Below, piece by piece: positions 1 through 64,000 of a DNA stretch of 64,000 nucleotides. Source of the stretch: Eucommia ulmoides (Eukaryota; Streptophyta; Magnoliopsida; Garryales; Eucommiaceae). The stretch is from NCBI GenBank assembly GCA_016647705.1, contig CM028327.1:43960017-44024016 (forward strand), read 5' to 3'. Under the pieces are notes generated by a model. It searched no databases. It had not been told where the DNA came from and saw only the letters and a program-made list of their open reading frames with translations. The stretch's first letter is position 1; each line of letters opens with the position of its first letter. The position numbers and the translations under genes are program-made.

Positions 1-9861
<9,861 letters not shown>

Positions 9862-10140
9862 CTCTGGTGTCAAAAATCAATCAAATCGAGGTTCTACCTC
9901 ACTTCGATTTTCTCTTATTCGAGGTTTTCCACCGTGAATTTTTCTTGTGCGTGCGCGTGGATAGTGTTGAAAATTCAGAGAGACGAGGGCGACCCCTGTG
10001 AGAGAGAGAAACTGACGGGGGTCACCGGCCGAGGAGAGAGATAGAGAGAGGAGAGAGAAGACAGGGGAAGAGAAATGAGGTGGTTCGTAGGAATCCGTGT
10101 AAGAGGTTTGAGCTCGAGAGTGAATTTTGCTTGGGCCTGG
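9862..10140 (-). promoter_or_regulatory. SEC23 5' leader and core promoter region
   Basis: The 210 bp upstream of the SEC23 ATG are CT-rich on the coding strand (GAGAGA runs on the plus strand at 9999-10072), as is common for plant 5' leaders. A site-II-type TGGGCC (10132-10137; GGCCCA on the coding strand) lies about 275 bp upstream of the ATG. TCP factors bind such sites in many housekeeping promoters. The transcription start is not determined. Confidence 0.45.
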
Positions 10141-10729
10141 ATCTAATGGAGGGGGGGCTAATGCTGGGTTTGGTTTTCAATTTTTTATTATTATAACTCA
10201 TAGCTAGTAATTATTTTATTTCTTTCGGCACTGACCAGCCACTCTTATTTTACTGTGAAAATTATCAATTAAACATAATTAATTTTTATGCACCAATCAC
10301 TTCTTATGTGATCCCGTAAACTAATTCATCCCTCTTAAATGATTTCATAACCTTTTTTATATACAGTGCATCTCTAAAAAGCGCGAAACAATATATGGTA
10401 ATAAATTATTAAAGAAACAAAACGAAACTTAAATTTTTTCCTAATTATAATTGTTGTTCAATGATTTTTTTACACCATAATAATCTATAAATTGTGATTT
10501 TCAAAATGAAATATTAATTTTTATTTTTATACTTTGAATTTTGAATTAGTATGCATATGAATGTTATAAATAATATTAATTATGATGTTAATATTATATA
10601 TAACATTACTATAATCTGTGTGACTCTGTGAGTATTAAATTTAACATCTTATGTAATACAGATATAACATCAATTAATGTTGATCGTAGCATTTTTATAG
10701 GGTTTTTCCTCAAAAAGTCCTATTTTAAA
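10141..10729. other. AT-rich intergenic DNA, nothing recognised
   Basis: No gene, RNA or defined repeat was seen. The stretch is AT-rich with scattered ATATAAC and ATTAAT words. Confidence 0.6.
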
Positions 10730-12985
10730 AAAGGAATATCTTTTTAGGTCCAATACAATAAAAAAATAATTTTTTGTCTCTTTTGAAAAACAAAATTGGC
10801 ACAGCCGTACTACATAAATTGTATGACAAAAATACCCTTGTTCATTCTAAACATAACCCTACCCTCTCTCATCATTTTCCCCTCTCTCTCAACCGACCTT
10901 TGCCCTTTCTCATTCGACCTCTGCCCTCTCTCATCCGACGGCAATTGGTGGCCACATCTGGACGACGATGGCGGCGGCGAGGCATGACGAAGAGCAACAG
11001 CGGTTTGGATGGTGGCGTTGGCGTCACCGTCTTCGCGCTCGGTGGCAAATTGGACCTCGTCACGCTCTTGGAGTTGCCAAATCGAGGGAGGGAGAGAGAG
11101 AGAACTTTAATTTGGCCAGATATGGCAACGATGGTGGTGGCAACGGTGGAAGAGTGGTATGGGAAATGGGGCGACGATGGCGGTCTTCGATCTTTAATTC
11201 CGTTCATCTCTGGCAAACAATCGGCGTAATTGGTACTTTTTTTTCTCTTTGTTCTTCTTTATTTTCCATTTTTGGGTTCTAATTTTGCTGCCGGATCCGG
11301 CTGCTAGTATTTTAAGGCGTAATTTCTTCCAAATCTTTTAGTGTATTCACCCAGATCCATTGTTGTTCTTACTGGATTTATTTTAGATTTTCAAATTGGG
11401 TTTTAGATCTTCAAACTGTTCCCTAAATGGGTATTTTTTTATTATTACCCAAAATTAGAAATCTCGTTTAGAGTTCTAGATTTATTCATGATTCTGTAAA
11501 AACTTCCAATGGCATGATCAAGTGGATATCTACTTAATTTTTTTAATAGATATCCACTTTATTTATTTTTTTACCGCCCCTCCCTGTTCTTGATGTTCTC
11601 TATGATCATTGAACGATTTCAGGTATTCCACCGTCGGTCTTGCTAGAGAAATAAACGATTTCAGGTTTGTTTGTTTTTTCCTTTTTTCGCATTGAATTTT
11701 GATTGATGAAATAATTATGCGTTTCAACTGTTTGGTAGCTTGATAGATGAAGGAAGATAAATGAAATTGAATTAGAATTTTGATATTATTTAGGATAGCC
11801 CAATTAGATGCAAATAAATTCTAACGATTTCTTGATTTATTTGTCTTTTTTATCATTTGTGTGCAAATATTTGTGTTATTTTTTAGTTCAGTAGATATTT
11901 ACTGATTGTTTAGATTTATTGTTTAAATGTTTGAGTTAATTTTTAGTTTAGTTGATATCCACTGATTGTTTTTTAGTGGATATTTACTTATTGATTTTTA
12001 GTAGATATCCACTTATCTACTTATTAAAGACTGATGAAGATGGAGGGAGGGCGACGGCGTGACGATTGGCGAAGATAACGAACATCAATCGTCTTAATTT
12101 TCAACGGATTTTCACTTTAATTTTTTTTTGTGGATTTCCAGTTAGGGGTTAAGTGGATTTATGTATTTTTCTAGTGAAATGTAACTGAAGATTAATATTT
12201 AGTGATTTTTTTTTTTTCTGATTTCTCTAATTTTTTATATTTTAAAATGTTCATAGAATATTTAAAAAAAAAACTAAAATTGAAATTAAATTAAGTGAAA
12301 AATAATGTAAGTGGATATCTACTAAATATAATTAAGTGAATATTCACTTAATGAATATCTAAGTAAATATTCACTTAATTGATTTTTAAAATTATTTTAA
12401 AGGAATTTTTAATTTAAATAGAATTTAATATTTAATTTTTTTATATTTTAAAATGTTTGTAGAATATTTAAAAAAAATAAACTAAAATTAAAATTAAATT
12501 AAGTGAAAAATAATATAAGTAGATATCTACTAAATATAATTAAGTGGATATCCACTTAATGGATATCTAAGTAGATATTCACTTAATTGATGTTTAAAAT
12601 TATTTTAAATAAATTTTGAATTTAAATAGAATTTAATATTTAATTTTTTATATTTTAAAATTTTCATAGAATATTTAAAAAATAAACTAAATTTGAAATA
12701 AAAATAAGTGAAACAGGGTATTTATGATATTTTACAAAAAAAAAAAAAATTAATTGAAATTTTTATTAAAAAATAAAATTTGAGAAAAAATTGAAAATAA
12801 GTGAAATTCTAAATATATATATATATATATATTAATTTTAGGAATCTTGAAAAAATTTGTAACTATTGAAAGGTATTTTAGGAATAATATATATAATGGT
12901 ACTTTTGGAATGAGTGAAAAAACATGGTTCTTAGAAAGTTGTATTTTGAGAAAATGGATCCTCCCAAAAAAAATTCCTAAATTAT
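10730..12985. repeat. Possible non-autonomous transposon with GTGGATATCCAC repeats
   Basis: The left edge (GGGTTTTTCCTCAAAAAGTCC) and the inverted right edge (TTTTGGGAGGATCCATTTTC) are weakly similar, hinting at a terminal-inverted-repeat element of about 2.2 kb. The interior has a GC-richer block at 10920-11230 with GACGACGATGGCGG-type sequence, followed by AT-rich DNA in which GTGGATATCTAC and GTGGATATCCAC motifs recur. Reading frames at 10774-11229 lack an ATG or any recognisable protein. I do not recognise the family. Confidence 0.35.
12231..12716. repeat. Tandem repeat, about 205-bp unit, 2.4 copies
   Basis: The unit starting TTTTTATATTTTAAAATG begins near 12231, 12436 and 12643. Each full copy contains AAGTGGATATC and AAGTAAATATTCACTT (or AAGTAGATATTCACTT) palindrome-like words. 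The second contains the perfect 20-bp palindrome TTAAGTGGATATCCACTTAA. Confidence 0.75.
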
Positions 12986-13594
12986 ATGCGTGCTTAATGT
13001 AACATAACTTACTTATAAAAGTGGTTTGAATGTTGAATGTAACACTCAACTATATTTTGATAATGTATAAGACTGTGTTAATTATAACACGAATTTGAAA
13101 AATAAAAATTCTGAAAGTATCATGTTAAATGTAACATGAATATGAAAACTGAAATTTTAAAAGTACCATGTTGAATGTAACACAAATTTGAAAAAAAAAA
13201 TAGTAAATGTAATATCACTTTGAAAATCTTATTCAGACGAATCTGAATATATGAGTAGATCATAAAAAAATGTGTACAACAATAGTTATTTTGTTTTTAA
13301 TAAAACAATATATTATGAAACCATTGAATATAGAATATCTCAATCCCGCGAATCACATAGGGACAAATTAGTCATGACAATTTCTTCATTTTTTGAAATT
13401 GGGACTAAAAAGGTTCATGCAATCTATGAAATGGGAGTGTTTGGTCTATTATAAACTAATGGGAATATATCGATAATTAGATACTTAATTTAGGCTTAAG
13501 CCGTAATTTTTATTTTTTTTTACAAAATTATTAATTTTTCTATTTAATTCTAAAAATTACTAGGAATTCTTGCATGTCTAAGTGCAGTATATTA
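12986..13594. other. AT-rich intergenic DNA, nothing recognised
   Basis: Short recurring words (TAACATGAAT, TTGAATGTAACAC) near 13030-13200 suggest an old degenerate repeat. No gene is visible. Confidence 0.5.
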
Positions 13595-14185
13595 GGCCCC
13601 GTTTGGTAACCATTTCCATTCCAGAAATTCCTATTCCATTCCCAGATTTTTGGGAATTCTGTTTGGGAATAGCGTTTGGTAATTTTTGTTTCCGTTTCCA
13701 TTTCATTCTCATTTGAGAATTGTGCCCACTGTTTTCTTAAGAAATGAGAAACCAAAAAAAGTTGTTTCTCATTATTCTCATTCCATTCCCAAAACACATG
13801 ACACTATTCACCTACCGGCTGACCACCGTCCGCCGTCGCCGGCCACCGTCCACCGCCACCGGCCACTGTCCGTCGCCGGTCATCTCCGGCTGGAAATTTC
13901 TCGGCCACTTCTGGCCATCGCCGGCGACGGCGCCATTGTCTTCTGGCCGGTGTCGTCGGCGCCACCGCCGTCCGGTCATCGCCGGCGGGGGGCCACCGCC
14001 GTCAAGCCAAAAAAAAAAAAAAAAGATTTTAGGATAAAATAGTTACCAAACACAATTCCCTTCCCAAAACAAAAAAAAAATTATCGTTACCAAACGCGAT
14101 TCTACTCCCAAAAAGAAAACAAAATTTCCATTCCATTCCCATCCCACTGCTGGAATGGAAACAGAAACGGTTACCAAACGCCACC
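13595..14185. mobile_element. PIF/Harbinger-like MITE with a GC-rich core
   Basis: The ends are GGCCCCGTTTGGTAACC and the inverted GGTTACCAAACGCCACC, flanked by the 3-bp duplication TTA (13592-13594, 14186-14188), as in Tourist/PIF elements. It is 591 bp. Its centre (13815-14005) is a GC-rich run built from CCGTCCGCCGTCGCCGG-like words, very different from the AT-rich surroundings. Frames through the core are open but simple and proline-rich, so I call no gene. Confidence 0.75.
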
Positions 14186-14679
14186 TTAATTTTTTAATTT
14201 ACAAGTGTAAAAAGATACTAAATAATATATTCAAATGTAAAAAGATAGTAAATTGTCCAACTAATACAAATGTAAATCCAAAAGAGTTTGGGTTGTAGGA
14301 ATATTGATATTTTCGATTTTGTGTAAATTCGAAAGAATTTTTTAATTTTATTTTTTAAAATATTGTTAAAAATAAAAAATCATGGAATTCGAGGAATGAT
14401 GTGATGGTTAAAATCATGATGCCAATTGGAGCCTATGGCTTTGGACAACTACGAAGGCAGTGTAACCGCCGCATCTTGTCGTGGGCACTGCCGAAGCACA
14501 AGTCATGTAAAAAAGACTTGAGGCAGGTATAACTCACATTTGCAGATTTGTGGGGTACCCTAGGGATATAATACTTCTTCAATCATTGAAAGGAACAAAT
14601 ATTAATTGTTGCTAGAATTTCATAATTCTTGGAGGTCGTTTCTCCAAGAATTTAACATTGGGCAAAAGATAGACATGAA
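14186..14679. other. Intergenic DNA, left margin of the copia relic
   Basis: Nothing certain was found. The block at 14420-14560 is less AT-rich and may be the continuation of the decayed copia element, but no motif confirms this. Confidence 0.4.
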
Positions 14680-15358
14680 GGAGATGTTGGACACCGAGCA
14701 AACTGCACAAACTACAAATATGGAACCAATCATAGTAAATACATCTAGTAAACAAGCTCCTTGTAGATATAGAATAACATTTACTCCTCCTGATAGATAT
14801 ATGGGATATCTTGGCGGAATGATAGGGAAAAGCTACTTCTAGTAGGAGATAAAGATCACATTAACTGTGAGAAGGTGATGTTGGACATCGATAGTGCGAA
14901 GTGGCGAATAATAATGAGATTTGAAATAAACTCAATGTACAATAACCGAGTCTAGACTCTTGTGCATCCACTTGAGGGAATCGTTCTCATTGGGTGTAAA
15001 TTTGTTAATAAATTAGGATGAAAATACATTTTAATGGTGCAAATCTAATTTTAGAAGATGAATGGTTGAAATTAAACTTGTGCTACCTCTTAACCCACTA
15101 ACTTTAGACTTCTTTACATCACTCAACCAACTCAAAGCCTTAGATGAAGAGATGAAATATTCTGAGAGAAATTTTTCGTTTAAAAATTTCGTACTTTCAC
15201 TTTTCAAACAGTTGAATTTAATTATAATTTGTACCCTTTAAGTTTTATATAAACTTTATTAGATAATTTTTTATTATTTACTTTTCTTTTTTTTTTGACA
15301 TTTATAAATTTAAAAAACTATATAGTGCCTCTAAGGATGGAGAATTCCTTGTGGATCG

Positions 15359-17941
15359 TGTCACACCCCACCCCGGACACCCGTCACCCAGGGGCCGGCA
15401 TGACGTTGAAACGACATCACCTGAATATCCAACCAACAAGAACACAAACATATGGATACATACATATTCAATTTCCTAAACAAACCATATGCATCCTCTC
15501 ATATGGGGGACCCAACTAAACAGTGAAAATTAACCAGAATAATTCAACTAACCATATAGTATAATGAAATCAAAACATACCAATCCCGTATAAAAGAATA
15601 TATATAAATGTATTTATCCCAATCACCATATACGATAAAACGCCACATACAATAAAACACTATATACGACAAATCACCACATACAACACCACATCACACT
15701 ACACCATACCACATCACACCACGACTAGCCATGTGATCGTTTTAATCCCACGATCGGAAGTTGCAATGGTACCGTATCACTTGTAGGATATGCCTTCTTA
15801 GCGGGACATAACAACGCTTTACTGAACTATGCCAAGCAGGTGAACAACGCTCCGCTGGACTATGCCAAGTGGGTGAACAACGCTCCGATAGACTATGCCA
15901 AGCAGGTGAAACACCGCTCTGCTGGACTATGTCAAGCAGGTGAATATTCAACACCAACTTCCACCTCACCTCAACAACAACAACTCATTCCTACCTCAAC
16001 AACAACAACTCTGCCCACAATCAACTACATCATCAAATCAATAATATCATCATCAAACTATAACTCAATAAATAATCAATGCTCTTCCGAAGCAGATAAA
16101 ATCAACAGTATCGTCAAATCAATAACAACATCGTCAAACTGCAAATCAATAACATCGACTTCTATTTTCAAAACCAATTTAATTCAAAAATCATGTTTTT
16201 CACTTTCTTTTTAAAAAAACCCACTGATTTCAATAAATCATTTATTTCCATTTTTCTTTAAAAACCAACGAAATTTACATTTTCAAAACACCCAAAATAT
16301 CGTTTGATCCATGTAAGTTATAAAATTCATCCAATTTGAAGTAAACACATTTTTTCATCATATATTTGAAAATAGGTTCACAAGAAGACAGTACGCTCAC
16401 CTAGTTATCTGCTCCGAAAACTTTTACCAACTATCCTCTATCGGTACTCCGGTGCCTGCGAACCTAATAGTGACAGGGCCTAAATTAATATTTTATGCAA
16501 AATAATCTAATTGTGCAATGCAGGCCCTAAGTTCCGTAATTTCCCATTTCCTACATTTTGTTTATGAAAATTATTATTCGGTTAATTTCGCTCCATTACA
16601 AATTACTGAATAAAATTTATTCATGTGAACGGTCTCAAGTATTTATTATCTGCATTTCGACATTTTTGATACTAGTAATTTAAGTTAACAAAACTAAAAT
16701 AAACTTAACGAAAAACATTACCCATTTCGAACCGTTCAAGGGTCGCGAGATGGATTTTAAATTTGTTGGGGTTATTCGTGTAGTTTTCTTTTCTCTTTTT
16801 TTTTTTTTTTTCTCTGTGTTGGTTCAGTTTTCGTCCTGCCGACGCCCCCTTCTCTCTCTACTATTGTCGACCACCAGTGGCCTCCCACGCCTCGCCGATT
16901 CTCACCGCGGGTCCTACACACCACCAATCAACAACTACCACCGCCCACCCCACAACCAAACACGCCTACCCATGAAACCACCAAGCTCACACATACACAC
17001 GCACACGCTGCAACGCATACACACCCATAAAAATTTACGACGAACCAACCAACGAAATAGAATTGATCTCACTTGACTAACTATACACACAAAAAATATC
17101 AGAGAACACACCCACACACGACAATGAAACGGAATATAACACATACCTACATGCACGATGGACACACACACCGAACGGCGACGATCAACCCATCCCACGA
17201 TCACCGGAAGATCGACGACGAACAGAACATTCTCAACCTACCACACACATACGCACGCCGATCACTCCACACATCGCTGGACAATTCTGAGCAGAGCACA
17301 CACCTACGTGACTACGGAAGGAAATAGAGCATACCGAACAACAACGACATGAAGAAGAACACACACACACTCACAGCCTAAACACAACAACAATAATCAC
17401 ACCCTCTCTCACCCACAATCGCCGGACGATCACGAACCTCCGACGACCCTCTCTCTCTCTAGATTTTTGATTTTTCTCCTTCTTTTCAGGCTTGAGGTCA
17501 AGATTTTTATGGATCAATAAATTACATTGGTTTTTGTGAATGGATTTTTGGTTTTTTCTTCACGCCACGTCGCTCCTCTCCCATACCCTCCTGTCTCCAG
17601 CTGAGCTCATGGCATACGCACACACATGCATATATGTATTAATATATAAAAATCTTTTGTTATAATTACTCTTTCCTCCCCACAATTTCTTTAAATTTTC
17701 AATTCAGTTACATTCAACATTTTTAAGATTTTCTTAAATTATAATTTAACCCCTAAGATTTTTAATTAGAAAAATTAAATGCCAATTTACCTCCCAAAGT
17801 TTAGATTGAATGTTTTCTAAATTTTCAATTTTACCCCCAAACTTTTAATTTGAATTTTAATTGATCCAATTTCACTCCAAATTTCTCAATTACTCTAAAA
17901 TGCAACTAAAATGACGTCTGTGCTACGATTGAGGTCTTACA
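15359..17941 (+). mobile_element. Solo LTR (2.58 kb) inserted in the copia relic
   Basis: The element starts TGTCACACCCCACCCCGG, ends GAGGTCTTACA, and is flanked by the exact 5-bp duplication GATCG (15354-15358 and 17942-17946). TG...CA ends and a 5-bp duplication indicate an LTR retrotransposon. No pol or gag is found inside, so I read it as a solo LTR left by recombination, probably Gypsy-type. Orientation is inferred from the TGTCAC start. It contains a 33-bp tandem repeat at 15808-15942 and a CA-rich region at 16980-17400. Confidence 0.75.
15808..15942. repeat. 33-bp tandem repeat inside the solo LTR, four copies
   Basis: The repeating unit is GGTGAACAACGCTCCGCTGG followed by ACTATGCCAAGCA. 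Four slightly diverged copies lie head to tail. This explains the repetitive peptide-like frames here, which are not genes. Confidence 0.85.
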
Positions 17942-18129
17942 GATCGATCAGAAAAAACTAGATTCAAATGGTAAAGTAGACATGTTCAAGGCCAGACTGG
18001 CGGATGAATGATATATTTAGCGTCAAGGAGTTAACTATGAGTATACTTTTTGTCAAAGAATTAGCTATAGTTGTATACCGCGACTATAAAATATAGCAGA
18101 CGACTTCCCTTAATGGAAACATAGAGTAA

Positions 18130-18828
18130 GGGCTTGTTTGATAACAACTTAATTTTTAAGTGCTGAAAATTTAAGTGCTGAAAATTAAGTGCTAAAATTT
18201 TAAGTGCTGAAAATTTAAGAAAGTTGTTTGATAAAATTGTGCTGAAAATAAAGTGCTGAATTTTTTTTATTTGTTTGATAAGTATAAAATTTGTATGCTA
18301 AAAATTATTTAATTTGCATAACTACCTTTGAATTAAGATAATGTGAAGAAGAAAAAAAATTGAGAACAAAACAATAAAATCAGGGTGCCATTTTAAAAAA
18401 AAAAATATATTAAAATTAAAAGTAGAAATTAACCTAAAAATATGTAAATATTATGTGTTTTTTATGTAGTTTGATTACTTAAATTAAATTATAACAATAA
18501 TTTAAATATAAAATAAAATTAAAATCATAAAATAATCCAAAATTAATTCAATTCTCATTAATCATAATTTTAATTAAACCCTCGTAGGGGATCAAGGGTA
18601 AAATGGTCAAAATATAAAAAAAAATTAAGTGAAAAATAATGGAATGCATTAAGCAAAATAAAATAAGTAAGAGATTTTAACTTAATTTTTTATTCACATT
18701 TTGACTTAATTTTTAAATTAACTTAATTAATTAAGTGATATTAATTACATTTATCAAACAAACTTAATTAATTAAGTACTTAATATAATCAGTTTTAAGT
18801 ACTTAATTTTTTTTTATCAAACATGCCC
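18130..18828. mobile_element. Tourist-like (PIF/Harbinger) element inside copia RT
   Basis: It starts GGGCTTGTTTGATAA, ends TTATCAAACATGCCC, and is flanked by the 3-bp duplication TAA (18127-18129 and 18829-18831). It is 699 bp, AT-rich and non-coding, with TTAAGTGCTGAAAA repeats near the left end. Deleting it with one TAA joins the copia frame across the gap. The 2.98-kb element at 46208-49188 has the same termini. Confidence 0.8.
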
Positions 18829-20018
18829 TAAATGATTTATTTGCATCAACTAGAGGGGTCGTAGCCAAAAGGTATGCAAATTGCAGAAGTTCATTTATAA
18901 ACTTAAGCAAAGTTCTAGAAGTTAGAACATTTGTTTTGATGAGACAATCAAATCATTTGGTTCCTTCCAAAACATGGATGATCCATGCATGTACAACAAA
19001 TGAATGGAAAGGCTATATGGTTCCTAATGCATGTTATACATTGATGACATTCTACCGCTTGAAAATAATGTATGAATGTTATCAATTACAAAAGTATGAT
19101 TTTCTCAAACTTTCTCCATAAAGGATTTTGGAAAATCATCATATATACTAAGCATAAAAGTCTATAGAGATATATCTACAATGATGTTTGGTTTATCCCA
19201 ATCGAGTTACATAAATAGCGATTCAACATGGAGAATTCCAAAAGAGATTTCCTACCAGTCTGATTCAGAATTCATCTCTACAAGAAGACGAGTCCTCAAT
19301 CTTCTGAACAGAAAATTACAATGAGTGAAATTTTGTACGCTTTAGTAGTTGGAAGTCTCATGTACACAATGCTATATACTAGGTCCCAAATCAATCACAT
19401 TGTATTAACCAATAGATATCAGAAGGATCCAAGTTTGAAATGCTAGAAGGCTATAAAGTGGATCCCAAAGTACTTGGGAAGGACTAAAGATAAATTTCCA
19501 GTTTATGGAGGATAGAAAATGAGAGTTGAAGGTTGTACTGATTCGGATTTTTAATCCGATATGGATGACCAAAAATCAACTCCGAGATATGTATTTAACC
19601 TAAATGGTAGGGTCATTACATGGAGAAGTTGTTCTACAACTGCCTATTCCACTACTAAGGTCGAGTACATTGTCGCTTCCGATGCAGCTAAGGGAGGTAA
19701 ATGGATTAACAAGTTTATTTATGAACTTCACTTGGTTCTGATCATCGAGTCACCGATACTTCTATATCGTGACAACAATGGTGTTATAGCTTAAGCAAAA
19801 GAACAGAGATCTTATCAGAAATCCAAACACATAATTAAGCGATGCTTCTATTTGATTCATGAGATCATCGGGAAGACGATGAAAAAGTTAGGAAAATAGA
19901 TACAACGGATAATGTAGCAGATCCACTCACTAAGGTTGTGACTTTATAGAAGTAAGATCGGCATCTTCTAAAGATGGGTATTAATATTGTCCCGATTGGC
20001 TAAGTGCTAGTAGGAGAT

Positions 20019-20662
20019 TGTTGGATGCAAGTAATCGTTCTCAATTTTGTACCAAAAATTTACTCCAGATCTATAATTTTGTTATTGTTTTTTTATCAAA
20101 TTTTAATTAGTAATACAAAATATGATTTTTGTAGACAACAACTAAAAAAATAAAGAAATAGTAAAATGGGGCGAAATCGTGATCCAATCACAATAATAGT
20201 GGATTGCGGGCGCAACCCATACCAAAGGTTGTGTGCCTTCGGTCAGCGGGTCGCAGGCGCGACATGCCGAGTCGAACCCGTGACCCAGGTCCGTGAATCG
20301 TTACAATTCAGTATTTAGGGGCAATTAAAGGAATTAAAAAGAGGATTCTTTTCGGCAAAAAATGGGTGATTCGTTTATTGTTATGTGGGGGGTTTTCATT
20401 CTTCATATATTTTATTTTATATTCATTCTTCTTATTTTTGGGGGGAAGCCTTCAGTTTGGAACTTCAGTAGACACCATTTTTTCGACACAAAAACTCCAT
20501 GGAAGCTAGGGAAACTGGGGAGAAAACGAATACCACATCTATGAGCAGCTAAGTCATTATAGCTGGTTAGGGATGTATTTGTTTTAGATTTTTCAGTGTA
20601 GTTCTATTCTTGTTTTAATTATTATTTTATTTTATTTGTGTGTAAAGTTAATATAGCAAATA
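20019..20662. other. Probable degenerate copia 3' LTR and flanking DNA
   Basis: The segment starts TGTTGGATGCAAG immediately after the copia polypurine-like tract, where a 3' LTR should begin. Its right end was not located. A GC-richer patch lies at 20165-20300. No gene was recognised. Confidence 0.45.
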
Positions 20663-21146
20663 TGTAATACTCCGAAAATTTATATCTCTAAAATTATTAT
20701 TTTATATAAGTTTAATATTTTTAGGGACGATTTTGTAAATTTATGGCATAAATATATACTTGCTAATTTTTGGAGTTAAATGTTAAATTTATATTTTTGA
20801 AAATATTATTTTATATGAGTTTAATATTTTTGTGTTGATTTGTATATTATGAAAATTTATAATAAATATTTGATAATTTTAGAGAGACAAGTGTAATTAT
20901 TGAATTTAATATGAATTAGTTTATAATTAAGGGGTGTTAAAGCTAATTTCTCAATTCTTAACCTAAGTAAATCAATTGTGACCAAGGAAAAATAAAACAA
21001 ATAGGAAAAAAACATTGACCATATTTCTATCGTATAGGTGGCGGGTGCATGCATGTGTACATATAAAATAATAATAAACAATAATAGGAAGAAGGGGGCT
21101 CATAATAATCCATGGAAACGAACAGTGATAGGTTGAGGGTTTCGTT

Positions 21147-21189
<43 letters not shown>

Positions 21190-22155
21190 GTATCTTGGGA
21201 ATTAGCTTCGGTTCATCTGAAAAAAATATATATATACACGTTAAATAATTCTTGGAGCGAGTAAAATATTTCGGTTCGGATTTCATATAGAAATTCTAAC
21301 TCTTTTAATATTTGTATTTAATTTTTTTATTGTGTGATTCATGTTGATATTATTATTAAATTTTAACTGTTAAATTCCATAAAATGATTATGATTATGTG
21401 AAAATTATATGAAAATTATGTCAATGTGTTTTAGTTGTCGCATTAATTAAATACATGTATTAGAGGGGTTGGAGTTCTACTAAACGTTGACTCACAACCC
21501 CACAGTTTTGATTGTAGAGCCGGTGAGAACGAAACGATGACAAGAATTATATTAGAATTTTTGTTTGTAATAATTGTAGTTAATATTTACCGTTGTAAAA
21601 ACTGATTCGATAAATTGAATATAATTATTGTCGTCGTATTGTAAAATTTAAATCAATAATTATAATTATCGCCATAATTGTATATTAAATTACAAATTTA
21701 AACGTTAGCATTAAATTGACCGGTGCTATGAATTTATTTGGGTATTTAAAAATAATGCGGCAACAAGAATTTCAACTGAATTTCTAATTAATTTGTAACA
21801 GTTGAATTTATTATTTACCGGTGTAAAAAATTGATCAATTAATTCGATATTTGTGATTGTCGTCATTGTTTGTAAAACTTCTCATATTAATTTGAAATAA
21901 ATTATTGGTTATTCGGTTGGATTTAAATTGTAATTAATATATTTATTAGTTACCGTTGTAGAATCGACAATTAAAAATTTTCGTCGTTGCATAGTAAATT
22001 AAAATATTTTCATAAGACGAATTATTAATTACTGGAGGACGTCGCATTATAAATTTACAAAAAATTTTAGAAAAAAAAATTGGTCAACCGGATTTTGGTA
22101 TAAATTTTCAAATGGGAGAAACCGAGTGCGTGGCCCTGGGAAACCGGACCGTTAT
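20663..22155 (+). mobile_element. Probable solo LTR (1.49 kb)
   Basis: It starts TGTAATACTCCGAAAATT, a common start of Gypsy-type plant LTRs, and ends GGACCGTTATA. The flanks AAATA (20658-20662) and AAAGA (22156-22160) match in 4 of 5 bases. The terminal CA would have mutated to TA. Repeated ATTATTTACCG(T/G)TGTAAAAA and GTCGTC words occur inside. No coding domain was seen. It carries a (TA)n microsatellite at 21151-21187. Confidence 0.5.
21151..21187. repeat. (AT)n microsatellite
   Basis: An uninterrupted alternating A/T run of about 37 bp inside the probable solo LTR. Confidence 0.9.
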
Positions 22156-22279
22156 AAAAGATATTCATGTTATTACATTGTTCATCCAACCAATCCATGT
22201 TCTTATCATTTTATAAATGTTATAAATAAATTATTGGTATTTGTGAGTTAGATATAATCCTTGTGGTTTAGATCTAAAT

Positions 22280-22640
22280 GTTTTACAACCCATTTTCATG
22301 GGAATCAATACAATTTAATAAAATATACACTTAATTTACAATTTAACTATTGACACGTTTTTATGTAGTTCAATAAATTTTTTTGTTTCAGTTTAAAGCT
22401 TCTAAATATACACTTAATTTTAAAGGGTCATTCTGTTATATTGAATAAAAAATGTAACAAAGAATCATTTAAAACTGAATACATACTTAGAGAGTTTAAA
22501 CAATTCAATATAACAAAATGACTATTTAAAATTGAGTGTATACTTAGAAGGTTTAAACTGAAACAAATTTTTTTATTGGATTATATGGAAACGTGTCAAT
22601 AGTTAGACGGTTTAAAATGAATTTTGTCCTAAATTTAATG
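22280..22640. repeat. Foldback element next to the RPS8 promoter
   Basis: Two arms of roughly 120-150 bp are inverted around about 22475. AACTATTGACACGTTT and CAGTTTAAAGCTTC with TTATATTGAA on the left mirror TTCAATATAAC, AAGGTTTAAACTG and ACGTGTCAATAGTT on the right. It is non-coding. It ends about 100 bp before the telo-box, so it could affect RPS8 expression or act as a source of hairpin RNA. Confidence 0.7.
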
Positions 22641-22734
22641 TTGTGTGGGTATATATTTAGCAAAAAGAGGTGTACATAAAGAATAATGAACGAAATGACT
22701 AATTTGCCCATATTCAAATTCAGTCTATGCAAAC

Positions 22735-22742
22735 TAGGGTTT
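22735..22742 (-). promoter_or_regulatory. telo-box of the RPS8 promoter
   Basis: TAGGGTTT on the plus strand is the complement of AAACCCTA. This element is enriched near transcription starts of plant ribosomal-protein genes and commonly acts with site II elements. It lies 94 bp upstream of the RPS8 ATG and just before a (GA)n leader (22768-22792), which fits the gene class. Confidence 0.7.
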
Positions 22743-22835
22743 CATCAATCGTCGTCGAAGAATAGAGTGGAGAGAGAGAGAGAGAGAGAGAGCTGAGCAG
22801 AAAAGTCCGTCGTCTCTCCGCTGCACTGAGCCAAG

Positions 22836-27039
<4,204 letters not shown>

Positions 27040-27099
27040 ACAACAACTTCTTTGTACCTGTTTGTTTAGTGCTTGATTTTGATATCTCAAATCGCGGTT

Positions 27100-27445
27100 T
27101 TGGAGCCTTAAAAAAGGCTCATCCAAACGGGTCCTTATTTAGTTGATGTTTTTAACCAGTTTTGAGAACAAGTTAATGCATGGTTAATTTAAATACATCT
27201 TTAATTTTTATAAATTATAAAGGGTTATTTGATCATTTTTCATTTGGATTGTTAAAAATTATTTTGAAAATAATTTCAAAATCATGCTGGGTATTTTGAA
27301 ATTTTGAATTTTGAAATTTCGTTGTTTGAAAATTTGATGTTTGGTTTGGGCATATTTTGTTTAGATGAAAATTTTAATTGATATCTGATTCAAACGAGGT
27401 TAGCACAAGTTTAATTAAATAAAAATTTTAGGTGGCATTTGATTA
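27100..27445. other. RPS8 3' flank, nothing further recognised
   Basis: AT-rich sequence after the RPS8 stop. The 3' UTR end was not determined. Confidence 0.5.
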
Positions 27446-28444
27446 GGTTGCGTTTGGGTAAGGGATTTGATAAATTCAAAGGATTTGTAAAATGAAGGGA
27501 TTTTAAAATCCTGGATTTTGAAATCTCTTCATTTTACAAATCCGTTGTTTGGATGATTGTTTGAACTGAAGTATTTGGATAATTTTTTTTATCTATTTTT
27601 TATCCCACTTTTTTAAAAAAAAAAAAGAAAAAAAAGACGAAAATGGAGAAGATCAGACGAAAAAAAAAAAGACCAACATATTGAAGAACAAATTCCGACG
27701 ATTTCGATTTCGAAATTGAGATTTCGATTCAATCGTCGTTTGATTTAGTCGGCGAACATAATTTGGGAACAAAAACAAAAATCCATTGATGAACAAACCC
27801 AAATCGATGAACATGATGAACATATTTCGATTTCGAAGACGAAATCGAGATGATGATCGAATTGAAATCGAAACCCAAATCGATGAACAAATCGAAACCC
27901 AAATCGATGAACAAACCCTAAATCGAAGCAACGAAATCTAAGTAGAAATCAAAGTAGAAATTGAAATCCTAAATCGATTTCGTTTTTGAAATCGAAATCG
28001 ATTTTGTTTTCGATTTCAAAAACGAAATCAATCAAAACCAGATGATGACGATGAAGTAGCAAACGACGGCAACGGAGGATAACCAGACGACGGCAACGAA
28101 GACCAGACGATGGCGACGGAGGGAGCTCGTTGAATGAGAAGGAAAAACAAGAAAAAAAAAAGGATAAAAAAATAAAAGAAAGAGCAGATCGCGGCTAAAG
28201 GTTGAAGAGGGGATCTCATAATAATTATGAAAATTACCTCCATGTCTGTTTTTGCAAAATGGGAAGGGAAGAATTTGAGAAATTCAACCTCTCCCAAAAG
28301 TATTTACAATCCCTTCATTCACCCCTAAAAGAATTTGACAAATTCTTTCCTCTCTTACCTAAACAAGGGATTTGTCAAAAGAGCATTTTGAAATCCCTCC
28401 CCCAAATGAAATCCCTCGTACAAATACCCTATCCAAACACAACC
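27446..28444. mobile_element. PIF/Harbinger-like element, 1 kb
   Basis: The ends GGTTGCGTTTGGGTAAGGG and TACCCTATCCAAACACAACC are inverted and flanked by TTA (27443-27445, 28445-28447). Inside, at 27700-28030, the words AAATCGATGAACAAA and AAATCGAAATCG repeat several times. No transposase is recognisable, so it is non-autonomous. Confidence 0.7.
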
Positions 28445-28835
28445 TTAGTGTTTTTGTTTTTCTGTTTCTAATGATAATATTTTTATTAAAATGAGAATTA
28501 TGTTTCCATTCTAGAGTATTTTGGGAATAGTAAAAACAAATTTCTTTTAATTTATGAGAACAAAAACAAAAAACACGTTTGCTTGTAGTATTTTTCTTTT
28601 TCTTTAGATGTATGGTGGTGATGGGAACAATTTTGATAAGAATTATTTTTGTGTCTCATATCCTTAAGAAATTTAAGAGTTACTCATAAATCACTTTCAA
28701 ATTTTTGGGAACCAAAACATGTTTACCAAATGTGTTTTTGTACATTAATTTTAAAATTTTGAGAGTGGGAATAGAAATCAAGAAATATAAACAGTAACTA
28801 AACAGGTTAACTTACGAATTTAGAAAAAAAAAATT

Positions 28836-29327
28836 GGTTGCGTTTATGTGAGAAATTTGATAAATTTTTGTAGTTTTTAAAAGTCGGAATTTTGAAATTT
28901 CATTATTTATAATTTTCTTGTTTGGATAATTATTTTAGATGAATAATTTGATTATGTAATTTTATAATTTAGTTGTTTTGACAGATAAGTATTTGTACGT
29001 AAAATTTTATACTTATTATATATTCATTTTATAATTTTTATATTTATTTTAATAATATGTTTCTAATTACACTATTTTGATATTTATTTTAATAATATCA
29101 TTTTAATTATCCCAGTGAAATCATTTTTTGGAGGGATTTGAAAAAAATGCATGTTTTGAAAGGATTTGGAAATTGTATTTCTCCCATTTAAAATTTCATT
29201 TTACAAAATTCAATGAATTTTACAAATCTCTTTTAATAGCAATTAAATAAATTTAGAAAAATAAAATTAGAGAATTTTTTTTTTCAAAGTGAAATTTCTC
29301 CATGAATTACCTTATTCAACCGCAACC
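28836..29327. repeat. Related TIR element, 0.5 kb
   Basis: The ends GGTTGCGTTTATGTGAGAAA and ATTCAACCGCAACC match those of the 27446 element, with TTA on the right flank but ATT on the left. It is probably an older member of the same family. It is AT-rich and non-coding. Confidence 0.5.
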
Positions 29328-30667
29328 TTATTATGATTAGACCCTTATCCCAAAATCAATTAGCTTAATTTGGATGGTAAATTAGATAAATTCAATAAGA
29401 AATTTCATTAATTTATGAAATTAAAAAATAATGAAAATTTGATATTTTAAATTTTGAATTTTGTTTACTGAATAAACTCATTTTTCGTGCTAAGTACAAA
29501 TTTAATTAAATAAAAAATCTTAATTTATCAATTTAAAAAAAGGACAATTGGTAATTATTCCCAAATAGCGGGTGTAATCTATTACTACACTAATTTAAAA
29601 CATAAGTTTTGATTTAACCCCTTAAATTAATTTTTACTTGCGTATTAATCTCGTATGTACTTACGTCTGTGTAATATTAATTATATGTATTTGTATAATA
29701 TTAATTACAAATTACATATAACTATATTACATATAATTGTTTAATATTTCTTACATTTAACAAATATTTTACACACAAGTTAAATACATATAATTGTGAG
29801 AGTATAACACTTGCAATGGACCTTCTGCCTTTTATAATGCTCGAGACTAAAGTACAAGTTGCAATCACGTATGAGATTTTTTTAAAATTAAAAATAAAAT
29901 AAGGAACTTGCCACATAAACACCTTTTAAAAAATCTTTTATCACAATTAGAATTTTATCCCCAAATCATTCACCGAGTTTTAATAAGAAATTTAATAAAT
30001 TTACAAAATTTTAAAAATTCAAAATTGATTTTTTTTTTTTTAATTTTAAAATTTATTTTTTTATAAAATTTGTTATGTGAGTATAAATATTTGAAATTAT
30101 AATTTTATTGATTTAATTAAAAAATAGAGAAGCATATCTCATTTGAAATGTTATTTTTTATTTTTAAAACCCTTTTCCATGCCAAACATATTTAACATAT
30201 GAGTTTGAAAAATCTTATCTTATCCCAAAATCATTCACCCAAACACACCCTAACTTTTTGAAAGGCATTCAAATAGGCAAGGAAAGGGACTAAAAAGAAT
30301 AATCTAAAAAGATGTAGGGTGCAAATTGTAATTGTTTACAAAGCCGGTTCTTCCGTAAGGTGCTATTTTGTCATTGGTTAGCCAGTTGAAAGATAAATTG
30401 GATTGAGAAAATTACACTTTTCACCCCTAAAGAATAAAACTGTTTTCATATGGACCTTGTAATATATTAAATTACATATTTAGTCCTTTAAATTTTACAT
30501 TTATGTTATTGATAATTTTGAATGGAAAATAGATTCAAGAAGTTCTCCTTTAATAGTTAATCATGATTCTCTCTTATTCTTCAGTTGAATCATATTTAGG
30601 GAGAACTTAAAAAAAAACATATTAAATTCAGGGGAGTAATTAAATAACAAAATATCCATTTTAAGAG
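29328..30667. other. AT-rich intergenic DNA with eroded repeat fragments
   Basis: Repeated words such as AAATTTAATAAATTTAC and CCAAACACACCCTAAC (30240) suggest degraded MITE ends. No gene, RNA or complete element could be supported. Confidence 0.5.
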
Positions 30668-31109
30668 TTGTGCTAGTAACGATTCTTTTTGGGTCGGTTT
30701 CATTAGAAATTAAAACTGAAACAGTTAAAATATATACCAAACGCAAAATCAAACCATAAAGCGTCGATTTTTCAAAAAATATTTTAAAAACTAAACCGTT
30801 TAATTTAATGCAAAATTAGTCAATATACGTATAAAAATATATGTATATATTATAGACACACAAATTTAGTGTCAAAATATAAATAAATAAAAAAGTGAGG
30901 GTAATTTATAATAAAAATAGATCTAAAATACTGGTTACGTGGTTCGATTTTACGGTTATTATCCCAAATCAAAAACAAAATCAAAACCGTTTCGGTTTTC
31001 AATTCCAAAACCAAAATCGTAACTGAAACTATTTAATCGGTTTCAAAAGAGAATCATTCGGTTCAATTTAATTCGGTTATCCGTCAATTTGGTTTCAATT
31101 GCATCCCTA
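30668..31109. repeat. Foldback repeat upstream of SEC (family of 40388)
   Basis: Its halves contain inverted GGTCGGTTTC and ATTTTACGGTTA sequences plus TCAAAACCGTTTCGGTTTTC, and it ends with GCATCCCTA. The element at 40388-41107 has the same CGGTTTTCAATTCCAAA core and ends. It lies 520 bp upstream of the SEC ATG and is non-coding. Confidence 0.55.
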
Positions 31110-31629
31110 CTTAAAAAAGCCACGTGATGAGCACTGTCTATTTTTCATTTAAAACTATTAACATCATTTTTAATTTTGTGTGATTAACATAAATATGAAA
31201 TTTAAGGGTCTTTTTTTTTTGGTTACATATGTTAGAGGAGGAATTTGAACTCTAGACCTTTCATAAGAGAGGCGGCTACGGATAATATGGGGGTAAATAT
31301 ATAATTTAATAAATCTTAGAATCTATATAAATAATATTCTTATACTTAAGAGGTTCAAAATGTAATTTATTCCATCACTTCGATTTAGGACAGTGAAATA
31401 AATACGCTCTGCAGTTCACGCGGTAAGAAGGATCTTTCGACGATCTTCTCTCTCCTCTCTCTCTTTCTTACTTTCGCTTTTTTGATTTTTTTCCGGAAGG
31501 TCTCGAGGAATCGAGTCGACAATCTCCCTATATCTCTGCTGTTTTAGCGGTTTCCTTCTCTCTATCTTCCATGAAAATCGGGTGAGTTTTTTTTTTTTTT
31601 TCCGTCGATTTCTTCAATCACGGCGCATC

Positions 31630-34600
31630 ATGCTGTTGGCGGCGAAACAGGAAGGGATGCTGTCGTTGCAGACTGATCCACGGCAGAACCAATCGCAGCT
31701 GCTGCAGCTGCAACAGCAGCAGCAGCAACAACATTTTTTGCAGCAGGCTGTTTCGTCTGCTAGGGTTCCGTACAATGGCGATCAGCGAGACAATTCTCTC
31801 GCGCTCAAACCGGAATCGGATCTGTCTTTGTCCAATCTTAAGATTTCTCAGCCAGAGGAGTCCGGTGAAGGTTAATTTATTTTCGATTTTTTGTTGTTTT
31901 TTGTCAAATTTCTGGGTTTATGTATGTTCACGTGCTTAGTAATTATTTTTGTGGTTGATCGATTCGTTATATTTAAAAAATAACGATATTATTCGTTTCA
32001 TTACCAAAATTTTAGACGTTCTATATATATAATTGACAAGTGTTCTTTGATGAGTACTTTGTTTGGTGCCGTGATGAATGATAAATATTAATTAAAATTG
32101 AAGTAGAGTTTGCTCAGGTGCACGGTGTGTACGTACAGTTCAAAAAAATGTTAGTAAAGAGTTATGGAAGGACCGGAATGCCCATGAGGAATTTAGGATT
32201 TAGGGTTGTGTTGTGGTTGTATAAGTGTGACGCCATATGGATCTTTCCAAAGCCACCGCATGAAAAATTTCAATTCGAAGCATATATAACTTGTAGATTC
32301 TTAAAATTTGTATATTGGTGAAATTGAACTGATGGATTGGAATTTGTACTGGAGAAACTTCTGATTTGTGTTTGGAGGAAGCCTAAAAAATATGACATGA
32401 ATGATACTATACTCAAGCTTCTGAATGTTGAAAAACAAGAATGTAAAAAAAATTGTCAATCTTATGAGCAGACCCTTGTAGTGAAGAAACCTTGTACATT
32501 GTAGAAACAACATTTCGATTAACGCAAATTGAAAACATGTAAACTGGTCACGCTCAAAACTCTCAGCCCCATGTTTGACAGGGCCTTGAAATGAAGAAAC
32601 ATTGTATACCATAGCAGCTATATTTTCATTGGCAATAAGGATAAAAAGTCACTCGATGGTTTAAAAAAAGCTAGGCTAGGATCGTAATGTGTAGTGCAGA
32701 GCAGTTTGGTTGGCTGATCTTCAGTTTACTCATCTATAGACATCAAAGACATCTAATTCAGAATAAACAAACATTCTAGCTAGACGTTAGGGTGTGAATG
32801 ATTGTTAGTTGCTTAATCCGTGTCGAATTGACACTTAAATCAAGGGAGGGAAATACATTTTTTTTTTTTGGTTAAGTAATGGATGGACTAGGTTGGCGAA
32901 ATCGTTTTTGTAACTGCGTTCTGCTTGACATTAAACTCGTATATCTTTAGCACTTCTTGTGCCTTGTAAGTGGGATAGTGTTTCTAGTGTCCGTATAGCT
33001 TTTGTAAGCTCAGACTTTACGTGTTCAGTGTTCTTGTATCTATATCTCTTTCTTATGCTATTGGTCTCAAAATGCTTTTATATATGCTTTGGTGATAAAG
33101 CGATAGATTCTATTGCTTTGCAGCAGTGGACGAAGGCATTTTGATCCTTGCTCATCAAAATTACAAAGCTGGGAATTATAAGCAGGCACTAGAACATAGC
33201 CAGGTTATCTATGAGAGGTGTCCATGGCGTACTGATAATCTGCTTCTCATGGGTGCCATTTATTATCAGGTATTTTTCGCAGGGTTACTGATCACTTTCT
33301 TCTGCCTCTCTTTGACAGAACTCTTCTTTGCATACAAAATTAATGTAAGTCTTACGGAATAACATATGATGTTTCATATTCTAGTTGCATGACTTTGATA
33401 TGTGCATTGCCAAAAATGAAGAAGCACTCCGATTGGAGCCACGTTTTGCTGAATGTTTTGGAAACATGGCAAATGCTTGGAAGGTGACATCCAAGTATCT
33501 TTTTCAATGCAATGTTTTGTTGGTTAATTTTTCAGGATCAAATAAATGAGATGCTTATCTTTTTTTTGCTACAGGAAAAAGGCAACATTGACATTGCAAT
33601 CCACTACTATTTGCGCGCTATTGAGGTTTGTTTATAGACATGTTTCTTGTTAATGCAAGTAATTAGTTTGTTCTGTTAAGCCTCGGGTTATTTATTATTA
33701 TTATTATTTTATTCGTTTGGTGTTAAACTTTTAATTGAGGGTTGGCACTCAAGTATTTTTGGAGATTTTTGTGCTATGTATTTTGTTAAGAAAATACGTG
33801 GTTAGTCTCTTCCATTTGACGATGGCGTAGTCTAGATCAGCACCTTGTCATGGCATTATGTAGTCATTATCCGGTTATAAGTTGGGGCAGACAGTCTTCC
33901 TCAACTCGGGTAGATCGTGGACACATATCTAATGGTTTATTGTAACATTTGCTGGTTATATTACCATTTGATGCATTTGAAATAGGGTGCTTAAGTTGCT
34001 ATGCCCTGCATTTGTCACAAAGTAGCCCTGTTATTTAATTACTGTTTGCAGAAACTGATTGTTGCATTGTTCAATAATGATGATACGAAGGTGCTTGTTT
34101 GCCTTGAGTAACTTTATATTATTGTTGACTAACATTGTCAAACAAGGTTTTGTTTTATAATAGGCATTTGGGTGTATAGGTTACTAGGTTGACATTGCTA
34201 AGCCGGAAAGTTAATCAAGTTGGTGATCTTTCTTTCTTTCTTTCTTCGTCTTATTCTTCTTCGTCTCATATGTTAAGCTGTTGCTGTTTGGTTATCAGGT
34301 CCATTGGTGTCCGTTCTTTGACTAGGGAGTTGGCTAGGATTTATATTCCAAAAGTGAAGGATTTAATAATCTTTGAATTGGACTTTGTTGTTCCATAATT
34401 AGCATGGCATTTATATTTTTCCCGTTTCTGAACGTGTCTGATGCAGCTTCGTCCTAATTTTGCTGATGCCTGGTCTAACTTAGCTAGTGCATACACACGA
34501 AAAGGAAGGCTAAATGAGGCTGCAAAATGTTGTCGCCAAGCTCTCGAATTAAACCCTCAAATGGTAGATCCTTATCTCTGTTTCAGTGGACACCGTAACA

Positions 34601-37600
34601 AGAAGTGGATTTCCTATTTTTCTTTTACGAACTTCCCTATGTTTATAGGTTGATGCTCACAGTAACCTCGGAAATCTGATGAAGGCTCAAGGTTTTGTGC
34701 AAGAGGTAAGACTTTTAAGGCTTATGTTACTTTTGATGAGGACAGGACTTTTGACCTCGTGCACATTTTAATTTTTGTGATCTCGTAATTTGGAAGTAAC
34801 AGGAAAGTGATACTTCTCTGGATTTGAAGTGGTTGTATCATTCAGCAAGGAGTGGGTGTTATTTATATTAGGCTTGTTGGCTCTCTTTTGTTGCCTAATA
34901 AAGGTTTGAATATGTATGTTTTGGGCCAGGCATACAATTGCTATGTTGAAGCGATCCGCATACAACCAACTTTTGCCATTGCGTGGTCCAATCTGGCTGG
35001 CCTTTTCATGGAGGCAGGTGATTTTAACAGGGCCCTGCAATATTATAAGGTATGAAACAATTGTTTCTGGAGTTATTGTTATTTACTTTTAAACTGGTTT
35101 GCACATCTTCTGTTGACTGTCTAGTGTATATTACATTTTAATAATATTTGTTTACTTGTGTTCTGATGACTTCAGTTGTGATGTTTTGTTGCTTTGTGTT
35201 TGGTTATTTAATTTGATGCAAGGATGTTTTATTTTTCAGGAAGCTGTTAAACTCAAACCTGCATTTTCTGATGGCTATTTGAACCTGGGTAGCGTGTACA
35301 AGGTACGTTCTTGTGTCTTGTGCTTGTAAGGTCACTAGCTGCAAACAGCAGGAGAAGAATCTGGAGAAATACATAGCGTTCTTTGTATTTTCCAGGCTCT
35401 GGGAATGCCGCAAGAAGCGATTGTGTGTTATCAACGTGCTCTCCAAGTGCGACCTGACGACGCCATGGCTTACGGTGAGTGCTATATCCTCGTATTTTCT
35501 GTTTTCATCACAAGTATGTGTCATTCATTTTTTTGCTCTTTGACATTGCAATGATCCTTTATGGCAATTATATAATGCACATATCCTCTACATATTGTGA
35601 CCCTTCGGAAGCCCATATAAGCTGCCCAATATTCAGGAATGCAGCATCACCTGCTTGGTGCATCATATGGATGAAGAAGTGTACTAAATAGAAAGCTGAA
35701 ATTCATGATTTAAAGTTATTTGTTTCTCGTCATTTGATATTGAAAATGTTATCTATTGTGCTGTTTTGGCTGTACTTGCAACTTTTTAGCTAGTGCACAG
35801 AATCTGGTTCTATATTTGATATCGTTTTCCAATTACATTTAAATGGTGTGGCTTGGAATGGGATCCTTTTAGCTCTTAGATGGTGATTCAATTGCTACAA
35901 AAAAATTTCAGGCAATTTGGGCAGCATATATTACGAGCAAGGCAACTTGGATGTGGCTATACTTCACTACCAGCGAGCCATTGCTTGTGATGCTGGATAC
36001 TTGGATGCTTATAACAATCTGGTTGTCTACTTATTCATTGATAATTTTTCTCTTTATATGCGTGTGCGTGTGTATTTTTTGCAGTGTACTGTTTTTATTT
36101 AGACCTCAACTGATGCCATGTTTTTTACCCTTTTTTTTTTTCATAGGGTAGCGCACTGAAAGATGCTGGTAGAGTTGAGGAAGCAATTCATTGCTACCGT
36201 GTAGGTTTAATGCCATTGCTATTGTTGTGTCATGAGAGTGTTTTTCTATCAGTCCATTTCTGATTTTTGTTCTTTTTGTAACTTTGTTATTCCATGAAGC
36301 AATGCCTGGTTTTGCAACCCAATCATCCTCAAGCACTTGCTAATCTTGGGAATTTATATATGGATTGGTATGTATACATGCATACTTCTGTGTTCTCGTC
36401 AATCGTTCTAACATGATAAATGTCCTTCAAGATTGTTTTGTTCTCATCTTGTAGGAATATGGTGAATGCTGCTGCACAGTATTATAAGGCGACATTGGCT
36501 GTCACAACAGGACTTTCTGCTCCCTTCAACAATTTAGCAATAACTTACAAACAACAGGCAAGAGGCTCCCTTTGTTCTCTAACCCCCCTAACCACTCCCC
36601 CCTCCCCCCCCCCCCCCTCTTTCAAAAAAAAATAAAAATGAAAAAGAAACATTGGCTGTCACAACAGGAATTTCTGCTCCCTTCAACAATTTATAAATAG
36701 CATATGAGCGACAGGCTATAGGGACCCTTTGTTTTTTTCACCACCCCCTCCCCCAAAAAAATGAAAAAGAGAAAAGGTTAATGCAGACTTGCACATCCAT
36801 GCATACAGTCTTCCTTATTCTTTCCTACGATCTCCAGTTTTTTTTCTGTAAAGTGCAATGGGTCTTCATGAATACGAGAAAGAAAACTAACCTTTTCCTA
36901 GAAAATATTATCTATGATTTGACTTCACATTTTATCTGAATATTTGCATCAATTTATTTTCTTAATCTTAATGACAGGGTAACTATGCCGAAGCTATATC
37001 CTGCTACAATGAAGTTCTTCGGATTGATCCTTTGGCAGCTGATGGTATGGTTAATCGAGGCAATACTTTCAAGGAGATTGGAAGAGTTAATGAAGCAATT
37101 CAAGATTATTTGAGAGCTATTGCTGTACGGCCTACCATGCCAGAAGCTCATGCAAATCTGGCTTCAGCATATAAAGACAGGTTTGTTGATTGCTAAGGGT
37201 TCAGATTCACCTATTTCACATGTAGCTTATTAGCTCATTTATATTCCATGAGCTTAAATATTTTCCTTTACAGTGGACATGTGGAATTAGCTATAAGAAG
37301 TTACAAGCAAGCACTGAGTCTACGTCCTGATTTTCCAGAAGCAACTTGTAATCTTCTACACACATTGCAGGTACACCAGGAAATAATATTTTGAGTTGCA
37401 ATATGTAGTTGATGTTATGATCGTTAGTACTAGTTAAAAACGGAACTTTTCTTTATCAGTCATCTTCGTCTAAGGAACATTGTGTTTAGTGTTCTATATT
37501 TATGCATGCATGCTTGTCTATGGGCTCCGTCTTATTTTTCTTTTAATGTTTTCATAATTCATGTAGATCTTTTGTGGACCATTAGTCGTATTATTGCACC

Positions 37601-40600
37601 ACGTTTTTTTTGTTGCTCGCCAATGTTGTGCTCTTCGCCTATTATATGGTTACCACTTATCAATCTTTTCACTGGTTTGCTTTCTTTATGTGTTAGGCAT
37701 TTCCCAATTACTTTGTTAAAGCTACTATCAATGTTATCTTTAATGTTGGAAATTGTTTTCAAGATGAGGATTGGTGGGATTGGTGGTGTCTTTAACTTCA
37801 TTTCAAGTTAAGCATAAATTGAATTAAAGAAACTATGGAAAGGAAGAAAAAAATGAGAAGAAAAATAAAAACTGGATCAAACATATGAATCAGCTTGATA
37901 CCTGCATTAAATTTCAGTTGTAATGATATGCTAGAGAGATCATATATATACTCATGTAATGATATATTAGAAAGATTATACAGTACATATACTTGGTAAG
38001 TTTTGCTGCAAATCTGCACATGCTCCCTTTTGTCATGGGAAATATGATCAAACTGGATATATCAAATTTTTGGAACCTACGTATAAGGAAGGATAAGCAT
38101 ATTGCTATGTGTGCTCCTGTTTCTTGTAATTTAAAATTACTTGCCTATTTGGATGAAACAAACTTTTTACAATGTTGGCATGAACATGGACCTGCTTGTT
38201 AAATTTCATTTGGATAAACTTTTATTTTGTCTATTTGACATGTTTTTCAGTGTGTTTGTGACTGGGATGATCGGGGAAAGATGTTCATTGAAGTTGATGC
38301 CATACTTAGAAGACAAATCAAGGTATTTTTTTTGCAACTTGCATTCAATTTCTTATCAATGCATCGATAGCTTGAATCATTGTTTTAGCTTTCCTGTTCA
38401 GGCTGAGATAGGTCTGACTGCATTGATTTGCTCTTTTTTCAGATGTCAGTTCTTCCGAGCGTGCAGCCTTTCCATGCCATAGCCTATCCTCTGGATCCAA
38501 TGCTTGCACTTGAGATTAGGTTTGGAACTTAGTTTTTGAATATCTGACATAAGGATTCACTCAAACTCACCTCACTGATTTGATTCCCTTGTTCTCGTAG
38601 TCGGAAGTATGCTGCACATTGTTCTGTGGTTGCATCTCGTTTTGCACTTCCTCCTTTCAGCCATCCTTCACCATTACCAATAAAGGGCGGGCACAGAAAT
38701 GGCCGCTTGAGGGTTGGGTGAGTTTTGCAGATACTATATTTTGCCTTTTCTTTCTTAAATGAATTGAGTTCTCTATAATGGAGTGTTGCCTCTTTTTTAC
38801 CCTTTTTCAGATACGTGAGCAGCGATTTTGGTAACCATCCCTTATCTCATCTTATGGGCTCAGTGTTTGGCATGCATAATAGAGAAAATGTTGAGGTTTG
38901 CTAATTTATGTGGCAGTTCATTTGGATTTTCTGTTCTTCTGAACCTCTTTTGGCTCTTTCAAGAGACATGATAAAAATTAATATGATGTATTTGCATTTT
39001 GAAGGTGTTCTGCTATGCTTTGAGCCCAAATGATGGCACCGAATGGAGGCTACGTACCCAAACAGAAGTTGAGCATTTTGTTGATGTGTCATCCATGACA
39101 TCCGATATCATTGCACGGCTAATTAATGAGGATCAAATACAAGTTCTTGTTAACCTTAACGGTTATACAAAGGTATAAGATTATTGCTCGTTCCCTCTGC
39201 TTTCATTTGTATAGTTTTTGGTAAAAAGAATCGACAATTCAGGTGCTCCTAGTCACGTATTCCGGAGAATTAAGTTCCTAGATTATGTAGGCTATTAAAA
39301 AATTTCAAGTGTTAGGATGAAGTGCTATCTATCGCATAGGAATCTGATACTTGTCAATATATACAAGTACTTTTAACGGATGTAGTGAAAATAATAAGGC
39401 TGAATCATACTTTGGACCCTCGAAGTTTGGGTTATATCTCTATGTGCCCCCTGATGTTCTAATTGTTACAATATACCCTTTAATGTTCCATATTTTGTAT
39501 TTAATCAGTCCAAATTACAAATTCTGGTGATTTTCTTACCAAAACGAGGACATTTGGAAACATGAAAAATACCACCAAATATCAATCTTGTAAAAGGCGG
39601 GGGCGTTGAGAGGGGCATTTTGACCTGTCCGGGCTGAGGCATGAACCTTGGTGCGTGGGACGTAAACTCACAAAAATTGCCCCCCTTATCGCCCCGGGGC
39701 AGTTAAGGTCTGCCTCGCCTCTTGGCGGGCCTCACAAATGCCTTTTACAACATTGCCCGATGTCTATAGTGTAAATCACATAAGCTTTGAGGAGCCACTT
39801 GTGTAATTATCTCTCCTCTCTACCACGAAATCGTAGGAGAACTGTTCATTGCTAGATTGAGGTAGTTCTTTGAAACATCAATTGGGAAGAACAAAACCTG
39901 GGGTGGGGTGGGGCATAATCAAACTACTTATTAAGTACCCAAAGAAGCAGTCTGGCATAAGTTCTTGTTTCATTGTACTAGTGATCTTTCAGTTTAGCAG
40001 TTGGTTTAAAATTTTGCCCTGCTAAATAATTTTTTTGGGGGACTCTTTGCTAATCCTGCAGGGGGCTAGGAATGAAGTATTTGCCATGCAGCCGGCTCCT
40101 ATACAGGTTTCATACATGGGATTTCCTGGAACCACAGGGGCAAACTACATACAGTATTTGGTCACCGATGAGGTTGGCGATCAGTGTTTTTTCTATTATT
40201 ATATCAGCATGCTTTGTGTTCTACATATCTAATGCACCTTCTATGCTCTTTCCCCTTTTCCAGTTTGTTTCGCCTGCTTGTTTCTCGCATATTTACTCTG
40301 AGAAGCTAGTCCATCTCCCCCATAGCTACTTTGTGAATGACTACAAGCAGGTAACCTTCGAAAAAATCACATATGGTCTGCCATTTTTAGGGATGGCAAC
40401 GGTTCAGTTTTGAGCCGGTTTCACTAGAAACCAAAACCGTTAGACAAATACCAAAACCAAAACTAAATTCAAAACCATCGTTTTTTTAGAAAACAGTTTT
40501 AAGACTTAATTGTTTAATTTTATTCAAAACTACAACCAAAACAACCAAACGTTTTTTATATATAAACAAAAAACATAACTAAAATATCGGAAGAAATTAT

Positions 40601-40632
40601 GAAAACCCTAAAATTAACCCAATTAGCCCTAT

Positions 40633-40667
<35 letters not shown>

Positions 40668-43600
40668 CAACATGAGTTGGTCCAAGTAGATGAGGCTTGG
40701 GTTTCTTAAGCAACATCTCCAGGGATCGAATCTTGGGGGGTTGTGAATGAAAAGTGCTCTGTTGGGAGAGGTGTCCCACTTGTGGTGCCTGACAGTATCT
40801 TGAGGGATTAGTCTCCGCTGACTGTAGTGCGGGGATACTCTGGGAAACCGGAAAAAAAAATATATACACTAGAGGTAAAAAATGTAAATAGATAAAAAAA
40901 GTGAGTATAATATATATTTTAATATATCTAAAATGCGGGTTTCATGGTTTGGTAACGCTGTTCGATTTTACGGTTACCATCCCAAAACCATAACTGCTTC
41001 GGTTTTCAATTCCAAACCTAAAACCTTAACCAAAACCATTTAATCTGTTTCAAAACCGAACTGTTCGGTTCAGTTACCCGTCGGTGCGGGTTGAATTGCT
41101 ATCCGTAGTCTTTTTCCTCCAAGACTATTGTTGTTCTCTGTTCTATTGACGAGTGTATTTTTCCTTTGCCTGTAGAAAAATCGTGATGTGCTTGATCCAA
41201 ACTGCCAACTGAAGCGTTCTGATTTTGGATTACCGGAGGATAAATTTATATTTGCTTGTTTTAATCAGCTTTACAAGATGGACCCTGAAATTTTTACTAC
41301 TTGGTAACGTCTAGTTTTTTCTTTACCCTGTATTTATTTATTTATTTATTTTTAAGAAACCATTGTGTGAGATCTATTTTATGCGGCGAACTTGCTAAAC
41401 GAACTCTTTACTATTCTAGGTGCAATATTCTCAAGCGTGTGCCGAATAGTGCACTTTGGCTCCTGAGGTTTCCTGCTGCAGGCGAAATGAGGCTTCGAGC
41501 ATGTATGTCATGTATCACTGCTTTATATATATACTAGCGTATAATCCGTGCCTGTAGGCACGAGTGTAAAACAAAACAACAAAAAAATTAATTTTTTTCA
41601 CATAATCTTTTCTTTTTATACAACATTTTACACATATTTCATCTGACTATCAATAATAACAATGGAGCAATAATAATAACTAACCATAGAGACTAAACTT
41701 TATTTTTACTTAGTTTGAGGACTATCATCATTGCTTTCTTCCGGCTTTCCCGTTTCGTCGCCCACTCTCTGACCGCCGGATACTTGGTGTTTGTCTTTTG
41801 TTTTTTTTTGGTTTTTTTGGGGGGGGGGGGGGGGGTTTCATTTGTTTAGATCTCAAATATTTTTTAAAAAAATCGGGATTAGAAAAACAGATTATGTTTC
41901 TGTTTTCTGTTCTAATCCAATTTTCGTAGAAATAAGAACATTAAAAAAAACTAACCCAACAGAACCTTAGTTCTACAGAAGGCAGGGTTTTTATTTTTGG
42001 GGTCGTAGGTAGGGGGTTATTATTACTCATCTATGTAGAAACCCTATTTTTTTTTAAAAAAAAAAATTGGCATTAGATCTGACTTTGCATTAACGGTAAC
42101 TCTTCAGTCCAAAAAACTATGAGCGAGAAAAGAACAAAAGAGAAGTTCAAAAATGGGAAAATTTGACATTGATTATTTTATCGTTGTCAAATTAGTCCAA
42201 AAAGTTCTAATTTACTCAATTAAGTCCCTAAACTTTAAATAGGGCAACAAATTGGTTTCAAATTCCAATTTCACTCTTCAGTCCACTACATCCAATTTCA
42301 CTCTTCACGTCAATAATGAATTTATTTTGTTCCTACTTCCCAGAAGAACAGAAACATAAATTTGGGTGCAAAACAACAAAACAAACAGGTTCATCACGCT
42401 CTGCCATGATCCTAAAATTGCTCTCAGTCTCTCTTATGTAAAGTCAACAAATACATAGATACTATATATAGATATAGATATAGTATGAGCATAAATGCAA
42501 ATTCATTTATGCTAATCTATATATAAAGATGATCATAACTTTACAATGTCTTAATTCATGAAAAAATGTGTAGCAAACATCCTTTAGCAAAATCTTCACC
42601 AACCAATATATGAATAAATGCATGGATATGATTTTCTACTATTAAGCTAAAAATGAAAATAGACACATATGGAAGTTACTGAAAAGAAGATTCAGTTTGA
42701 GAAAGCTACATGGAAGATTGTGATACCTGCTAAAGAGAGTAGCAACTTCTTCACTCTCACACGTATTGTAGAACCATATAACATTTACCTCTTGGGCTGC
42801 ATTTCTATACAAGTGATATGGAAGTTGCACTTCATACTCAAAATCTTCCAAGAGATTTTCAATCAAATTATCTGCCAAGATTAACAAATTTACAAATTGT
42901 ATCAAGAAGAGAGGAGAAATACTGGAATCATTTTGAATTTGTAGAACCACCAGGCACATAAACCAAATCATTCGCAAATACATCCACAGAAAACATGCGT
43001 AGAAAACAAAGTAGTAGTAACTATATTTGAAGATCACAAACTAAGGGTCTTGAAGAATTGAAAATTAAGGAAAAAATGAATACATCACAAAGTTAAAACT
43101 AGAGAATCCACACCAAAGCATGCAACTTTAATTGATAATCTTTCATGTCTGTAGCTGAAGAAAGGTTAATTACTGTGATTTGAATTCATTATAAAAGTAA
43201 CCAAATTGTCGAAATGTGGTGGAAAGTTTTAAATATTGAGTAATAATGTAACATATGAGAAGTGAGCATTGAAAATCTCACCTTTTTGAGATGAAAGATT
43301 TTAGTTTTGAAGTGTATCAATGATGAGAATCAAGGGAAACAGAGGACAACGGGAAAGAGGGAACTGTGCAGCTGAAAGATACAAAAATGTTGAGAGATGG
43401 ACATACCTTGCGGCTGAAAGGAATGAAATGAGGAAACCGTTTTTGCTGATGAAGGAACCCTAGGGTTGGGAGGTGGATGATTCGCGGTGGAGCAGCAGAG
43501 AAAAGCCAGGACCGCTGACTGGACGGTGACGATGGTGGTGCTTGCATCAAAAGTTGTACACGACGGAGATGTACGGTTGGTTCTCGGGCCGTACATGACG

Positions 43601-46600
43601 GCGATGTAGGATTGGGACTTTTAGACCAGCCAATTCGCTCTTAGATTTAAACAAACCGAACATAAATTGATTTCAAAATTGAATCAAAAAACCTAAACTA
43701 ATCAAAATTAATAATAAACCTAAATGAAATTGAAAATTAGTGAGAGAGGGAGAGAGATACGAACCTGGAACGGAAGCGCGGTGATGGTGATGCACAGTGA
43801 TGGATCAATGATGAGAGACGCTGCTAGGGTTTTGATGGAAAGGTGAGATCGGTGGTGGCTATGTGAAGATCGAAGGCTGGTGATGGAAACCGCTAGAGGC
43901 GGTGCGTAGATGAGGAGGCAGGAAGCAAGAGGCAGAGAGATGAGGGCAACGGAACGGGGTGGAGCAGAGGTGCCCGTCGTGTGGGGATGGCGGAGGGGCA
44001 AGGGAGAGAAGGCTGAAGCCTGAAGCAAAATGAGGTGAGCAAGAGAGTGTCTCAAGGCGTTACCGCTTACCAGTGCGTTAGGCGGCTGCGAACCCTAATT
44101 GTTAAGTTATTTTTTATCTAACGGCTATCAATATCTAGAGGTTTGTTTTTTGATCCAACGGCTCTCTTTATAAATGAGCTGATTTATTATATAGATGTGT
44201 GTGTGTATGCCTACGGCCTAAAGGGATTAAATTTAATTTATTACATTAATTTTGAATATATAGTTTCTCAATAAAATCTAAATTAACATGTCTGGGAAAT
44301 GTCTCCAACCATGTAATGGTAAAAAATATCTCAAATATAAAACATTTCTGAATTCATTATACATACAGGCAAGCATATACACACATATATATATGTATAT
44401 GATATAGCATATTTTTGCTGTGGGTGGGTGGAAAGTAGGGTGAGGGACTTCGAATAAACTGGGTATTTTTTTGTTATGGTCAGATGCTGTTGCGAAGGGT
44501 GTACGACCAGACCAAATTATATTTACGGATGTTGCAATGAAGAATGAGCATATTAGACGTAGTGCTCTAGCTGATCTGTTCCTGGACACGTATGTGCATT
44601 TACTAGCCTTTTCACCGATTTATTATTTCTATTTTTCGAGTAAAAAGTTATTGATGTATCATCTCTGTGTAGACCATTGTGCAATGCACACACAACGGGT
44701 ACTGATGTTCTTTGGGCTGGCCTTCCAATGGTGACCCTTCCCCTTGAGAAAATGGCTACTAGGGTTGCTGGCTCACTCTGCCTTGCTACTGGAGTTGGGG
44801 AGGAGATGATCGTCAACAGGTTAGGGCCTGTTTCGTTTTCTAAATTATCCTATTTTATGAATTGTGTTACTTTTGATTAATTGATGAGATTTTTGCACTT
44901 TGCATCCCTAAAGTTTTCGAGAAGTATCACTTTAGGCTTGTCCTTTCAATTTGAACACTTTAAAACTTGAAATATCGAAATTGTGTCAAAGTGAGTTTAA
45001 ATTGTTAACACCGTCATTGTTTTTGACTGAAATCATCACGTGTCAAGGACATCCATGTGGGTGATTTCCGTCAAAAAAATGATGGGGTGAACGATTTGGA
45101 CTGATTTCGACACGATTTGGATATTTCAGGATTTAAAGTGTTCAAATTGAAAGGACATATACTAAAGTGGGATGTCTTTGAAACTTCAAGGGTGCAAAGT
45201 GCAAAAACCTCTTAATTGATTTATATATTTCTTCACTTATCTATAATTTAATCAAATTTACATATTAAGAAACATAAAATTGTGTTTGTTTTGTGTATTG
45301 ATAATATCTTAGTATTATTCGTATAAATCAAAAAAATTCATAGACGGTCTAAAAGAAGTTGAAGTCTTATAATGTAAAAGTGGAAAAAACCCCCGAAAGA
45401 CAACATTTTTATTTCTTTTCGAAAAAATTTGATTAAGTAAAATCCTCTTTTTTAAATATTTTTTTAATTACATAACAAATGCTACTTTTAAAATTAAGTG
45501 AAAAGAGCATTTTAAATAGAATGAAAATGGTTATTTTAGATATATTTTCTTCCTATTATACATGAAAACCGCATTAAAAAAAAATGGCAGTTTAGTGTGC
45601 GTAGGCCCTCGCCATTGTGGTTCCGTTTTGGTGTCTGGAGAGGCTTAGATCTACGCATCCTTGCCCCTATATACAGGAAGGTCATTTTCAAGATTAAAAC
45701 TAGAATCAAAATAGATAACAAAAACTAGAATCAAAATAGATAACAAATGTGCGGTTACAAGTTCACATTCAAACTGTAAAATGGTCTAATTTGTCGATTG
45801 AACATGCACTTACAAGTTTGAACCGTATCAAAGTTCTTAATGCAGTTTTTTGAAGTTTGTTTCTAATGTTTCTTTGTTTAATATTGAAGTATGGAGGAGT
45901 ATGAAGAAAAGGCAGTATCGTTGGCATTAAACAGATCAAAACTCCAAGATCTTACCAACAAACTGAAGGCGGCCCGTTTGACCTGCCCTCTATTCGATAC
46001 AGCACGCTGGGTGAGTTTAAATTCTCTTTGTTCTCTAGCAAAATATTTAAGGTGGCGTTCAGGGTTCAGGTAGTGTTTTTGTTTATCAGCACTGTCTGGT
46101 AACACTTTTATTAAGTTTTTAAAAGAATAATAACAATAAAAAAAGTTAATTTAGGGCACCGTTCGGTAATACCCTTTTATGTACGTTTAAAATAAAATAA
46201 CGTCTAAGGGCTTGTTTGATAATGACTTAATTTTTAAGTGCTGAAAATTTAAGTGCTGAAAATTAAGTGTTTAAATTTTAAGTGATGAAAATTTAAGTAG
46301 GTGGTTTAATAAAATTATGCTGAACTTAAGTGCTAAATGTTTTTTGTTCGTTTGATAATTATAAAAAATGCTGAAAATTATTTAATTTGCAAAACTACCC
46401 TTGAATCAAGATGATGATGATGATAATAATAATAATTAAAAAAAAAAAAAGAACAAAACAATAAAATAAAAACATTAATAATACTCAAAAAAGTTTAAAT
46501 ATATAAATTATCACAAGTCAACAATAACATAAAATTCAACAGATTGGTTAAAGTTTAATACATATTTGATCTGTTTATCATCTAACCAATCAGATTGGAT

Positions 46601-49600
46601 CGAAACGGGACTATCTGATTGCAACCACAACATTCAACAATTTCTAATACTAGTTTGATTGAAAGCAGCATTCTAGAATTTGAGGATTTAGGGTTGTGAT
46701 TGTCTTGCTCGACGTTCAAGTCCAAGTTGTTCGATGATTGGAGTCTGTTATCAATATCATCCTCGTGGGAAAGAATTTGATCACAATCATTTCCATCCCT
46801 TGTGCTAATAATTATCTAAAAAATTTAGGACAAAAAAAATATCATCATAAACTGCAAAGGAAAACATTTACGATTGTTGTAATAAGTGTTCAAAGCCAAT
46901 CATTAATGTCTCAAAACCTTTAATAAACCATTAGACGAGATGAATAAGAACATCATTTCAGAAATTTGATATTGATGTACGAATGTAATTTGATTACGAC
47001 AATGTAGGAACTAAACAAAAGCGTAATTTTAGAGTTTAAAAAAGACATAACAATCGAAAACGAAATGGAAACGATTTCAGAGTTTAAATTCAAGTTATAA
47101 TTTTTAATGGTAAATCCATTCATTTCAAATTCAGCCATCCAAATTCAACCTAGATGAATATCGGTGAATTTCCAAAATTCATAACACTGATGTAAATGAT
47201 ACCTGGTGATGGAGAGTGTTTGCGAGGCGCACAATGAAAAGATCGAGATGATGATCTTCCTGTAATACAAAATCGAAGCAAGTTTATGTACTAGAACCCA
47301 AACATGATAGGCACGGTAAAATAGAGGAAATATACACAAGGAATACAATTCGTAGCAGAACATAGAAAGGATGTCATCTGGTAGTCCATATGATCAATAG
47401 CATGTAAGGAAGAAATCAGTAATGCCATGCCCCCAACAAAAAGAACATATAATTAAGAATATTATTGGTGAAAGAAAAACTGCATACAACCCCATATCAG
47501 AGTAAAGAGAGATGCATAAACTCAAAAGAAAGAAAGAGAAATTTAATCAAGATATAAATAGTCACATACCCTAATGACATCAAAATCAGAGTAACAAGAC
47601 AACATCACATACCTTGATGGTTCCCTTCTCTTCGAAGGGTAGTTATCCGGGCTGTGTGATCGAGATCTCCCATAGCGCGGGGGAGACCGCCTTCAATCGT
47701 AAGTCCGCCCTCTACTGCATAACATAAATATAAGAAAGGACAACGAAGCACAAGGTCAGGCTCATCCTGACACACTGGAGAAATAGTGAGACCGAAATAA
47801 TCAATTTCATATGTCAAACAGAACCAAAAATGATAGAAAATAAACAATTTTTTTGTTCCTATATTTATGGGAACAGAAACAAAAATGATAACAAAATGCG
47901 ATCTAATGGTGGAAATCAATCTGTATGCATATATAAACGTAAATCAGTCCACATATTGTACAAAACCAAAGCCCATGAATTAAACAGGAAGAAACCCAAC
48001 AAAAACACACCTAGATTACTCAAAAGTGTTCACGAAAAGATCATGACGACAAAATCGAACCATGTAATCCACATACTTCCCTATCATCCCATTTGATTTT
48101 CTTGTAGCCTTTCCTCTCTTCTTTGGTAAGATTTCAAGCTAATTCAAAGCCAAAATTCGTTAGTTGAACCTCTTGATGGAGTAAAATGACACAAACAAAT
48201 AATGGAAATGGGAGCCATTATCTTCAAACAAATTTTTTCCAAATAAGAAGCGTCATAACTAAAATCAAAAGCTACGCATTCCTTAAAGCTATGAAGTGTG
48301 AATCCAAGTACACAAAAATCACGCCACAAAAAAAAAAAAAACAGCAGATGAATATCTGATGTGAAGTTTGAGTTCGACAAGAGCGTATAAAGATCAGTAC
48401 ATAGGTTTTAGTAGAAGTACCAGAGCCCATGAGTTCATCCAACAAAGCTCTCTGTGCATCCATGACTGGGATTTGAGTTGTGAGAAACGTCAATCATGTT
48501 CGATTTAGAGCTGTAATGACAAAATCAAAGGCTGATGGAAGAAAATTTAACCAAGGCGATTGCGAATTTCAGTGAATCAACAGAAAATTTCTCCAAGAAT
48601 TAGGGTTTCATCGGATGAATAATCGTGATTTTCTAATCTCAATTAAAACACTCCAAACTATAAAACATAAATTTCAGATTTGCAGAAATTTGAACGAAAA
48701 ATAGAAATTTGTTGAAGAACAGAAAAACAAAAATTTGAACGAAAAACAAAAATCTTGATCGCCGCCTCCATCGCCTCAACGAAGATCGATCGATCGTCGC
48801 CTCTTATCTGCTCAACAAAGATCGATCGATATCGCCACCTCTCGATCGATCGACCGCTGCCTCCATCGCCTCAGCTCGCTGCTTTGGAAAATGAAAACGA
48901 GAAAGACCATCGAATGAATAGAGCAGATGAACCTTGCATCCCTAAGGGCAAAACGGTCAATTCTTTTTTTTTTTTTTAAATTTGAAAAGTGCTGAGCGTT
49001 TTCTGCAAAAAAAAAATAAATAAATAAATAAGGGGGGTTTTGTTGAATTTTTTACATAATATTTCATTTAATTTTTAAGTTAACTTAATTAATTAAGTAA
49101 TTTTCATTACATTTGTCAAATACATTTAATTAATTAAGTACTTAATTTAATCAGTATTAAGTGCTTAATTTTTTTATTAAACATGTCCTAAGTCTTTGTC
49201 CCACTCAAGTAGAGTTAGCTGCATGAATCTGTTTACACCATAGTAATCGATCAAGGTTCATCCCCTTAGGTTTAATGCCATCAAATTAATCTAGTAGTCT
49301 CCTCCCAAAACTTCTTAGGCCTGCCTGTCCTTCTAGTAGTCCTCGTACTTGAACTAAATCGTATTTTTTCATTAGTACTTCTATGGGTCTTCTATGAATA
49401 TTTCGAAACCATTGTAAATGATTTTCTCTTTGATTAGTGCTTTTAATTACTTTTAAATAAAAAAAAGTACTTTTACCGAAGCAAAAAATAAAGCGTGCTT
49501 GACGGTATAAAAGCAATGTTTTAGTATTATCCTTATAAAAGATTTTTTAAAAGAAAAAATTAATTTTCAATCCATTATAAGAGTAAAGTGTAGTTTTTCA

Positions 49601-49922
49601 AAGTGAAGCGGACCTGAAACAAGATCAAAGTACAAGAATAAAAACGGATTTATCCCAGTACTAATTCAATACTAGTTAACATCACTTCGATAAATTCATT
49701 TTGTTAAAAGATATAAAAATGAAAGAAAAAAAAATGAATAAAATATTAAAAGTGATTTATTTGAAGGATAATTTTATTTATTTATTTTTTTATTTTATTT
49801 TATTTTAGGTGAGAAATCTGGAGCGAACATACTTCAAAATGTGGAATCTCCATTGCTCAGGCCAACACCCACAGCCATTCAAGGTGGTAGAGAACGATGT
49901 AGAATTTCCATATGACCGTTAG
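31630..49922 (+). CDS. SEC: SECRET AGENT-type O-GlcNAc transferase (SEC)
   Basis: This family transfers GlcNAc from UDP-GlcNAc to Ser/Thr of nuclear and cytosolic proteins (DELLA regulation in Arabidopsis). Exons: 31630-31870, 33127-33269, 33385-33483, 33575-33625, 34447-34563, 34649-34705, 34930-35049, 35240-35302, 35396-35474, 35912-36021, 36147-36200, 36300-36367, 36455-36557, 36978-37180, 37274-37370, 38251-38322, 38443-38519, 38601-38717, 38811-38895, 39005-39172, 40062-40172, 40264-40350, 41176-41303, 41420-41502, 44484-44589, 44673-44819, 45890-46010, 49809-49922. They join to 1006 residues. A Gln-rich N terminus is followed by TPRs (about 81-535). The catalytic half contains [36 protein letters not shown] and the SEC-type end VEFPYDR. 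It lacks SPY character. Intron 13 is GC-AG. The start ATG is inferred. Introns 22, 24, 26 and 27 hold transposons. Confidence 0.95.
36648..36735 (+). pseudogene. Decayed duplicate of SEC exon 13 inside intron 13
   Basis: ACATTGGCTGTCACAACAGG and TTTCTGCTCCCTTCAACAAT from exon 13 (36455-36557) recur here 90 bp downstream of it, followed by a degraded donor region (CGACAGGCTATAGG versus CAACAGGCAAGAGG). The copy carries TAA where the exon reads GCA, so inclusion would truncate the protein. It is a tandem partial-exon duplication that has become a pseudo-exon. Confidence 0.8.
39589..39750. repeat. Small TIR repeat in SEC intron 20
   Basis: It begins TTGTAAAAGGCGGGGGC and ends TGCCTTTTACAA, with GC-rich CCCCGGGGC and GCCTCGCCTCTTGGCGGGCC in between. 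The composition is unlike the AT-rich intron. No flanking duplication was identified and no function is visible. Confidence 0.5.
40388..41107. repeat. Foldback element in SEC intron 22, split by a SINE
   Basis: The ends TAGGGATGGCAACGGTTC and the inverted GAATTGCTATCCGTA frame sequence rich in CCAAAACCAAAAC and GGTTTTCAATTCCAAA, in opposite orientation in the two halves. A SINE with its own target duplication (40668-40860) sits in the middle. The element at 30668-31109 is a relative. Confidence 0.6.
40668..40860 (+). mobile_element. tRNA-derived SINE with 9-bp target duplication
   Basis: The head reads GAGTTGGTCCAAGTAGATGA (box A region), box B is GGATCGAATCTT, the 3' part is GGGGATACTCTGGGAAACCG, and an A tail ends at 40860. 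The direct repeat TATATACAC flanks it exactly (40659-40667 and 40861-40869). It is sense-oriented in SEC intron 22 and nested in a foldback element. Confidence 0.8.
41534..44195 (-). mobile_element. Non-autonomous Helitron in SEC intron 24
   Basis: On the minus strand the element begins TCTATATAATAAATC at 44195 and ends CTAG at 41534. A hairpin (CGTGCC, loop, GGCACG; 41547-41562) lies 9 nt before CTAG, and insertion is between A and T without target duplication. These are the diagnostic Helitron features. It is 2662 bp with no Rep/helicase, hence non-autonomous. It carries a DCP1-like exon (42727-42871). An 18-nt poly-G run lies at 41819-41836. It lies antisense within the SEC intron between exons 41420-41502 and 44484-44589, which it has lengthened about tenfold without touching the splice sites. 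Confidence 0.85.
42727..42871 (-). pseudogene. Captured DCP1-like exon inside the Helitron
   Basis: Read on the minus strand, an AG acceptor precedes 42871 and a GTATCA donor follows 42727. The 145-nt exon encodes [16 protein letters not shown], then [20 protein letters not shown] and [11 protein letters not shown] without a stop. This matches the EVH1-type DCP1 decapping-activator domain of plants (family motif [17 protein letters not shown]). I see no other DCP1 exons in the Helitron, so it is a gene fragment. Both splice sites are intact, so it could be spliced into Helitron-promoted or antisense SEC transcripts. Confidence 0.8.
44886..45210. mobile_element. MULE-type MITE, family copy 3, in SEC intron 26
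   Basis: This 325-bp element begins GAGATTTTTGCACTTTGCA and ends TGCAAAGTGCAAAAACCTC, flanked by the exact 9-bp duplication TTAATTGAT (44877-44885 and 45211-45219). The long inverted ends include CTTTCAATTTGAACAC opposite GTGTTCAAATTGAAAG. It belongs to the same family as 3128 and 6212 in SEC23. Confidence 0.85.
45586..45705 (-). mobile_element. Degenerate Au-like SINE in SEC intron 26
   Basis: On the minus strand it reads CTTCCTGTATATAGGGGCAA, then GCGAGGGCCTACGCACAC, a worn version of the Au SINE body and tail seen at 5401. Box B is degraded. Confidence 0.55.
47203..47259 (-). pseudogene. Captured RS-domain exon 2 (splicing-factor-like)
   Basis: On the minus strand, TTGTATTACAG precedes 47259 and GTATCA follows 47203. 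One frame of the 57-nt exon gives [18 protein letters not shown], an RS-type sequence. Joined to the preceding captured exon the frame is off by one, suggesting an indel since capture. Confidence 0.55.
47613..47714 (-). pseudogene. Captured RS-domain exon 1 (SR-protein-like)
   Basis: On the minus strand, TTATGCAG precedes 47714 and GTATGT follows 47613. The frame reads RGRTYD, a TGA stop, then [17 protein letters not shown] and YPSKRREPS. The TGA sits where CGA (Arg) would continue the RS pattern, consistent with CpG decay. This looks like an internal exon of a plant SR or SR-like splicing factor; I cannot name the source gene. Confidence 0.65.
48421..48463 (-). pseudogene. Captured LUC7-like first coding exon
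   Basis: On the minus strand, ATG at 48463 opens [13 protein letters not shown], the N terminus of plant LUC7-related U1 snRNP proteins, and ends at a GTACTT donor (48420-48415). No downstream LUC7 exon (zinc fingers) was found in the 2.2 kb that follows within the element. It is therefore a fragment with its start codon and donor intact. Confidence 0.75.
49192..49420 (-). pseudogene. 3' end of an RTE-like LINE in SEC intron 27
   Basis: On the minus strand the frame gives [18 protein letters not shown], then a GLRSFGRR stretch and KQIHAANST before GTGGGACAAAGACTTAG. This is the same C-terminal LINE tail as at 23872-24261, in the opposite direction. The Pack-type element inserted right at its TAG/TAA end. 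Confidence 0.65.
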
Positions 49923-51050
49923 AAAAACGAGAGAAGATATATAGAGAGAGAGGAGTGCTGTCGGGATTGTATAGTAGATGTAAAAGCTTATAAGAGAGGG
50001 GGAGAATTTATATATATATATATATAAATGGCTTTTTATTTGATGGTTGAATTGGCTATTATTGTGTTAATGCATTGTACTGAACTTATTAAATCTGACA
50101 ATGAAAAAGCTGTATTTTTTTCCTTCGGTTTTCCCGGTTAGTTATGTGCACCTCAATCAATCGTCTTTTCGGGTGATTTTAAGGGTGTATTTTTTCAATA
50201 CCGGTCTGGTGTATTAAATTCAAGATTTAATTTGATTACTGTTTTGCAGAAGAGTCTAGCAATAATTGACAAATTTCTCAAATTGACTCATTGATTTTGA
50301 ACAAATTGATTTTGATTTTGTGTTTTTGCTCTCAAATTTTTAAATATATTTTGAAAAATTAAGAATGGTTAATATGTTTTTGTTTTCAGGTATTCTTAAA
50401 ATTTTTAGGGTAATTTTTTTTATTAATATTTTAGAAATTTTAAAATAGAAATATATGTTTGGTTAATATGTTTTTGTCTTCAAATATTCTTAAAATTTGT
50501 AGACTACTCAATGAAGTTAGTTCGTTTAAAATTTCTTTGCTTCATTTTAAATTATGCTAAATCAAAAAGTGATTATTATTTTTTTGTCATAAATATTTTA
50601 TTTAGTCATAACTAAATTTGATATTATTTTGATGTAATTTGTAAAAATTGATTAGCTAAAAAAAATTGGGTAACTTTATTTTTAACATGTAAAATATATA
50701 TATATATATTTTTTAAATATTATGAGAACATATATTATTGTCCGATGTGTTTCTTTGATTTTGTTCTTATAAAATTTGAATCTTAATTTTCGTGGAAAAG
50801 TTCATTATTGATTCAGATTCGTAATTCTTGTTAAAAAAATTATTATAAATAAAAATTTATAATACGGGTATTTAATGACTGCATTTGAATGTTTTGATCG
50901 TACGTCCTGAACATTATAATTTAAATTTAAAAAAAAAAAAAAGGAGAACGAAAGATTAATAGTATTTTTTTCCATTATATAACTTTTATATTTATTTAAA
51001 GTTATAATTTTTTTATCAGAATTGTACATTTATTTATTTATTTTCTTTTG
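49923..51050. other. SEC 3' flank, AT-rich
   Basis: It begins with the SEC 3' UTR (possible AATGAAAAA-type polyadenylation signal near 50099). The remainder holds near-repeats of TTAATATGTTTTTGT and AATATTCTTAAAATTT at about 50370 and 50460. No gene was recognised. Confidence 0.5.
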
Positions 51051-51059
51051 GTAGAAAGG

Positions 51060-52130
51060 AAAGATACAAAACATAACAACAAACAAAAGAAATACAAACA
51101 AAGAAAACAACTAGGCTTTTGGACACATATCAAAAGCCCTCTTATCCATCTCTTGTAAGAGAATTTCTTCAATATCTGTACTTGGCGTATCAAGGACTTT
51201 AAAGGTGTAATCTTGACGTGTTCCTTTCTTGGCCAAAATGTCAGCACAACGGTTAGTCTTTCGATGAACAAAATGAAGGGTGTAATTTTTAGACAACATG
51301 AATCTCTTACACTCAATCAGCTCTTTAAATCTATGATTCTTTGGGCATGAATTAGGGAATCAGCTTCAATTGAATCTGTATCAATCTACACTTTAGGAAA
51401 ATCTCTACTTGCTGAAATTTTTATTCCTTCAACAATACTCTTAAGTTTTGTTTCCAACGCTGTGCAACTATCAATATGACCATAGAATTTTATCTTCCAA
51501 GCACCCAAGTTATCTCTCAACGGGCTGCCAAAACATCTTTTGCTTGGATCACCTTTCGCACTTCCATCCGTGTTAAGTTTGAGAAATCCTATTTTAGAAG
51601 GAAACCAAAAAATGGAGGGTCTTTAAATTCATTTAGAAAATTTGATTCCAAGAAAGATTTAGAGACTTCTTGAGAGAATTTTGCAATTCTCGCCAGAGTT
51701 GAGTTAGGAGAATTACACATTCTCTCAATAATCTCTTTATTTCTATCTTTTCAAATTTTCCAATGGTAGCAATAAAACGAAAATAGGAATGGTTAAAAAC
51801 ACTACCTTTAAGTTTGTTTTTAACCCAAACCCAATTTGAGATCCAGGGAATTTTGAAGACCATGACAACCCAGGGGTTTATCCCCACATCACCAATCCGA
51901 CCAAAGATTAATAGTAGTTCCATTTCCAATTTTCCAAGTGTTAGGATTATTCTCAATAGAATATTTATTGCGAATAACCCTAGCCCACAAGCTTTGATTG
52001 TTATTAACAATTTTCTATCCAAGTTTGGCTAAAAAGGTTTTATTATTTGTTCTCGCTTTTCTAATTCCCAAGCCTCCTACATCTTTATTAAGACAAATTT
52101 TATCCCAATTTACCAAAAGGTATTTTTTCA
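51060..52130 (-). pseudogene. L1-type LINE relic (end of RT region plus RNase H)
   Basis: On the minus strand, degenerate frames give in order WDKICLNKDVGGLGIRKA, FLAKLG, SLWARVIRNKYSIENN, TWKIGNGTTINLWSDW (RT thumb and zf-RVT region), and near the end HFVHRKTNRCADILAKKG (RNase H). Stops and frameshifts separate them. This is the 3' part of a plant L1-like non-LTR retrotransposon, long inactive. Confidence 0.8.
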
Positions 52131-52577
52131 AATAGGGTGTTTGTGTGACAAATCTTTTATTTTATTTTTAATTTAAAAAAAATTCTCATATGCAATTGTA
52201 ACTTGTGTTTTAGTCCCGCGTAATAAAAATGGCAGACGACCCAATACACGCGTTGGACATTCGCATTTACATGTGTCTAACTTATGTGCAAAATATTTGT
52301 TAAATGTAACAAATATTACACAAGTATATTACATGTAATTTGTAACTTATAACTAATATTACACAGAGACGTGAGCATATGTGAGACTAATATGTAAGCA
52401 AAAACTAATTTAAGAGATTAAATCAAAATTTATATTTTAAATGGGACCAGTAATAAATTACACCCGCTATTTGAGACTAATAACCAACAATCCCTTATAA
52501 ATATTTTATTATAAATTGACGTATGCACGATACAATCAAAGTTATCAAAGTTATAGAATGTGTAGTTGAATTTTTCC
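52131..52577. other. Intergenic DNA, nothing recognised
   Basis: AT-rich. The words ATGTAACAAATATTACACAA and TAACTAATATTACACAGA recur inverted relative to 29640-29770, hinting at another dispersed repeat. Confidence 0.45.
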
Positions 52578-52587
52578 AAACTATGAG

Positions 52588-52852
52588 AAGTTCTTAACCA
52601 AAAAATTACTATTTTAACTTATATACACAAAACACATAAAATAGGTTTTCAAAATCTGTTTAATGAAAATCGAATTTCGAAAATCCGTTTTCCTAAAAAA
52701 AAATTATGAAAAAAAATACAATTTTGTGGATTGGAAATAGTCAGAGGATTTTCGAAATTCGGTTTTCGATAAATGGATTTTGAAAATCCGAAAATCCGTT
52801 TTATGTGTTTTGTGTATATAAGTATTAAAATAATAATTTTTTGGTTAAGAAC
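52588..52852. mobile_element. Palindromic MITE with 10-bp target duplication
   Basis: The ends GTTCTTAACCAAAAAATTA and TAATTTTTTGGTTAAGAAC are almost perfect inverted repeats extending about 50 bp (TATACACAAAACACATAAAA facing TTTTATGTGTTTTGTGTATA). AAACTATGAG flanks it on both sides (52578-52587 and 52853-52862). The duplication length suggests a Mutator-type element. It lies about 340 bp upstream of the kinesin ATG. Confidence 0.8.
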
Positions 52853-53020
52853 AAACTATGAGGGGTCTCATTGATATTATCAGAAAATAATGGGCTAATT
52901 GAACATATTATCAAATCTTAAGGGCTTAAATGATCATAATAATAGATTGCAGGGACTTCGGAGAGAATTATGTTCCCTTGTGAACCCCAATTTCAATTTA
53001 ACTTCCCCCCAATCCAGATC

Positions 53021-53031
53021 TCCAACGGCTA
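53021..53031 (+). promoter_or_regulatory. MSA element (G2/M) upstream of the kinesin
   Basis: TCCAACGGCTA matches the mitosis-specific activator consensus YCYAACGGYYA at every position. R1R2R3-MYB proteins bind MSA elements to drive G2/M transcription of cytokinesis genes. It sits 160 bp before the ATG, ahead of a (CT)13 leader (53037-53063), and fits a phragmoplast kinesin. Confidence 0.75.
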
Positions 53032-53032
53032 C

Positions 53033-53066
<34 letters not shown>

Positions 53067-53190
53067 TCTATCTCGATTTCGTTGTCTGTTCAAACCCTAA
53101 CTCATTCCTCTCTCTCTCTCTCTTCATTACGAGCTCGCAATCCCTCACTCGCACCATTCCTTCGGCCACAGAAGCATACGGTGGCCTACA

Positions 53191-56100
53191 ATGAAGCACT
53201 TTATGCAAGCACGAGGCGCGATTCTGGGAGAGAGCCACAGCACTGGTACGGACACACCGCCGATGGCGTCGTCGTCGTCCAATTCCGGTTCTGTGAAGCA
53301 GAGATCAGCGTCCAATCGGAAGCAGAAGGTGACCACCAAAGAGAATTCGGATCCGAATTTGCTTTCGGACCCGTCATTGGCTGGAAAACACTCGGCAGGG
53401 GCTAAGATCAAGAGTCCGCTTCCGCCAAGGCCCCCTGGTTCGAATCCTCTCAAGCGGAAGCTCAACGTTGAGTGTGTTCCAGATAATGGCGTTTGTAGAT
53501 CTTCTGATTCGGGAGTTGAAGTAATTCTCTCTCCTCTTTATTTTTCATCTCATATTCTCTCGTCTGTTTGCTGAAAAATAGCAGGAAAATAACTAAGAAC
53601 TACTGGCATCTATGGTTTTCTTTATCTACAACTCTAGTTCGTTTGTCCTTTTAAGCTCAATATGCATAATATTGTGAGCTAGTTCTTCTCCAATTCTCTT
53701 GGCTCTTGCCTATTTGCTCGGAAATGTTTCATGTTACCTCACTATATAATTTATCTAACTTTTCAAGCTTCAGTTTGACTTAAATGAAGTTGGATATAGT
53801 TGGTTTTGCTTAATTCTTTTTCCGCTTGACACTGGTTACTTTTGGATTTTTTCACTCTCTTTACTTAGATTTCACTCTTAACGATTATGGTTTTGTTTTT
53901 TGTTGTATTTTCATGTTCTTATTAGGTTATTGTGAGAATGAGACCACCAAATAAGGATGAAGAAGGAGAGATGATTGTTAAGAAAATTTCAAGTGATTCT
54001 TTATCAATCCTTGGGCATACATTTACTTTTGACTCTGTTGCGGACACTGAGGCAACACAGGCAAGCTATAATTTCTTTGATAATTCCTGGGGATACAGGA
54101 TAATTTGTAAATGTGTTCAACGACTGTATAACAAATACTTTTACAATGCATTCTTCAGTCAGACATATTTCAACTTGTGGGAGCTCCTCTGGTCGAGAAT
54201 TGTCTTGCTGGATTTAATAGTTCTGTATTTGCGTATGGACAGGTAGCTTTTGGTCCATTTCTTGTTAATGTTGTTTGAGTTGTGCATAAAAAATGGTAAA
54301 AAAAAAATGAATTCTGCTTATATTTGTGTTTTCTGTGTCCATTAACACTTTTGAACTTTTCAGACTGGGAGTGGGAAAACCTATACAATGTGGGGACCAG
54401 CCAACGCCTTGTTGGAAGAAAACCTATCAAGTGATCAACAAGGCCTGACACCTCGTGTTTTTGAACGGCTTTTTACGCGCATAAGTGAGGTAAGGTTCTA
54501 GTCTTCTAGTTTATTAAAAAATTATGCTTAGAATATGCAAGTACACTCATAGTTTGTAGGGTGTAAAGGTATCCGAGCTTCATACTCAGTTTTTATTTAT
54601 TTTTTCTAATGCAGGAGCAAACCAAGCAGGCTGACAAACAACTCATGTATCAATGTCGTTGTTCTTTTCTTGAGGTTGGGAAATCTCTTCTGGTCCTTTA
54701 TGTTTGATGACATTATTAAAATTGGTTGTTCACTCAACAAATGTTTAACTTCTTTATACAGATTTACAATGAACAAATCACTGACTTGTTGGATGCAACT
54801 CAAAAGCATCTCCAGGTAACGAGATACAGATCAATTTTGTTTGGTTTTTTAAATAGTTGGTAACCCGGTGTTCTTACATAATTTTTTTTGCCTTCAAGAT
54901 AAGGGAAGATGTCAAAACTGGGTTGTATGTTGAGAATTTGACAGAGGAGTACGTGGGCACAATGAAGGATGTGACACAACTTTTGATAAAGGTAGTTTTT
55001 CTCGCACTTCTCTTTTTCTTTACTAGAATGCGGATGCATTCTTACTTTGGTTTTTATGATTTACTCTTCGTCAAATTTTAAGTGAAATATTGAAACACCA
55101 ACTTTTGAACTTTGTTGCATAAGAAACCGGTTGACATGAATTGATTGGGTAATATATACATCTATATCATATATAAGAGATATATTTATATAGATAGAGC
55201 CTAGAATGTTGTAGCAGTTTGATTTGTATGTCCTTATGGCTGATAAGCAAATATAAACTCCACATGAGTGGCCAAGGCTTTAGAACCAGTGCTATTGATT
55301 TATATATAACCCATCCTTGTTCGACTAATTTCAAGCAGAACTTAATTTTTGTTAGGTAGAAAATGTAGCATAGATATTTGGAGTATGTCTAAAGAAAATT
55401 AGCATGTTTGTGGCCTTAAGAAGGACGTGAGCTGGGAAAAGGAAAAAAGTATATAAGGGGTGGCGGGAGGAGATAAGAAACAAAATTAGGCTTCGTACTT
55501 GAGAGAGAAACTGTCTGGATTCTTCACCATCTCTCATTTAAGAATATGCATTATACATTTCGAATTATTTTTCTCAAATATTCGTCTGCTAATTGATTTC
55601 TATGTTTCGCTATAGTACTTTGGTTCCAACAATTTGGACTTGCTAATCTTAGTGACTAGCCCCGCTTCTCGGAAATAGACATTTAGCATTTCGGTGGATG
55701 CAATGAGTGTTGGAATTGGATTGATGTTGGAATATGCATTATTTTCCATTGGGTCAAGAATATGCATCCTTCTTATTGTATTGGGTTACATTTAGAAATT
55801 ATTGCCGGAATCGAGAATTGCATTCTGGCCTCTTATTTCTTTGGGACTTTAAGTTTGATATGATCTTATTCTTAAATAATCGCAAATAAAAGAAATTAAA
55901 CAAGTATGACTCATATAATAGTTTGAAAGATTTGTAATTCCCATGACTATATGACCACCACTTTTAAATATATTTTCATTTTTCAATCATCACATCCTCT
56001 AGTAGCTTGCAAATTGCAATATTTCATCCTAAAGCAATTACCAATATATATGTTTTTTATTCTTTTAAAAAAATAAAGAAATATTATTATAATCAAATCC

Positions 56101-59100
56101 AAGATTTGCAAGAAGATATTTGGAAAGCATTTTGATTAGAAATCCAACTCAAGAAACATACACATATGGATGGTTCATGCTATTTTGCAAGTAACATGAA
56201 GTACATTGGAGATTATCCTTTGTAAATGACCATATTTCTTGAACTGATTGGTGATTCAATCATTTGATTCTGTGGAGTCTTGTGCACTCATTTCAGTTGA
56301 TTTTTGTTTGTGATATTTTATAATCTTGGTTTATATATGGTGCAGGGATTCTCTAACAGGAGGACTGGTGCAACAAGTATAAATGCTGAGAGTTCCCGAT
56401 CACACAGTGTATTTACTTGTGTTGTTGAATCACGATACAAGGTAATCCAATTGTGCCTCGAGAGTGATATATTTTTTTGCAAATATTTGTGTTACATACT
56501 TCAGTGTATTCCTAGGTGCGTCAGCGTTACATATTATCATTATCATCATTATTTATTTTGTTTCCTCTTTGTGATTTTCTGGTTACTTGATCTCCTTCAT
56601 GCAACAAAAAGTTGTACAAGGAGGTGTAAAGGAGGCATTTCACTCTCCCCAAGGGGAATGTGCTGCTTGAGGCATTTCATTTCTTTTAGAACCACACACT
56701 TATCATGCATTGCCATTCGTTTGAAGTGCATACCCTAGGTTGCAAAGCCTGAGTTTTTTATGCCTGGGTATAGAGAGCCTAGCTTTTAGTTGTCTTTTAC
56801 CTTTCTTATGTACTCTAAACATTTTAGATGTGCTTGCTTCGAGGTGACTCCAATCTGTCTAATTTTTAATTTGTTCATTGTAGAGCAAGGCAGACGGTTT
56901 AAGCTACTTCAAAACTAGTAGAATAAATCTTGTTGATCTTGCGGGATCGGAAAGACAGAAGCTGACAGGCGCAGCTGGAGAACGTCTGAAGGAAGCAGGA
57001 AATATCAATCGATCACTTTCACAACTGGGGTATGGTTTCACCTTTTCATTATTACAATGAGTCATTTATTATTCTTACTTTTGGTGTCTAAAGTGTTTAG
57101 CGCTGACCATATTCTATGAATTTGTTAATCATGCCTTATGTTTTTTATGGTAATTGCTTTTTGTTGTAAAGCTATAGCAACATTTCAGTTGTATCCTTTG
57201 ACTGCGTGGCTTCTGCTGTCTGACTATTTTTTTTGGCACTAATTGTTTTATTCTGCGAGATCTACAGGAACTTGATAAACATTTTGGGGGAAGTTTCCCA
57301 AACGGGAAAGCAAAGGCACATCCCCTACAGAGATTCCAAGCTGACATTTTTGTTGCAGGAATCTCTTGGTGGAAATGCAAAACTGGCAATGGTCTGTGCA
57401 ATTTCTCCAGCACAAAGGTTATTATATGACAGACCCTTGCTCCATCATTCTTTTTTCTCTTTCTGTTTTTCGTCTCTTAAACTTAAAATAATAGACAAGT
57501 TAATACTGCAGCTGTAAGAGTGAGACTTTAAGTACACTGAGATTTGCCAATCGTGCGAAGGCTATCAAGAACAAGGCTGTTGTTAATGAAGAAATGCAGG
57601 ATGATGTGAATGTCTTGCGTGAAGTAATACGGCAACTTAAGGTATATTCTTATGCAGGACTCTGCATGTCTCTCTTTGTGTCTGCGTGTGTGTGTGTATG
57701 TTCATTTTGTCATCAGGCAAGATTTTTATCTAATCAGATACATTAAACAGGATGAACTACTTCAGATGAAGGCAAAGCGTAACCCGACTGATCCAGGTGG
57801 AGGCTCCTTTTCTGGGTGGGATGCTCGCAGAAGCTTGAGTCTCTTGAAGTTTAGCCTCAACCGTCCAATGATGTTACCTCGTATAGATGACGATGGAGAT
57901 GAAGAAATGGAGATTGTTGAAGACGCCAATCATGAAGTTCTTCCACTAGCATTGAATCAAAAGACCATCACTATGGATGAGAACAAACTAGTTATGGCGA
58001 AGGCAAACTCTCAGATTTTGTCCTCTGAAGAAGGAAAGGGGGAACCTCATTCAGAAGTCAAGGACACAGATCTTGATATGGACGATGAAATACCTGACCA
58101 AGTTGATAGGCATGAAATGCTGATTGACAATTGTGGAGATCCTAGTGCAAATCCACTATGTTTTTCCAGCAGCGGCGTACTAAACAATTGTGATACCACC
58201 GCTGGTAATGAAGAAAAGAATTTGATCCATTCATCTGTAAAGATACTTGATAAACATCTTTCTAGACAGCCCAATGAGGTGTTTCTTTCGTCCTCTGTTA
58301 ATAAGCTGCTAAATGGAGAATTCCCAAGTAACATCGTGGGGGATGGTTCTGCAGGCCATGCTGCTTCAGACAGTGCAATGGAAGACGGGACAAATTCTTT
58401 GAATGTCTTGGATAATTCTAACCTTAGCATAGTTCCATGCAATGTGTCCCCAGACCGTAAATCTCCTACTCCAAGTGTTTCACCAAAAGTTAGTAACAGC
58501 AGCAGGAAGAGTGTTAGGACCTCATCAGTGGTAACTGCTTCCAGTTCAGGTTCAAAAGGCTTACGATTATCTTTTTCGGAGCCCCCAAAAGGCAGCTGTT
58601 TGAAGGATCAATCTATTCTAAGAAGTAAAAAATCGTTGGTATCAACTGAACATTTGGCTGCTAGTCTGCATTGTGGCCTCGAAATTCTCAATAGTCATCG
58701 CCAGAGTTCTGCTATGGCACGTTCATCGTTTAGGTTCTACAAACCTGCAGATATTATGCCACTGTTGCCCACAAAGAAAGTTGATGTGGGCATTCAAACT
58801 CAAGTACAGGATAATGAGTTAAAGGAAGAGGACAAGATGGTATACATGTGCAGTAACTGCAAGAATAGGAATTCTCAAGAGCTCAAAGATGCTGGCGATT
58901 GTTCAAAGCTGCAGTTGGTACCTATTGATGGGTCACAGTCAGCTGACAAATCCAAGAAGCTTGTTCCAAAGGTATGTTTCAAGGCACTGAGGTAGTGTTT
59001 GGTGAATGGAATTGAAACTTTGGAATCGGAATCAGAAATGAACTTGAGTCAATTTTTAGATTTTTACATGCGTTCATCAGAAATTCTAATTCTTAAGCCA

Positions 59101-62052
59101 CAATTGTGTCAAACCAAATGCAAACCAAAAGGAATTTACTGAACTTATTTCTTCTCATCGTTGTGCTTATGTATGTCTAACATTTTCATTATCCTGCAGG
59201 CAGTAGAAAAAGTTTTGGCAGGAGCTATTAGGAGAGAGATGGCCTTAGAAGAATTTTGTGCCAAGCAAACTTCTGAAATCATCCATCTTAATCGTTTGGT
59301 GATTCCCCGTCTGTTAATCAAGCTGTTGTGTAGACTGAAATTTTTATTATCCATTTGACCCTTTCTGGCAATGAATTACAGGTCCAACAGTACAAACATG
59401 AGCGGGAATGCAATGTTATAATTGGGCAAACACGGGAAGATAAAATTGCTCGCCTTGAAAGCTTAATGGATGGAATTTTGTCTACTAAGGAGTTCATGGA
59501 GGATGAATTGGAATGCTTGAAAAATGAGCATAAGGTATGTAATCAGATTCATTCAAATTTCATTTGGGCTGACAAATATTTTAGATTAAGTTCTTATTCT
59601 TGCCTTAATTTTATCTGAATACCTTATGTTTGTCACAGCTATTGAAGGAAAAGTATGATAACCATCCCGAAGTTTTAAGAACTAAAATTGAGTTAAGAAG
59701 AGTTCAAGATGAGCTAGAACAGTATCGAAACTTCTATGATTTGGGTGAGAGGGATGTGTTGCTGGAAGAAGTTCAAGATTTAAGAAGCCAGCTACAATAT
59801 TATGTGGACTCTTCCCCAAAGTCAACCCGTAAACACGGCCCTTTTCTACAGTTAACATATCCATGTGAGCCAAATGCGGCTTCACCTTTATGTACAGTTG
59901 TGGAGTCTACTGAGGAGGAGACTGCTGATCAAAAACTTGAGAGGGAGAGAAGCCTCTGGACTGAAACAGAGAGCAAGTGGATTTCTATTGCAGAAGAATT
60001 AAGAATTGAACTTGAAGCGAGTCAGTCACTTGTTGAAAAGCAAAAGCAAGAACTAAATATGGAGAAGAAATGCTCAGAAGAGCTCAAAGAAGCACTGCAG
60101 ATAGCCATTGAAGGTCATGCACGCATGCTCGAACATTATGCCGAACTTGAGGAGAAACACATTCACTTGCTCAATAGGCAAAGGAACATTCAGGATTGTA
60201 TAGATGATGTCAAGAAAGCTGCTACCAAAGCTGGAGTGAGAGGTGCTGAAACTAGATTTATAAATGCCCTTTGTGCTGAAATTGCAGCATTAAAAGCGGA
60301 ACGAGAAAAAGAGCGAAGGTATTTTAGAGATGAGAATAAAGGCCTTCAAGCACAACTGAGAGATACTGCTGAAGCTGTACAGGCAGCTGGCGAATTACTT
60401 GTAAGGCTCAAGGAAACAGAAGAATCTCTTGCTGGTGCTGAGGTGAGTTGTATTCGTTGTATTTGTATGTTTTTATTTCACATTTTTGGCATCACATTTT
60501 TCATTTCTGCTTTGAGAGTTTATTTTGCTATTGTTTTTCCCTTTTTATTATGTGAAAAAAAAGACCTTACTTTGTTGCTCATTGTGTATGCTGCATAACC
60601 AGTTTTTTAGTCCATGAGCGGCTTAAGATGGTTAGTTTATGTACTCTACAACCCAAAGCTAAGCCCTACACATGATGCAATACAACTTTCATTCAACAAA
60701 AAGTTCTAGAGCCTTTTCTATTTATCCATATCTGGCCCTATTTTCAAACTTCTGCATGGTGCTAATTGCATTTTAATTTTTTTTTTTTTTTTTTTGTAAT
60801 TCATACAATTGTCGGTTATATGAAAGAATACCCGTTATGAAGCTTGCATGGTATGGTGCATGTCAAATCACGTTGCCCCATGTACTTATGTGGATCCCAC
60901 CCACCACTAGTAACTACTTATTAAATGAAACCCGCATGAAAAAATAAATACTTCTTTGGCCAGTTGCACCATGTAGCATGCTGATGTAGCGTAACGGTTG
61001 CATCTATTATTTTCTCCAGTTATACCTATATTGAAGATAAAGTAATTTGGTGCCTCTTCGCACATTTTTTGTTGTTCTACAAAGCTATTTTGCAGATAAA
61101 AATACCATTTTTTCTTGCGTCTAATCTAAAACAAAAATGATGTATTTACATGATGTTGCTCAACTTTTTATGTAGTACGTTGAGATTTGTTGGCTTCAAA
61201 ACGTTGAAGCGCATGTTAACAATTGATTAATGATCTCCACAATACTAGTTCCTTTCCTACATATTATATATGCTTAAAATATAAGTTTTTTGCCTCTCGT
61301 TGTTGCTTATTGTTGAATGCCATATCATTTGTGTATCCTGATTCTGAGTTAGATATAAGCCTATAGACAATCCTTATCTTACAAGGCGTCTTTTGAGAGT
61401 GAGTTAGACCAATCGGGTTCCTGCATGGTATCAGAGCTATGACTCTTTTCTGATGTTGGGTGTGTTGAATCCCACATCGTTGGGCTCCCCGGGGGCATGT
61501 TGAATCCCACATCAATGTTGGGCCTCCGATATCCGTTCACAGTGGTTTGTCAAAAAGTCCACCTTGAGCATGAGGGGGCTTGTGTTACCTGATCGTGAGC
61601 TATTATATATAAGCCTAGAGGCAATCCTCATCTTACAAGGCGTCTTTTGAGAGTGAAATAGGCCAATTGGATTCCTCTACTTATTGATGTGATATATCTA
61701 ATCTTAGTTATATTTAATTTTGAAAATTTTGCAGAAGCGAGCAGCCAAGGCTGAGCAAGAAACTATGGATGCTTACAACAAGATTGACAAGTTGAAGAGA
61801 AAACACGAAAGTGAGATAAGCAACATGAAGCAGTTACACACTGAGTCCCGTTTGCCTCAAAAAGAGGCACCAAAACCTGTTTATGATGACTCAGAAATCC
61901 CCAAATATGATGCAACAGACGTCCACACCTCGAGTGATCAGCAATGGAAAGAGGAATTCGAGCCTTTTTATAAAGAAGAGGAGGAGTTATTATCGAGAGT
62001 AGCAGAACAACCGTCATCGTGGTTTTCTGGTTATGACCGTTGCAACATATAG
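53191..62052 (+). CDS. KIN12A: Kinesin-12 phragmoplast motor (PAKRP1/KIN12A-KIN12B type)
   Basis: In Arabidopsis these plus-end motors organise phragmoplast microtubules at the midzone during cytokinesis. Exons: 53191-53520, 53926-54060, 54159-54242, 54364-54489, 54615-54674, 54762-54815, 54899-54991, 56346-56441, 56884-57029, 57268-57417, 57512-57641, 57751-58971, 59200-59298, 59382-59534, 59639-60442, 61735-62052. They join to 1332 residues, close to PAKRP1 (about 1300). The motor follows SNPLKRKLN (VIVRMRP from 111), with P-loop GQTGSGKT (182-189), switch I NAESSRSH (307-314) and switch II DLAGSE (344-349). A Ser-rich middle and a C-terminal coiled coil end in [10 protein letters not shown], the PAKRP1 terminus. 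Intron 2 has a GC donor (CAG/GCAAGC). The last intron holds a TRIM. KIN12A versus KIN12B cannot be decided. Confidence 0.95.
61311..61679 (+). mobile_element. TRIM element copy 1, in the last kinesin intron
   Basis: This is a miniature LTR element. The left LTR (61311-61425, 115 bp) starts TGTTGAATGCC and ends GGGTTCCTGCA, followed at once by the tRNA-Met primer site TGGTATCAGAGC (61426-61437). A short non-coding interior and a second LTR missing its first 18 bp (to 61679) complete it. The exact 5-bp duplication CTTAT flanks it (61306-61310, 61680-61684). It lies in intron 60443-61734 in the sense direction. Confidence 0.85.
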
Positions 62053-62663
62053 TTAAAGAGCCTAAAATTTACCCCATATGTACCAAATTACTAATAACAG
62101 TATCTGTTGTATATCTCTGCAATTATATGCGCATTTTTTTGGGCTTTTCAGTTCTATTTTTCTATCAATTTTGTATTCAATTTGGATAAACAAGTTGAGT
62201 GAATGAATGATTGAATGATTCTTCATCCTTTTTTTTTTTTTTTTTTTAAATTCTTGTATTCTCGAAACCTTGATGCTCGACTTGGATTTCTTAATGAAAC
62301 AGGCTTAACTCGTGTCGGTGCAAATGGGCAAATTTGGCAAGAATTTGCTGCACAATTTTGAGCCCACCTGCCTAACAATTTTGTGCACGATCTGGATCCC
62401 ATGGCCCAGGTAAATATGCCTTAGATAAAGCTATACTGAGTTTCAGCTATATGCTGCATTAAAACTCCTGTTTGCATAGGGCTGCAAGTGATCTAAAATT
62501 ACCATATTGTTGCTTAGGATCCCAACAAGTTATGGATAGGGTGGGCCCACTTTTTGATATATATATATATATATATATATTAAAGCAACTCAATTTTTAT
62601 CTCATGAGATATTTTACGTAGTAAGATCATATTTTCGATCCAACAACTCATATATAATGCAAA

Positions 62664-63078
62664 TGTTGAATCTTACATTGATGTTAGGCCCTCTGATATC
62701 TGTTAGCAGTGGTTTGTCAAAGTCCACCTTGCACGAGTTGAATCCCATATCGCTTGTGGTACCTGATCTTAAGGTATGTACAAATCTAGAGGCATTCATC
62801 CTCTTTCGAGACATCTTTTGAGAGTGAGTTAAACCCATTGGGTTTGTACATGGTATCTGAGACACATATCTAATGTTGGGTTTGTTGAATCCCACATCAA
62901 TGTTGGGGCCCCCCCGATATCCGTTCGCAGTGGATTGAAGTTCGCTCTGCGCGTAAGAGGGCGTGTTGAATCCCACATTGCTTTTGTTATTTGATCTTGA
63001 GCTATATATTAGTCTAGAGGCATTCATTTTCTTTTAAGGCGTATTTTGAGAGTGAGTTAGACCCATTGGATTTTTGCA
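62664..63078 (+). mobile_element. TRIM element copy 2, rearranged
   Basis: The order is interior fragment (62664-62735), LTR (about 62736-62850), primer site TGGTATCTGAGAC (62851-62863), interior, LTR (62964-63078, 115 bp). The flanks GCAAA and CCAAA match at 4 of 5 bases. An interior-LTR-interior-LTR order suggests unequal recombination of a tandem copy. It lies downstream of the kinesin gene. Confidence 0.75.
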
Positions 63079-63637
63079 CCAAATGGCAATATATTTTTCG
63101 TTTACAGCAATTAGATGAATACAACATAACTAGAGAATATATGTATATATATATTATATGCATAGATATATTGATGTTAAGAAGGTTGGATTGGATCATT
63201 TATTTGTCTGGTTGGGGTGGTGTCAAGAGGATAGGGGGCATTCTCGTCAAGTGGATTATAGAAGGCCATGTCCCATTTGCTTTTTGTGTCATGTAGAAGG
63301 CCAAAAACAATGTGTCCACACCACAAGTACTTAGTTTTGGCAGCCCCGGGAGAAGAGTCTTTCATGCCATGGAGACCACAAAACAGGTAGCTTGTGGCCT
63401 TGTCTTTTCTTAGACATGTCTATTTCCCCTACCTATGGACCCTGTTCCCCCCCCCCCCCCCCCCCCCCCTCGTCCTCCTTTCCTTAGTTTACTTAGAACA
63501 AACCCTAAACACCCATGGTTCTTTTGGGAAGAGCTAAAGAAAAAGAAATTCCATTTGAAGTCGTGAAATAGATCGAGTTGGATTATTGCAGGGCTCTGTC
63601 AGGTTTATAGTTGAAATGTAATGTCAGGTATAGTTTT
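63079..63637. other. Intergenic DNA with a 23-nt poly-C run
   Basis: No gene was seen. An uninterrupted C run lies at 63447-63469. Confidence 0.6.
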
Positions 63638-63862
63638 TGTGGAAACTCAATGGAACTAACTCACTCTCAAAAGACGCCTTGAAAGAGGTGAATTCTTTTA
63701 GATTTATATATAGCTCAGGATCAGGTAACAGAAGTGATTGGGGGTTCAACATGCCCCTTAACACATATCGGGAGGCCAAACATCGCGAACAACATCTGAT
63801 GAACTTTGATAAACCATTGCGAATGGATATCGGGAGGCCAAACATCAATGTGGGATTCAACA
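63638..63862 (-). mobile_element. TRIM element copy 3, minus strand, deleted
   Basis: It starts TGTGGAAACTC and ends GGGATTCAACA, flanked by the exact 5-bp duplication GTTTT (63633-63637, 63863-63867). On the minus strand it is an interior part (GATGTTTGGCCTCCCGATAT, duplicated) followed by one LTR (63751-63638, 114 bp). The first LTR and the primer site are missing. Confidence 0.8.
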
Positions 63863-64000
63863 GTTTTCGAATATTAGTTTTAGAAAACAGATTTTGAAAA
63901 TTATGAAAATTTGTTTGTTTTAAGTCAAAAAATTAAATTATTAATAATGTGTTAAAGTTTTAAAAACCGAAGATGATGTAATTAATTGATATATGATGTT

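Follow-up and report, generated by a model that had tools for sequence, protein, structure and literature searches.

Rice Pack-MULEs are TIR elements that move gene fragments together with their introns, and they are marked by 9-bp duplications and a MURA-type transposase. Gene capture by PIF elements has also been published, both for maize, where Pack-PIF elements with captured genes are described (Gisby and Catoni 2022, PMC8903248), and for grapevine, in the form of the Pifvine-3 transduplications (PMC2528002). The maize study covers the PIF elements of rice as well and reports no new Pack superfamily in Arabidopsis. For metazoan Pack-TIRs, the FoSTeST model, in which transposition follows template switching, is put forward alongside a gap-filling model (PMC8277862), and a 2026 review mentions a possible undiscovered route for unlinked fragments (PMC13317346). 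How plant TIR elements take up genes is still disputed. Pack-type elements are known, and the capture record of the element described below is unusually clear: fragments from three contigs lie end to end, and the joints, the order of addition and the replaced DNA can be read directly, since some surviving copies have the last piece and others lack it.

The window, that is, the whole stretch of 64,000 nucleotides of Eucommia ulmoides DNA that was analysed, contains at 46208-49188 a complete, non-autonomous PIF/Harbinger element with 15-bp ends and TAA on both sides, located in the last intron of a host gene labelled SEC. We are confident that it is a Pack-TYPE transposon of this superfamily, carrying fragments of four unrelated host genes. 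The inverted ends and TAA duplications reported in the preliminary description are present, and the two ends, compared as an inverted pair, differ by three mismatches. Subterminal DNA is shared (80-85% identity) with two elements, L072 and L073. The boundaries and setting are as follows.

45890-46010, plus strand: penultimate SEC exon (...LFDTARW), outside the element (sequence)
46205-46207, no strand: left duplication, TAA (sequence; TWA duplication seen genome-wide)
46208-46222, plus strand: left TIR, GGGCTTGTTTGATAA (sequence, motif scan and genome-wide end matches)
46208-46541, plus strand: left subterminal DNA, common to L072 and L073 (84.0% and 84.5% identity)
48895-49183, plus strand: right subterminal DNA, common to L072 (79.9%)
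48939-49183, plus strand: part of the right subterminal DNA common to L073 (84.5%)
49174-49188, minus strand: right TIR, TTATTAAACATGTCC (sequence and motif scan)
49189-49191, no strand: right duplication, TAA (sequence)
49809-49922, plus strand: last SEC coding exon (...FPYDR), outside the element (sequence)
18130-18828, plus strand: second element of the same family, 699 bp, TAA/TAA, bounded by two of the six motif matches in the window

The gene to which the two flanking exons belong is presumably SEC; when joined, these exons matched Glyco_transf_41 only weakly (E 0.0058), short of the curated cut-off. Rfam and tRNA scans over the window returned no matches. Within the window alone, the six matches to the end motif (up to 3 mismatches) are not significant, given a shuffle mean of 3.27 and 14 of 100 shuffles reaching six.

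The preliminary description would have been abandoned had these ends not recurred as element termini elsewhere. They do recur, well above chance, as 1120 exact matches to TWA plus terminus were found genome-wide and none with the reversed control. Among the 100 matches listed of the 1120, all 19 head-to-head pairs had agreeing TTA or TAA duplications; the pattern demanded TWA at each end, so that only the agreement between both sides was free. In a table of 40 rows, nine had both ends, and the duplications agreed in eight of them, a proportion biased towards agreement because an end had to have TTA or TAA beside it to be counted. The exception was L010 (TTA/TAA), and in L011 no pair of ends was recognised. 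Copy numbers are lower bounds, as genome searches scored the best 40 candidates, or 150 in one search; the general genome search gave 8 loci, and sets of 20 and 18 places were excised for comparison.

L072 and L073, each 4.35 kb long, have these ends too and contain Harbinger DDE transposase frames (PF13359, DDE_Tnp_4; E 3.4e-9 in L072 and 2.3e-11 in L073), which are distributed over several open stretches. L073 also encodes, at 1685-1987, a Myb/SANT-like protein (PF12776, 3.9e-10), the second protein of PIF/Harbinger elements, and an L072 frame is 94% similar to it. In a tblastn search with four L073 frames, the window element gave no match, and the L072 control matched all four. Since these partners share both ends and subterminal DNA, the family can be assigned to PIF, with 3-bp TTA/TAA duplications, recurrent short TIRs, DDE_Tnp_4 partners and a Myb/SANT-like second protein; host-gene DNA between the ends of a non-autonomous element, with cargo-bearing copies at several loci, makes it a Pack-TYPE element. 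Many plant Pack elements are MULEs, and membership in another TIR superfamily (MULE, hAT or Stowaway/Mariner) might be considered, but its probability is practically negligible given the 3-bp duplications and the DDE_Tnp_4 of members with the same ends. MULE and hAT are ruled out by duplication length and partner transposase, both of which depart from the 9 bp and MURA type of Pack-MULEs.

Between the ends lie fragments of four donors, all in the same orientation.

47079-47332, minus strand: CHCH-domain gene fragment (C17:12248523-12248774, L074; 87.4%)
47203-47259, minus strand: CHCH-gene exon, open here, earlier called the RSSSRSF exon (AG/GT bounds)
47374-47575, minus strand: part of an intron from an RD19-like protease gene of the papain family (C17:1004894-1005098, L075; 85%)
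47573-47945, minus strand: SCL-type SR fragment with intron, RS exon and start of the next intron (donor on C5, L052:5233-5649)
47613-47714, minus strand: RS exon of the SR gene, TGA at 47693-47695 (donor alignment; AG/GT bounds)
47947-47974, minus strand: 28 bp from the RRM exon of that SR gene (L052:5802-5829, 100%)
47976-48628, minus strand: LUC7 fragment comprising the 5' region, exons 1 and 2, intron 1 and some of intron 2 (85.8%)
48011-48138, minus strand: LUC7 exon 2, containing a 2-bp deletion as well as a TGA at 48134-48136 (donor and copy alignment)
48421-48463, minus strand: coding part of LUC7 exon 1 (ATG/GT-type bounds)

The three minus-strand blocks with splice signals that had been described (48421-48463, 47613-47714 and 47203-47259) do exist, with AG/GT or ATG/GT at their borders, and LUC7 exon 2 had been overlooked. 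The proposed search for parental genes in the same genome located LUC7 on C12 (L068:5114-5735) and the SCL-type SR gene on C5. The suggestion of one or two splicing-factor genes was incomplete: these two donors are related to splicing, and the RD19-like and CHCH donors are not. The RSSSRSF block cannot be kept as an RS-domain exon: its donor differs from that of the SR exon and is the CHCH-domain gene, in which it runs in phase with the next donor exon (...CCA CCA CCA G | CT GCA GTG AAC). A PDB search with the CHCH donor gave nothing convincing. A LUC7 paralogue on C4 was rejected as donor, as outside repeats it matches two exon-sized stretches only. Donor searches over parts of 46542-47078 and 47333-47373 found none, a genome search with 46541-46870 gave 40 matches among the best 40 candidates, none recognisable as donor, and no donor was found for 48629-48894 in the general genome search (best 40 candidates).

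No intact coding unit remains in the window element, the frame being broken in the RS exon as well as in LUC7 exon 2; the short LUC7 exon 1 and the CHCH exon are open. It is extremely unlikely that the blocks make up one continuous chimeric LUC7/SR gene, real or retired, within the SEC intron. Exon orientation and splice signals are kept, as such a gene would have them, but for every piece there is a separate donor elsewhere, transposon ends enclose the pieces and copies exist at other loci. Furthermore, the TGA of LUC7 exon 2 recurs in 10 of 10 aligned element copies, and the frame-breaking 2-bp deletion in four of them. The reading of a non-autonomous PIF-like element with captured exons in a SEC intron is thus upheld by its ends, duplications, transposase partners and donors.

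The sister copies bear on the order of capture. L009, L010 and L011 hold pieces of all four donors in the order of the window element, while L023, L025 and L070 have CHCH-RD19-LUC7 without SCL. Among 11 elements compared, SCL is present only in the window copy and the former three, and all five matches to the RS exon were these four and the donor. K2P distances between window copy and donor were 0.053 for SCL, 0.123 for LUC7, 0.132 for CHCH and 0.149 for RD19; as they mix exons and introns, they place SCL and do not order the other three. SCL-less copies and low SCL divergence (0.053 against 0.12-0.15) together indicate that SCL was the last addition. It occupies the position where sister copies retain RD19 and LUC7 DNA, with direct RD19-SCL and SCL-LUC7 joints lacking a terminus between them. 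Microhomology of 2-3 bp was seen at three of six joints inspected (raw count), and of 1 bp at most at the SCL-internal joint; the CHCH-RD19 joint of L023 reads ambiguously. The RD19-LUC7 joint of L023 contains a 21-bp LUC7-derived filler (20/21 bp match L068:5097-5117), which suggests repair. L016 and L017 carry a piece of another donor, zf-BED, and all five orientable donor pieces (LUC7, SCL, RD19, CHCH and zf-BED) run in transposase sense. The interiors of L028, L030, L020 and L013, inspected by eye, revealed no readable function.

Judging from the shared ends, transposase of members like L072 and L073 may have recognised the window element's ends in trans and moved it. Gene DNA would have been gained when breaks inside the element were repaired and the template switched to host genes at microhomologies of 2-3 bp. 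One ancestral form would have been CHCH-RD19-LUC7; repair at a later time would, in the lineage of the window element, have swapped part of the RD19 and LUC7 intron 2 DNA for SCL DNA, and the resulting element would have come to lie at four sites, including the last SEC intron. For the SCL step we lean towards break repair with template switching, as SCL took the place of internal DNA and its joints show microhomology of 2-3 bp, a pattern in favour of capture by break-and-fill. Catoni and co-workers (PMC8903248) explain maize Pack-PIF and rice Pack-Mariner clusters by fusion of neighbouring insertions, in which two related elements land nearby, the inner ends decay and the outer ends mobilise the DNA between them. 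We consider it rather unlikely at this locus. Closely spaced end-like motifs occur at L021, L022, L036 and L041, and the CHCH module without LUC7 and LUC7 without CHCH exist in some copies, so joining of two elements could yield the CHCH-RD19-LUC7 ancestor; the SCL joints, however, have no terminus, the four donors are spread over C5, C12 and C17 (two C17 places 11 Mb apart), and fusion does not predict the SCL position. As for break-and-fill, it is possible, and we put this forward tentatively, that the family builds its cargo stepwise, swapping internal DNA for gene DNA captured at microhomologies, with a transposase-strand bias. If so, the surviving stages (CHCH only, CHCH-RD19-LUC7, and with SCL) would allow a direct test of how plant TIR elements capture genes, which is under dispute.

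It is improbable that antisense or small RNAs from the captured pieces affect the donor genes, or that the pieces serve as SEC exons. Such roles would be compatible with the intact splice sites and with the presence of each donor piece in several copies, but the cargo is antisense to SEC, which argues against its exons being used in SEC mRNA, and the short stretches shared with the donors are about 85-95% identical. For annotation, LUC7-like, SR-like and protease-like exons in the Eucommia ulmoides genome can be transposon cargo.

Rice Pack-MULEs resemble the window element in carrying gene fragments with introns within a TIR element, and differ in duplication and transposase. For metazoan Pack-TIRs, too, the capture route put forward is template switching at short microhomologies, with a median of 2 bp in that study; they are animal elements, and the terms Harbinger and PIF are absent from the main text (PMC8277862). 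Pifvine-3 is likewise a eudicot PIF with host-gene exons and introns, some common to several copies, but it appears to retain ORF1 and transposase in addition to the acquired DNA (PMC2528002), whereas the window element matches no L073 protein. Maize Pack-PIF elements are similar in build, with non-autonomous PIF ends, mostly TTA/TAA duplications, and captured gene fragments inside (PMC8903248). Cluster 18 there has two donors, with pieces of 163 bp and 58 bp, whereas the window element, at about 3 kb, draws on four donors, its gene DNA, introns included, amounting to about 1.5 kb, and at least its SCL step resembles replacement by repair rather than fusion.

Renewed inspection of the window sequence bore out the features that the preliminary description attributed to a non-autonomous element: 15-bp ends, a TAA duplication on either side, and exon-like blocks. 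The element is located in the intron that separates the penultimate and last coding exons of the host gene, presumably SEC, as in the preliminary description; the Glyco_transf_41 match of the joined host-exon peptide is weak (E 0.0058, below the threshold). The window also contains a second, short element that shares these ends.

18130-18828: short family member, 699 bp, TAA/TAA
45890-46010: penultimate coding exon of the host gene, upstream of the window element
46208-49188: window element, TAA/TAA, gene cargo on the minus strand
49809-49922: last coding exon of the host gene, downstream of the window element

Tested inside the window only, the end motif alone was not significant. Genome-wide (946.67 Mb in 391 contigs, with the window at C3:43960017-44024016), recurrence of the ends was confirmed by 1120 exact matches to TWA+GGGCWTGTTTGATAA, with 0 for the reversed pattern. 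Among the 100 places listed of these 1120, 19 head-to-head pairs of less than 8 kb were found, and in all 19 the two flanking copies of TTA or TAA agree; the other neighbour pairs comprised one divergent and three same-strand. Ten of the 19 measure 671–708 bp, six 1.07–2.3 kb and three 4.0–4.35 kb, the first group being a MITE-like size class comparable to the 699-bp element. At four loci (L021, L022, L036 and L041), end-like motifs of the family lie near one another, which suggests neighbouring or nested insertions.

Two of the three longest listed pairs, L072 and L073 (4.35 kb each, both TTA/TTA), are 97.8% identical. Their DNA matches that of the window element (80–85%) over 334 bp at one end and over 289 or 245 bp at the other. 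Both match PF13359 DDE_Tnp_4 (3.4e-9 in L072, 2.3e-11 in L073), and L073 also matches PF12776 Myb_DNA-bind_3 (3.9e-10), the corresponding frame being present in L072. Because of this shared terminal DNA and these domain matches, the family is PIF/Harbinger by test. The transposase-type genes of both are broken into several open stretches, and the four L073 frames compared with the window element gave no matches. The identity between L072 and L073 suggests fairly recent movement of the family. Among the matches listed, long open PF13359 frames occur at C6:51255977 and C8:18050205 (525 and 543 aa), versus many shorter split ones; these two may be host genes of Harbinger-transposase origin.

Donor-matched pieces total ~1.5 kb of the 2981-bp window element and come from four genes. 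The LUC7 donor on C12, in which exon 2 is open, matches 47976-48628 at 85.8% across exons, intron 1 and the 5' region (Pfam LUC7 3.6e-19 for the joined exon peptides). An SR gene on C5, presumably of SCL type, is the only non-element copy among five matches to the RS exon; its joined exons match RRM_1 (2.7e-7), and it aligns with 47573-47945 and 47947-47974, 152 bp of donor being absent between them. A CHCH-domain gene at C17:12.25 Mb (Pfam CHCH 1.7e-9 for its exons) matches 47079-47332 at 87.4%, and the captured exon, read by eye, continues in phase into the next donor exon. One intron of a protease gene at C17:1.00 Mb, presumably RD19-like, matches 47374-47575 at 85%; exons of this donor match I29 (9.1e-17) and Peptidase_C1 (1.3e-15 and 9.5e-18).

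A genome search with the window element returned at least 77 matches. Pieces from the same four donors occur in L009, L010 and L011, at ~89–92% identity over long stretches, with much of SCL missing and an insertion added in L011. L012 is a deletion derivative that lacks SCL. L023, L025 and L070 carry CHCH-RD19-LUC7 without SCL; in L024, L026 and L027 LUC7 is present and the other donors are unmatched; and L013, L014 and L028–L032 have the CHCH module and lack LUC7. A partial tandem duplication within the RD19 piece is seen in L009 (~oriented 1640-1907) and L010 (~1596-1909) and not in the window copy. Another family member, L016 (C8:42.05 Mb), holds a BED zinc-finger gene piece (oriented 1482-2600; PF02892 4.3e-5) that runs in the transposase sense, like other cargo; L017 shares this DNA at 92%.

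K2P distances between the window copy and its donors are 0.053 for SCL (373 sites), 0.123 for LUC7 (588), 0.132 for CHCH (252) and 0.149 for RD19 (202), values that do not order the last three. SCL was the last piece added, because it has the lowest K2P and is absent from the CHCH-RD19-LUC7 copies. L023-type copies retain RD19 (L075:2057-2390) and LUC7 intron 2 (L068:4999-5113) DNA at the position where the window lineage, lacking both, has SCL; therefore, SCL replaced element DNA. Of six joints inspected, three show microhomology (AAT at RD19-SCL, 2 bp at SCL-LUC7 and CAA at RD19-LUC7 of L012) and three lack clear microhomology. The RD19-LUC7 joint of L023 contains a 21-bp filler (oriented 1039-1059) copied from LUC7 intron 2 (L068:5097-5117). 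The window copy has no terminus at any point between its gene pieces. The CHCH and LUC7 modules may still first have met by fusion of neighbouring insertions (PMC8903248).

In 10/10 aligned element copies (window copy, L009–L011, L023–L027 and L070), LUC7 exon 2 begins with TGA in place of the donor's CGA, and four of them (L009–L011 and the window copy) are also 2 bp short in this exon. At the RS exon, the window copy carries a TGA for which L009 and L010 retain CGA. Such C-to-T changes agree with methylated-CpG decay. In the window copy, LUC7 exon 1 and the CHCH exon of 57 bp remain open, but an intact coding unit is absent.

No paper on this family was found in the openly licensed PMC literature searched. 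Pack-PIF elements (PMC8903248) and PIF transduplication (PMC2528002) have already been published.
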